Positions 1 through 51,717 of a DNA stretch of 51,717 nucleotides are shown piece after piece (positions within the stretch are counted from its first letter, which is position 1; each line of letters opens with the position of its first letter). The translations under genes were made by a program, and so were the position numbers. The notes under the pieces were generated by a model that searched no databases, was not told where the DNA came from, and saw only the letters and a program-made list of their open reading frames with translations. Source of the DNA: Bacteroidota bacterium (lineage in GTDB: Bacteria > Bacteroidota > Bacteroidia > Cytophagales > UBA9547). The stretch covers positions 1 through 51,717 of the forward strand of contig RDZG01000085.1 of NCBI GenBank assembly GCA_004293915.1. Reading direction: 5' to 3'.

Positions 1-95
1 TTCAGCAAATGTAAACGGTTTTTAGGATTAAAATTAAAGTGTAAATTTGTATCAGGATTAATCAATAAACTGTAAACTTTTTTTAGGACGAGACA
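1..95. mobile_element. Probable IS21-family element end (three internal repeats)
   Basis: Three imperfect direct repeats start at 10, 40 and 71. Each begins TGTAAA and carries AGGA about 14-15 bases later, so the period is 30-31 bases. The last unit runs into AGGACGAGACA ending at 95, which would be a CA-terminated outer end. Arrays of transposase-binding repeats inside the ends are typical of the IS21 (IstA/IstB) family. No transposase gene lies in the window, so only the terminus is present. The exact boundary is inferred from where the DUF1080 reading frame resumes. Confidence 0.55.
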
Positions 96-597
96 TTTTG
101 ATTGTCAAAAGTGTGTTCTGTGTGCCACAGACCACGGTGCAGAATTGAAAGTAACTTACAGGGTTTCTGACAAAGGCAATAGTGGTATAAATTATAGAAG
201 CAAAACGGTAACAGGAAATGTATTTGCCTTACAGGGTTATCAAGCCGATATTGATGGGCATAATCAATGGTCGGGACAAAATTACGAAGAAAGAGGACGC
301 ACTTTTTTGGCTTTGCGAGGACAAGCAATGCAATTTGAAACAGCAAAATCGCCTGTAAAAATGGCAACAATTGGAAATGAAGTTGTTTTGATAAAAAATA
401 TAAATTCGGATTGGAACGAATATCATTTAATTGTTAAAGGAAATTTAATGATGCACATCATAAATGGTCAATTGATGAGTTTAATAATGGATGACGACAC
501 AAAAAACAATGCTTTAGAAGGTTTTTTAGGTGTTCAGGTTCATGTTGGACCACCCATGAAAATCGAATATAAAAACTTTAAAATCAAGTATTTATAA
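96..597 (+). pseudogene. 3' remnant of a DUF1080 (3-keto-disaccharide hydrolase-like) gene
   Basis: The 150 residues from a TTG at 145 match the C-terminal two thirds of the DUF1080 fold, a concanavalin-like beta-sandwich found in secreted proteins acting on sugars. The block GNSGINYRSK near residue 12 is the family hallmark, and the end GPPMKIEYKNFKIKYL is the usual last strand. The frame stays open upstream to a stop at 73-75, which lies inside the putative IS end. There is no signal peptide, and the first strands of the domain are missing. The 5' half has therefore been lost or separated by the element. The residues around 103-144 do not match the family clearly, so the exact junction is uncertain. 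It converges on the DUF1801 gene with a 6-base overlap. It is unlikely to make a functional enzyme. Confidence 0.7.
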
Positions 598-954
598 TTT
601 CACAACTCCAGTCTTGTATAAATTTATGGCTTGATTTATGAGATTTGAGATCGTTTCTATTGGCAAATCCTGATGTGCATCAAAAAGTATAATTTTTGTG
701 CGTGAACGTTTTTCCATTATCAATTCGGGATGCTCAATATGTTTGCCTTCAACTATGCCAATATAAGGTTTTTGGAGTTTTTTGTGTACCCACAAATAGC
801 AAAACATTTTTCCTTTATAGCAAAAAAAGGGCATTCCATATTTCCATTCGCTAGTTATATCTTCATCAATCGAAAGAATAATGTGTTTGAGTGCCAATAA
901 GCAATCTTTTATCGGTTCGGTTTGTTTTGAATAAAACGCAGGTGGATTATTCAT
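592..954 (-). CDS. DUF1801 (YdhG-like) protein
   Basis: This 120-residue protein has the DUF1801 layout: an N-terminal helix followed by an EWKYGMPFF block (about residues 36-44), then CYLWVHKKLQKPYIGIV and a C-terminal helical segment. The family has a frataxin-like fold and is usually a small cytoplasmic protein of unknown biochemical role; iron handling has been proposed for some members. There are no signal peptide or membrane segments. It lies 11 bases downstream of the pRiA4b ORF-3-like gene on the same strand, so the two are probably co-transcribed. Assignment to the family is firm from the pattern; function is not known. Confidence 0.8.
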   Translation of the reverse strand: MNNPPAFYSKQTEPIKDCLLALKHIILSIDEDITSEWKYGMPFFCYKGKMFCYLWVHKKLQKPYIGIVEGKHIEHPELIMEKRSRTKIILFDAHQDLPIETISNLINQAINLYKTGVVKL

Positions 955-965
955 TTCTGTTGAAT

Positions 966-1601
966 TTAGTTCAACGAAAATGGAATAGAAAATCCACCAT
1001 CTTTTTCGTTTTTTGGCTCATCAGGATTGTCTAGAAAACCAAAATCATCATCCGAATCATCCATAAATTCTTCATCTTTCAACCACGAATTTATTTCTTC
1101 TATATCTAACAAATGAGTTGCATTGTGCATCAACAACTGTTTTTTTGTGAGTGTTGATAAATCCAAAAAATCTTCGTCAGGATGGTCGCCTTTTGCATCT
1201 ATACAAACTGGATATAATGAATTGTCTTTAACTGAAAAAATACTTTCCAATTCAATCGTAAACTCAAATGATTTGTTATCATTTTCGTCTTCATTTTCAT
1301 TGATATACGAAAAGACTATGCCATCTTGGTTGGTTTGCAACAAATCTTTAAGTTCGTAGTCATCAGCATCTTCTATATTGATACTGCCATTATCTATTAC
1401 CTCGTTTAAGTCTTCGTCAATTTCGGATAAAATCAAATTTTCATTAACCATAAACATCCACGATTCGAAACCAGAAAGTGCAAAAGCGGTTTGTATATCT
1501 TGAGCCATTTCCCAAAACGTGGCATCTTCGTCAAACTGAATCGTTCTGTAAGTTGGTTTTTGTTGATTTAAAAGCGAGATTTTAACTTGATAAACTAACA
1601 T
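966..1601 (-). CDS. pRiA4b ORF-3-like protein
   Basis: This is a 211-residue acidic protein. Its start (YQVKISLLNQQKPTYRTIQF) matches the N-terminal strand of the plasmid pRiA4b ORF-3 family (IS1096 TnpR-like passenger family), followed by the usual TFWEMAQDIQTAF helix. The C-terminal half is rich in Asp/Glu and ends in a low-complexity acidic tail (about residues 175-200). The family is widespread on mobile elements and chromosomes and has no established biochemical function. No membrane segments or signal peptide are seen. The gene heads a probable two-gene unit with the DUF1801 gene. Confidence 0.75.
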   Translation of the reverse strand: MLVYQVKISLLNQQKPTYRTIQFDEDATFWEMAQDIQTAFALSGFESWMFMVNENLILSEIDEDLNEVIDNGSINIEDADDYELKDLLQTNQDGIVFSYINENEDENDNKSFEFTIELESIFSVKDNSLYPVCIDAKGDHPDEDFLDLSTLTKKQLLMHNATHLLDIEEINSWLKDEEFMDDSDDDFGFLDNPDEPKNEKDGGFSIPFSLN

Positions 1602-1689
1602 TGTAATATTATTTTTTTTGCAAAAATCGGAATAAAATTTTTAACCTACTATAAAAGATTTATGTTCGTGCTAAAATTTACAAAAATAA

Positions 1690-2298
1690 ATGGTTTCTAT
1701 TGTAGTTTCAGGCATGATTTTGGGCTTTGCAATAGCCATTTTGGTTGGTCCCGTTTTTTTCTTATTGCTCAATACGGCACTCCGTAAAGGCTGGTTACCA
1801 GCTATTTATATTGCTTTAGGTGTTGCAATAAGCGATATCATTTATATTTTGGCTATATATTTGGGCTTTTCGAGATTCGAAAACAGTTTAATCTCGCATG
1901 ATGTATTAATTTTTGCTGGAGGTGTTTTATTAATTGCATTTGGGCTTGTGATGATAGGCAAAAAGATAAAAATAGAACCCACCGATGAATTAGTTTTTAC
2001 TAATAAAGAACGAATAAAATACCTGTCTCGAGGCTTTATGCTCAATTTTATCAATCCATCGGTAATTATTTTTTGGATTGGGGCAGTAAGTGCCGCTACT
2101 ATAAAATTAGAAAATAATAGCGGATTAATTTTTGTGTTTTTTACCGCTACCATGCTTACAGTTTTTTTGTTTGATGTTTTTAAAATCTATCTTTCACGAA
2201 AATTATCGGCTATAATAACCGAAAAATCGCTTCGGATTATTAATATTGTATCTGGAATTGCAATGGTAATTTATGGTTTTTATTTACTTGTATTTTAA
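1690..2298 (+). CDS. LysE/RhtB-family amino-acid exporter
   Basis: This is a 202-residue, very hydrophobic protein with about six membrane segments. It opens with the typical LysE pattern: a first helix ending in AILVGPVFFLLLNTALRKG (about residues 15-33) and a second helix with IALGVAISDIIY. A central charged loop (GKKIKIEPTDELVFTNKERIK) precedes GFMLNFINPSVIIFWIG, the family's conserved N-P-kink helix. LysE-type proteins export amino acids or related metabolites across the inner membrane by secondary transport. The substrate cannot be read from the sequence. It is a single-gene unit, divergent from the pRiA4b-like gene. Confidence 0.85.
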   Translation: MVSIVVSGMILGFAIAILVGPVFFLLLNTALRKGWLPAIYIALGVAISDIIYILAIYLGFSRFENSLISHDVLIFAGGVLLIAFGLVMIGKKIKIEPTDELVFTNKERIKYLSRGFMLNFINPSVIIFWIGAVSAATIKLENNSGLIFVFFTATMLTVFLFDVFKIYLSRKLSAIITEKSLRIINIVSGIAMVIYGFYLLVF

Positions 2299-2310
2299 AT
2301 TTATTGGCTA

Positions 2311-2524
2311 TGTTTTGAAATTTACAACAAAATTTGACTTTAAAACATTGCAATATTGATAGGATGAAATCATTTTAATTAAATATTTGCCACGAATGCA
2401 CGAAAAAAACACTAAAGATTAGTGAATTCGTGGCAAAAAATAATAGAAAAAAATTGGATTTGAACTTGTATCTTCAAATCCAATTAGGAATTTAACAAAT
2501 GTTGTTTAATTTAGAATATAGCCC
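2311..2524 (+). repeat. Dispersed ~214-base repeat, copy A
   Basis: The whole stretch between the LysE stop and the next gene aligns by eye to the reverse complement of 49584-49797, with roughly 80 percent identity and few gaps. Shared blocks include AATTTACAACAAAA, ATTTGCCA, TGCACGAAAAAAACACTA, TTCGTGGCAAAAAA, GGATTTGAACTT and GGAATTTAACAAATGTTG. An imperfect palindrome lies at its centre: TTTGCCACGAAT (2386-2397) pairs with ATTCGTGGCAAA (2426-2437), a 12-base perfect stem with a 28-base loop. No ORF is seen. The repeat ends about 10 bases before the glycosyltransferase start, so that gene's leader probably derives from it. Confidence 0.8.
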
Positions 2525-2533
2525 ATTTATTTT

Positions 2534-4147
2534 ATGATTTCTACACCAGTTCGGTATTTAATTTTTATATCTATTGCCATAGTTTATGTTTTTGGAATGC
2601 TCACAGATATTATGGACGTGGATGCGGCTCAATATGCTTCGTTATCTGTAAATATGCTAAAAAATGGCAATTGGCTGCATTTTTGTACCCACGATTGGAA
2701 TTATTTAGATAAACCTCCGCTCATTTTTTGGACTTCAGCTGTTTCGTATTCTATTTTTGGAATTTCTAATTTCAGTTATAAACTTCCTTCTGTTTTGGCA
2801 TCGATAATGGGAATTTGGAGTACCTATCGATTTACAAAACTGTATTATTCAGAACTTTCTGCCTATTTTTCGAGTGTGATACTAGCCACTTGCGAGGCTT
2901 ATTATTTGTTTAATAGCGATGTAAAAACAGATCCATTGCTTACTAATTTTGTAATTTTTTCGACCTATCATCTTGCAGCATATTTGCTTACAAATAAAAA
3001 AACAAATTTTGTATTGGCATTTGTTGGGATTGGTTTTGCCATGCTCGCCAAAGGTCCTATTGGGTTGATGACAATTGTTTTTGCTTTTGGTCCGCACCTG
3101 TTAGCAAAACGAGATTTTAGTACCATTTTTAATTTAAAATGGCTGTTAGGTGTCGTAATTATATTAGTAGTGCTTGCTCCTATGTGCTATGGGCTTTATA
3201 CGCAATATGGATTATATGGACTTCGTTTTTTCTTTTGGACACAAAGCTTTGGACGCATTACAGGCGAAAGCAATTGGGTAAACCACATGGGTCCACTTTT
3301 TATTTTTCATAGTTTTTTGTGGGCTTTTTTGCCTTGGACAGTTTTTGTGCTTATAGGAGTTTTTTTAGAGTCAAAAATGCTTTGGATACAAAAATTTAAG
3401 ATTAGCAATAATCAAGAAATAATTGCTCTTTCGGGTCTGATGTTCAGTTACTTATCTCTCGAACAAAGTAAATATGAATTACCACATTATATATGGGTTA
3501 TAATGCCGTTTGCATCTATAATTGCGGCAAATGTTTTAGTAAATATTAATGAAAAATATTTAAAAACAATGCGAATTATTCAAACTTCGGTTTGTGTGGG
3601 AATATTTATAATCACTGGATTGATTACTTTTTATGTTTTTGATTCTGAATGGTATTTTGGACTTATTTATGGATTTTCACTAGGTATTTTCATTGGATTT
3701 ATTTTCAAACAAAATGGTATTAAAAAAATATTTATCATTACTGTAGTTGCCATCACATCGTTAAATCTATTGCTTTTTACACATTTTTTTCCTAAAGTAT
3801 TGTATTACCAACCTGGTCATTTTTATGCCGACTATATTCAGAAAAATGATATTCCTAAAAACAAAGTTTACAATATCAAAGGATGGGATTATCCAACCGA
3901 TTTTTATGCCCAATATGAATTCAAGAACCTAAATTCGCTCGAAGAAGTACATAGCTTACCTAAAGGAAAAATTTATGCTTTTGTGAATGAACCTATGATG
4001 GAATATTATAAAACGTATTATGATGTAAAAGTTTTACTTATACGTCCGTTTTATCATGTATCGAAACTTACTCCTAAATTTTTGAATCCAGCAACCCGAG
4101 AATCGACTATTAGAAAGAGTATTTTTGTAGAAATATATTTAAAATAA
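2534..4147 (+). CDS. GT39/ArnT-like membrane glycosyltransferase
   Basis: This is a 537-residue integral membrane protein with an N-terminal PMT_2/GT39-type module. After the first helix, the periplasmic loop carries DVDAAQYASLSVNMLKNGNW (from about residue 28) and then LDKPPLIFWTSAVSYSIFG. The early acidic residue and the KPPL block are hallmarks of polyprenyl-phosphate-sugar dependent transferases. About ten further helices follow, then a soluble C-terminal tail of about 110 residues. Such enzymes move a sugar from a lipid-linked donor onto lipid A, protein or glycan on the outer face of the inner membrane. Donor and acceptor cannot be told. No other glycan genes are adjacent, and the gene seems to stand alone behind repeat copy A. 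Confidence 0.8.
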   Translation: MISTPVRYLIFISIAIVYVFGMLTDIMDVDAAQYASLSVNMLKNGNWLHFCTHDWNYLDKPPLIFWTSAVSYSIFGISNFSYKLPSVLASIMGIWSTYRFTKLYYSELSAYFSSVILATCEAYYLFNSDVKTDPLLTNFVIFSTYHLAAYLLTNKKTNFVLAFVGIGFAMLAKGPIGLMTIVFAFGPHLLAKRDFSTIFNLKWLLGVVIILVVLAPMCYGLYTQYGLYGLRFFFWTQSFGRITGESNWVNHMGPLFIFHSFLWAFLPWTVFVLIGVFLESKMLWIQKFKISNNQEIIALSGLMFSYLSLEQSKYELPHYIWVIMPFASIIAANVLVNINEKYLKTMRIIQTSVCVGIFIITGLITFYVFDSEWYFGLIYGFSLGIFIGFIFKQNGIKKIFIITVVAITSLNLLLFTHFFPKVLYYQPGHFYADYIQKNDIPKNKVYNIKGWDYPTDFYAQYEFKNLNSLEEVHSLPKGKIYAFVNEPMMEYYKTYYDVKVLLIRPFYHVSKLTPKFLNPATRESTIRKSIFVEIYLK

Positions 4148-4220
4148 TTCTTTTTTCTTCTTTATTTAATCCAAAAAATTATATTTGAAATTCAATTAAC
4201 CCTTAATAATTACTAATTTT

Positions 4221-5822
4221 ATGAATTTTGCCCCAATCGATATTTTTGTTTTTGTAAGTTATATCGCTATAATTATTACAGTAGCACTTTTTGTTAGCCG
4301 TAAGAAAAAAGGAGAAGAACAAACTACCCGAGATTATTTTTTGGCTGGAAATACGTTGCCTTGGTGGGCAATTGGAACTTCCCTTATTGCAGCCAATATC
4401 TCTGCCGAACAGCTTATTGGAATGACTGGTAATGGTTTCACAATGGGCTTAGCCATAGCAACTTACGAACTTATGGCAGCTGCCACTTTAATTATAGTTG
4501 GAAAATATTTCTTACCCATTTTCTTGGAAAAGAAAATATATTCGATGCCCAATTTTTTAGAAATGCGATACGATGGCAAAGTGCGTTCGAGCTTAGCAAT
4601 TTTGTGGTTGGTGCTTTATGTGTTTGTAAACGTAACTTCTATTTTGTATTTGGGTGGCGTATGCTTAGAAGAAGTTTTTCAGATTAAATTAGAATATGCA
4701 ATCATTGGAATAGCCGTTTTTTCTGCAATTTATACCGTAGCTGGTGGGTTAAAAGCCATAGCCTATACCGATTTTATCCAAGTTACATTCTTAGTTATTG
4801 GTGGATTATTGACAACAACTATAGCTTTAAACAAACTGACCGATGGACAAGGATTTTTTACAGGTTTACAATTTTTATATGAAAATAACCCACAAAAATT
4901 CAAAATGATTTTTAACGAAACATCACAATTTTATTCCTCATTGCCAGGTGTTTTTGGCGTTTTTGGTTTGATGTGGATTGTAAACTTAAACTATTGGGGT
5001 TTTAATCAATACATTTCGCAACGAGCTTTAGCAGCTAAAAATCTTAAAGAAGCTCAAAACGGGGTTATTTTAGCCGGTTTTTTAAAGTTACTCATGCCAT
5101 TGATTGTGGTAATTCCGGGTATTGTAGCTTTTGCATTATTAAAAGACAACACTTCGATTTCTTTCGATGCCTCTACACAAGATAAAGTTTATCCATGGTT
5201 GTTAAATCAGTTTTTGACAGATGGAGTAAAAGGGTTGATTTTTGCGGCTTTAGTTGCTGCAATTGTAGGTTCGTTGAGTTCTAAAACAAATAGTATAGCC
5301 ACAATTTTCGCAATGGATGTTTACCGACCATTTTTTGGCAAAAACGATTCGGAACAAAAAATTGTATTAGTTGGTCGAATTTCTATAGTTGTTTCGCTGA
5401 TTATAGGAATTATTTTCGCTCCATTTATTCGTAATTTTTCAGGTGGATTTCAATTTATTCAAGAATTTACAGGTTTTTTTAGTCCAGGTATTTTCGTTAT
5501 TTTTCTTTTTGGATTGTTTTGGAAACGTGCCACAGCCAAAGGTGCTTTATATGTAGCCATTGCAACTTTGCCAATTTCGTTGGTGCTTTATTTCTTTTTT
5601 GGAGATGGGACAATGAGCGTTGCTAATCTACCATTTTTGTATCGTATGGGCATTAGTTTTGCATTTTTGAGTTCAATCATGTTTATGTTTGGCAACAAAA
5701 CCGAAAACGACCCCAAAGCCATATATTTTGGAAAAGATTTGTTTAAAACAGGTACAATATTCAATATAGGAGCAGCAATCATTATTTTGGTGTTGATTGT
5801 AGTATATTACACCTTTTGGTAA
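4221..5822 (+). CDS. Sodium/solute symporter (SSS/SLC5 family)
   Basis: This is a 533-residue transporter with about 13-14 membrane segments. Family hallmarks are RDYFLAGNTLPWWAIGTSL (about residues 38-56), AANISAEQLIGMTGNGF in the first broken helix, and TVAGGLKAIAYTDFIQ in the middle. These are typical of the SGLT-like branch that co-transports Na+ with sugars, sialic acid or other small solutes. The segment AALVAAIVGSLSSKTNSIATIF (about residue 350) carries the conserved serines that bind the second sodium in SGLT-type proteins. The substrate is not determined. A TATATTTG at 4180-4187 fits a Bacteroidota -7 box, but I see no good -33 partner. The next gene starts 19 bases downstream, though its product is unrelated. 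Confidence 0.88.
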   Translation: MNFAPIDIFVFVSYIAIIITVALFVSRKKKGEEQTTRDYFLAGNTLPWWAIGTSLIAANISAEQLIGMTGNGFTMGLAIATYELMAAATLIIVGKYFLPIFLEKKIYSMPNFLEMRYDGKVRSSLAILWLVLYVFVNVTSILYLGGVCLEEVFQIKLEYAIIGIAVFSAIYTVAGGLKAIAYTDFIQVTFLVIGGLLTTTIALNKLTDGQGFFTGLQFLYENNPQKFKMIFNETSQFYSSLPGVFGVFGLMWIVNLNYWGFNQYISQRALAAKNLKEAQNGVILAGFLKLLMPLIVVIPGIVAFALLKDNTSISFDASTQDKVYPWLLNQFLTDGVKGLIFAALVAAIVGSLSSKTNSIATIFAMDVYRPFFGKNDSEQKIVLVGRISIVVSLIIGIIFAPFIRNFSGGFQFIQEFTGFFSPGIFVIFLFGLFWKRATAKGALYVAIATLPISLVLYFFFGDGTMSVANLPFLYRMGISFAFLSSIMFMFGNKTENDPKAIYFGKDLFKTGTIFNIGAAIIILVLIVVYYTFW

Positions 5823-5841
5823 AGATTAAAATATATAAATT

Positions 5842-6378
5842 ATGAAACCATTGCTATTTATAAATAAAACTTCGGTTTTAATATGTGTAATTACACTTGG
5901 GTTTTTTGCTTGCAAAAAAACAAGTTGCGATCCAGCACCTCCATTTTATGGATATTTTCGAATAAATATTTTATCTAAAAAAACAGAAAAAAACTACTTA
6001 AAGGAAAATAATTTAAAGTTAGATTCTTTTAAAATTATAAATAAAGAAACTGGATTAACTATTAAACCTACTCTTGATTCGAATTTCAATCCTAAAATAT
6101 ATATATTTATTATTAAAGATCAATTCCCGGATTTTTATCCTTCAAATGGTTATAGTGCAATTGATTTGTATGGCAAAGAAATATGTAAAAATTACATATT
6201 TAGATATTCTGAATTTAAAAGTGATACACTAAAAATTTGTTTAAAAGGTAACCAAAACAAAGAAAACGCAGATTGTCCAATTTTTTATTTTGAAACTTTT
6301 AAGATTTTAAACTTAAAAGACTCTGTTTTATTGAATTCAACCAGTCCAAATGATGAAATTATTAAAATCTATAAATAA
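5842..6378 (+). CDS. Small putative lipoprotein, first of a tandem paralogous pair
   Basis: I do not recognise this family. The 178-residue protein starts with a hydrophobic segment ending in GFFACKK, a plausible lipobox with Cys at about residue 24, followed by TSCDPAPP. The next gene encodes a paralogue with the same plan: CKxTxCxPAPP, then Y/F-rich strands (YFRINIL against FYFQIL), a DSFxIIN segment, NxxxYSxxPDFY-like residues, a FRYS motif and a C-terminal IIxIYK. The conserved second Cys and the PAPP motif are probably structural. The expected location is the outer membrane or periplasm. Base composition is even more A+T rich than neighbouring genes. Function is unknown. Confidence 0.65.
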   Translation: MKPLLFINKTSVLICVITLGFFACKKTSCDPAPPFYGYFRINILSKKTEKNYLKENNLKLDSFKIINKETGLTIKPTLDSNFNPKIYIFIIKDQFPDFYPSNGYSAIDLYGKEICKNYIFRYSEFKSDTLKICLKGNQNKENADCPIFYFETFKILNLKDSVLLNSTSPNDEIIKIYK

Positions 6379-6422
6379 ATTTTGTGTGCTAATATTCAAT
6401 TAAACTCTTAATAGTCAAGTCA

Positions 6423-6947
6423 ATGAAATCAATTAAATTTATGTTGCTTTTGCTTTCAATCTTTTTATGTGAGAGATGTAAAAATACATATTGCGAACCA
6501 GCTCCACCATTAGAATTTGGCAGATTTTACTTCCAAATATTAGATAAAAAAAACAATATTGATTATTTTAAATCATTGAAAATAACCGCTGATTCTTTTT
6601 ATATCATTAACTTGGCAACTAATAAATCGATTAGAGCTACAATTGATACTAATAGATATTCTAAACCAAATGAATTTATATATGGGGTAGACATGCCTGA
6701 TTTTTATGAAAATAACAACTACGAAAAATTGTTTGATATTGAAAAATGCAACAAGTTTTTATTCCGATATAGCAAAAATGCTAGCGATACTTTTATTTTG
6801 TGTGCAACTGCCAAAAAAGAAAGAAAAAACACAAAATGTCAATCAAGTTATTACTCAAAACAACATTTAAAAACAACCAGAGATTCAACAATATGTCTTT
6901 TAACCCCAGAAACTATTTCAAATGGCTCGATTATTATTTACAAGTAG
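6423..6947 (+). CDS. Small putative lipoprotein, second paralogue
   Basis: This 174-residue protein resembles the product of the preceding gene along its whole length: an N-terminal hydrophobic segment ending LFLCERCK, then NTYCEPAPP, DSFYIINLATNKSI, MPDFYENNNY, FLFRYSKNASDTF and a terminal IIIYK. Two Cys residues lie near the signal-peptide end (CERC), so the lipidation site is ambiguous. The 3' end overlaps the start of the metalloprotease gene by 26 bases in another frame, which suggests translational coupling. The pair probably arose by local duplication. No known domain is evident. Confidence 0.65.
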   Translation: MKSIKFMLLLLSIFLCERCKNTYCEPAPPLEFGRFYFQILDKKNNIDYFKSLKITADSFYIINLATNKSIRATIDTNRYSKPNEFIYGVDMPDFYENNNYEKLFDIEKCNKFLFRYSKNASDTFILCATAKKERKNTKCQSSYYSKQHLKTTRDSTICLLTPETISNGSIIIYK

Positions 6948-8883
6948 CATTATAATTTTTCTTTCTGTACAAATTATATTTTCACAATCCGAATGTTACC
7001 ACATATGCGAAAAACTAACAGAAGAACAAAGAAATACTGTGTGGGAACAACGGAAATCTTTACGATTTAAAGATGATTCATTACAACGACTATTTGGAGC
7101 AAATCGCAGAAGTGCGAGAACCGCAGTTGGTACTGTGTATGAGTTATCACAAGCATTGTATCTATTACCAATTAAAATTTGGTTACATCAAAACAGTGCA
7201 GGTACTAGAGGACCAACAATTCTGAAAATGCAATCCGAAATAGATAATTTAAACAGATATTATAATAACAGTGGTGTTAATATTCAGTTTTATGTAACTA
7301 GCGACAGTCCAGAAATAATAAAAGATGACAAATATGTTGATACAAAAGAAAGCGATGCAAACTACGTAATCGACCATTGGTACAACGAAGATATTATTAA
7401 TGTTCATATGGTAGATAAGTATAATGGAGGTGGAGCAGGTGTTTATGTATCGCCTTTCCCTTTGTTTCAAGATGAAGGTCTAATTATCTCAACTGACGAA
7501 ACGGCTAATGAAACTATTTTTTCTCATGAAGTAGGACACCATTTAGGCCTTGAACATACACACGAAGGAGGAGATGAACCAATTAGCCGAACCAGAAAAA
7601 ATACTTGGGGAAATATAAAATGTAAAACAACAGGTGATGGATTTTGTGATACACCTGCCGACCCTAATTTAAATGAAAAAAACAGCCCATCCTGTGTATT
7701 TACCGACCAAACCGCAAAAGATGCGTGGGGAGATTTTTATGCCAATCCGCCAGCAGGTTCTCAATCGCCTGACTATAGTAATATAATGTCGTATGCAAAT
7801 CCTAGACTTTGTAGAAATAAATTTAGTTCCGAACAAGGACAGTTTATGCGGACAGAGGCAGATGACATGGCTTACGATGGCGATTTTGGAAATCGTAGTT
7901 TATTTGTGTTTGATAAATACGAACCTGATAATCAACGAGAAATTGCAAGAGATATTGTATTTGGAAAGACTCAGCATCATTCTTTTCATTGGGTTGCAAA
8001 AGAAGAGGAGGAAAAATCTTTTTCAGATGTAGATTGGGTTACGTTTACAATTTTAGAACAGACATCAATTCGTGTTTCAACATCGGCAGCTTATTTAGAA
8101 AATCCCGATACAGAAATCAAATTACATCGACTTGAAGCAAATGGTAGCTTAACATTAATTGGGCAAGATAATGATTCGAATGGAGATAAGTATTCAAATT
8201 TAACCGCCAATAATTTAATTCCTGCTACATATTATATTGAAATTAAACCTAAAAACACAGGAAGTACAAGCGGTGTTTATGATTATCTTTTAAATATTAC
8301 AAATTGCACACCAGAATTTGCCTCTATTATTGGAGATTATAACAACATCGAAATGAAGCGAGCTGCCAAAAACACTTTCACTATTGGTGGAAATGGAAAC
8401 AGCTTCAAACTTGGACCGAATGGAAAACTTACTGTAAAAGCGGGACAAAGTATTATCATAACTGGTGATGTAGATATTACAGGTGATTTTGATGCGTCAA
8501 TTGACCCAAATTTAACATGTGATAATTCGACTTCTGACATAGTACGTGGAGCAAGAATAGAAACACGAAACGATTTTTACTACTCAGATAATACAGAAAA
8601 TCCTCAAGAAAACAATGATGCGATTGCTAAAATATTTCCAAATCCATTAACAAATCAAGATGATTTAAGTTTAGAAATATACAGCCCAATAGATTGTTAT
8701 TTTCAATTAAACATCAAAAACATGTTGGGAAATGAAATTATTTCTAATTTAAAAAACAATACAATTAAAGCAGGATATGATAGATTTAAAATTGAAACTA
8801 CGGACTTAGCAAATGGAATGTACATCATTACTATAAATGTTGGAACAAAAAAGTTTTTTCACAAACTAATAATTAGCAAGTAA
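6922..8883 (+). CDS. Secreted M43/pappalysin-type zinc metalloprotease with T9SS sorting domain
   Basis: This is a 653-residue secreted protease. A signal peptide occupies about residues 1-22. The catalytic domain has the metzincin site HEVGHHLGLEH (H202, E203, H206, G209, H212) and a Met-turn SNIMSYA with M289; Cys pairs in between (CKTTGDGFCDTPAD) fit the pappalysin/cytophagalysin M43B group. Next come a prepeptidase-like beta domain (about 332-455), a short 3xQ-like segment (NTFTIGGNGNSFKLGPNGKL) and a C-terminal type A sorting domain (about 567-653, starting IAKIFPNP and ending KKFFHKLIISK). It is expected to be exported by Sec, then carried over the outer membrane by T9SS. The ATG at 6922 lies inside the upstream lipoprotein gene, which supports coupling. 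Substrate is unknown. Confidence 0.88.
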   Translation: MARLLFTSSIIIFLSVQIIFSQSECYHICEKLTEEQRNTVWEQRKSLRFKDDSLQRLFGANRRSARTAVGTVYELSQALYLLPIKIWLHQNSAGTRGPTILKMQSEIDNLNRYYNNSGVNIQFYVTSDSPEIIKDDKYVDTKESDANYVIDHWYNEDIINVHMVDKYNGGGAGVYVSPFPLFQDEGLIISTDETANETIFSHEVGHHLGLEHTHEGGDEPISRTRKNTWGNIKCKTTGDGFCDTPADPNLNEKNSPSCVFTDQTAKDAWGDFYANPPAGSQSPDYSNIMSYANPRLCRNKFSSEQGQFMRTEADDMAYDGDFGNRSLFVFDKYEPDNQREIARDIVFGKTQHHSFHWVAKEEEEKSFSDVDWVTFTILEQTSIRVSTSAAYLENPDTEIKLHRLEANGSLTLIGQDNDSNGDKYSNLTANNLIPATYYIEIKPKNTGSTSGVYDYLLNITNCTPEFASIIGDYNNIEMKRAAKNTFTIGGNGNSFKLGPNGKLTVKAGQSIIITGDVDITGDFDASIDPNLTCDNSTSDIVRGARIETRNDFYYSDNTENPQENNDAIAKIFPNPLTNQDDLSLEIYSPIDCYFQLNIKNMLGNEIISNLKNNTIKAGYDRFKIETTDLANGMYIITINVGTKKFFHKLIISK

Positions 8884-8886
8884 GTT

Positions 8887-10794
8887 ATGCCGCACAATAA
8901 AATTACTGTTTTTCAACGCATTCGTTATCATTTTGATAACCTTATCGGCAAAGGCACTCCTGCCCTATTGTCGATGCTTTTTATATCTTTCTTAATCGTA
9001 GCTTTTATTACGAGTTTAATTTTATTTACACTTAAAATTAAAGATGAAGCAGGCTTGGATATGACTTTTTATGAAGCCTATTGGTCGAGTTTGATGCATG
9101 TTATTGATCAAGGTACAATCACTGGCGATACTGATTGGCAATTGCGATTTGCAACATTAGCAACAACTTTTATAGGTATATTTTTAGTTAGTTTGCTTGT
9201 AACGATTTTGAACAATGGTTTTTCTACAAAGCTCGAAGAACTAAAAAAAGGTCGTTCTTTGGTATTAGAAGAAGGACATACCGTGATTTTAGGATGGAGT
9301 TCTAAGGTGTTTTCTATTATATCAGAATTAATGATTGCACACGAAAATCAAGACGAATCTTGCATAGTTATTCTTGCCGATACCGATATTGATTTTATGA
9401 AAGATGAAATAAAAGCAAAATTAGGCAGTACAGGAAAAACAAAAGTAATTGTAAGACACGGAAATCAACGAGATCCAAAAGATATTATGATTACGAATTT
9501 GAATACTGCAAAGTCGATTATCATACTTTCTCCAGACGATGTAAAATCGGATGCGTATGTTATCAAAACCATTTTGGCAATTGTAAATAATGCAAATCGT
9601 AAAAAAGATATTTACACAATCATTGCCGAAATCAAAAATGAAACTAACAGAGAAATTGCTAAAATTATTGGAAAAGAAGAAGTTACAGTTGTAGTTTCTA
9701 ATGATATTATTTCAAAAATTACAGTTCAAACTAGTCGACAGTCGGGCTTAAGTTTGATTTATAACGATTTAATTGATTATACAGGTGTTGAAATTTATAT
9801 TTTACCTGTAAAAAACATAGCCGGGCATACATTTAAAGAAGCCATGTTTGCGTTTGAAGATGTTTTGGCAATTGGAATTAGAAAAACCGATGGCGAAATA
9901 ATTTTAAATCCCAATGTGGATACAATCATGGGAGTTTCTGATAAATTGGTGGTAATTGCCGAAGATGATATTGATTTAACTTTTGTGCCTAACACAAATT
10001 ATACACCCAAAAAAGCCGAAAAAGAATTGCTAACTAAAAATTATAGAACCAAAAAAATCCAAAAAACAGTGATTTTAGGATGGAATGGAAATACAAAAAT
10101 TATAGTTAGAGAGCTTGATAATTATGTTTTACAAGGATCAGAAGTTTTGATTATAGCAGAAATTGATAATTTAGAAGATATGGTTCAAGAGTTGGACATC
10201 GAAACTCCAAACCAAAAAGTTGTTTGTAAAAGAGGCGATATTAACGACAGAAGTCTTTTAAATAAACTCAATTTAGAATTTTACGATGATATAATTATTA
10301 ATAGTTACCATGATTTATACGGCACACAAGAGGCTGATGCTGTAACACTTATCACGCTTATGCATGTGAGAGATATTGCATCAAAGTTGGATAAAAAATT
10401 CAATATTGTGAGCGAAATGTTAGATATCAAAAATCAACAATTAGCTGACAAACATCATGTTGATGATTTTATTGTGAGCGATCAAATCATAAGTTTGGTT
10501 ATGGCACAATTATCAGAAAACAAAGAATTGGCTTCGATATTTGAAGATATTTTTGATGCTGAAGGCAACGAAATTTATTTAAAACCTGCATCAAACTACG
10601 CAAAATTAGAAGTTCCAGTTAATTTTTACGAAATTTCAGATGTTGCTTTACAGAAAAAAGAAATTGCTATTGGATACAGAAAAATGAAAAATACTTCAGA
10701 ATTAAAAAACTTTGGCATTGTTTTAAATCCAAAAAAATCTGATAAAATTACATTATCTGCCGAAGACAAAGTAATTGTGATTTCTGAAGATTAA
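8887..10794 (+). CDS. CASTOR/POLLUX-type ion channel with RCK/TrkA-N domains
   Basis: This is a 635-residue protein with an N-terminal channel part and a large cytoplasmic regulatory part. A first helix (about 22-48) and a last pore helix (about 96-114) flank a re-entrant segment with SLMHVIDQGTITGD, the characteristic filter region of the CASTOR/POLLUX/SYM8 group. The tail contains two TrkA-N-like Rossmann modules: the first begins HTVILGWSSKVFSII (about residue 131) and the second KTVILGWNGNTKIIV (about residue 395). Related plant proteins are nuclear-envelope cation channels. The role of bacterial members is largely unstudied; K+ or Ca2+ homeostasis is a reasonable guess. It starts 4 bases after the metalloprotease stop, but no functional link is evident. 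Its stop overlaps that of the convergent DUF2480 gene by 4 bases. Confidence 0.85.
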   Translation: MPHNKITVFQRIRYHFDNLIGKGTPALLSMLFISFLIVAFITSLILFTLKIKDEAGLDMTFYEAYWSSLMHVIDQGTITGDTDWQLRFATLATTFIGIFLVSLLVTILNNGFSTKLEELKKGRSLVLEEGHTVILGWSSKVFSIISELMIAHENQDESCIVILADTDIDFMKDEIKAKLGSTGKTKVIVRHGNQRDPKDIMITNLNTAKSIIILSPDDVKSDAYVIKTILAIVNNANRKKDIYTIIAEIKNETNREIAKIIGKEEVTVVVSNDIISKITVQTSRQSGLSLIYNDLIDYTGVEIYILPVKNIAGHTFKEAMFAFEDVLAIGIRKTDGEIILNPNVDTIMGVSDKLVVIAEDDIDLTFVPNTNYTPKKAEKELLTKNYRTKKIQKTVILGWNGNTKIIVRELDNYVLQGSEVLIIAEIDNLEDMVQELDIETPNQKVVCKRGDINDRSLLNKLNLEFYDDIIINSYHDLYGTQEADAVTLITLMHVRDIASKLDKKFNIVSEMLDIKNQQLADKHHVDDFIVSDQIISLVMAQLSENKELASIFEDIFDAEGNEIYLKPASNYAKLEVPVNFYEISDVALQKKEIAIGYRKMKNTSELKNFGIVLNPKKSDKITLSAEDKVIVISED

Positions 10795-11303
10795 ACTTTA
10801 GGTTTTTTGTACAGCGGTACAGTGCTGCAAGGTTCGCCATACATTATAGAACTTGCAATCGGTTTTAAAATACGAGTCAGTTCAGTATAAGCAAAAGTGG
10901 GTACATTTTTTTTCCCGCAACCTTTTATAACAATCTTAGCATCTGTGTATTGACTAATATTAAGTTTCGAGATTTGCTCTGCCCATAGTTTTTCTTCTAA
11001 TGTTTTTAAATCGCCAAAAACAATCATGTTTGCATACGGTTGAAGTTTAATAACGGGCAACATAAAAGCCCAAGTTGGAATAATGGCATCTTCCGAGCAA
11101 CAAATGGCTATGTTTTTTCCGCTATAACTTTCCCAATTGTGTGTACGAATAAATTCACGATAATCTTTTTCACGCAAAATTATGCCTTCAAAAAGCAAAT
11201 CTTTGATATCAAAAACAATACGCTCTCCTTCTGGATAAATACTTTCCAAATCAAACGATACTAAATCGCTCGTTGAAACACGGTTTATGATTTCTGTTTC
11301 CAT
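10791..11303 (-). CDS. DUF2480 family protein
   Basis: This 170-residue cytoplasmic protein matches the DUF2480 pattern of Bacteroidota. The N-terminal part has VSFDLESIYPEGERIVFDIKD, then LFEGIILREKDYREFIRTHNW, then a CCSEDAIIPTWAFM block with Cys residues; near the C-terminus KGCGKKNVPTFAYTELT is conserved. The paired Cys residues could bind a metal or an iron-sulphur cluster, but that is only an inference. The function of the family is unknown to me. The gene stands alone, converging on the channel gene. Confidence 0.8.
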   Translation of the reverse strand: METEIINRVSTSDLVSFDLESIYPEGERIVFDIKDLLFEGIILREKDYREFIRTHNWESYSGKNIAICCSEDAIIPTWAFMLPVIKLQPYANMIVFGDLKTLEEKLWAEQISKLNISQYTDAKIVIKGCGKKNVPTFAYTELTRILKPIASSIMYGEPCSTVPLYKKPKV

Positions 11304-11455
11304 TTTTAGAGTTTGTATTTTAAAACAAATCTAGGCTAGTTTTTTGTTCAAAAAAGAGTAAAATTAAATTATTTCAAAAAGAATCTATAAATACAATAAC
11401 TATTGTTAAAATTATAGTTTTTTCATAATTACTTATGATATCTGAATAAAAATTC

Positions 11456-11486
11456 ATTGGTTAAGTCATTTTATAAATTAATTTTG
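11456..11486 (+). promoter_or_regulatory. Bacteroidota-type promoter of glyA
   Basis: ATTG at 11456-11459 and TAATTTTG at 11479-11486 are separated by 19 bases. This matches the sigma-ABfr-type consensus (TTTG, 19 bases, TAnnTTTG) at all but one position. The predicted start of transcription is near 11492, leaving a leader of about 60 bases before the ATG at 11552. No riboswitch fold is evident in that leader. Confidence 0.65.
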
Positions 11487-11551
11487 TGCGAAGTTTTTAA
11501 AAAAACGATTCGACTCAAAAATTAGAAATATATTAACCAACAACATTTATC

Positions 11552-12835
11552 ATGTCCGCAATAATAAAAGACACCGAAGTATTTGACATCATTGAAAAAG
11601 AAAAAGTACGCCAACACGAAGGCATAGAATTAATTGCCTCAGAAAATTATGTTTCGGATCAAGTAATGCTGGCTCAAGGTTCTGTTTTGACCAATAAATA
11701 TGCCGAAGGATTGCCGGGCAAACGCTATTATGGCGGTTGTGAATTTGTGGATATGACCGAAAATTTGGCAATTGAAAGAGCAAAAAAACTATTTGGTGCT
11801 GCTTGGGCAAATGTGCAACCTCACTCTGGAGCGCAAGCAAACGCTGCTGTGATGCTTGCTGTAATCAAACCTGGTGATAAAATTTTGGGTTTCGACCTTT
11901 CGCATGGCGGACATCTTACGCACGGACACGCTGCCAACTATTCGGGCAAAATTTATGTGCCAAGTTTTTATGGTGTGGAGCAAGAAACTGGTTTAATAGA
12001 TTGGAACAAAGTTGAAGAAGTTGCAAAAAGAGAAAAACCAAAATTATTAATTTGCGGAGCATCTGCTTATTCTAGAGATTGGGATTATAAAAAATTAAGA
12101 GAAATTGCCGATTCTGTTGGGGCTTTATTGATGGCTGATATTTCGCATCCAAGTGGATTGATTGCCAAAGGTTTGCTCAATAATCCGATGAAACATTGTC
12201 ATATTGTTACCACAACTACACACAAAACCTTACGTGGACCTCGCGGTGGAATGATTATGATGGGACAAGATTTTGAAAATCCTTGGGGATTGAAAACGCC
12301 AAAAGGCGAAACCAGAATGATGAGTGCATTGCTCGATTCTGCTGTTTTTCCGGGTATTCAAGGTGGACCTTTAGAGCATGTAATTGCTGCAAAAGCAATT
12401 GCCTATGGCGAAGCATTGACAGATGGATATGCAACTTATATCAAACAAGTGCAAAAAAATGCAGCTGTTGTGGCAAAAACATTTGTTGAAAAAGGTTATA
12501 AAATTATCTCTGGCGGTACAGATAATCACTTGATGCTGATTGATTTGCGTTCTAAAAACTTATCCGGAAAAATTGCTGAAAATGCTTTGATTAAAGCTGA
12601 TATAACTATCAATAAAAATATGGTTCCTTTTGATACACAATCTGCCATGGTTACCTCTGGAATGCGCATAGGAACAGCTGCAATTACCACTCGTGGGTTG
12701 AAAGAAACCGACATGGAACGCATTGCTAATTACATTGATGATGCTTTGATGAATCACGAAAACGATAGTAAATTAAAAGCCATTAAAGCAGAAATCAACA
12801 AATGGATGCATAATTATCCATTGTTTCAGTGGTAA
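11552..12835 (+). CDS. glyA: Serine hydroxymethyltransferase
   Basis: This PLP enzyme converts serine and tetrahydrofolate to glycine and 5,10-methylene-tetrahydrofolate, the main entry of one-carbon units. At 427 residues it has the usual bacterial length. It is complete from [13 protein letters not shown] (about residue 24) to the end. The PLP-binding lysine is K225 in [23 protein letters not shown] and [10 protein letters not shown] supply cofactor contacts, and [11 protein letters not shown] is the conserved substrate-site loop. It is monocistronic: its own promoter lies upstream and a strong terminator follows at 12860-12890. Confidence 0.98.
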
Positions 12836-12859
12836 ATTCATTCATAAATATAATTTCTA

Positions 12860-12890
12860 AACGCCTCTCAATATTGGAGGCGTTTTTTTT
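12860..12890 (+). terminator. Rho-independent terminator of glyA
   Basis: An 8-base perfect stem, AACGCCTC (12860-12867) and GAGGCGTT (12877-12884), with a 9-base loop is followed by a run of eight T. It lies 25 bases after the glyA stop and just before the MATE gene. Confidence 0.9.
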
Positions 12891-12901
12891 CTTATTCCAA
12901 T

Positions 12902-14242
12902 ATGCTAAAAAACTATAAAACAGACATCAACGAAACCATAAAACTAAGTTTGCCTATAATTTTTGGCAGGTTAGGAGCAGTGCTTATGGGTGTTGCCGAC
13001 ACCATGATGATTGGCAAAGTTGGCACAACCGAAATTGCTGCATCAGGTATTTCTACTGCTATTTTTATTTTAGTTGCTATCATTCCAATTGGTTTTTTAA
13101 TAGTAGGCTCCCCTTTTATTTCGTCCGCAAACAGCAGTGGCGATAAAACTTCGGTTATTAATTTATTAAAAGGATGCATACAATCTTCGGTTATTTTATC
13201 GCTATTTTTTATGGCTATTTTATATGTAATGGCTTATAATTTTGAGGTTTTTAATCAACCAAAAGAAGTAAATGATATTGTTTTTCCGTTTTTTTGTTTG
13301 ATAATCGCTTCGACTTTACCATTGATGATTTTTATTGCCATCGAACAATTTTCTGATGGGCTAGAAAAAACTTCTATTTCGATGTTTTTCAATGTAACAG
13401 GACTTTTAGTAAATGTCGGTATAAACTTTTGTCTAATTTATGGCAATTTTGGATTTCCAAAATTAGGCTTAATTGGTGCTGGAATAGGAACATTGTCGGC
13501 TCGAATATACATGTGTATTGGAATTTGGCTGGTAGTAAAATATCAAAAAGCGTTTCATGAATTTAATTTAAACTTCAATTTACTTACGATAGAAAAAGAA
13601 AGTTTTATAAAACTATGGAAAGCAGGCGTACCGAGTGGTATGCAGTTTTTTTTCGAAGTTTCTGCTTTTAGTGTAGCCGCCATGATGATTGGTTGGCTTG
13701 GCACAATTCCCTTAGCGGCTCATAATGTGGCACTTAGCATAGCTTCGATATCGTATATGCTTTCAACGGGGTTTGCTACTGGAGGCAGCATTCGAGTAGC
13801 TGCAGCTTTTGGACAAAACGATAAAGATGCGGTATTGAGAGCCGGTAAAACCTCATTGGTTTTTGTAACGGTACTTATGGCATTTTCTTGTATGTTGTTT
13901 ATTTTGGGTGGAAAAGCACTCACTTATTTATATACTAACGACCAAAATGTAATAAATATAGCAGGCACATTAATGATTTTTGCTGGATTATTTCAGTTTT
14001 CAGATGGCATACAAGTAGTGAGTTTGCGTTCGCTTTTGGGATTAGAAGATATTAAAATCCCAACTTATATCACACTTTTTGCCTATTGGGTTGTTGGCGT
14101 TCCTCTTGGATATTTTTTGATGTTTTATACCCCTTTAGGAGTTAATGGCATGTGGATAGCTTTATGTATCGGACTTACCATTTCTGCTTATTTAGTTACA
14201 ACTCGATTTTTTAAAATTGCCAATAAAGTTGGAGATAAATAA
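12902..14242 (+). CDS. MATE family multidrug/cation exporter
   Basis: This 446-residue protein has twelve predicted membrane helices in two six-helix lobes, the standard MATE/NorM plan. The first lobe opens with LSLPIIFGRLGAVLMGVADTMMIGKVGT, the family's signature first two helices. The second lobe opens with LWKAGVPSGMQFFFEVSAF (about residues 240-258), matching the conserved G-x-P repeat. MATE proteins expel drugs or metabolites in exchange for Na+ or H+. The substrate is unknown. It starts 12 bases after the glyA terminator on the same strand. Confidence 0.92.
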   Translation: MLKNYKTDINETIKLSLPIIFGRLGAVLMGVADTMMIGKVGTTEIAASGISTAIFILVAIIPIGFLIVGSPFISSANSSGDKTSVINLLKGCIQSSVILSLFFMAILYVMAYNFEVFNQPKEVNDIVFPFFCLIIASTLPLMIFIAIEQFSDGLEKTSISMFFNVTGLLVNVGINFCLIYGNFGFPKLGLIGAGIGTLSARIYMCIGIWLVVKYQKAFHEFNLNFNLLTIEKESFIKLWKAGVPSGMQFFFEVSAFSVAAMMIGWLGTIPLAAHNVALSIASISYMLSTGFATGGSIRVAAAFGQNDKDAVLRAGKTSLVFVTVLMAFSCMLFILGGKALTYLYTNDQNVINIAGTLMIFAGLFQFSDGIQVVSLRSLLGLEDIKIPTYITLFAYWVVGVPLGYFLMFYTPLGVNGMWIALCIGLTISAYLVTTRFFKIANKVGDK

Positions 14243-14271
14243 TTATTTTCAGCTTGCTATCAATGTAATGC

Positions 14272-14790
14272 TTAGTGCTTTTGTTCAATTTTCTGTTTAT
14301 CAAGGTCAATGTAGTAATCATAGCTTGTTGTAAAGTCGGCTCCAATTTCTTCTAATTTGAGAAATAGTTTTCTGTCAACTTTGTTAGTAAAGTAAACTCC
14401 ATCAATTCCTATTGGAAGGTCAATATCAATTTCATTAAAGTTTTCATCAACTCTTGTCAAGCTCCAATAAGTCGAAATATAAAATGAATTAGTTTTTTCA
14501 TCAGCTGATAGGTCGAGAATCATATCTTGTTTTAAGTCTGCAAGTTTACTTTTTTTGTCAATGTCTACAATGTATCCATGTCCTCCTGAAACAATACAAG
14601 CAATATTTTTTAAAGTCAAGTCGGCAACTTTAAAATTAATGTGATTTTCTGCCCTGAAATGTCCAACCCATTTTTCACCTATACTTGTTGTAAATAAAAC
14701 ATAACACCAATTTTGTCCAAGTCCATTGAATTCGAAAAATATTTCTTCATATTCTCCTGAACAAGGTAGATTATCTAATATTTTTATCAT
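14272..14790 (-). CDS. Hypothetical protein, 172 residues
   Basis: I do not recognise this protein. It is predicted to be soluble, acidic and rich in beta-strand, with no signal peptide. Notable stretches are IACIVSGGHGYIVDID near the middle and a C-terminal segment rich in Asp and Tyr. It lies 39 bases from the start-distal end of the minus-strand esterase gene, so the two may be transcribed together. Length and codon use fit a real gene. Confidence 0.55.
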   Translation of the reverse strand: MIKILDNLPCSGEYEEIFFEFNGLGQNWCYVLFTTSIGEKWVGHFRAENHINFKVADLTLKNIACIVSGGHGYIVDIDKKSKLADLKQDMILDLSADEKTNSFYISTYWSLTRVDENFNEIDIDLPIGIDGVYFTNKVDRKLFLKLEEIGADFTTSYDYYIDLDKQKIEQKH

Positions 14791-14829
14791 TTTCTTACTA
14801 TAAGGAATAACATACTAACATCGACAACT

Positions 14830-15717
14830 TTATTTTGTTTCCATAAAATATTGCAAATGAGTTAGTAAGCTATATAGCGCATTTTTGCTCCATTCGTGTC
14901 CACCTGGATATTCGGCATATACGTATGGGAATTTGCAAGTTTTTAGTTTTTCTTCCACTTTTTTATTTCCAGTGTATAAAAAATCTTCTCTCCCAATTTC
15001 TAAAACGATAAAAACATCGGTTCTGTCTTTTATTTTATTGAGCAAATTTGTGGTTTCGTGCAAATGATATTGTTTTGGGTTTTCCCAATAGTCGCCAAGT
15101 GCCGAAATAGAAACATCATCCCAATCTAAATCTTTCAAAATGGCACTTCTCGAAAGTGCTCCTCCACGGCTCAAAGCTGCCGAAAAAGTTTCTGGATAAC
15201 GACACAATAAACTTACTGAACCATAGCCACCCATACTAAATCCTTGTAAGATTCTTCCTTTTCTATCTTTAATCGTTCTGTATTTTTTATCGATTTGGGA
15301 AACCAATTCTTTTGCTATTAAAGTAGCATATTTGTCAGCTTTATTGATTGGAGAATCGATATAGAATTTATTTCCAACCAAAGGGCAAACTATAATTACT
15401 TGAAATTCGTTTGCAGCTTCTTTGAATTTGTTAATCGGAGAGTATATTTTTCTGATTCCATCTTCGGTTAAAGGCGAGTCATTATAACCATGAAGCGAAT
15501 ACACAACTGGAAAATCTTTTTTAGAGTTTACGTAATTTTCGGGCAAAAAAACCAACATTGGAAAATCTTTTTGCATGGTGTCGCTATGTAGCACTACATA
15601 CTCGCCATAATTTTTGTCTAGATTTACTAATTTATAGCCATTATCGGTCTTGGTTTGAGCGAATATTTGTACTGAAACTAAAAATATAACTGTTGAAATT
15701 AGAAAGTTTTTTTTCAT
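14830..15717 (-). CDS. Secreted esterase, alpha/beta hydrolase (esterase D-like family)
   Basis: This 295-residue protein has a cleavable signal peptide (about residues 1-20, ending QIFAQ). The mature part is an esterase D/Fes-like alpha/beta hydrolase. FPMLVFLPENY and FPVVYSLHGYND give the oxyanion-side strand, GFSMGGYGS (nucleophile Ser near residue 167) the elbow, and GGHEWSKNA near the C-terminus the catalytic His. A plausible catalytic Asp lies in VLEIGRED. Such enzymes hydrolyse feruloyl, acetyl or siderophore esters; the substrate here is not known. Expected location is the periplasm or outside the cell. The upstream gap to the divergent OmpA gene is about 200 A+T-rich bases with no clear signal. 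Confidence 0.88.
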   Translation of the reverse strand: MKKNFLISTVIFLVSVQIFAQTKTDNGYKLVNLDKNYGEYVVLHSDTMQKDFPMLVFLPENYVNSKKDFPVVYSLHGYNDSPLTEDGIRKIYSPINKFKEAANEFQVIIVCPLVGNKFYIDSPINKADKYATLIAKELVSQIDKKYRTIKDRKGRILQGFSMGGYGSVSLLCRYPETFSAALSRGGALSRSAILKDLDWDDVSISALGDYWENPKQYHLHETTNLLNKIKDRTDVFIVLEIGREDFLYTGNKKVEEKLKTCKFPYVYAEYPGGHEWSKNALYSLLTHLQYFMETK

Positions 15718-15922
15718 CTTTTTGTAGTTTAAATTTCACAAAGGTTATAAAATATTTAATTTTTTAAAGAAAATTTTATGTATTTTTTATAATTTATTTA
15801 CTAAAAATTATTTCTTAATCATCTTTTTTAATATTATTGCGTAATAAAAAACTATTTTAATCAATATTTTGAATATTACTTGTTTATTTTTACAAAATTT
15901 GAAACTACTATTTATAAAAAAC

Positions 15923-17452
15923 ATGAAACTTATTTATTTTATTTTTACACTTTTTATAGCAAATCAATCATTTTGTCAAGTTGATTCTGACACGGTAACT
16001 GTTTTTAATTTAGGTTCGAATGTAAATTCTGTATCTGCTGATTTGAATCCCAAAATTACTGCTGATGGGAAAAAACTATTTTTCACTCGTAGAACCATAG
16101 ATAATGGCATTTTAACAGAATATATTTGGCTTTCAGAATTGGGCAGAGATGGAAGATGGGGAAAAGCTACTGTGTTGGAATCGCCATTTAATTTGAATGA
16201 TAAAAATAGTATTTGTTTTGTTTCTACTGATGGAAATGAGGTAATTATAAAAGGGATTTACAGAAAAGGCAAACTTTTTCCCAAAGAGCGAGGATATTCA
16301 GTTTTGAAACAAACAAAAACAGGTTGGAGTTTTCCCGAAGCTATTACTATAGACGAATATTCTTTGATGGATAAAGGTTTGCATAATGGTATTGCAATGA
16401 CATCTAATCACGAAGTCATTATTTCTAGTTTATCTGAAATAAAGGATAATAAAAATAATGATTTATATGTGAGTTTCAAAAAAACAGATGGTGGATATAC
16501 AAAACCACAAAAATTAGCTGATAATATTAATTCGATTGCCAATGAATTTTCGCCTTTTATTGCTTCAGATGCAACTACACTTTTTTTTGCTAGCAACCGA
16601 GATGGTGGCTTAGGCGAAACCGATATTTGGATTTCTAAACGCTTGGATAGCACATGGTTAAACTGGAGCAATCCAGTAAATTTAGGTGCACCTGTAAATA
16701 CAAAAGATAAAGAAGGGTATTATTCATTAGATGCCTCAAGTCGATATGCTTTTGCTGTTTCGGATAAAAATTCGCTTGGAGAAGCCGATATTATTCGTAT
16801 AAAACTAAGGAAAGAACAACAAGCAAATCCTGTGGTTTTGCTTACAGGCAAAGTTATAAATCGAAAAAACAACAAACCTATTGAATCGAAAATTAAATAT
16901 TTGTTGCTTCCTGAAGGCACAAAAGCGGGTGAAGCACATACCGATCCAATTACTGGTGAGTATAAAATAATTTTACCTTATGGCAGAAAATATGAGTTTT
17001 TTGCTGGAGCACATGGCTATTTGTCTGAAACTAGCTTTTTAGACTTAACAAATGTTGCCGAATATCAAGAACGAACGATTGATTTAGGTTTGGTGCCAAT
17101 CGAAGTTGGGCAAGTTGTGAAAATGAACAACATCTTTTTTGAATACAAATCGAGTACCTTGGCACAAGAATCTTTTGTAGAATTAGACCGAATTGTAGAC
17201 GAAATGGAAGAAAACGAAACGATGGAAATCGAAATCGAAGGACATACAGACAACAGAGGTTCGCACGAGTATAATGTAAAACTTTCGACTCAACGTGCCG
17301 AAATTGTTCGCCAATATTTATTGACAAAAAAAGTAGCACCTAATCGTGTAAAATCAGTTGGGTATGGCGAAGAAAAACCAATTGCCGAAAACGAAACAGA
17401 AGACGGTCGTTCGATAAACCGCAGAGTGGAATTTACGGTTTTACATAAATAA
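15923..17452 (+). CDS. OmpA-family protein with PD40 propeller repeats
   Basis: I place the start at the ATG at 15923, because MKLIYFIFTLFIANQSFCQ is a clean signal peptide; an in-frame ATG at 15869 would add 18 residues in front of it. The mature part has PD40/WD40-like repeats (ITADGKKLFFTRR, FIASDATTLFFASNRDGG, YYSLDASSRYAFAVS), a carboxypeptidase-regulatory-like beta domain (about residues 290-390), and a C-terminal OmpA peptidoglycan-binding domain with IEIEGHTDNRGSHEYN and SINRRVEF. This plan is common in Bacteroidota envelope proteins, including relatives of the T9SS component PorE, but the TPR part of PorE is missing. It probably anchors the outer membrane to peptidoglycan. Confidence 0.88.
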   Translation: MKLIYFIFTLFIANQSFCQVDSDTVTVFNLGSNVNSVSADLNPKITADGKKLFFTRRTIDNGILTEYIWLSELGRDGRWGKATVLESPFNLNDKNSICFVSTDGNEVIIKGIYRKGKLFPKERGYSVLKQTKTGWSFPEAITIDEYSLMDKGLHNGIAMTSNHEVIISSLSEIKDNKNNDLYVSFKKTDGGYTKPQKLADNINSIANEFSPFIASDATTLFFASNRDGGLGETDIWISKRLDSTWLNWSNPVNLGAPVNTKDKEGYYSLDASSRYAFAVSDKNSLGEADIIRIKLRKEQQANPVVLLTGKVINRKNNKPIESKIKYLLLPEGTKAGEAHTDPITGEYKIILPYGRKYEFFAGAHGYLSETSFLDLTNVAEYQERTIDLGLVPIEVGQVVKMNNIFFEYKSSTLAQESFVELDRIVDEMEENETMEIEIEGHTDNRGSHEYNVKLSTQRAEIVRQYLLTKKVAPNRVKSVGYGEEKPIAENETEDGRSINRRVEFTVLHK

Positions 17453-17458
17453 AATAGT

Positions 17459-18472
17459 TTACTCTCCGTATTTCAACAAAAATTCTGGGTTGATGGCTTT
17501 AAACGAAACTCTGCCACCAGGCAAATTGTCGTTTCCAAAATCTTTTAGTTCTTGCAATGGCCTTAAAACAATTCCTTCTGCCCAAACCTCTTTCATAAGT
17601 GTACTTTTTATGGTCGATAGGGTTATAATTGTCGGGATATTATTTTCCAAAACATAATTTTCAGATAAAACTGGTACAGTTTTTAAACCAAGTTTTGTAG
17701 TAAAATTCACAAAATCTGTAAAGTTTAGGTATTCGTAAGCATCAATATTAAACACATTAAAAATTCTAAAATCTTGTCCTTTTATTTTGTATTTATTGCT
17801 TTGTATTCCTTCGCCAATTAATTCGCCTTGCAAAGCATAATTACCTGATAATGAACGTAATTTTTGTTCTATATCAAGTTGTCGAGCCACTTTCCAGAGC
17901 GAATTTTCGTCATCTTCGAGCAATTCTAAATTGCGACTGCAAACACCAAATTCGCCATCTTTCAAATAATATGTACACGAAGAACCATCAAGTTTTTCTG
18001 TGATATAAAATTTTTGTCCGTTGTATTTATCTAATGACGATTGCAAAACTTGAACTCTGGTTTCGTCCGTTTTGTGCATAAAACTTGGAAATCTACCTTT
18101 TACTTTTCCAGCCAACGAAGCAGGAATTGGAGCTTCGTATTTAGTAATTTCTAATGTTTCAGTACAATCAGCATCTTCAACTATCTGAAAATCAGGAGGA
18201 AGAATCGAAAGTTGAAAACAAATACCTTGTGATATTTGCCCACGCAATCGGATGGTGCGTACTCGCATTCCACGAGGTTTCATAAATTCAAATTCGGGTC
18301 TTTCGGGCAAAAGCGAGTCTATTTCGCAATACACACACAAATCGCCAATGTTATATTCTCCTTTTTTTACGACCAATTGCCAACCCAAAACTGTAGCTTT
18401 TTCTATGGCATCGGCACCTTCTATTGATTCTAGCGCTAATATTTTTTGAATACTTGCAAGTTTTCTTGACAT
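17459..18472 (-). CDS. Rnl5-like RNA ligase (DRB0094 family)
   Basis: This is a 337-residue ATP-dependent RNA ligase. An N-terminal OB-like domain (about residues 1-120, with RMRVRTIRLRGQISQG-like sequence) precedes the nucleotidyltransferase domain, the order seen in Deinococcus DraRnl (Rnl5). The adenylated lysine is K160 in KLDGS; NLELLEDDENS fits the next motif; FRIFNVFNI, EGIVLRP and VSFKAINPEF match motifs IIIa, IV and V. Rnl5 seals nicks with a 3'-OH RNA strand on a template. The usual cellular job of such enzymes in Bacteroidota is not known. The gene stands alone, converging on the OmpA gene with a 6-base gap, so no context points to its RNA target. Confidence 0.85.
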   Translation of the reverse strand: MSRKLASIQKILALESIEGADAIEKATVLGWQLVVKKGEYNIGDLCVYCEIDSLLPERPEFEFMKPRGMRVRTIRLRGQISQGICFQLSILPPDFQIVEDADCTETLEITKYEAPIPASLAGKVKGRFPSFMHKTDETRVQVLQSSLDKYNGQKFYITEKLDGSSCTYYLKDGEFGVCSRNLELLEDDENSLWKVARQLDIEQKLRSLSGNYALQGELIGEGIQSNKYKIKGQDFRIFNVFNIDAYEYLNFTDFVNFTTKLGLKTVPVLSENYVLENNIPTIITLSTIKSTLMKEVWAEGIVLRPLQELKDFGNDNLPGGRVSFKAINPEFLLKYGE

Positions 18473-18663
18473 AAGAATTATGATTTCTAACTACGTGTAA
18501 ATTTACAAAAATAATTTTCTATTGTAATGTAAATTAGATTTTAGCTGAAATATTTATTTTTAAAATGAGTTTGAATTTGAAATGTTATAAAAAATGCTAC
18601 TTTTTTTTGAACTAAATGCCTATTATATTTGTAATCAAATCAAAATCTAATTAAAAAAATAAA

Positions 18664-18990
18664 ATGGCACATAAAGCAATAGAAATAACAGATACTAATT
18701 TTGAAGAATTAGTGGCAAGTGGCAAACCCATGTTAGTCGATTTTTGGGCAGAATGGTGTGGTCCATGTAAAATGATTGGTCCATCAGTAGAAGAAATTGC
18801 TTCTGAATACGAAGGCAAAGCCCTTGTTGGAAAAGTAAATGTTGACACAAATCCAAATGCAGCTGCTAAATTTGGCATACGAAGCATTCCAACATTATTG
18901 TTTTTCAAAAATGGAGAAGTAGTTGATAAACAAGTTGGTGCAGTTGCAAAATCAGCGTTGGCAAAAAAACTTGATGCGGTTTTAAACTAA
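18664..18990 (+). CDS. trxA: Thioredoxin
   Basis: This 108-residue protein is a classical thioredoxin. The active site is W31-C32-G33-P34-C35 after MLVDFWAE, and the cis-proline is P76 in IRSIPTLLFF. It reduces disulphides of cytoplasmic proteins with electrons from thioredoxin reductase, which is not in the window. TATATTTG at 18624-18631 fits a -7 box, although the -33 spacing is poor. A strong terminator follows at 19011, so it is a single-gene unit. Confidence 0.95.
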   Translation: MAHKAIEITDTNFEELVASGKPMLVDFWAEWCGPCKMIGPSVEEIASEYEGKALVGKVNVDTNPNAAAKFGIRSIPTLLFFKNGEVVDKQVGAVAKSALAKKLDAVLN

Positions 18991-19010
18991 TTATTTAAAA
19001 CATAAAATTG

Positions 19011-19049
19011 AAAAAGTCTCACAAAAGTATTTTTGTGAGACTTTTTTTT
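19011..19049 (+). terminator. Rho-independent terminator of trxA
   Basis: A 16-base stem (AAAAAGTCTCACAAAA with its complement TTTTGTGAGACTTTTT) with a short loop around 19027-19029 ends in a T-run. It starts about 20 bases after the trxA stop. Because of flanking A and T runs it could work in both directions. Confidence 0.88.
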
Positions 19050-19080
19050 GTACTTTTATACGATTAAACGATACAAAAAC

Positions 19081-20727
19081 ATGAAAAAAATATTTTTTTT
19101 GATTTTTATTAGCTTTTATTCCTTTGCTCAGCCCAATTATTATGGTGCAAAAGGCACAAATATAGATATACAAATCGATGGCGACACCACAGATTTGGCT
19201 TGGAAAAATGCTACTTGGCAGTCAATAGATAAATTTTGGATTCCTTATGACAATAATTTATCAAACGGATTTCCGACAGAAAGTGGAACACAACTTTGGC
19301 AAGGAGATTCAGATTTTAAAGGAAAATATAAAATTTTATGGTCTTCAAAGTTAAATAAACTAGTAGTTTTGATTGATATTATTGATGATTTTTTTAAAGA
19401 TGGTTATGTTGGTGGTAGTGATAATTATCCAAATTATGATTTGCCCGAAATATTTATAGACGAAGATAATTCTAAAACCAAACATTTGTACGATAGAGTT
19501 TCGCCTTTTGAAAGCGCAGAAAGTGCTTTTGCTTATCACATTGCAGCAGATAAACCTACTGTTGGAGGTGTGAATCTTTTGTGCAACGCAATGGATATTA
19601 GTGGTACATACACAAACTCGGTTTTATTAAATTATGCTTGGCATTTCCCTCAATTTGCACTTAAAAATCATGGAAATAATCATTATATATACGAAATGAC
19701 ACTTACTGTATATAACGACACGTATCCTGCTGATTTTGAAACCTATACAGCAAATTTGTTTGCAGGTAAAATAATGGGTTTTGCCTTAAATTATTGCGAT
19801 AACGATGCCAATGATAATAGTAGAGATCATTTTATTAGTTCTGTTACTGTTGCAGGGGTAGATAATAATATTGCTTGGCAAACATCTACTGTTTTTGGTA
19901 TGTTGGAACTTTTGCCAGAGCCAAATTCGGTTTCTGGATTCGACACACTAATTGTAAAATTTGATAAAATTGCTTTAACCTGGAATCAGAACATATCTAA
20001 TTTCGCCATTAACGGATTTTATGTTTATAAAAACAATGTTTTAGTTGGAAGTACGACTGGAAATTCGTTTACAATTTCGGGATTAACGCCACAAACAAAT
20101 TATAAGTTAAATGTATTAGCTTTTAATACCACCAGAGTATCTAATGTTTCTGAAACTAAAGTTATAACTACCAAACGTGATTTTACAAAAGGAAGCGTAA
20201 ACGGACTCGATACCTTATTTGAAACACATCAAAAGCTAGGTTTAACTTGGAATATGGCTGTTTATAATTTAACAGTAAAAGGTTTTTCTGTTTTTCAAAA
20301 CAATGTTTTGATTGGCACCACAACTGGCAATACTTTTACCGTTTCAGGATTAAATGCTACCACAACTTATACATTTACAGTTATTGCTTTTGATAAAAAC
20401 GGCAATCAATCTTTACTGTCTTTTCCAAAAACAGTTACTACAAAAGCTTTTCCAATTATTAATTCGATAGATGATTTAAGCCAACAAAGCGAAAAAGATT
20501 TATTTGTGATTTCACCAAATCCTGCAACAGAATTTTTACAAATCTTTAATAAAGAACAAATTGCTTTTGAAGCCACTATATATAATATATATGGGCAAAA
20601 AATAAAAACCACGTATCAAAATACATCTCCTTTTGAAATTAATATTAAAAATATACAAAATGGCGTGTATTTTTTACATATATACAGCCAAAATAGCCAT
20701 TTTATAAAGAGATTCCTTAAAATATGA
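19081..20727 (+). CDS. T9SS-exported protein with CBM9-like and two FnIII domains
   Basis: The start is set at the ATG at 19081, which gives the signal peptide MKKIFFLIFISFYSFAQ; an upstream ATG at 19048 overlaps the trxA terminator. After the signal comes a CBM9-like sugar-binding domain (about residues 20-290; IQIDGDTTDLAWKNATWQ near the start). Two fibronectin type III domains follow (about 300-375 and 390-465; GNSFTISGLTPQTNYKLNVLAF and GNTFTVSGLNATTTYTFTVIAF). A type A T9SS sorting domain ends the protein (LFVISPNPATEFLQI to HFIKRFLKI). No catalytic domain is visible, so it may be a surface sugar-binding or adhesive protein. The two FnIII units look like a recent duplication. Other possibilities include a non-catalytic scaffold. 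Confidence 0.82.
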   Translation: MKKIFFLIFISFYSFAQPNYYGAKGTNIDIQIDGDTTDLAWKNATWQSIDKFWIPYDNNLSNGFPTESGTQLWQGDSDFKGKYKILWSSKLNKLVVLIDIIDDFFKDGYVGGSDNYPNYDLPEIFIDEDNSKTKHLYDRVSPFESAESAFAYHIAADKPTVGGVNLLCNAMDISGTYTNSVLLNYAWHFPQFALKNHGNNHYIYEMTLTVYNDTYPADFETYTANLFAGKIMGFALNYCDNDANDNSRDHFISSVTVAGVDNNIAWQTSTVFGMLELLPEPNSVSGFDTLIVKFDKIALTWNQNISNFAINGFYVYKNNVLVGSTTGNSFTISGLTPQTNYKLNVLAFNTTRVSNVSETKVITTKRDFTKGSVNGLDTLFETHQKLGLTWNMAVYNLTVKGFSVFQNNVLIGTTTGNTFTVSGLNATTTYTFTVIAFDKNGNQSLLSFPKTVTTKAFPIINSIDDLSQQSEKDLFVISPNPATEFLQIFNKEQIAFEATIYNIYGQKIKTTYQNTSPFEINIKNIQNGVYFLHIYSQNSHFIKRFLKI

Positions 20728-20790
20728 TATTTTTTTCGCTTTGATTTTTATTTATTTTCATAAAAAATATAAAAATATGCTAACAAAATG

Positions 20791-20820
20791 TTGGAAGTTA
20801 AGTTTTATTTAATATGTTTG
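20791..20820 (+). promoter_or_regulatory. Bacteroidota-type promoter of the porin gene
   Basis: TTG at 20791-20793 and TATGTTTG at 20813-20820 are exactly 19 bases apart, matching the Bacteroidota consensus closely. The porin ATG is 49 bases further on. Confidence 0.65.
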
Positions 20821-20868
20821 TGATTAGAAAATTAAAAACATATTAATTTTAACCTTAAACCAATATCT

Positions 20869-22176
20869 ATGAAAAAGACAATTTACACATTAGCAGCGGC
20901 TGTACTCGCATCGAGTTTTGCCTTCGCTCAAGACTCTACCAAAACTGGGAAATTCACTGTAAGTGGATACATTGACTCGTATTACAATTATTCTCTAAAC
21001 AATCCACAGTCGGGTTCAATTGCAGGCGACCCAACTTCATACACTGGTGATGCAAACACACTTGGATTAGCTAGAGGTTTTGATAGATCTCACAATCAAT
21101 TTTCGTTAGGTTTAGTTCAAACTAAATTTGCATACACAAATCGTAACTCAGAAATGGTTATTGATTTAGTATATGGACCAAATGCAGCATTGGCAAATTT
21201 CGGAAATGCAGTTGGTTTAACGCCATTTATACACACAAATGCTAGTGGTGCTTCTAATGCTACTTATGCTTCTTCAATTGCTATCAAACAAGCATATTTT
21301 AAGTATAATGTTACTAGCAAATTTAGCTTTACAGTTGGTCAGTTTGGTACTCACATTGGATACGAAGTAATTGATGCTCCTTTAAACTACAATTATTCGC
21401 TTTCAAATCTATTCAATAACGGTCCTTTCTATCACGTTGGAGCAAAATTAAATTATGCCTTTTCTGATAAATTCGGATTGATGTTTGGAGTTGTTAACAA
21501 CTGGGATAACTTATACGATTTCAAATCTCAAAAATCTTTAGTTGCTCAAATATTTGTTAGTCCAGCAAAAGGATGGAATGTTTATGCAAACTGGATTGGT
21601 GGTGCAAATGATGATGGTTATAAATTTCCTAAAGCTGGACTTCCTTCAGGAATTGTTGGTGGCTTATCGTTCCCTGTTAATACAAATTACACTCGTAATC
21701 TATTCGATTTAACAACTGGTTATCAAGTATCATCTAAATTGTATTTAGGTATGAATGCTGCTTATGGTTGGTATAGTTTCAATGAAGATGTAAGAGTTAG
21801 CACTCCAAAGCCAACCGATGACCTTGATGGTGATGGAACTCCTGATGCAGGACCGCTAATTTCATCATGGTTTGGCAGTCTTACACCAAATTGGTGGGGT
21901 ATTGCAGGTTATGCTAATTTTCAATTCACTAGCTTCTTGGGCTTAGGTGTTCGTTACGAACATTTTAATGACAAAAATGCTGTAAGATACATCCAAACAA
22001 TTAATAATAGTTTCACAGTAACTATGCCTATAACTTTAGCCGATGGTCATTTGATTCTCAAACCTGAATTTAGAATGGATAATACAACTGGAAGACCAAT
22101 TTATGAAAGTTCAGACCCATCAGCTCCTACAAGATCTCAAAATGTGTTTGGTATGGCTTTTATATACAAATACTAA
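20869..22176 (+). CDS. Outer-membrane beta-barrel porin (OmpL/BBP2-like)
   Basis: This 435-residue protein has a clear signal peptide (MKKTIYTLAAAVLASSFAFAQ). The mature protein consists of alternating aromatic beta-strands, starts with the conserved GKFTVSGYIDSYYNY and ends in a terminal strand NVFGMAFIYKY with a penultimate aromatic pattern typical of barrels. The family is the putative OmpL-like beta-barrel porin-2 group of Bacteroidota. A DLDGDGTPDAGP insertion around residues 320-332 looks like a calcium-binding loop. It probably forms a passive outer-membrane channel; the solute is unknown. It is a single-gene unit with a strong promoter and terminator, consistent with high expression. 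Confidence 0.85.
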   Translation: MKKTIYTLAAAVLASSFAFAQDSTKTGKFTVSGYIDSYYNYSLNNPQSGSIAGDPTSYTGDANTLGLARGFDRSHNQFSLGLVQTKFAYTNRNSEMVIDLVYGPNAALANFGNAVGLTPFIHTNASGASNATYASSIAIKQAYFKYNVTSKFSFTVGQFGTHIGYEVIDAPLNYNYSLSNLFNNGPFYHVGAKLNYAFSDKFGLMFGVVNNWDNLYDFKSQKSLVAQIFVSPAKGWNVYANWIGGANDDGYKFPKAGLPSGIVGGLSFPVNTNYTRNLFDLTTGYQVSSKLYLGMNAAYGWYSFNEDVRVSTPKPTDDLDGDGTPDAGPLISSWFGSLTPNWWGIAGYANFQFTSFLGLGVRYEHFNDKNAVRYIQTINNSFTVTMPITLADGHLILKPEFRMDNTTGRPIYESSDPSAPTRSQNVFGMAFIYKY

Positions 22177-22190
22177 TTTTAATTTTATTT

Positions 22191-22228
22191 AAAAAAAGGG
22201 TTTGCAAAATTGCAAACCCTTTTTTTTT
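22191..22228 (+). terminator. Rho-independent terminator of the porin gene
   Basis: The arms AGGGTTTGC and GCAAACCCT are perfect complements around a short A+T loop, with a preceding A-run and a following run of nine T. It begins about 15 bases after the porin stop. Confidence 0.92.
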
Positions 22229-22317
22229 ACTTTTTTTAAAAATATCATAATTAACAAATCGTTAAGTTTTAGTTATCTATGTATATTTACAGTTTAAATC
22301 ACCAATTTCACACAAAA

Positions 22318-23646
22318 ATGAACAAAGTAATAAAAATTGTATGCCTGTTTTTTAGCACTATTTGCATTTCAAATGCTCAAAACGGCATTATTAAAGGGGT
22401 TTTTAAAAATGCACCTGTTTCAGCTAAAGTTTATTTATACGAATATTTTGGCTCAAATTTTTATGTTGTAGATTCTTCCTCAGCTAAAAATGGCATTTTT
22501 TCATTTTCAAAAAAAACACCATATCCTCGTGGCTTTTATCAGCTTGGACAAAACGAACAAAATTCGTTTATACTCATTGTGTCGAACGAAAATATAGAAA
22601 TTTTTGCCGATTGGAAAAATCTGAAAGAAACTGCGCTTATTAAAAATTCAAAAGAAAACGAGTATTTCAAACGACTATTAGCTTTTAATCAAACGGTGCA
22701 AGGCATTCAAGCAAAATCACAAGAATTTGCTCCCTTGCAACAAAGCAATCCTGATGAGTTTAACAAAAACATGATGGCATTGCAAAAAAACTACGACTCG
22801 GTAAATAACTCGCATGAGCAATTCAAAACAAAAATTATGACTACCGAAAGCAATTTGTTTTTTGCTAAGGTTCTAAAAATGTTTGTAGTAAACGATAAAA
22901 CTGAAAAAGAATATTTCATTTCTGAAGCCGAACTTTCGGACGAAGAATATGCTCGTGGTGATATGATGAACAATAAAATAGCTTTTTATATGCAGCGATT
23001 TGCATCGCCAGAAAACCAAGCTGCATACAAAGCCGAAGCCGAATATTTGGTAAAAAGCTATAAAGAAAAGTCTAAAAACAGAGAATTGGCACATATTGTA
23101 GCCATGACATTGATGTTGCAAAGTCAAATGCCGCCATCGAAAAGTTTTATGGCTAGTTTCAAAAAAGAATATCCAACGAGCAAAAGAGCGGCTACCTTTT
23201 TGGCTCAAATTCCAAAAGGCGAACCACAAGAAGGTGACGAAGCACCAGAAATTCAACTAAAAGATCCAGATGGAAAAACAATATCGCTTTCTTCGCTTAG
23301 AGGAAAATATGTAATGATTGATTTTTGGGCATCGTGGTGTGGTCCATGTCGCCAAGAAAACCCAAATGTTGTAAATGCCTATAATACCTATAAAGACAAA
23401 GGTTTTACCATTTATAGTGTATCACTTGATAATAGCCGAGATAGATGGATTGGTGCCATTTCACAAGATAATTTGATTTGGAATAATCATGTTTCTGATC
23501 TAAAAGGTTGGCAATCAGAAGGTGCTGCATTATATAGTGTGCGAGGTATTCCGGCAACTTTTCTGTTGGATAAAGAAGGAAAGATTATTGCAAAAAATTT
23601 ACGAGGCAATTTGTTGGAAAAAAAACTGGCTGAATTAATGCCGTAA
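22318..23646 (+). CDS. TlpA-like thioredoxin-fold protein with DUF4369
   Basis: The ATG at 22318 is preferred because it starts a good signal peptide (MNKVIKIVCLFFSTICISNAQ); an ATG at 22279 would add 13 residues. The N-terminal part (about residues 22-110) is a DUF4369 beta domain (GIIKGVFKNAPVSAKVYLYEYFG), the middle is helical and charged, and the C-terminal domain (about 310-442) is an AhpC/TSA-TlpA thioredoxin fold with active site W340-C341-G-P-C344 and cis-Pro in VRGIPATFLLD. Such proteins are periplasmic or lipid-anchored disulphide reductases of Bacteroidota. Partner proteins are not evident next to it. Confidence 0.9.
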   Translation: MNKVIKIVCLFFSTICISNAQNGIIKGVFKNAPVSAKVYLYEYFGSNFYVVDSSSAKNGIFSFSKKTPYPRGFYQLGQNEQNSFILIVSNENIEIFADWKNLKETALIKNSKENEYFKRLLAFNQTVQGIQAKSQEFAPLQQSNPDEFNKNMMALQKNYDSVNNSHEQFKTKIMTTESNLFFAKVLKMFVVNDKTEKEYFISEAELSDEEYARGDMMNNKIAFYMQRFASPENQAAYKAEAEYLVKSYKEKSKNRELAHIVAMTLMLQSQMPPSKSFMASFKKEYPTSKRAATFLAQIPKGEPQEGDEAPEIQLKDPDGKTISLSSLRGKYVMIDFWASWCGPCRQENPNVVNAYNTYKDKGFTIYSVSLDNSRDRWIGAISQDNLIWNNHVSDLKGWQSEGAALYSVRGIPATFLLDKEGKIIAKNLRGNLLEKKLAELMP

Positions 23647-23725
23647 TAGTTGAAAATTGAGAGATGAAAGTTAAAGTGGCGATTTTTTATCCAAAAATTT
23701 ATAGTTAAAAATAAATATAAAAATC

Positions 23726-24418
23726 ATGAAAAAGGAAAAATACAAAATATTACTTGTTGATGATGAAGAGGATATTTTAGAACTTTTGCAATATAATCTG
23801 GAGAAAGAAGGTTATGATGTAAAAACAGCTACAAATGGCAAATTAGCTATCGAAAAAGCAAAATCTTTTATGCCAAATTTGATTTTGTTAGACATTATGA
23901 TGCCTGTGATGGATGGTATAGAATGTTGTAGAAGAATAAAAGAAATGCCTGAATTGGCAAAAATATTTGTTTTGTTTCTTACTGCTCGCACCGAAGAATA
24001 TTCAGAAGTTGCAGCCTTTGATGCAGGCGCAGACGATTATATTCCAAAACCAATAAAACCTAAAGCCTTGATTAGCAGGGTACAAGCCATTTTTAAACGA
24101 GATAAAAAACTGGATGAAGATAAACAAATGACGTTTAAAATCATGGATTTAACTATCGATAGAAACGAATATTTGGTTTATAAAGGCGACAAGCCAATTG
24201 TTTTGCCTCGCAAAGAATTTGAACTGCTCTATTTTTTGGCTTCTAATCCAAACAAAGTCTATAATCGAGATGAATTGCTCCAAAAAGTATGGGGAACAGA
24301 TGTTTATGTGCTTTCTCGGACGGTTGATGTGCATATTCGAAAGGTTAGAGAGCGTATTGGCGAAGATTACATTACAACTATAAAAGGAGTTGGATATAAA
24401 TTCGAAACGGAAGATTAA
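23726..24418 (+). CDS. PhoB/OmpR-type response regulator
   Basis: This 230-residue protein has a receiver domain (about residues 5-120) with the acidic pocket DDEED (D12-D16), phosphoacceptor D56 in LLDIMMPVMDG, a conserved Thr in FLTARTE and Lys in YIPKPIKPK. The C-terminal winged helix (about 130-228) has PRKEFELLYFLASNPNKVY and the SRTVDVHIRKVRERIG recognition helix, as in PhoB. No sensor kinase gene is adjacent; the neighbours are a TlpA-like gene and cysD. It is followed by a strong terminator, so it is an orphan in this window. Confidence 0.93.
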   Translation: MKKEKYKILLVDDEEDILELLQYNLEKEGYDVKTATNGKLAIEKAKSFMPNLILLDIMMPVMDGIECCRRIKEMPELAKIFVLFLTARTEEYSEVAAFDAGADDYIPKPIKPKALISRVQAIFKRDKKLDEDKQMTFKIMDLTIDRNEYLVYKGDKPIVLPRKEFELLYFLASNPNKVYNRDELLQKVWGTDVYVLSRTVDVHIRKVRERIGEDYITTIKGVGYKFETED

Positions 24419-24420
24419 GA

Positions 24421-24449
24421 AAAAAAGGAAGCTCGAAGCTTCCTTTTTT
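24421..24449 (+). terminator. Rho-independent terminator of the response regulator
   Basis: A 13-base stem (AAAAAAGGAAGCT with AGCTTCCTTTTTT) closes on a 3-base loop and ends in a T-run, just after the stop codon at 24418. Confidence 0.9.
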
Positions 24450-24695
24450 GTTTTTCACTTTAGTATAATAATCTTAAAATGTATTTTTTTTGATAGACAA
24501 ATTTCGACAAGTATAGTAATATTATTTGATAATATAGCCATTTTTCATTACAATTAAAATCAAATTTATATAAGTGCTTCGCAAATTGAGGAATTTAAAA
24601 ATAATAAATCTATCTAACTTTTTAGAATTAATTTTCTGAACCCACCATATTTTCTTAGTTTTGCACCTCAAATTTAGTAAAGACAACCTATTAGT

Positions 24696-25592
24696 ATGTC
24701 ATTAACACATCTCGACCAACTCGAATCAGAAGCAATTTTCATCATGCGTGAAGTTGCAGCTCAATTCGAAAAACCTGTTTTGCTTTTTTCTGGAGGCAAA
24801 GATTCTATTGTGATGGTAAAATTGGCTCAAAAAGCATTTTATCCAGCTCCTATTCCTTTTCCACTTTTACATATCGATACTGGACATAATTTTGAAGAAG
24901 CAATTATTTATCGTGATTGGCTTGCAAAAGATGTAAATGCACAATTAATTGTACGCTATGTACAAGATTCGATCGACAAAGGCAGAGCAACAGAAGAAAA
25001 AGGTCCGTATGCAACCCGCAATAGTTTACAAACGGTAACACTACTTGATGCATTGGAAGAATTTAAGTACGATGCAGCTTTTGGAGGTGGTAGAAGAGAT
25101 GAAGAAAAAGCCCGAGCTAAAGAGCGTTTTTTTTCGCATCGTGACGAATTTGGACAATGGGATCCCAAAAATCAACGTCCTGAATTGTGGAATTTGTTTA
25201 ATGGCAAGAAACAACAAGGCGAACATTTTAGGGTTTTTCCGCTTTCAAATTGGACAGAAATGGATGTTTGGCAATATATTGCAAAAGAAAATATTCCATT
25301 ACCAAGCATATATTTTTCGCACGAAAGAGAAGTTTTTGAACGAAATGGTGTACTTTATGCCGAAAACAACATCATGCAAAAACTTGCTGGAGAACATACC
25401 ATAAAAAAAATAGTTCGTTGCCGCACAGTGGGTGATATCACCACTACTGGCATGGTCGAAAGTCCTGCTACTACGCTAGAAGACATAATAAAAGAAGTTG
25501 CTTCTGCACGTACAACCGAAAGAGGAATGCGAGCCGATGACAAACGCTCAGAAGCGGCTATGGAAGACAGAAAAAAACAAGGGTATTTTTAA
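24696..25592 (+). CDS. cysD: Sulfate adenylyltransferase small subunit
   Basis: This 298-residue protein is CysD, the PP-loop ATP pyrophosphatase subunit that forms adenosine 5'-phosphosulfate from sulfate and ATP. The PP-loop is S32-G-G-K-D-S37. Other family blocks are LLHIDTGHNF, GGRRDEEKARAKER, WTEMDVWQYI and RCRTVGDITTTGMVESPA; the end SEAAMEDRKKQGYF is the usual CysD terminus. CysD normally acts with the GTPase CysN encoded next to it, but here the gene is flanked by an unrelated response regulator and a TamB-like gene and ends with its own terminator. A TAGTTTTG at 24656-24663 fits a -7 box. CysN is presumably elsewhere in the genome. Confidence 0.95.
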   Translation: MSLTHLDQLESEAIFIMREVAAQFEKPVLLFSGGKDSIVMVKLAQKAFYPAPIPFPLLHIDTGHNFEEAIIYRDWLAKDVNAQLIVRYVQDSIDKGRATEEKGPYATRNSLQTVTLLDALEEFKYDAAFGGGRRDEEKARAKERFFSHRDEFGQWDPKNQRPELWNLFNGKKQQGEHFRVFPLSNWTEMDVWQYIAKENIPLPSIYFSHEREVFERNGVLYAENNIMQKLAGEHTIKKIVRCRTVGDITTTGMVESPATTLEDIIKEVASARTTERGMRADDKRSEAAMEDRKKQGYF

Positions 25593-25614
25593 CCAATTTT
25601 TGTTTTCTTATATT

Positions 25615-25649
25615 AAAAAGGACTTGAAAGTGATTTTAAGTCCTTTTTT
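25615..25649 (+). terminator. Rho-independent terminator of cysD
   Basis: The stem AAAAAGGACTT (25615-25625) pairs with AAGTCCTTTTT (from 25638) around a 12-base loop and is followed by T residues. It separates cysD from the TamB-like gene. Confidence 0.85.
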
Positions 25650-25722
25650 TATGCTTTGGCAAAACACTTTTTGTATAAATAATGCTGTTTTTGCATCATT
25701 TGTAGTATTTTGCAACTGATTT

Positions 25723-28700
25723 ATGAATAAATTAAGTTTTTCGTATCTGTTTTATTTGCTCAAAAAGATTTTTAGAATTCTTTTTCTGCTAGTAGTTGTA
25801 TTTGTATTTTTAATGGCACTTTTAATCGGCACTTTGCAACTGCCACCAGTTCAGTTGTTTGCAGTACGAAATGTAACCAAATTTTTGAACGATAAAATAA
25901 GATATCCAATTGATTTACAAGGAATTTCGATTGGTTGGCTTGGGCAGATTTCGTTGCATGATGTAGCTGTAAAAGATAAAAACAAGCTCGAAATGATAAA
26001 AATAGAAGAATTAGAATTACGATTTAATATTCCATCGCTTTTATTAAAAAACAAAACCATTTCGAGTGCAACACTCAATCGTTTAATCTTAAAATTAGAA
26101 TATGATTCAAAACTAAAAGATGTAAATATTGGCGATTTTATTTATTCGCTCGAACATATTAGCGATATTCCAAATGCTCCCAAACCGCCACCATATGACA
26201 TTCGCATAAAAAGAGCAGAATTTAAAATCAAAAACATAAAAATTAACAATGCTTATGTGAGTTTTAACGATCCAGAAGTAGATAAATTAAACGATCGTTT
26301 TCAATTTCCTCATTTTGCATTCGATAGTATTTTTTTAGATGTCAAAAATTTTAAAGTTGTAAAAGACACTTTTTCATTTAAAATTATGAGTTTAAATGCT
26401 GTAGACCAATTTGCAAAACTTAGAATAAAAGATTTAAGAGCCGATTATTCCATGTGTCCATCTTTTTTGAAACTCGAAGATTTGCACGGAAAACTGGGCA
26501 AAACCATAATTTCAGATACCGTTATTTTGAAATTTAATAAATATAGTTCATTAGCAAATTTCAATGATAGTGTAAAACTCAAAATGAATTTCAAAAACGC
26601 AGTCATTTATCCTGAAGATATTGCTGTTTTTGTACCTTCCATTCGTGGATTTAATGATGTATGGACTTTAAATGGTGGCTTTCGAGGAAAGGTTAAAAAT
26701 TTCAGATTTCAAAACATGGATATTGGTTTTGGAAGGTCTAGTTTTGTTCGTACTTCGGGTCGATTCAAAGGTTTTCCAAATTGGGATAGCACCTTTATTG
26801 ATGCCCAAATTCATGATGCTCAACTTTATGCAAAAGATTTGCAACATTATGGACTTCAAGGAGCCAAAACACAACTTGCACGTTTTCATAGAGCAAAACT
26901 AAAAGGCAAATTTAGAGGCTATCCATCTGATCTTGAGGCGTATGGCGATTTCAAAACTGCATTAGGCGATTTCGACATCAGCCTAAAACTTCAAACGCCA
27001 AATCAAAAACAAATTGGAAAATATTTTGCAGAAATCAATACAAAAGATTTTAAATTAGGCGATGCTCTTGCCGATGAAACTATTGGCGATGTTTCGGCTC
27101 ATTTATTTTTAAATGGCAAAGGTTTTGAAAAACAAAATGCAGACTTTACGAGCTATGGAGTGGTTGATAAAATTCAATTTCAAGGTATGACTTTCCATAA
27201 TACAATTTTACGAAGTGGATTTAAAAACCAAATTTTACACGCCAGTTTAGACATAAAAGATTCTAATATTGTGGCAGATGGCACATTGATGATGAATCTT
27301 ACTCAAAATAAAGAAACAAGTAGTTTGCACACCGATGTACGCAAACTCAATCTTAATTATTTTAAAATTACAGATAAACCTGTTTTTTTAACTACAGAAA
27401 TAGATTTAAACACCTATGGGTGGGGTTGGGGAAATTTGGGTGGCGAAGTCGATTTCAACGATTTAATATTGAAAGACGACAAAAATAATCAGGTTTTTTA
27501 TAAATCTACACAATGCAAGTACCATCGTGATCAAGAAAAAAGTTATTTTGATATAAAATCCGATGCCTTTGATACTAAAATTGATGGTGAATTTAATTTT
27601 CAAAACTTGGCTAGACATATTGCCGATTTCAAAGAAGCTATAAAAGTGGCGTGGCAAAATGACAAAACTAAAAATACACTTTTTTATGGTCGTCCAAATT
27701 TACCAGGCGGTATTGATATTAATTTTAAATTCAAAAACAAAAATATAAATCCACTTTTATCCATCTTTTTAAATGAGTATAGAATTTCTGAAAACGCCTC
27801 ATGCTCAGGCAACTATGCATCCGGACATAATCACGACCTAAAAATCGAAGGCTATATTGATACACTCACAAAAAACAACATTACTTTAATTAATAACTCT
27901 TTCAAATCAAATATTTTAAAAGGCAAACGCACTCATACGCTAATTTCGCAATCGATATTTTCGTCAGAAAAACAAAAAATAAACGATGCTGCAAACTTTG
28001 AAAATCTGCATTTGAATATGAGTTGGATTAATGAAAACTTAACTTTTGGCTCGACAATCAAACAACAAGACGAAACCAACGAAGCTCGCATAAATGGTAC
28101 AGCAAAAATTTTAGATTCTGGAAAAGAAATTTCTTTTAATAATTCTTTTGTAAAATTATTGGACAAAGATTGGGTGATTGATTCTACCAATAAAATTTAT
28201 TATTCCTCAAATTTAATTGATTTCAAAAATGTGCAGTTCAAAAACGAAAACCAACGCATTGCCATCGAAGGTAGTTTTTCGGAAGGCGAAGATAAAATCG
28301 CAAACGTTTTAGTAGAAAACTTTAAACTAGAAAACTTTAATAAACTGCTGGGAATCAGCTTGTTTGGAAACTTAAACTCAAAAATGTTTATCAAAAACAT
28401 TTATAAACAACCTGATATTAAAAGCGAACTTTCGATTGATAATTTAAGAATCAAAAAATTTGACGTTGGAAGTGTAAATGGTGCCACAAATTGGGATTTG
28501 ATAAACAAAAAGTTATTAATGAATTTGTCGGTTGCAAAAGCTGGCGAAAGTTTTTTTACCGTTTTTGGATATTATAAACCTGACGAAACTGAAAAAGAAA
28601 AAAAACTTAACCTTTTAGCCAATCTTAACAACACAAATTTACATATTTTCGAACCATTTGTTGGCGAAATTATTTCGGAAATTAGCGGACTTGCAACAGG

Positions 28701-30246
28701 AAATGTTTCGATTACCGGAAATTTGATTAAACCATTGTTAAATGGAAATATTGCCATTAAAAAAGGTGGATTTAAAGTAAATTATCTAAATACCTACCAT
28801 GAATTTTCTGATAATGTATATGTTTCACCAACAAAGTTTGAACTACAAAATGTTAAAATGTATGACACAAAAAACAACTTAGCTTTAGTAAATGCTCAAT
28901 TTTTGCATAACAATTTTCAAGATTTAAACATGAAAATTGGTGGAAATTTCACAAATTATGAACTTCTAAATACCTCATATACAGACACAAGTAGTTATTA
29001 TGGCTATGCACTCGCCACGGGAGATTTTGATATTTCAGGAAATATGAAAGAACTCAAAATCAATGTAAATGCAACATCAGATAAAGAAACTTCTATCAAA
29101 ATTCCACTAAATAATGGCACTAGTGTAGAGAAAAAAGAATTTATAACTTTTACATCAAAAAATAAAACAGAAAATAAAAAAATAAAAAAACAGTTAAAAG
29201 CGAAAAAAAGTGAATTGCTTATCACTATGGATTTCAATTTTGATTTCACTCCTGATGCGTATTTAGAAATTCAGCTCGACCAAGTTTCTGGCGACAAAAT
29301 TAGTGGTTATGGAAATGGGAAAATCAATATGAAAATCAATACTGATGGTGATTTTTTCATTAACGGTAATTTTATTTTTGAAAAAGAAAGCAATTATTAT
29401 TTCACATTTTTAAACACAGTAAGCAAAAAATTTAACATTCAAAAAGGCAGTAATATTGTTTTCACTGGCAATCCATACGAAGCCCAAATCGATGTAAAAG
29501 CAAGTTATGACGACCGTGTGCCACTTTATCCAATCATAACAGACACTTCGGCATGGCGAAAAGCAGGCATACGAACGCCTTATCCAGTTTCGACAATTCT
29601 GTTTTTGAAAAACGATTTGATGAAACCAACTATTTCATATGATATCAAAATCAAAGATTATCCTGCAGTGGTTAGTGGCGTGCCAGTTTTTAATTATGTT
29701 TCTGCTTTTGAAAATTTAATAAAAAACAACGAAAACGAAATGAACAATCAAGTTTTTGGTTTGCTTGTATTCCGAAGGCTATTATCAACTGAGCAAATAG
29801 GTATTGGAAATGCTGTTGGAGGCACTGTTGGAGGCACTGTGAGCGAACTTTTGAGCAATCAATTGAGCAGTTTGGTTTCGCAATTGGATCAAAACCTAAA
29901 TGTAGATTTGAATGTAAACGGACTCAATCGAGATGCACTAAACAATATGCAACTTAGAGTAAGTTATACCCTAATGGAAGGGAAAATTCGTGTAACTCGA
30001 AGTAGCGGACTCACAAACACAAACAATCAATCGGCTACTGCAAACGCCATTGGCGAATGGACTGTGGAATATATGCTTACCGATGATGGGAAATTTAGAT
30101 TAAAAGGATTTAACAGAAACAATCCCAATGTGTTAGCTAGTTCGAACAACAATGCATCTAACACATCGGCAGGCGTGAGTGTGATGCATACCACAAGTTT
30201 CAATTCCTTAAATCCTTTTAAAAAGAAGAAAAAAAGAAAAAAATAG
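25723..30246 (+). CDS. TamB/AsmA-like translocation and assembly protein
   Basis: This is a 1507-residue single-pass protein. A membrane helix near the N-terminus (about residues 13-37) precedes a very long beta-rich stretch (LNRLILKLEYD-like strands throughout), consistent with the AsmA/TamB groove that carries lipid between membranes. The C-terminal third is a DUF490/TamB domain (about residues 1100-1480), with YGNGKINMKINTDGDFFING, FVFTGNPYEAQIDVKASY-like strands and GTVSELLSNQLSSLVSQLDQN. The extreme C-terminus is strongly basic (KKKKKRKK). Related Bacteroidota proteins are implicated in outer-membrane lipid or protein export. No BamA/TamA partner is in the window. Its small gap to the convergent pyrophosphatase gene holds no clear terminator. 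Confidence 0.88.
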   Translation: MNKLSFSYLFYLLKKIFRILFLLVVVFVFLMALLIGTLQLPPVQLFAVRNVTKFLNDKIRYPIDLQGISIGWLGQISLHDVAVKDKNKLEMIKIEELELRFNIPSLLLKNKTISSATLNRLILKLEYDSKLKDVNIGDFIYSLEHISDIPNAPKPPPYDIRIKRAEFKIKNIKINNAYVSFNDPEVDKLNDRFQFPHFAFDSIFLDVKNFKVVKDTFSFKIMSLNAVDQFAKLRIKDLRADYSMCPSFLKLEDLHGKLGKTIISDTVILKFNKYSSLANFNDSVKLKMNFKNAVIYPEDIAVFVPSIRGFNDVWTLNGGFRGKVKNFRFQNMDIGFGRSSFVRTSGRFKGFPNWDSTFIDAQIHDAQLYAKDLQHYGLQGAKTQLARFHRAKLKGKFRGYPSDLEAYGDFKTALGDFDISLKLQTPNQKQIGKYFAEINTKDFKLGDALADETIGDVSAHLFLNGKGFEKQNADFTSYGVVDKIQFQGMTFHNTILRSGFKNQILHASLDIKDSNIVADGTLMMNLTQNKETSSLHTDVRKLNLNYFKITDKPVFLTTEIDLNTYGWGWGNLGGEVDFNDLILKDDKNNQVFYKSTQCKYHRDQEKSYFDIKSDAFDTKIDGEFNFQNLARHIADFKEAIKVAWQNDKTKNTLFYGRPNLPGGIDINFKFKNKNINPLLSIFLNEYRISENASCSGNYASGHNHDLKIEGYIDTLTKNNITLINNSFKSNILKGKRTHTLISQSIFSSEKQKINDAANFENLHLNMSWINENLTFGSTIKQQDETNEARINGTAKILDSGKEISFNNSFVKLLDKDWVIDSTNKIYYSSNLIDFKNVQFKNENQRIAIEGSFSEGEDKIANVLVENFKLENFNKLLGISLFGNLNSKMFIKNIYKQPDIKSELSIDNLRIKKFDVGSVNGATNWDLINKKLLMNLSVAKAGESFFTVFGYYKPDETEKEKKLNLLANLNNTNLHIFEPFVGEIISEISGLATGNVSITGNLIKPLLNGNIAIKKGGFKVNYLNTYHEFSDNVYVSPTKFELQNVKMYDTKNNLALVNAQFLHNNFQDLNMKIGGNFTNYELLNTSYTDTSSYYGYALATGDFDISGNMKELKINVNATSDKETSIKIPLNNGTSVEKKEFITFTSKNKTENKKIKKQLKAKKSELLITMDFNFDFTPDAYLEIQLDQVSGDKISGYGNGKINMKINTDGDFFINGNFIFEKESNYYFTFLNTVSKKFNIQKGSNIVFTGNPYEAQIDVKASYDDRVPLYPIITDTSAWRKAGIRTPYPVSTILFLKNDLMKPTISYDIKIKDYPAVVSGVPVFNYVSAFENLIKNNENEMNNQVFGLLVFRRLLSTEQIGIGNAVGGTVGGTVSELLSNQLSSLVSQLDQNLNVDLNVNGLNRDALNNMQLRVSYTLMEGKIRVTRSSGLTNTNNQSATANAIGEWTVEYMLTDDGKFRLKGFNRNNPNVLASSNNNASNTSAGVSVMHTTSFNSLNPFKKKKKRKK

Positions 30247-30256
30247 TCAGTAACGA

Positions 30257-30796
30257 CTATTTTTTTCCTCCAAATTTTTTATTGTAAAACACAATTGATT
30301 CTTCGATAATTTTTATGGCTGCAGCTTTATTCAAAAACTTATCAACTACCACATGTTTATGCTCTGCTTTTTTATAATCTTCAAAAAACCTACGCATTTC
30401 GATGATTGTATGTGGCGGTAATTGCTCAATATCGTTGATATAATTTACAGACATATCGTTTTTAGCAACGGCAATAATTTTATCATCTTGCTCATCGCCA
30501 TCAATCATTTGCATCACACCAATTACTTTGGCTTCGATCAAACACATGGGTACAACATCTTCCGAACAAATCACTAAAATATCCAGCGGGTCGTTATCAT
30601 CGCAATAGGTTTTGGGAATAAAACCATAATTAGCAGGATAATGAACGGAAGAAAAAAGAATACGGTCGAGTTTCAACAAGCCACTGTCTTTGTCGAGTTC
30701 GTATTTGCATTTCGAACCTTTAGGGATTTCTATAATTGCCTGTACAAATTCTGGAGCTTTATCTCCGAAACTAACGTCATGCCAAGGATTAAACAT
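30257..30796 (-). CDS. ppa: Inorganic pyrophosphatase (family I)
   Basis: This 179-residue enzyme hydrolyses pyrophosphate to two phosphates and so drives biosynthetic reactions. The family I signature is D67-N-D-P-L-D72; other conserved elements are IEIPKGSKCKYELDKD (substrate Lys), HYPANYGFIPKTY and DKIIAVAKND. The length fits the soluble Mg2+-dependent bacterial type. The gene stands alone. A short converging gap of 10 bases separates it from the TamB-like gene. Confidence 0.95.
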   Translation of the reverse strand: MFNPWHDVSFGDKAPEFVQAIIEIPKGSKCKYELDKDSGLLKLDRILFSSVHYPANYGFIPKTYCDDNDPLDILVICSEDVVPMCLIEAKVIGVMQMIDGDEQDDKIIAVAKNDMSVNYINDIEQLPPHTIIEMRRFFEDYKKAEHKHVVVDKFLNKAAAIKIIEESIVFYNKKFGGKK

Positions 30797-30879
30797 TATT
30801 TGAATTAATTTTTAATGGGAAATAATTTTTATACACAAAAGTAATTTATAAACTGATATTTTGCCTAATTTATTGAAAT

Positions 30880-31257
30880 TTAAAAATAATAAGGAATATC
30901 GGAATCTGTTGTAAAAACCACTAAATTGTCAGCCAAAGCCTGTGAAACTATCATTAAATCAAAAGGGTCTTTGTGTCCAATCAAAGGAATTATTTCAGCG
31001 TATTTTAACAAATGTTTTGGGCTAATATTTAATAGCTCGAATCCATGATAAGTTGTATTCAAATCATAAAACTCATCAATTGGCATACCTATGTTAATTT
31101 TTTTGAGGCGTACTAGATGTCCAATTTCAAACCAAGATGCAAAACTGATAAAAATGGTATTGTTAATATTTTCAATCTCTTTTAGCTCCTGAATTGGAAT
31201 TTTTCCTTTATCGAAATTATAATATATGATATAATTTGTATCTAATAAAATTTCCAT
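30880..31257 (-). CDS. PIN-domain toxin-like protein
   Basis: This 125-residue protein is a VapC-type PIN domain ribonuclease candidate. Acidic residues expected at the metal site are seen: D6 in LLDTNYIIY, E44 in ASWFEIGHL, D98 in GHKDPFDLMIVSQAL and a late D in FTTDSD. VapC toxins cut specific RNAs when released from a small antitoxin. A 55-codon ORF lies 12 bases upstream on the same strand and is the likely partner. Its product is not a clear match to the usual DUF2281, Phd or AbrB antitoxins. Toxicity has not been shown. Confidence 0.8.
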   Translation of the reverse strand: MEILLDTNYIIYYNFDKGKIPIQELKEIENINNTIFISFASWFEIGHLVRLKKINIGMPIDEFYDLNTTYHGFELLNISPKHLLKYAEIIPLIGHKDPFDLMIVSQALADNLVVFTTDSDIPYYF

Positions 31258-31269
31258 CCAAAGCGAATT

Positions 31270-31437
31270 CTATTTGTTTTTTTCTTGATTTGGTATACAA
31301 ATAAAATGCTTTGTTGGATGCAAATTATCATCTATAAAATAGGAGGCGTCAATCCTTAAAACTGTTTGCTTCCATGGTTTACCCATTCTATTAAGAATTG
31401 TTTTTTCGCTATTTATTGTTTCATTACTCGTTTTCAT
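31270..31437 (-). CDS. Small ORF upstream of the PIN gene, possible antitoxin
   Basis: This ORF runs from an ATG at 31437 to a TAG at 31270 on the minus strand and would encode 55 residues starting MKTSNETINSEKTIL. It is basic-to-neutral, has no membrane segment, and contains WKQTVLRIDASYFIDDN in the middle. It is placed and oriented like an antitoxin: 12 bases before the PIN start, same strand. I see no match to known antitoxin families. It may be real because the stop is directly followed by the toxin start without further overlap, but it is short and unproven. Confidence 0.45.
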   Translation of the reverse strand: MKTSNETINSEKTILNRMGKPWKQTVLRIDASYFIDDNLHPTKHFICIPNQEKNK

Positions 31438-31479
31438 TGATAATTAGATTTTTGTTAAACAAATTTCATACATTAAAAA

Positions 31480-34400
31480 CTATATTCCAGACATTACAAA
31501 ACTAGCCCAATAAATTGGATTGGGATATATTTTTTTGATTTCTCTTTTTGCATCTGTAAATGCTTTACGTTTGTCGCCATTTTTGAGCCAAAGTTCATAA
31601 AAACGTGTAAATAGCACTTCATCGTTTACTTTGAAAAGCGACATCACAACTGTGTTTGCTCCCGCCACTAAAAACGAACGTTGCAATCCCAAAACGCCTT
31701 CGCCAATTTGAACTTCTCCCCTACCTGTTTCGCAAGCCGATAAAAGTACAATTTCAGTATTGTCCAAATTCATATTCATAGCTTCATATGCTGTCAAAAC
31801 TCCTTTTTCGGCATTTATATCCAAAATCGAACTCGAACGAAGCACATCTCCTGCATTTTTGAACAACAATCCCGAACGCAACAATGGATTTTGACTAAAC
31901 TCACTTTCTGTTTGTGATAATCCAGCCACTTCATCTGCCGAAACATCTTCTTTAAAATATCCGTGTGTGGCAATATGCAAAAGCTTAGGCTGACGAATGG
32001 CTTTTAGCGTATCTTCCTCTGCTTTATTTCCTGTATATTTTTTTACAATCCAGTTTTTGGTATTCAAATATCCTTCAATATTATTTACTTCTTCCTCAGT
32101 ACCAGGCAATTGAGGCACTTCTTCATACGATTTAAAATCACGTTGAAGTTCTTTTGCAATTACAGTTGATTTTTTTACTGCTTTTTTAATTGTTACATCT
32201 CTATCTGTAGAAGCCACTGTTGAGTTATCAAAACCATTGGCATAATAGGTCGGATTGCCAATCAAAACAGCTTTTTGCACCACAGCTCTGCGTTCTTTTG
32301 TGAGACTTGTTACCAAATCTTTTGTATTTCCAACAAGCACAAAATCATTTTTATCAATCGCATAAATCCCATTGCTGTTCAACATAGCTTCTATATTTAT
32401 CTGATTATAAACTCCTTCTGAAGAAATATAAACTAAGGCATTATCGGCAATTTTTGCTTTTATTGGTTCCCAATACGAATGAAAAGAATTTTCGTCTTCT
32501 ACTTTATTGCGTGTCGCATTTCTATAGTATTTCAAAAATTTATTTTCTAAATCTTTCCCATTTGGAAGCACAACTAATTCTGGATTTTTTGCTGTTTTAT
32601 CCGAAATTATTAATGCTGCATATACAGCAGTATCCGAAAAAGTACTATTGAATTTCCTAAAACGCAAAATTTCTATCGCATATTCATTAGTTTTGAGGGT
32701 CGATTTCACATTTGCCCATGAATAAGTTTTTTTATCTGCATTGGTTGCAAAAAGCTCTGAACTCTCGCTCAATTCTTTTTCATCGGCATTAATTTCTTTT
32801 TCGAGTTGAGCCACACTTACTCCCATTTCTTTCAACGATTCGTTGCTAAGCGAAATAACCGAAGACAAAAACTCTTTTTTGCTAATCCAATCGTTGTATC
32901 GGTTTATTAATTTATCATCTTTGCTACTCATAACACGCTCCCTAACTTTGATAGAAGAACTCAACAAAATTCCTTTTGTAGCCATTGTCATGTCATACAT
33001 TTTACCAAGCAAAGCTGGTTTTTTGTCTTTCAATTTCATGGCTAATGAGTTGAAAAATTCAAAATCATCTTTTATCAAATTCCAATATTTTGATTTTTCG
33101 CTAAACGAAAGCGATGGGAAATATTTTCGTGTAAAACTCAAATAGGTTTGAGTAATTTCATCCATTATTTTCAATGATTTTTCGTACTGACCTTTTATAT
33201 AATAGGTGTGAGCCAACTTGCTACTTGCTTTTACATAGCCAGGATGTTGGTCAGAAAAAATAGATAAATACAAAGTGCGAGCCTTTGCAAATTTTTGTTC
33301 TGCATCGGGATAAGCAGCTTGTTTATATTTAATTGCACCTTGCAACATGGCAATATCTGCCGAGTTTACATTTTTGTAACCTACAATATTTACCCAAATT
33401 TTATCAGCTTCAGAAAGCAAACTATCTGCTTTTTTATAGTTTTTGGTTTCGATATAAAAGGTTGCCAAATTAGTAATTTGATTGGCGTATTGTGGATTGT
33501 TAGTGCCGATATTATCTTTGACGATTTTTATTCCGCTTTCAGCAATTTTCATAGATTTTTCAGGATCTTTAGAGGAATAAAATTTTAAAACAGATAAATT
33601 AGAATACGTTGCGGCAATATCAATATGGTTGTTTCCTAATTGTTTTTTCTGAATCGCTAAACGTTGCAAAGCACTTTCTTCGGCTTTTGAAAACTCTCCA
33701 ATTTTTTTATATAAGTCTTCTTTCAAACGCACCGTTTCGGCATATTTAATCGAAGTATCGCTAAAAATTTTTGATGTCAAATTGAAAGAACGGTTGATTG
33801 TTTTTTCGGCATCGCCATAATTTCCTTTAATCAAACTCAATGTAGCCATTTGATTTAAAGTGGTAATTACATCTTTGTTTTCTTTTCCAAAACGTTTTTC
33901 TTTCAAAAACAAGGTACGTTCCAACATATTTTCAGCATCGTTATATCTTCCATTTTTGATATAAAAATCGGCAAGTTCGTCAGCCGATTTGCTAGCCGCC
34001 TCGTTTGCACCCGAATCTTTCGATTTTTTAGAAGTCTTTTTTGCTTTTTTCAACGCTTTTTGAGCTTCGTCATAATTTCCAATGGTGGTATATAATTTGC
34101 TCAAAGTGAGGTAAGTAGCTGCTTGGTTGGAGGCATTTTCTTTTGTCCCTACTTTTTTCATCAAATCCACAGCTTCGTTTATCAAACTTTCGCCTTTTTT
34201 GAAATCGCCTTTTTTGATATACTCTTCAGCCAGTTTTTGCAACACATTGGCATAAGCAATATTTTCTTTTCCATAATATTTTTGAATTGTTTCTGCCGAT
34301 TTGTTAAGTTGCTCTATCGCCAAATCGTATTTATCAATCAAATCATATAGTCCTGCCAATTGTTGCAAATAGTGCGTATATTCTAAGTTTTGTGGCGAAA

Positions 34401-35736
34401 GTTGTGGCGAAACAATTTTATCCCAACTTTCGTCTTCAATTTCTTGTGCCACTTTAAAATTATTAGCATAAACAGCTAAAAAATTAGCCATTTCGAGTTT
34501 AGTTTTATGATATTCTGGCGAAGTTTCGCCATACAAATATTTTTTGACTTCAAGCAATTTTTTCAATGTGTCTTGAGCTTGGTCGTAGTTGCTACTTTTT
34601 GTATCCAAATCATAACTATATTTTAATAATCGAGCATGCAACGGATTGTTTCGAGGTACAGATACTTTTCCACGATTGATTTTTGATAGTTTTTTATATG
34701 ATTTATTAAATTTAGAAAACTGATATGCACTTGCAACATCAACAAGTTCATAACGAAGATATTGCGGACTTTTTTTGCCATATTGTAGAAATAAAGCGCT
34801 TTCTAATTTTCTATAGTATTTACGAGAACGATGCTTATCATTTTCGGCATTATAACTGTAAACCACTTTTTCTAAAATATCTAAAACCGATTTTTCGCTA
34901 AATTTGGCTTTGCTTCTGTGAAAAGCTTTCAAATAATATGAAGTTGCTTTCGATTTTTGTTTTTCGATTTCGTATTTTTGAGCTTGAGTGATTAGCAAAT
35001 CTCGAGCTTCAATACTCGTTCTGCCAACATTTTTTTTAACCCAATTATAGTCTGTTGTTAAATTACTGTCCAAATCTCTATATTCGCCTCTTTTAAGCCA
35101 AGCAGCATCTCTAATAGCAATCAAAACAGCCACTTCTTTTGCCAATCTTCTGCGTTGGAGTTTTGGAAGTTTCAAATAGCTTTCCCCAAATTTTTCGGCT
35201 TTCAGATTTTCAATTCCAAGTTTTTTCAAGCCTTTTGGTAACAATACATTTATTTCTGCAATTGCCTCATTATGAAACCCTTGCATCAAAATACTTTTAA
35301 TATATTTCGACTTCAAATTCAATACCTGAACCGTATCTAAAGGCGATATTTTCTCGTATTTCAATTGTGCATTTTTGTAATACAAACTTGATTTTTGATA
35401 ATTTCCATAGCCCATCCAAGTATCTGCAATCAGTTTTAATCCTTGTGCATATCGAAGCGAACTATCTGCATTTTTTTCTAATAAATTACTTCCAATCTTT
35501 AATAAGCTGTCCATTTCGGCATATTTTCCAAATCCTTCTGCTGCTTTTGCTTGATTTAAAACATATAACGCTTTTTGAATTCCATCGTTTTGCTTTGCCA
35601 ATTGCTCATTATTCATTTTGTATGACGAACGATACGAACCAATTTCATATTTTTTATCAAACTTAGGTTTGAATTGATCAAAAGTTTGGGCAAATAACGA
35701 AATCGGAAAACTTAAAAAGAAGATAATTTTTTTCAT
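31480..35736 (-). CDS. Exported TPR-CHAT (caspase-like) protein
   Basis: This 1418-residue protein has a cleavable signal peptide (MKKIIFFLSFPISLFAQ). A long array of TPR-like helices fills about residues 45-930, with repeated patterns such as YxxLAxLYxxxGxYxxAExLxxxA. The C-terminal domain (about residues 1080-1418) is a CHAT domain, a caspase-clan fold: H1258 in LLHIATHGYF and C1335 in LLSACETGRGE are the expected catalytic pair. CHAT-TPR proteins are known as proteases in several systems (for example the Csx29 and gasdermin-linked types), but those act in the cytoplasm. Here the signal peptide places it in the periplasm or outside. No gasdermin or obvious substrate gene is adjacent. Function is unknown. 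Confidence 0.85.
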   Translation of the reverse strand: MKKIIFFLSFPISLFAQTFDQFKPKFDKKYEIGSYRSSYKMNNEQLAKQNDGIQKALYVLNQAKAAEGFGKYAEMDSLLKIGSNLLEKNADSSLRYAQGLKLIADTWMGYGNYQKSSLYYKNAQLKYEKISPLDTVQVLNLKSKYIKSILMQGFHNEAIAEINVLLPKGLKKLGIENLKAEKFGESYLKLPKLQRRRLAKEVAVLIAIRDAAWLKRGEYRDLDSNLTTDYNWVKKNVGRTSIEARDLLITQAQKYEIEKQKSKATSYYLKAFHRSKAKFSEKSVLDILEKVVYSYNAENDKHRSRKYYRKLESALFLQYGKKSPQYLRYELVDVASAYQFSKFNKSYKKLSKINRGKVSVPRNNPLHARLLKYSYDLDTKSSNYDQAQDTLKKLLEVKKYLYGETSPEYHKTKLEMANFLAVYANNFKVAQEIEDESWDKIVSPQLSPQNLEYTHYLQQLAGLYDLIDKYDLAIEQLNKSAETIQKYYGKENIAYANVLQKLAEEYIKKGDFKKGESLINEAVDLMKKVGTKENASNQAATYLTLSKLYTTIGNYDEAQKALKKAKKTSKKSKDSGANEAASKSADELADFYIKNGRYNDAENMLERTLFLKEKRFGKENKDVITTLNQMATLSLIKGNYGDAEKTINRSFNLTSKIFSDTSIKYAETVRLKEDLYKKIGEFSKAEESALQRLAIQKKQLGNNHIDIAATYSNLSVLKFYSSKDPEKSMKIAESGIKIVKDNIGTNNPQYANQITNLATFYIETKNYKKADSLLSEADKIWVNIVGYKNVNSADIAMLQGAIKYKQAAYPDAEQKFAKARTLYLSIFSDQHPGYVKASSKLAHTYYIKGQYEKSLKIMDEITQTYLSFTRKYFPSLSFSEKSKYWNLIKDDFEFFNSLAMKLKDKKPALLGKMYDMTMATKGILLSSSIKVRERVMSSKDDKLINRYNDWISKKEFLSSVISLSNESLKEMGVSVAQLEKEINADEKELSESSELFATNADKKTYSWANVKSTLKTNEYAIEILRFRKFNSTFSDTAVYAALIISDKTAKNPELVVLPNGKDLENKFLKYYRNATRNKVEDENSFHSYWEPIKAKIADNALVYISSEGVYNQINIEAMLNSNGIYAIDKNDFVLVGNTKDLVTSLTKERRAVVQKAVLIGNPTYYANGFDNSTVASTDRDVTIKKAVKKSTVIAKELQRDFKSYEEVPQLPGTEEEVNNIEGYLNTKNWIVKKYTGNKAEEDTLKAIRQPKLLHIATHGYFKEDVSADEVAGLSQTESEFSQNPLLRSGLLFKNAGDVLRSSSILDINAEKGVLTAYEAMNMNLDNTEIVLLSACETGRGEVQIGEGVLGLQRSFLVAGANTVVMSLFKVNDEVLFTRFYELWLKNGDKRKAFTDAKREIKKIYPNPIYWASFVMSGI

Positions 35737-36001
35737 ATTTTTATATTTTACAATACTGATTTTCTAATTTAAAATAGAATTAAAAATGTTTTTATGTGTG
35801 TTATATTACATATATTGATAAATATACAAATAAGTAACCACATATTGACAAAGTTAGTAAATTAATACATATTAAAAAACGAAAATAAATCAAAATCACA
35901 ATCTAATTGATTACAATTATTACTAAATTTTTAAAACGGTTTCAAAAAAACAATTGAAAATAAAAATATTTGAAAATTCGAGGAATACATTTTTAAAAAA
36001 A

Positions 36002-36265
36002 ATGTATTTTCGCTCAATGATTGAAAGCCCAAAAATCCAAAATAGTTTTATAGAACGCAACCAAACAGTTTTAACAAACATCCATTTTGCACTTTTAACT
36101 TTGGCTTTAATAAGCCATTTTTATGTTACAAAAGCAGTTGCATTTACAAGTATTTGCTACGGAATTGCTACAGGATTTAGTTTGGTTTTCTTTGTATTAA
36201 ATCGGTTCAAGATAAACAAAAAAGCTATTGTTCCAGTAATTTCAATATTTTACAACTATCAATAA
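36002..36265 (+). CDS. Small two-helix membrane protein
   Basis: This 87-residue protein starts at the ATG at 36002 (MYFRSMIESPKIQN); an in-frame TTG at 35954 would add 16 residues. Two hydrophobic stretches (about residues 28-42 and 47-66) are followed by a short basic tail RFKINKK. I recognise no domain. It lies 143 bases before the O-antigen ligase-like gene on the same strand. The upstream 265 bases back to the CHAT gene are A+T-rich and show nothing else. Confidence 0.4.
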   Translation: MYFRSMIESPKIQNSFIERNQTVLTNIHFALLTLALISHFYVTKAVAFTSICYGIATGFSLVFFVLNRFKINKKAIVPVISIFYNYQ

Positions 36266-36359
36266 GAAATAATAAACTTAATTTTAGAGTTAATATAATT
36301 TTAAAATGTAAATTGAACTAAAACTGTAAATTTCTTCAACAAAACTTTGTTTTTTAACT

Positions 36360-36394
36360 ATTTTGTGTACACAAAATTTTATTATATACCTTTG
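36360..36394 (+). promoter_or_regulatory. 18-base palindrome overlapping a promoter
   Basis: ATTTTGTGTACACAAAAT at 36360-36377 is a perfect palindrome. It contains TTTG at 36362-36365, a possible -33 box, and TACCTTTG at 36387-36394 is a -7-like box 21 bases further on. A dimeric regulator could bind here and block or assist polymerase. The ligase-like gene starts 15 bases after the -7-like box, which would leave a very short leader. Confidence 0.5.
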
Positions 36395-36408
36395 AATTTT
36401 TAAAGAAA

Positions 36409-37659
36409 ATGAGAAAAATATACACGATTCTATTTTATTTCACACTTGTAATCGTAGTTGTGAGTGCAATATTTACATCTAAAATGATGGCAATTGCTAA
36501 TATTTCGATAGTTTTATTATCTTCAGTAATCACATTAAAATCAATTATAGAAAAAAAAAATCCTCAAATAACTCATCCTTATATTGTATTATCATTTTTT
36601 GGAATATTTTTAGGTTATATAATAGGAAATTATGTTTCAGATGAGTCTTTTAAAATTGCAATAAAAATGATAAATCAAGGATTAATTTTCTTTGTTTTTG
36701 GTTTTTTAATTTCTTTATTAGACGAAGATAAAATTGTTATTCAGCGAAAAATATTTAGTATAATATATGTTTTGGTTGTGGTTTTTGCGGCTGTTTGGTC
36801 GTTAAAAAACTACATATTTGCATACGATATTTACTCTATTAAACAGTTTTTATCTACAAACGAATTTTTGTTGCCTAAGTATATTTCAAATGGCGTTTGG
36901 CATCACACTTTTAGTTTTTATATCACAATTGCAATTGTTTTGTGCTTTGGTATGTTGCTAGGAAAAGATAAAATAGCTGCATTTGAAAAATATTTTTATT
37001 TGTTTTCAATTATATTTTTATCGTTTGTGGTACATTTATTAATGTGTAGATGGAGTATAATCAGTTTGTATATTTTTTATATATTTATAATATATAAGTT
37101 GATTTTCAGTGTTTATTCTAAAAAAATAGTTTTAATATTACTGTTTATTTTAGTTGTGTTTGGTACATTAATAGCAAAATACCCTCCAAATTTTTTGATT
37201 GGGAGAATTGCAGTTACACAAGAAGGCTATAAGCAACTTTTTATTGAAAATCCTAACCCATGTGATAACTTCGGAGGAAGGTTATTTTCGTTTAAATATG
37301 GTTTATTACTATTAAATGAGAAGCCATTAACAGGATATAGTTTTTCTGGACATGAGCAAAAGTTTGATGAGATATATCAAAAAATGAATTTACCAAAATG
37401 GTGTTGGAATCGCATACACAACCAATTTTTGAGCTATGCTGTTTTTTATGGGTTGCCGGTTTCAATTTTGATTTCGTTTAGTTGTTTTTTTATCTGTTTT
37501 ATGCGTAGGTATATGTGTTTTGTAATTTTTTTTCCATATTTTTTTCTCTTTTCATATAGTTTATTCGACACTCCTTTACATTTGTTTCAACTAATTTATT
37601 TTTTCGCAATGGTTTTTCCCTTTATATTAAAATATTATTCAACTCAAAAAACAATTTGA
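36409..37659 (+). CDS. O-antigen ligase/polymerase-like membrane protein
   Basis: This 416-residue protein has about ten membrane helices and the WaaL/Wzy pattern: a large periplasmic loop near the C-terminal third (about residues 265-345) with GGRLFSFKYGLLLLNEKPLTGYSFSG and RIHNQFLSYAVFYG. The GRxxxW-like start of the loop and the HNQFL block are the conserved O-antigen ligase residues. Such proteins join lipid-linked glycans to lipid A core or polymerise repeat units, or link glycans to proteins. Nearby GT17 and GT117 genes are transcribed on the other strand. Its 3' end overlaps the GT17 gene by 16 bases (convergent). Confidence 0.78.
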   Translation: MRKIYTILFYFTLVIVVVSAIFTSKMMAIANISIVLLSSVITLKSIIEKKNPQITHPYIVLSFFGIFLGYIIGNYVSDESFKIAIKMINQGLIFFVFGFLISLLDEDKIVIQRKIFSIIYVLVVVFAAVWSLKNYIFAYDIYSIKQFLSTNEFLLPKYISNGVWHHTFSFYITIAIVLCFGMLLGKDKIAAFEKYFYLFSIIFLSFVVHLLMCRWSIISLYIFYIFIIYKLIFSVYSKKIVLILLFILVVFGTLIAKYPPNFLIGRIAVTQEGYKQLFIENPNPCDNFGGRLFSFKYGLLLLNEKPLTGYSFSGHEQKFDEIYQKMNLPKWCWNRIHNQFLSYAVFYGLPVSILISFSCFFICFMRRYMCFVIFFPYFFLFSYSLFDTPLHLFQLIYFFAMVFPFILKYYSTQKTI

Positions 37660-38525
37660 AATTTGTAAAATAAACAACTGAATCTTGCGTGATTTTCTAT
37701 TATAAATTGTGGTAAAATATTATTGTTCTTAATTATTTCAAATTTTTCTTGATTTGGCAAAACAGGTTTTTGATTAAAAAGAGCATTATTAATATATTCA
37801 GAATCCATGTAAGGCTTATAATCAAACTCTTCGTTTAAAGCACTTAATTTTTCAATTATTTTGGAAACACCACCTAAGTATGTAAAATGCCAACCTGCAT
37901 TTTCAATAATTGTGTGTTTACAGTTTATAGATTCTCTTTGATTTCGCCAATATTGTGTAGTTGTTACTATCATTTTTTTTGAAACCATTATAGTACCTAG
38001 CCAAAAATTATCACGCAAAAACTTTATTTTATACTTTTTTATAAATAAACTCAAAAACTTTTTTTTGTAGTAATTAAAGTTTTTAGGTTTAATAAAAATA
38101 GCGTTCAAAAAATAGGCGTGATGGACTTGAGCGAAAACAACTGGCAATGGCATTAACTTTGCTTGTGTAACTGAACAGGACTTAGGAATCTCATCCAAAT
38201 CAGAAATTAGGATTAAATCATCATCAGCGGCTTGATAAATTCCTCTCGAAATGCAATTGCGTTGATGGTTTTCTAAAATCCAAGTTTTAGAAATTTCTGT
38301 ATAAAATTTTTCGGGAATATCTGTTACAATTACATGAATGATTTTGTGCAAAAACACCTCATATCTTGATTTATGTTGTTCAAAATAAAGTGGTTTAGGA
38401 TTGCCTTGATGTGTAAAAGTGGCTTCTACTAAAACAAAAAAATCTACTTCTTTATTTAATTCATTGAGCCTGATTTCTAATAAATCAAGCTCATTGAAAA
38501 ATGTGAAACAATCATAAATTTTCAT
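37644..38525 (-). CDS. Glycosyltransferase family 17 protein
   Basis: This 293-residue soluble protein matches GT17 (the beta-1,4-N-acetylglucosaminyltransferase MGAT3 family fold). Conserved blocks are YDCFTFFNELDLLEIRLNEL at the start, FFVLVEATFTHQGNPKPLYF, the metal-binding DLDEIP (about residue 109), and GWHFTYLGG near the C-terminal third. In bacteria these proteins usually lie in surface-polysaccharide clusters, and the acceptor is unknown. It starts 15 bases downstream of the GT117 stop on the same strand, so the two are probably one transcript. No signal peptide is present, so it acts in the cytoplasm or at the inner face. Confidence 0.85.
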   Translation of the reverse strand: MKIYDCFTFFNELDLLEIRLNELNKEVDFFVLVEATFTHQGNPKPLYFEQHKSRYEVFLHKIIHVIVTDIPEKFYTEISKTWILENHQRNCISRGIYQAADDDLILISDLDEIPKSCSVTQAKLMPLPVVFAQVHHAYFLNAIFIKPKNFNYYKKKFLSLFIKKYKIKFLRDNFWLGTIMVSKKMIVTTTQYWRNQRESINCKHTIIENAGWHFTYLGGVSKIIEKLSALNEEFDYKPYMDSEYINNALFNQKPVLPNQEKFEIIKNNNILPQFIIENHARFSCLFYKFQIVF

Positions 38526-38540
38526 TCCAACCCAATGCGG

Positions 38541-41495
38541 TTATTGATACTCGTTTCCAATATATTTCTCGAAAACAGTTTCTACTTTTTTGCTTTCTTC
38601 TGGCATATTTTGTTCTTTGAGCAATACGCCTATTTGGTTCAAAATGTATAAGTTAGACTGAATTTCCATTTCGTTTCTGATGTTGTTTTTGTAATAATAT
38701 CCTAATTCTTCATCTGCTCGCCTTGTCATTGTATTTACAATTTCCATTGCTTTTGCTTTATCGCCAGCTTTTAACAATATGGCAATAAATTGCGGACTGG
38801 TAACATCATATGGAATAGATTTATCAGGAATTACTTTAATACAATAATTAACAACTTCTTTGGCTTTTTCGGGTTTGCCTTCTTCCAAAAGTGCAGAAGC
38901 TAAACGATAAAAACTCATACGAGCATTGTATGGAAATCTGCGGTAGTTTTCGTCATAATATTTATCAGCATCTAAGCCTCTCCAATACATGTTTTTCATC
39001 ATTCTATCATACATAATTTCGGTATTTACCACACCTTGCGATGCTCCTTGTGTACGATATGGCATGAGTCTATACGCCAAACCTTCCATTTGCATAAATT
39101 CTTTTAAGCCAACATAGTTTGAAGTTGATAATGTGGATGAATAATAAATTGGTCGCTCCCAATTGTTGGTAGAAATCATATCAAGCATAATCAATGTGGC
39201 TTTTTCCATTGCCGATTTTCCATATCGCCAAACCATTTCTGGTTCAATTAAGTTTGCTTTTTCTGGCGAAACAAATGGCATTTTACGAACTTTTGCAGTA
39301 TCAATTGGCAATACAAAAACTTCGGCAGGCAACGTAGCAATAGAGCCTCCGCTCGAAGATTGCACAGTGATAGCTGGGTCGTTATTCTTTATTAATTGCA
39401 AATAAATAGGTAATGAAATTCCACCTTTTCCCGCTTGATTTTCATAAAAAGGAATGTAGTCGTTTTTGCCTTGTATAAAATCTTTGAACTCGAGCGAAAT
39501 TGGCAAAGGTTGCGAATCGTAAGCACGCATTTTCATTTGCGAAATATACCAGTCGGTGTTTAATAAACTTAAATTACATACCCGAACATCGGTTCTGAAG
39601 CCTTCTACTTCTTGCACATACCAAAGAGGGAAAGTGTCGTTGTCGCCACCTGTGAATAATATGGCATTTTTTGCACAAGAGTTTAATAAGTTTTTGGCAG
39701 AATCAACAGAATGGAATTTGCCCGAGCGGTCGTGGTCGTCCCAACCTTGAGCACACATCACAATGGGAGCCAAAAGTCCAAGCGAAGTAGCAATGATAGG
39801 TTTTAGTTTATCATTTTTGATAATGGCAGAAAGATATTCCATCAATGCCAACACCCCTAAACCTATCCAAATGGCAAATACATAAAACGAACCTACATAA
39901 ATATAATCTCGCTCACGAGGTTCGGTTGGTGGTGGATTGAGATACACAACCAAAGCAATACCAGTCAATAAAAACAACCACCCTAATACAATAAAATCTT
40001 TGCGGTTTTTGCCAAACTGAAAAACCAATCCTAGTAAACCTAACAATAATGGAATAAAGAAATAGTTGTTTCTGGCTTTGCTATTGCCCAATAGTTCGGG
40101 CAAACCTGCCTTGCTTTCCCAAGGTCTAAGGTAGTCGCTGTCTTGAATATCGCCTGCTCTGCCTGCAAAGTTCCACATGAAATAGCGATAATACATGTGT
40201 CCGATTTGGTATTTGAAAAAGAATGCTAAGTTATCTCCCATGGTTGGTTTTCTGCCTGCAGGCGAACCTGTCCACTTGGCATATTCTTCGGCATGTCCTC
40301 CTTGTTTGCTGTGCATACGTGGAAATAAAATATTGTGTCGTTTATCAAATTTATTCTCGATTTTATAATCATATATCTCATATTTTTTTTCACCTTTTCT
40401 ATACAAGGCATCGCCTTGTTCTTGATCAACTAATTCGGCAGTATAACTCGGACCATATAATAAAGGTCTGTCGCCATATTGCTCACGTTTGAGATACGAC
40501 ACAAAACTCATCACATCTTCGGGGTTGTTTTCATCGATTGGGGTGTTGAAATTTGAACGTATCAAAATCATAGCATAACATGAATAGCCAATCAACACAA
40601 ACGAAAGTGCCAACAACGAGGTGTTAAGCAATACTTTATTGTTTTTTACTGAATAATAAATTCCATATACCAACCCACCAAGCAATGCCAATACAAAAAA
40701 GGTAATGCCTGAGCCAAATGGCAATCCAATACCATTTACAAAAAATATTTCAAACTTACCTGCAACGGTTGGCAAACCTGGGATAATACCAACTTGTATC
40801 AAAGCAATGATTGCCATCGAAATCAAAAAGGCATATAAAGCTCCTTTCCAAGATGTTTTATATCTTTTAAAATAATATAAAAAAGCAAGTGCAGGTACTG
40901 CAACCAAGTTAAGCAAATGGACACCTATCGAAAGTCCTATTAAATAAGCAATAACCAATAACCAACGGTCTGCACCGGGTTCGTCTGCCACTGCTTCCCA
41001 TTTGAGCATAGCCCAAAACACTACGGCTGTAAAAAACGATGACATGGCATAAACCTCTGCCTCTACTGCCGAAAACCAAAATGTATCCGAAAAAGTATAA
41101 GCCAAAGAACCTACCAAACCGCTACCAATGATGGAAATAGTTTGGGCTGTGGTTGGCACATCGGTTGGATTTGTAAGCACTATTTTTCTTGCCAACAAAG
41201 TAATCGACCAAAAGAGGAACAAAATAGTGAACGAACTGCTCAATACAGAAGACATATTGATCCAATACGCTACTTGAGTAACATCGCCAAGGGCTAGGAA
41301 CGAGAACATACGACCAACTAAGAGAAAAAACGGTGCTCCAGGCGGATGCGGCACTTGCAGTTTATAAGCACAGGCAATAAACTCGCCACAATCCCAAAAA
41401 CTAGCTGTTTGCTCGGCTGTAATGGCATAAACTATTGTAGCTATGGCAAAAACAAACCATCCTGCAATATTATTTGATTTTTTATATGTTAGCAT
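38541..41495 (-). CDS. DUF2723/GT117 membrane protein O-glycosyltransferase-like protein
   Basis: This 984-residue protein has about 12 membrane helices in its first half. The first loop holds the family block TASFWDCGEFIACAYKL and VPHPPGAPFFLLVGRMF, the putative catalytic acidic region. A long middle loop carries RPLLYGPSYTAELVD; NPPPTEPRERDYIYVGSFYV precedes further helices. The C-terminal part (about residues 640-984) is soluble and ends in helical TPR-like repeats (KAKEVVNYCIKVIPD, KAKAMEIVNTMTRRADEEL). GT117 proteins in Bacteroidota, and the related TMEM260, are linked to protein O-glycosylation. Together with the GT17 and ligase-like genes it suggests a small glycosylation locus. Confidence 0.88.
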   Translation of the reverse strand: MLTYKKSNNIAGWFVFAIATIVYAITAEQTASFWDCGEFIACAYKLQVPHPPGAPFFLLVGRMFSFLALGDVTQVAYWINMSSVLSSSFTILFLFWSITLLARKIVLTNPTDVPTTAQTISIIGSGLVGSLAYTFSDTFWFSAVEAEVYAMSSFFTAVVFWAMLKWEAVADEPGADRWLLVIAYLIGLSIGVHLLNLVAVPALAFLYYFKRYKTSWKGALYAFLISMAIIALIQVGIIPGLPTVAGKFEIFFVNGIGLPFGSGITFFVLALLGGLVYGIYYSVKNNKVLLNTSLLALSFVLIGYSCYAMILIRSNFNTPIDENNPEDVMSFVSYLKREQYGDRPLLYGPSYTAELVDQEQGDALYRKGEKKYEIYDYKIENKFDKRHNILFPRMHSKQGGHAEEYAKWTGSPAGRKPTMGDNLAFFFKYQIGHMYYRYFMWNFAGRAGDIQDSDYLRPWESKAGLPELLGNSKARNNYFFIPLLLGLLGLVFQFGKNRKDFIVLGWLFLLTGIALVVYLNPPPTEPRERDYIYVGSFYVFAIWIGLGVLALMEYLSAIIKNDKLKPIIATSLGLLAPIVMCAQGWDDHDRSGKFHSVDSAKNLLNSCAKNAILFTGGDNDTFPLWYVQEVEGFRTDVRVCNLSLLNTDWYISQMKMRAYDSQPLPISLEFKDFIQGKNDYIPFYENQAGKGGISLPIYLQLIKNNDPAITVQSSSGGSIATLPAEVFVLPIDTAKVRKMPFVSPEKANLIEPEMVWRYGKSAMEKATLIMLDMISTNNWERPIYYSSTLSTSNYVGLKEFMQMEGLAYRLMPYRTQGASQGVVNTEIMYDRMMKNMYWRGLDADKYYDENYRRFPYNARMSFYRLASALLEEGKPEKAKEVVNYCIKVIPDKSIPYDVTSPQFIAILLKAGDKAKAMEIVNTMTRRADEELGYYYKNNIRNEMEIQSNLYILNQIGVLLKEQNMPEESKKVETVFEKYIGNEYQ

Positions 41496-41657
41496 CGGGA
41501 AATTGAATTCTACTAAAAACGGTTATTAAAGCTAAATTATTATAAAGAAATGCGAAAATAGTAAAAAATTGGATTAGCACTCAATAATTTTAACTTATTA
41601 GATGTAGGCAGGTATGAATTATTAATTATGAGTTGCTTTACTCATAGCTAGTAATTT

Positions 41658-41695
41658 AACGCAGACAGGGTTTAAAACCCTGTCTGCGTTTTTAA
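41658..41695. terminator. 13-base stem hairpin, probable bidirectional terminator
   Basis: AACGCAGACAGGG (41658-41670) pairs perfectly with CCCTGTCTGCGTT (41678-41690); the loop is TTTAAAA. A T-run follows on the plus strand. It sits between minus-strand genes, so the plus-strand T-run has no obvious gene to serve. Confidence 0.65.
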
Positions 41696-41718
41696 AACGG
41701 TTGAAAACCTTGGTAACA

Positions 41719-41763
41719 AAAACGCCTTTCTATCAAGCAGCTTACTTAATAGAAAGGCGTTTT
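41719..41763 (-). terminator. 15-base stem hairpin, probable terminator of the ATPase gene
   Basis: AAAACGCCTTTCTAT (41719-41733) pairs perfectly with ATAGAAAGGCGTTTT (41749-41763) around a 15-base loop. Read on the minus strand it ends in TTTTT and lies about 75 bases after the DUF4143 gene stop. Confidence 0.7.
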
Positions 41764-41836
41764 AGTCAAACCATGTTGGATATTGGCTTCATAACCAAAT
41801 TCTCAATCTTTATATATTCAGTCAGTCGGATACAGG

Positions 41837-43005
41837 TCAAAACAATATCGTAGGGTCTATTTTTAAGAAATCTTGCCACAATATACCTTGATTGCCTACC
41901 AAGATTATTTTATCTGGGTTGTATAGTTTTCTAAATTTTTCTGCCCCTTTTTGCAAACCTGAACTATTGCTTTTTACTTCTATACCTATCGTTTTTCCTT
42001 TGTAAACCAAAACAAAGTCTATTTCATCGTTTTGCTCACGCCAATAATACAGTTCGTATCGGTATTTTTGCTTTAGATTTAGCAAATGTGCTCCAATAGC
42101 TGATTCTACCGCTCTTCCCCAAAGTATAGGATCTAGTTGAGCTTCTTTTAAAGTTTGCCAATGATGCGTACCAAACAAAGCATTGTTATACACTTGAAAT
42201 TTAGGAATAGACCCTCGTGATTTTACATTACTTCCAGAATATTTTTCTAAACCACCCAATAAACCTGCATCATCGGTCAGTTTTAGATAATGCGAAAGCG
42301 TGGTAGTGTTGCCAGCATCTTGTAATTGACCCAATATTTTATTGAATGATAAGATTTGTGTGGAATAGATACAACCCAATTCAAACAATCGCTTGAGCAA
42401 AGCAGGCTTATCGATGCGAGTAAGCATGAGTATATCACGATTGATACTGCTATCTATCAAACTGAATTTTATATAATCACGCCATCGATTGTCATCTTCT
42501 ACCAAATGTGCTGCACCTGGGTAGCCACCATACCATACATACTGCTCAGGGCTAAAATCAAAAGCCTCTTGCATTTCTGCATAAGACCAATGCCCCAAAT
42601 ACATTTGCTCAAACCTACCCGCCATCGATTCCGTAAGCCCCTGTTGCAAAAGCATACGAGAAGACCCTAAAACTAATGCTTTAAGATTTACACCACTGAT
42701 AGTATCATCATCCCAACATTGTTTTACGGTTTCGCTCCAATTACCAATTTTTTGAATTTCATCAATTACTAAAATAAACTCTTGGTGCCCTTCAATGCGT
42801 AATTTGTCCATTGTGTATTTGTGGTTTCTACACCATCTGCAGTAATATATAAATAGGGAATATTGAGTGATTTGAGCACAGCTAATACCATGGTAGTTTT
42901 TCCAACCTGCCTTGGACCCGAAAGCGAAATCAAGAACTGCCTTGGTTCTGCTATTCGCTTGCGAAGTATACTTGTTTCGCTACGCTCTATCTTTTTCATA
43001 ATCAA
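41837..43005 (-). pseudogene. DUF4143/AAA ATPase broken by a frameshift
   Basis: The gene is split into two overlapping frames. Codons from 43005 give the N-terminal part with the Walker A GPRQVGKTT and LYITADGVETTNTQW. From about 42811 another frame gives DKLRIEGHQEFILVIDEIQKI (Walker B) through a DUF4143 nuclease-like C-terminus (DEIDFVLVYKGKTIGIEVKS). In intact relatives a short stretch with a second W-rich segment joins these parts, so a small deletion or indel at about 42805-42825 has destroyed the frame. The separate ATPase halves are unlikely to work. An upstream ATG at 42811 could allow the C-terminal part to be made. These ATPases are common accessory genes of unknown role. Confidence 0.82.
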
Positions 43006-43353
43006 CTATTTATGTTTTTACACAACAAATATAAATATTATTATTTTATAAATAAAATAAATATTATATTTTTATTGAGCAAAAATACTAATTATATTGA
43101 GTAAAATATAAAATACATTATAACATATTGGTATTGAGTCTATTATTGTCTTAATTTATTTTCGTAGTTTGAGTGTTTTTTCACAAAACCTAAAGTTAAA
43201 ACAAAAGCATAAACAAAATTTCTTAGGTCGTTACTACCTAGTAAAAAAATATAGTAATGCATGAATTAAAAATAAACAAAAACTTTTGGCATACAATTTG
43301 TTAAAATAATCAGCAATAATCTACGTTATTATCTAACTATTAACAAAATAAAC
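43006..43353. other. 348-base A+T-rich intergenic region
   Basis: This divergent gap between the ATPase remnant and htrA shows no ORF. It has three loose TATTGAG repeats near 43073-43140 and an imperfect inverted pair TAGGT/ACCTA near 43225-43242. It should hold promoters for both genes, but I found no convincing TTG/TAnnTTTG pair. Confidence 0.5.
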
Positions 43354-44859
43354 ATGATGAATACGGCAAAAAACATTTTAACACTAACCCTTGCTTCGGC
43401 ACTTGGCGGAGCAGCTTCGCTTGGCGGATACAAGCTTTTTTTAGAAGATAAACACACTTATCAATCGTTTGAAAATGAGCAAACTGCGGTATTTGCACGG
43501 TACATGAAAAACGATACGGCTGCCACTGTAATTCCAGAAGGTTTAAACTTTATACATGCCTCAAATGTTGTTCGTCCAACGGTGGTGCATATCAAATCGA
43601 CTTACGAAATAAAACAACAACAGCGAAACGGAAATCCACATTTCAACGATCCGTTTTTTCGCTTTTTTTTCGATGAACCTGGCATGGAACAACCCCAACA
43701 ACGAGAGCAGCAAGCTCCACAAGCATCGGGTTCGGGTGTCATAATTTCACAAGATGGCTACATCGTGACAAATAATCATGTCATCGAAGGTGCAGCAAAA
43801 ATAGAAGTAGTGTTGGATGATAAACGAAAATACGAAGCTAAACTTATTGGCAGAGACCCCGAAACCGATTTGGCTTTGTTGAAAATAGAAGAAAAAAATC
43901 TACCATTTGCTCGTTATGGCAATTCGGACAATGCAAAAGTTGGCGAATGGGTTTTGGCGTGCGGCAATCCTTTTGATTTAACATCAACCATTACAGCGGG
44001 TATCATTAGTGCAAAAGGCAGAAATATTAATCTATTGAGAGGTAATACAAACTATGCCATCGAAAGTTTTATACAAACCGATGCTGCTGTAAACCCCGGC
44101 AACAGTGGCGGTGCGTTGGTAAATTTAAAAGGCGATTTAATTGGTATCAATACCGCTATAGCCTCAAACACAGGTGCTTATGCTGGTTATTCTTTTGCAG
44201 TTCCAGTGTCGATAGTTAAAAAAGTAATGGATGATCTGCTCAACTATGGCGAAGTGCAACGTGCATTGTTGGGTGTAATGATTCAAGATGTAACTGCCGA
44301 ATTAGCCAAAGAAAAAGGTATAAAAGAAATTAAAGGTGTATACATTGGTGGTGTAAACGAAAACTCTTCGGCAAAAGATGCAGGCATATTAGATGGCGAT
44401 GTGATTCTGAAAATAGATGAAGTTTTTGTAAACTCATCTGCCGAATTGCAAGAGGCTGTTGCCCAACACAGACCAGGCGAAACCTTGAAAGTTCAACTGG
44501 TGAGAGGCAATCAAGTGATGACAAAAAATGTGGTTCTCAAAAACAAAAGAGGTACAACAGCTATGGTAAAACAAGCTTCGGCACAAATCAACGAAGATTT
44601 GGGTGTGGAATTTACCGAGGTTTCGGCAGACGAAATGGCAAAGCTAAAAATAAAATCGGGAGTAAAAATAACCAAACTTATGGCTGGCAAACTCCGTGAT
44701 GCAGGCGTAAAAGCTGGATTTGTGATTACATCAATTGACAGAAATATAATAAAATCACCAAAAGATGTAGCCCAATCGCTCGAAAACAAAACTGGAGGTG
44801 TATTGATAGAAGGTATTTATCCAAATGGCGAAAGAGCATATTATGCTATAGGTTGGTAA
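43354..44859 (+). CDS. HtrA/DegP-type periplasmic serine protease
   Basis: This 501-residue protein is a Do/DegP-family protease and chaperone for envelope proteins. It has an N-terminal membrane anchor or signal (about residues 5-25) and a trypsin-like domain with catalytic H142 (VTNNHVIEG), D172 (DPETDLALLKI) and S251 (NPGNSGGALVNL). Two PDZ domains follow (about residues 285-375 and 400-495). A Q-rich loop with QQQ and PQQREQQ (residues 85-122) is the family's LA loop. It is set alone between the ATPase remnant and a hypothetical gene. The start is the first of two consecutive ATGs. Confidence 0.93.
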   Translation: MMNTAKNILTLTLASALGGAASLGGYKLFLEDKHTYQSFENEQTAVFARYMKNDTAATVIPEGLNFIHASNVVRPTVVHIKSTYEIKQQQRNGNPHFNDPFFRFFFDEPGMEQPQQREQQAPQASGSGVIISQDGYIVTNNHVIEGAAKIEVVLDDKRKYEAKLIGRDPETDLALLKIEEKNLPFARYGNSDNAKVGEWVLACGNPFDLTSTITAGIISAKGRNINLLRGNTNYAIESFIQTDAAVNPGNSGGALVNLKGDLIGINTAIASNTGAYAGYSFAVPVSIVKKVMDDLLNYGEVQRALLGVMIQDVTAELAKEKGIKEIKGVYIGGVNENSSAKDAGILDGDVILKIDEVFVNSSAELQEAVAQHRPGETLKVQLVRGNQVMTKNVVLKNKRGTTAMVKQASAQINEDLGVEFTEVSADEMAKLKIKSGVKITKLMAGKLRDAGVKAGFVITSIDRNIIKSPKDVAQSLENKTGGVLIEGIYPNGERAYYAIGW

Positions 44860-44870
44860 TCATTAATAAA

Positions 44871-44907
44871 CACCTCAGATAGCAGAAAATAACTGCTATC
44901 TGAGGTG
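44871..44907 (+). terminator. 15-base stem hairpin after htrA
   Basis: CACCTCAGATAGCAG (44871-44885) pairs perfectly with CTGCTATCTGAGGTG (44893-44907), loop AAAATAA. The T-run after it is poor on both strands, so it is either a weak terminator or an mRNA-stabilising end. It begins 11 bases after the htrA stop. Confidence 0.55.
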
Positions 44908-44995
44908 AAATATGCTTCTATTGAATAAATTAAAAAAAGATAATTTGATAGTAAATTTGAATAAAAACGCAAAAATTAAGGAAATATTAAAGTTT

Positions 44996-46132
44996 TTATT
45001 CAGCATTTAATTTTTTATTCATTGCTTTTATAAATGCTATCATAACAACATCATCCTTAGTAGATTTATTGAACTTTTCTAACAAATCAGGAAACTCTAA
45101 AAGTGCAGCTTTTATAAACTTTTCATTAATAGGAAGAATTGCACCTTTGCGTAAATCCATAAATACATCGATTTTTTTTGTCATTCCTGATGATGCTAAT
45201 GCACCCAATAAACCAAATGCACTCGACATTGCAACCTGTCCCATTGCATCCCTCATTTCGTCATTGATAACAATAAATGTACCTTCAAATTTTGCTTTTC
45301 CAAATTGATATCCAAGATTTCGCTTTTCAGCTGGCAAATAGTTTCCATAGCAAATAGAGTTAATATAAATATCTTTACCATCGGAAAAAGCAAAACATTT
45401 TCTGAGTTCTTTAATACTCATTGTGTCTTTCACAAATGCATTAAATTCTTGATATTCCACTTTATCAAAAAATGGTTTTTTATTATCAATAACATTGTTA
45501 TATAAATCTAGTGAGGTTTTAAATATCCCCTTTTTAATACATTTACATTTTACAACAGAGGAATCTACATTATATTTTTTTTGAACATAAACTTGATTAA
45601 TGTACTCATTTTTAGACTTTTTCTGAAAATTAATTAACCCATTTTCTAATGCCAGTGCAATTCGTTTATCGTGTCCAGAAGTAGCATCCAAAGTGCTTTT
45701 ACTAATTGAAATATTTTGTTCATCTATAATCAAATAACCGTCATTTTGAATTTGTGCAATGTAAAAATCTAAATCTATCAATCCCAACTCCTTTGTGGCA
45801 GATGTTCTTTCGTCAATCCAAATAGAATTTATAATCAATACCAACTCATCTTTTTCTTTTGATTGAAGCCCAAAGTTAATTATTAAATCCCCAAATTCTT
45901 CAACAAGTTTTTTTTCAAAATCAGCAGGAAATCTTTTGTTTGATAAACCTTTTTGAACACTTCCAATAATATATTTATTAAGACGTTGATCCAGCACTCT
46001 TGTTATTGAAAAATTAAAATCTTGAATTTCAATTTTTTCATTTTTTAGCGAAATTTTATGAATGCTATCATTAGCATTACAATTGAACGACAATAATTGT
46101 ATCAATAAATAGAAATTAAAAAGTTTTTTCAT
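44996..46132 (-). CDS. Unrecognised secreted protein
   Basis: I do not recognise this 378-residue protein. The start is set at the ATG at 46132 because MKKLFNFYLLIQLLSFNCNA is a plausible signal peptide; an upstream ATG would add 10 residues before it. The first 170 residues are mixed alpha/beta, the middle is charged, and near the C-terminus a Gly/Ala/Ser-rich hydrophobic stretch (VAMSSAFGLLGALASSG) may insert in a membrane. A second Cys pair (VVKCKCIKKG) lies around residue 190. The gene is divergent from nusB and convergent with htrA. No conserved partner is seen. Function is unknown. Confidence 0.55.
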   Translation of the reverse strand: MKKLFNFYLLIQLLSFNCNANDSIHKISLKNEKIEIQDFNFSITRVLDQRLNKYIIGSVQKGLSNKRFPADFEKKLVEEFGDLIINFGLQSKEKDELVLIINSIWIDERTSATKELGLIDLDFYIAQIQNDGYLIIDEQNISISKSTLDATSGHDKRIALALENGLINFQKKSKNEYINQVYVQKKYNVDSSVVKCKCIKKGIFKTSLDLYNNVIDNKKPFFDKVEYQEFNAFVKDTMSIKELRKCFAFSDGKDIYINSICYGNYLPAEKRNLGYQFGKAKFEGTFIVINDEMRDAMGQVAMSSAFGLLGALASSGMTKKIDVFMDLRKGAILPINEKFIKAALLEFPDLLEKFNKSTKDDVVMIAFIKAMNKKLNAE

Positions 46133-46207
46133 AAAATAAATATTTTTAGCAAAACTAATCATTTAGATTAAAAACTAAAATCCTTAACTAAAGTAAAAAG
46201 AATTTAA

Positions 46208-46240
46208 TTTGGTTCGTTTTTTATAAATAGTATATATTTG
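46208..46240 (+). promoter_or_regulatory. Bacteroidota-type promoter of nusB
   Basis: TTTG at 46208-46211 and TATATTTG at 46233-46240 are separated by 21 bases. Both boxes match the consensus fully, and only the spacing is slightly long. The start codon of nusB at 46266 is 25 bases after the second box. Confidence 0.6.
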
Positions 46241-46265
46241 CATCTTCAAAAAACGCTCTTATAAA

Positions 46266-47393
46266 ATGCTGAATAGACGAATCATTCGTGGTAAAGTGAT
46301 GCAACAAATTTTTGCTTATGAAATTTGTAAAGAATCAAATATTCAAATCACAAAAGAGCAAATTATCAACCATTTTCAGCCAGATTTAAACTCATTAGAA
46401 CCTCAAAATGCTCAAAAATTAGAGGGTTTGGCAAAACTTACCTTACTTCAATTCGAAGAATATTTACGCAATTTGGCTTTGCCATCAGAAGCTGAAATGC
46501 CAAAAGAAGTAAATCATTTTGTTAAAGAATCTGTTGTTTTTCTTAATAAATCAAATCTTGCAGACAAAAAACATGTAATCAAAAAAACGATTGAGGAATG
46601 CGAATCTGTATATCATTTTTATTTATTGACTTTAAATTTACTAGCTCAAATTGGTATAAAACTTACCGAAGCACGAAAAATTAAATTCATTGAAGATAAT
46701 ATTTTTATAAAAGGTTTAATCGAAAATCCTGAATTAAATCAAGAATTAATAAAACAAAAACTTTCTTGGGAAAACAACGAAGATTTGGTTGGCGACATTA
46801 TTATGCAGATTTTGACTGATGAAACCTATAAAAAATATGCCGCTGCTCCCAAAAATTCAGTAGAAAAAGAACGTGAATTTGTGATTTATCTTTTCAGAGG
46901 AGTAGTTTTTAAAAATGAACGTTTTCAAGACCATTTCAATAATTTGGACTTAAATTGGGACGATGACAAAATAGCAGTAAAAGATATGGTTGGCGATACT
47001 TTAAAAAATATTAGTCCGACTGGCGAATTAGAATTAGGAAAAATATCCAAAAACTGGGACGATGATAAACAGTTTTTGCAAACTTTGTTTGAAAACACCA
47101 TCGATGGAGACAGAAAATATGAAGAATATATTTCGCCAAAACTCGAAAACTGGGATATTTCTCGCTTAACTTCTACCGATAGAATCATTATAAAAATGTG
47201 TGTGGGAGAAATGATAAACTTTCCAAACATTCCTGTAAAAGTAAGTATTAACGAATATATAGAGCTTTCCAAAAAATTTAGTACGCCTAAAAGTAAACAA
47301 TTAGTAAACGGTGTATTAGACTCAGTATCAATCGATTTATTAAAACAAAACATCATCAAAAAATCGGGAAGAGGATTGATGGATAATAAATAA
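46266..47393 (+). CDS. nusB: Transcription antitermination factor NusB (long form)
   Basis: This 375-residue protein is the Bacteroidota form of NusB. It starts MLNRRIIRGKVMQQIFAYEI, the NusB N-terminus, but has an insertion of about 200 charged residues before the conserved core (DNWDISRLTSTDRIIIKMCVGEM at about residues 305-330, INEYIELSKKFSTPKSKQLVNGVLD at about 335-360). NusB binds boxA RNA with NusE (S10) to protect rRNA transcription from termination. Other Bacteroidota NusB proteins share the long layout. aat follows 108 bases downstream; the gap has degenerate repeats but no clear terminator. Confidence 0.88.
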   Translation: MLNRRIIRGKVMQQIFAYEICKESNIQITKEQIINHFQPDLNSLEPQNAQKLEGLAKLTLLQFEEYLRNLALPSEAEMPKEVNHFVKESVVFLNKSNLADKKHVIKKTIEECESVYHFYLLTLNLLAQIGIKLTEARKIKFIEDNIFIKGLIENPELNQELIKQKLSWENNEDLVGDIIMQILTDETYKKYAAAPKNSVEKEREFVIYLFRGVVFKNERFQDHFNNLDLNWDDDKIAVKDMVGDTLKNISPTGELELGKISKNWDDDKQFLQTLFENTIDGDRKYEEYISPKLENWDISRLTSTDRIIIKMCVGEMINFPNIPVKVSINEYIELSKKFSTPKSKQLVNGVLDSVSIDLLKQNIIKKSGRGLMDNK

Positions 47394-47501
47394 TTACGAG
47401 TAGTTTTTAAGTTTGAAAAAGTTGATTTGCCTGATAATAAATACACAGAAATGCCAAACTCTAAACTTTTAACTTTCAATTATCTACAATAATCTAATAA
47501 A

Positions 47502-48149
47502 GTGTTATTACTACATAAAATAGATGCTAAAAAACTATTTTTCCCACCAGTTGAAGATGCTTTAGAAGATGGATTATTGGCTTTTGGAGGCGATTTATCG
47601 ACTGACAGATTGCTATTAGCTTACAAATCGGGCATTTTCCCTTGGTATAGTGCCGATGAACCAATCCTTTGGTGGTCGCCAAATCCACGTTTTGTACTTT
47701 TTCCAGAAAAACTTAAAATTTCAGATTCTATGAAAAGTATTTTGAAGAAAAAACCTTTTCAAATAACTTATAATCAAGCATTTGAATCTGTAATTTTGGC
47801 TTGTGCAAACACCTTGCGCAAAGACCAAGAAGGAACTTGGATTACAGACGAAATCAAAAATGCTTACATAAAATTACATCAAATGCAAATTGTTCAATCC
47901 ATTGAAGTTTGGCAAAATGCTACGTTAGTTGGTGGACTTTATGGCTTGAAAATGGGTAATTGTTTCTTTGGCGAATCCATGTTTAGCCTTGTGAGCAATG
48001 CTTCAAAAGCGGGGTTTATTACTTTCATAAAAGATAATCCAGATTTAAAAATCATTGATTGTCAAGTATATACAAATCATTTAGAAAGTTTAGGAGCTGA
48101 AATGATTCAAAGAAACGAGTTTTTACGTTTAATACATTTATATATGTAA
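47502..48149 (+). CDS. aat: Leucyl/phenylalanyl-tRNA-protein transferase
   Basis: This 215-residue enzyme adds Leu or Phe from aminoacyl-tRNA to proteins with N-terminal Arg or Lys, making them N-degron substrates of ClpS/ClpAP. It shows FPPVEDALEDGLLAFGGDLS, SGIFPWYSADEPILWWSPNPR and GGLYGLKMGNCFFGESMFS, all family hallmarks. It begins with GTG at 47502. The nitrilase-family gene starts 5 bases after its stop, so the two are probably co-transcribed. Confidence 0.92.
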   Translation: MLLLHKIDAKKLFFPPVEDALEDGLLAFGGDLSTDRLLLAYKSGIFPWYSADEPILWWSPNPRFVLFPEKLKISDSMKSILKKKPFQITYNQAFESVILACANTLRKDQEGTWITDEIKNAYIKLHQMQIVQSIEVWQNATLVGGLYGLKMGNCFFGESMFSLVSNASKAGFITFIKDNPDLKIIDCQVYTNHLESLGAEMIQRNEFLRLIHLYM

Positions 48150-48154
48150 AACCG

Positions 48155-48931
48155 ATGGAAGATTTAAAAATTGCTTTGATTCAAACCGATATTTTTTGGG
48201 AAGATACAGCAGCAAATTTAGCTATGTTGGAAGAAAAAATTTGGAACATAAGCGAAAATGTCGATTTGATTATTTTGCCCGAAATGTTTAATTCGGGGTT
48301 TTCTATGAATGCACAAAAAATAGCAGAACCCATAAACGGGCATACAACAAAATGGATGAAACAAATGGCTTCGCAAACCAAGGCAGCCTTGTGTGGAAGT
48401 TTTGCTGTAAAAGAAAAAGATTTTTTTTATAATCGATTCCATTTTGTAGAACCAAATGGAACAATTACTATTTATGACAAAAAAAACACATTTTCGTTTG
48501 CAAGCGAAAACGAAATATATCAAAATGGAACAAAAACCAAGATAATACATTACAAAAACTGGAAAATTAGTCCTCAGATTTGCTATGATTTAAGATTTCC
48601 AGAAACAGCTCTAAATCAGGTAATTAAATCGGAATATGCATATGATTTACTCATTTATGTAGCCAATTGGAGCGAATCTAGAATTGCCGCTTGGACACAT
48701 TTACTCGAAGCCAGAGCCATCGAAAATTCGTGTTATACCATTGGTGTAAACAGAATTGGAAACGACCACCGCAAACAAATATACAATGGTCAATCAGCCG
48801 TTTGTTTTGCTTTGCCAAACAAAAACATATATTTGAATGATGCTGAACAAACAAAAATACATACACTTTTAGCAAATGATTTATTGGATTACAGAAAAAA
48901 ATATCCATTTTTAATGGATGCAAAAAAATAG
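48155..48931 (+). CDS. Nitrilase-family omega-amidase-like enzyme
   Basis: This 258-residue protein has the nitrilase triad E43 (LPEMFNSGFS), K109 (IYDKKNTFSF) and C143 (QICYDLRFPE). The residues around it match omega-amidases (NIT2/YafV), which hydrolyse alpha-ketoglutaramate and similar amides. Length is close to the family norm. The final residues DAKK followed by the stop sit next to an IS1634 remnant, and the usual tail after YPFLxD is absent, so the original C-terminus may have been replaced at the junction. It is cytoplasmic. Confidence 0.85.
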   Translation: MEDLKIALIQTDIFWEDTAANLAMLEEKIWNISENVDLIILPEMFNSGFSMNAQKIAEPINGHTTKWMKQMASQTKAALCGSFAVKEKDFFYNRFHFVEPNGTITIYDKKNTFSFASENEIYQNGTKTKIIHYKNWKISPQICYDLRFPETALNQVIKSEYAYDLLIYVANWSESRIAAWTHLLEARAIENSCYTIGVNRIGNDHRKQIYNGQSAVCFALPNKNIYLNDAEQTKIHTLLANDLLDYRKKYPFLMDAKK

Positions 48932-48934
48932 TAA

Positions 48935-49559
48935 ATTTTTCTATTACCTGCATTGCTTTCTCTATCTGCTTATTCATCTCATAAAGGTCTTTACGGTATC
49001 TAACAGAAGAGTAGCTGCATATCAATTCGCCATTTTCTGTTTTTAGTCTTATGCTTTTGCCATCTTCTCTGATAAGTTCTTTATCTATGGTGTCGAGCAT
49101 GTTAGGGGATAGGTTTCCAAGCCTAGCTCCTACAATGTAGTTAATTTGGTTGTCAACAAGCTGCTTGATGTTTTCGCTACTAATCATGGCTGCATCAGCC
49201 ACTACTGTAAACTCTTTTACTTTATTGTTTTTGATAAAATTATTTATCACTGGTACAATTGTATGACCCTCGAAGGTATTTCCTGCAAACACTTCATAAG
49301 AGATAGGAAAACCCTCTCTACTGACCATCAAAGCTATCAATATCTGTGGTTGTTGCGACTTGCTGTCTTTTGAAAAAACATTTCTCCTCAACTCATCTTC
49401 TTCAAATGTCTCGAAATAAAGAGTGGTAACATCATAAAACAGTATATCATAATTAAAATCATAACATTGCTTTGCAAATAGTATCACTTTGCTTTCTATG
49501 CTTTCTTTGAGATTAAGCCAACTAGGGGCTAGTTTGTAATACGTTTTACGATGATGCAT
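48935..49559 (-). pseudogene. IS1634-family transposase fragment
   Basis: The minus-strand frame begins at 49559 (HHRKTYYKLAPSWLNLKESI) and matches the central part of IS1634-type DDE transposases: DILFYDVTTLYFE (first catalytic Asp), GFPISYEVFAGNTFEGHTI, and TVVADAAMISSENIK (second Asp). It ends around MNKQIEKAMQVIEK near 48935, where the frame runs on into the antisense of the nitrilase gene. Both the N-terminal part (roughly 140 residues) and the C-terminal part with the final catalytic Glu are missing. No inverted ends are seen. It is a decayed remnant and not mobile on its own. Confidence 0.82.
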
Positions 49560-49583
49560 AAAAGACCAAAAAAATAAAAATAT

Positions 49584-49797
49584 TCGGCTCTATTCTAATT
49601 TAACAACATTTGTTAAATTCCTTATTAGACTTGAAGATATAAGTTCAAATCCAAATTTAATTCTATTATTTTTTTGCCACGAATTTACAAATTTCTAGTG
49701 TTTTTTTCGTGCATTTATGGCAAATATTTAGTTAGAATGATTTTCTCCTATCTTTATTGCAATATTTCAAAATCATGTTTTGTTGTAAATTTAAAAA
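49584..49797 (-). repeat. Dispersed ~214-base repeat, copy B
   Basis: This is the inverted counterpart of 2311-2524. Its reverse complement keeps the same order of blocks: AATTTACAACAAAA, GCAATA, ATTTGCCA, TGCACGAAAAAAACACTA, TTCGTGGCAAAAAA, GGATTTGAACTT and GGAATTTAACAAATGTTG. The central palindrome is damaged: TTTGCCACGAAT (49673-49684) faces ATTTATGGCAAA (49713-49724), which now carries two mismatches. It lies between the transposase remnant and the LuxR remnant. The surrounding stretch 49560-50058 holds no intact gene. Confidence 0.8.
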
Positions 49798-49802
49798 CAC
49801 AG

Positions 49803-49949
49803 CAGAAAAAACGGAAACGAAATAGCCGTCTTAATGGGTAATAGTGCTAAACTATTCGTACGCACAAAAAAAATATTGCTAAAAAAACTAAAACACATTC
49901 TGTTATCGAAATGATTGAAAAAGCTAAAACTTTGGGTTGGATAGTATGA
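49803..49949 (+). pseudogene. Frameshifted LuxR-type helix-turn-helix remnant
   Basis: Reading from about 49812 gives GNEIAVLMGNSAK, which fits the first helices of a LuxR/GerE HTH. A one-base loss near 49850 shifts the frame, after which IRTHKKNIAKKTKTHSVIEM and EKAKTLGWIV continue the recognition helix and the dimerisation helix to a TGA at 49947-49949. Compare VKKHRKNIVKKADVKNMYEM in the intact regulator at 50394-51164. The N-terminal sensor part is missing. The similarity is by eye and the fragment is short, but the joined frames keep the residue order of the HTH. Confidence 0.6.
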
Positions 49950-50058
49950 TTTTTTTTAAAAATACCGCAACTAGGGGATGTTTTTTTGATTTTTTTATGT
50001 ATTATTTTGTAGCTGATAAAATTGGTAAAATAATTAACCTCTTTTATAAGTCAAAATA

Positions 50059-50382
50059 ATGAAAAAAATAATTACGCAATTTGGCAATATTTCAGTTTAC
50101 AATAGCAAAGTTGATGTATTGAAAAAAACGATTTTGTTTTTACATGGAAATTCGTGTAAAAGCCAAACTTTGGCACACTTAAATATTAAATCCTTTTCTA
50201 TCTATTCTGTTAAAAACGAAAAAATTGTAAACAACGATTACATTTCAAAACTAAATATTCCAACTTTATTTGATAAAAAAATACACATGATAGAAAACAC
50301 CTCACATTTTCCTCAATTAGAAAATGTAAAGGATTTCAATGCCCTTCTTTTACAATTCGCAAATTATTGTTTTTCATTTTAA
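50059..50382 (+). pseudogene. Alpha/beta hydrolase with internal deletion
   Basis: The ORF of 107 residues joins the N-terminal part of an alpha/beta hydrolase (KKTILFLHGNSCKSQTLAHL, the oxyanion HGNS strand) to its C-terminal part (VNNDYISKLNIPTLFDKKIH and MIENTSHFPQLENVKDFN, with the catalytic-His region). The about 150 residues between, including the nucleophile elbow (GxSxG) and the acid, are missing. Full-length relatives have about 250-270 residues. The frame is kept across the deletion, so a short protein could be made, but it cannot be an active hydrolase. Confidence 0.7.
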
Positions 50383-50393
50383 TACTATATTTT

Positions 50394-51164
50394 ATGAACA
50401 CAAATGATCAAAAAGAATTAGCAGAAAAATACTTACAATTTTTTGAGCAAACCCAAAATGCCGATAATACAGAGCAACAAATGGATGAAATTAACACGAT
50501 GCTCGATACAGCATTGCAATACAGTCCTTCGGCTTTTTTTATCATCAACTATCAAAAAATGAAATTTGAATACTTATCTCCAAGATTGAAACAACTTTTA
50601 GGCGATGATTGGACAAATTATTTGAATGAAAGACCCAAATATACACTTTCTAAAATGCTTCCATCGCATACAGAAATATTTGTAAATAAAGTATTACCCG
50701 AAATCAAAATGCAACTTGCAAACATACCTATGGAAGAACGTATTAATTACCTTTTTAGCTATAATTTTATTTCCATTTGCAATTCAAAAATATTTAATTT
50801 TATGCAAGAAAACAGATATGTCCACTCGATGCCCGATGGCACACCGCTCATGGCTTTCGCCAATGGCATTGACATAACGGGAACATTACCTGATAATTTG
50901 ATGAAACTTACTGTGCATCAGATTTTAGAAAACCAATATGAATTGGTATTTGAAAAAGAATTTGTAGTAGAAAAAAAAGAGCCAGAAACTTATACGGAAC
51001 AAGAAAAAAAGCTGATTTTACTTTTTAAAAAAGGTCTTGATTCAAATCATATTGCTAAAGCCATGAATTTATCGGTTGAAACTGTAAAAAAACACCGTAA
51101 AAATATCGTTAAAAAAGCAGATGTTAAAAATATGTACGAAATGCTGCTAAAAATGCGAAAGTAG
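50394..51164 (+). CDS. LuxR-type transcriptional regulator with PAS-like sensor
   Basis: The start is the ATG at 50394 (MNTNDQKELAEKYLQ), which gives 256 residues. The N-terminal two thirds (about residues 30-165) look like a PAS-type sensor (SPSAFFIINYQKMKFEYLSPRLKQLLG). The C-terminal HTH (about 195-256) has EQEKKLILLFKKGLDSNHIAKAM and SVETVKKHRKNIVKKADVKN, the LuxR/GerE pattern. The ligand is unknown. The hydrolase remnant lies immediately upstream, and a frameshifted HTH remnant of similar sequence lies about 450 bases before it, suggesting an old tandem set of such regulators. Confidence 0.85.
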   Translation: MNTNDQKELAEKYLQFFEQTQNADNTEQQMDEINTMLDTALQYSPSAFFIINYQKMKFEYLSPRLKQLLGDDWTNYLNERPKYTLSKMLPSHTEIFVNKVLPEIKMQLANIPMEERINYLFSYNFISICNSKIFNFMQENRYVHSMPDGTPLMAFANGIDITGTLPDNLMKLTVHQILENQYELVFEKEFVVEKKEPETYTEQEKKLILLFKKGLDSNHIAKAMNLSVETVKKHRKNIVKKADVKNMYEMLLKMRK

Positions 51165-51289
51165 TTTTATTGATTGCAATATTTTTCAAATGGAATTAAT
51201 AATAGAAAAATATTTTATTCAATAATACAATTAGATTTTTGAGATTGTAAAGTAATTTAGTATATTAGTACTTGTAATACTTAAAATAT

Positions 51290-51514
51290 ATGCAAGTACA
51301 ATTAAATCAGCCATTTTCTAATGCACAAATAGAACTTTTAAAAGTTTTTAGTCACGATGTTAAAGAAAATGAAATAGTAAAATTAAAAGAATTATTAGCT
51401 ACTTTTTTTGCAGAAAGATTAATGAATGAAGCCGATAAAACATGGGATGCAAACGACTGGGATACTAATAAAGTAAGACTCATACTTGAAACAAAAACGA
51501 GAAAATTAAAATAG
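51290..51514 (+). CDS. Antitoxin-like protein upstream of a PIN toxin
   Basis: This 74-residue, helical, charged protein (QIELLKVFSHDVKENEIVKLKEL and FFAERLMNEADKTWDAN) has the size and placement of the antitoxin that precedes PIN toxins in Bacteroidota. The gene ends 3 bases before the toxin start at 51518. Its length appears complete. Because the toxin is cut short, the antitoxin may now have no partner here. Confidence 0.7.
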   Translation: MQVQLNQPFSNAQIELLKVFSHDVKENEIVKLKELLATFFAERLMNEADKTWDANDWDTNKVRLILETKTRKLK

Positions 51515-51517
51515 CTA

Positions 51518-51640
51518 ATGATAAAAGTAGTGATTGATACAAATGTTTTACTGGTTTGTATTTCTCGTAAATCAGATTTACATTGGATATTTGAAAAGTT
51601 ATTGGGAAAAGAATTTATGGCACTACAGTATTTAGAATGA
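51518..51640 (+). pseudogene. Truncated PIN-family toxin
   Basis: The first 33 codons (MIKVVIDTNVLLVCISRKSD, then LHWIFEKLLGKEFM) match the start of a PIN-domain toxin, including the metal-site Asp in DTN. Then the sequence changes to ALQYLE and stops at 51638-51640. A full toxin has about 130-140 residues, so three quarters are missing. The bases after 51620 up to the window end do not continue the domain in any frame. The break looks like a rearrangement junction at about 51618-51622. Confidence 0.7.
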
Positions 51641-51717
51641 ATAGAGTGAAAGTTTACCCTGAAAAAAGAGGATGGAATTTCTATACCCATTAAAATTAGG
51701 ATATCCCTTAGCCACTG

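What the first reader, a model, noticed from the sequence alone, without database searches (positions are those of the whole stretch)
2311..2524. Long dispersed repeat with an inverted copy 47 kb away
About 214 bases at 2311-2524 align to the reverse complement of 49584-49797 with about 80 percent identity, far above chance for intergenic sequence. The unit has no ORF but has a central hairpin built on TTTGCCACGAAT. One copy forms the leader of a GT39 gene; the other lies in a decayed zone next to a transposase remnant. It could be a non-autonomous element, a structured RNA gene or a relic of a mobile element's flank. The TGCCACGAAT core resembles a motif I associate with intergenic repeats in other Bacteroidota genomes, but the full 214-base unit may be unnamed.
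Basis: seen in the sequence. Interest (0 to 1): 0.65.

Follow-up and report, generated by a model that had tools for sequence, protein, structure and literature searches.

The report
Small non-autonomous transposon family (MITE)
The repeat is one of about 40 copies of a 220-base DNA parasite that carries no gene of its own and was most likely moved around this one bacterial genome by the transposase of a larger insertion sequence with matching ends; this is an ordinary kind of element, apparently not described for this lineage.

Summary
The two window copies match at 85% over 231 bp (E 1e-67), and the host genome holds about 40 copies, about 24 nearly full length. The unit runs from 2306 to 2523: 218 bp, no ORF of 100 aa or more, imperfect ~24-bp terminal inverted repeats. 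Copies are flanked by 8-bp A+T-rich direct repeats: 12 of 23 copies match at 7 or 8 of 8 positions, against 1.2% of mismatched flank pairs. Copy 1 split a lysE–GT39 gene pair that was 9 nt apart. It is a MITE.

An insertion sequence in the same genome has matching left and right ends and also makes an 8-bp duplication (GGATATAA). Its middle is missing from the assembly. A decayed relative matches the NCBI IS1595 transposase model (spliced reading, E 5e-8, below the curated cut-off). The neighbouring transposase remnant is IS1634 family and unrelated. Copy 2 sits in a rearranged duplication, so it lacks a target duplication. Covariation and Rfam searches give no support for an RNA gene. No other copy was found in 58 searched relatives, plasmids or phages. 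New member of a known kind.

The parts
2306..2523 (+). MITE copy 1, full length (218 bp)
   Evidence: Ends defined by 23 aligned copies; 96% to the family consensus
2306..2329 (+). left terminal inverted repeat GGCTATGTTTTGAAATTTACAACA
2500..2523 (-). right terminal inverted repeat (inward GGCTATATTCTAAATTAAACAACA)
2298..2305 (.). left target-site duplication AATTTATT (includes the last base of the lysE stop codon)
   Evidence: 7 of 8 identical to the right one
2524..2531 (.). right target-site duplication CATTTATT, two bases before the GT39 ATG at 2534
2386..2437 (.). internal palindrome 1, TTTGCCACGAAT...ATTCGTGGCAAA
2452..2485 (.). internal palindrome 2, 13-bp perfect stem AATTGGATTTGAA/TTCAAATCCAATT; terminator-like on the minus strand
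49586..49804 (-). MITE copy 2, full length but without matching target duplication; part of a duplicated, rearranged segment
49805..50011 (+). C-terminal remnant of a LuxR-type response regulator gene, flank of copy 2, 93% identical to an intact gene on contig C81
48678..49559 (-). IS1634-family transposase remnant next to copy 2, not part of the MITE

Best explanation
[quoted passage not shown] Shown: discrete ends, paired TIRs, 8-bp target duplications, about 40 dispersed copies in one genome, and an IS in the same genome whose left and right ends match the MITE's left and right ends and which also leaves an 8-bp duplication. Inferred: the IS transposase binds the GGCTATRTTYT..ACAACA ends, moves the element into A+T-rich intergenic DNA and duplicates 8 bp; the element arose from an IS copy (or joined IS ends) that lost its gene. 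The parent IS is probably of the IS1595 family. Insertions mostly settle between genes. Copy 1 split a tightly spaced lysE-GT39 pair and now forms the whole GT39 leader, so it probably changed that gene's expression (not tested). Copy 2 was moved by duplication and rearrangement, not by its own transposition.
For: Own-genome search: 42 matches, about 24 nearly full length. Flanks of 23 full copies: mean 6.2 of 8 matching positions at the exact ends against 3.5 for mismatched pairs; 52% against 1.2% reach 7 or 8 of 8. TIR pattern: 43 hits in the own genome, 0 for the reversed control. IS ends: right end at the ends of contigs C20, C21, C98 and C139, left end at the starts of C45 and C113, all as exact overlaps of about 99 bp. 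The flank of C20 and the flank of C113 carry the same 8 bases, GGATATAA, so one IS copy most likely joins them with an 8-bp duplication. MITE-left to IS-left 25/30, MITE-right to IS-right 23/30, with the polarity (ACAACAAAA against ACAACATTT) kept beyond the TIR. Decayed relative of the IS at C49:40151 (78% over the left 93 bp); a spliced reading of its interior matches NF033547 transpos_IS1595, E 5.1e-8. IS1595 members usually have 8-bp duplications, and the related Merlin elements terminal GG (PMC8101967); ISApl4 makes A/T-rich 8-bp repeats (PMC12561309). All 23 full copies are intergenic. Joining the flanks of copy 1 gives TAA-ATTTATTTT-ATG, a 9-nt spacer.
Against: The interior of the matching IS is absent from the assembly, so its transposase has not been read; the IS1595 assignment rests on a decayed relative read across frames (33 bits, below the curated 75) and on general properties. 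No empty site was found in a relative: the two held congeners are only about 68% identical and have other gene orders there. Eleven of 23 copies lack a duplication of 7 or 8 of 8, which fits their age (86-97% to consensus) but is not proof.
Confidence: 0.93

Rival explanations
1. The unit is a structured RNA gene or riboregulator amplified in the genome.
For: Very stable fold, -59.2 kcal/mol, z -7.9.
Against: The fold is largely the TIRs plus two palindromes. No Rfam family. No covariation beyond column shuffles: 2 pairs changed on both sides observed, 2.6 expected. Copies sit in all gene orientations, and target duplications show that the unit moves as DNA.
Confidence: 0.03
2. The core palindrome is the functional unit (a Bacteroidota-wide 3'-end element), and the MITE is a vehicle that picked it up.
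For: TGCCACGAAT(14-44)ATTCGTGGCA occurs in 8 of 395 genomes of the phylum, reversed control 0; outside this genome 8 of 9 loci examined lie 6-9 bp past a stop codon; a standalone copy follows a stop codon in congener G001. Palindrome 1 is the better kept of the two internal stems (93.9% of cells paired).
Against: Not abundant: one TGCCACGAAT 10-mer in 400 kb of G394, where 0.6 are expected. The tails are T before and A after the stem, the reverse of an intrinsic terminator. MITE copies show no preference for convergent sites (3 of 23).
Confidence: 0.15
3. The unit is a remnant of the IS1634-type element next to copy 2 and was spread by it.
For: Adjacent to copy 2; L025 shares 26 bp beyond the right end with copy 2.
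Against: The shared 26 bp belong to the 3' end of an ordinary gene on C81, not to the IS. The transposase has one copy in the genome, and the other full-length copies lie at unrelated sites, many with their own 8-bp duplications.
Confidence: 0.01

Closest known systems
MITECca01 of Cardinium (Bacteroidota), derived from IS982-family ISCca4 (PMC9769881)
   Same: About 240 bp, no gene, ends match an IS in the same genome with some sequence kept beyond the left end, many mostly intergenic copies, restricted to one lineage
   Different: Different parent family; 169 copies
BrickBuilt, MITE239 and related MITEs of Porphyromonas gingivalis (PMC4596501)
   Same: Intergenic MITEs in a Bacteroidota genome whose TIRs match resident IS elements
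   Different: IS5-family TIRs (GAGACC...), 4-bp duplications, internal tandem repeats; here GGCTAT... and 8 bp, with internal palindromes instead
IS1595 family insertion sequences (e.g. ISApl4, PMC12561309) and Merlin relatives (PMC8101967)
   Same: 8-bp A+T-rich duplications; terminal GG (stated for Merlin; ISApl4 ends are GGGG)
   Different: Those carry a transposase; this unit has none, and the inner TIR sequence differs

Membership tests
MITE | Short and without transposase gene | tested here: met
   218 bp, no ORF of 100 aa or more
MITE | Terminal inverted repeats | tested here: met
   about 24 bp, 18/24 identical in consensus without gaps
MITE | Target-site duplications of fixed length | tested here: met
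   8 bp; 12/23 copies at 7-8 of 8, control 1.2%
MITE | Many dispersed copies | tested here: met
   42 matches, about 24 nearly full length
MITE | Ends match an autonomous IS in the same genome | tested here: inconclusive
   Matching IS ends on six contigs, 25/30 and 23/30; that the IS is autonomous could not be read because its interior is not in the assembly
IS1595 family (parent) | 8-bp target duplication | tested here: met
   GGATATAA on both sides of one inferred IS copy, and the MITE copies
IS1595 family (parent) | DDE_Tnp_IS1595-type transposase | tested here: inconclusive
   Only the decayed relative at C49 could be read: NF033547 at 33.1 bits, E 5e-8, cut-off 75; no convincing Pfam match
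Structured RNA family | Match to a described family, or covarying base pairs | tested here: not met
Intrinsic terminator (palindrome 1) | U-tract directly after the stem | tested here: not met
   Stem 1 is followed by A's on the + strand and was not called by the scan; only palindrome 2 was called, minus strand

The most novel reading that the evidence does not exclude
The MITE carries, and spreads, a separately conserved Bacteroidota palindrome (TGCCACGAAT...ATTCGTGGCA) that elsewhere sits alone a few bases past stop codons and acts as a 3'-end or protein-binding element of unknown kind, so that the transposon distributes a ready-made regulatory part.
Probability: 0.15. Interest if true: 0.5.

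Novelty: new member of a known kind. Interest (0 to 1): 0.25.

Why it matters
It explains what looks like conserved intergenic sequence as transposon copies, and shows that a gene leader (GT39) is of transposon origin. It also suggests a concrete MITE and parent-IS pair in an uncharacterised Bacteroidota lineage, which repeat annotation would miss because the IS interior is not in the assembly. Beyond that it is ordinary.

Tried and rejected
Autonomous IS through the IS1595 family model in the own genome: the one hit above the cut-off (C107) has no matching ends and looks like a Merlin/ISXO2-type gene. TIR hits in four order-level relatives (1-2 mismatches) lie in or beside ordinary genes, with no paired end seen. 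The TIR pattern in all GTDB genome contigs gave only a Pseudalkalibacillus gene and one lone end in a Flavobacterium; the genome of the window may be left out of that collection. Viral contigs, plasmids, phages: none (the plasmid protein hit was a chance match). Empty site in congeners: gene order differs. A weak protein hit in G013 was spurious. I first took palindrome 1 for a bidirectional terminator and dropped that, since its tails have the wrong polarity. Literature search for the core 10-mer gave only unrelated papers among those listed.

Full report
Observation. The window aligned to itself pairs 2307-2535 with the reverse complement of 49574-49803 at 85.3% identity over 231 columns, E 1.1e-67.

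Copies in the genome. The window is a contig (C103) of a 3.85-Mb, 156-contig Bacteroidota genome. The 226-bp query finds 42 separate matches there, about 24 of them nearly full length, at 79-97% identity to copy 1; further low-scoring rows are the palindromes matching themselves. Some matches are contig ends and may be the same copy, so about 40 is the honest figure. Among 58 relatives (two of the same genus) only two weak matches appear, both limited to the core hairpin. Plasmid and phage collections hold none.

Anatomy. Twenty-three full copies align over 237 columns with mean column identity 85%. The unit begins GGCTATGTTTTGAAATTTACAACA and ends in the near-inverse TGTTGTTTAATTTAGAATATAGCC. 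With these ends fixed, the 8 bases outside the left end and the 8 bases outside the right end agree at 6.2 of 8 positions on average, against 3.5 for mismatched flank pairs; 12 of 23 copies reach 7 or 8 of 8, against 1.2%. Examples: AAAATTTT, AAATTATA, AAATTTAG, AATAGTTT, CTGTTTTT. This is the signature of transposition with an 8-bp target duplication. Copies are 86-97% identical to the consensus, the closest pair 98%, so the family is a mix of older and younger insertions. All full copies lie between genes, in divergent (9), tandem (11) and convergent (3) settings.

Copy 1. Removing the element and one target copy gives TTTTAAATTTATTTTATG: the lysE stop codon and the GT39 start codon were 9 nt apart. 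The element therefore split a likely co-transcribed pair and now forms the GT39 leader. Whether that lowers, raises or leaves GT39 expression is not known.

Copy 2. It has no matching duplication (4 of 8). Its right flank (26 bp) is the 3' end of a gene that is intact on contig C81, where a truncated MITE follows it, and its left flank is the C-terminal part of a response regulator that is intact on C81 too, at 93% identity. Order and orientation fit a duplication and rearrangement of that segment (inference). The neighbouring transposase remnant is IS1634 family (NF033559, 152.9 bits), has no second copy in the genome and has nothing to do with the MITE.

The probable mobilising element. A variant of the TIR, GGCTATGTTCTTATATTAACAACA, stands about 98 bp from the end of contigs C20, C21, C98 and C139, and GGCTATGTTCTTAAAAATACAACA at the same distance from the start of C45 and C113; the overlaps are identical, which is how an assembler leaves a multi-copy IS. 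The eight flank bases on C20 and on C113 are both GGATATAA, so one IS copy most likely joins these contigs with an 8-bp duplication. The IS left end (a reading frame MGDTRDILKIFEELPILD... starts 45 bp in) matches the MITE left end at 25/30, the IS right end the MITE right end at 23/30, and the left/right asymmetry just inside the TIR is shared. The interior is missing from the assembly. A decayed relative at C49:40151, 78% identical over the left 93 bp, has an interior whose spliced reading matches the IS1595 transposase model at E 5.1e-8. IS1595 elements usually make 8-bp duplications (PMC8101967, PMC12561309). IS1595 is therefore the probable parent family, but its defining transposase has not been read in the matching IS itself.

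RNA alternative. The single-strand fold is strong (z -7.9) because the unit is built of inverted repeats. No Rfam family matches the window, and the two stems show no covariation beyond column shuffles. A structured RNA gene is not supported.

The core palindrome. TGCCACGAAT(14-44)ATTCGTGGCA was sought in 395 genomes of the phylum: 21 sites in the own genome (some outside recognised MITE copies, at C19:17350 and C25:9875), and 1-3 in seven genomes of one other genus; the reversed control is zero everywhere. Eight of the nine foreign loci examined lie 6-9 bp past a stop codon, and a congener has one just past a stop; two of the nine are the same locus in two species. It is not abundant, however. 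Its tails (T before, A after) are the reverse of an intrinsic terminator.

Verdict. A MITE, probably of IS1595 parentage: a new member of a well-known kind.

Noticed in passing
L107-L113, L115 (genomes G394, G367, G079, G227, G083, G274, G297), L043, L106: Palindrome T-run-TGCCACGAAT...ATTCGTGGCA-A-run occurs alone in other Bacteroidota, 8 of 9 foreign loci 6-9 bp past a stop codon; tail polarity is opposite to an intrinsic terminator. Function unexplained.
   Followed up: partly
L066 1497-2230 (G000:C49, around 40151): Decayed copy of an IS1595-like insertion sequence, related to the IS whose ends match the MITE.
   Followed up: partly
L097 (G000:C107:1891-2544): Intact ORF over the IS1595 family cut-off that resembles Merlin/ISXO2-type transposases, apparently a different element.
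   Followed up: no
L031 424-826 (G000:C28:8723-9131): One nearly full and two partial MITE copies stacked head to tail.
   Followed up: no
window 49805-50011 and 50367-51164: Remnant of a LuxR-type response regulator beside copy 2, and a further LuxR-type gene downstream; signs of local duplication.
   Followed up: partly
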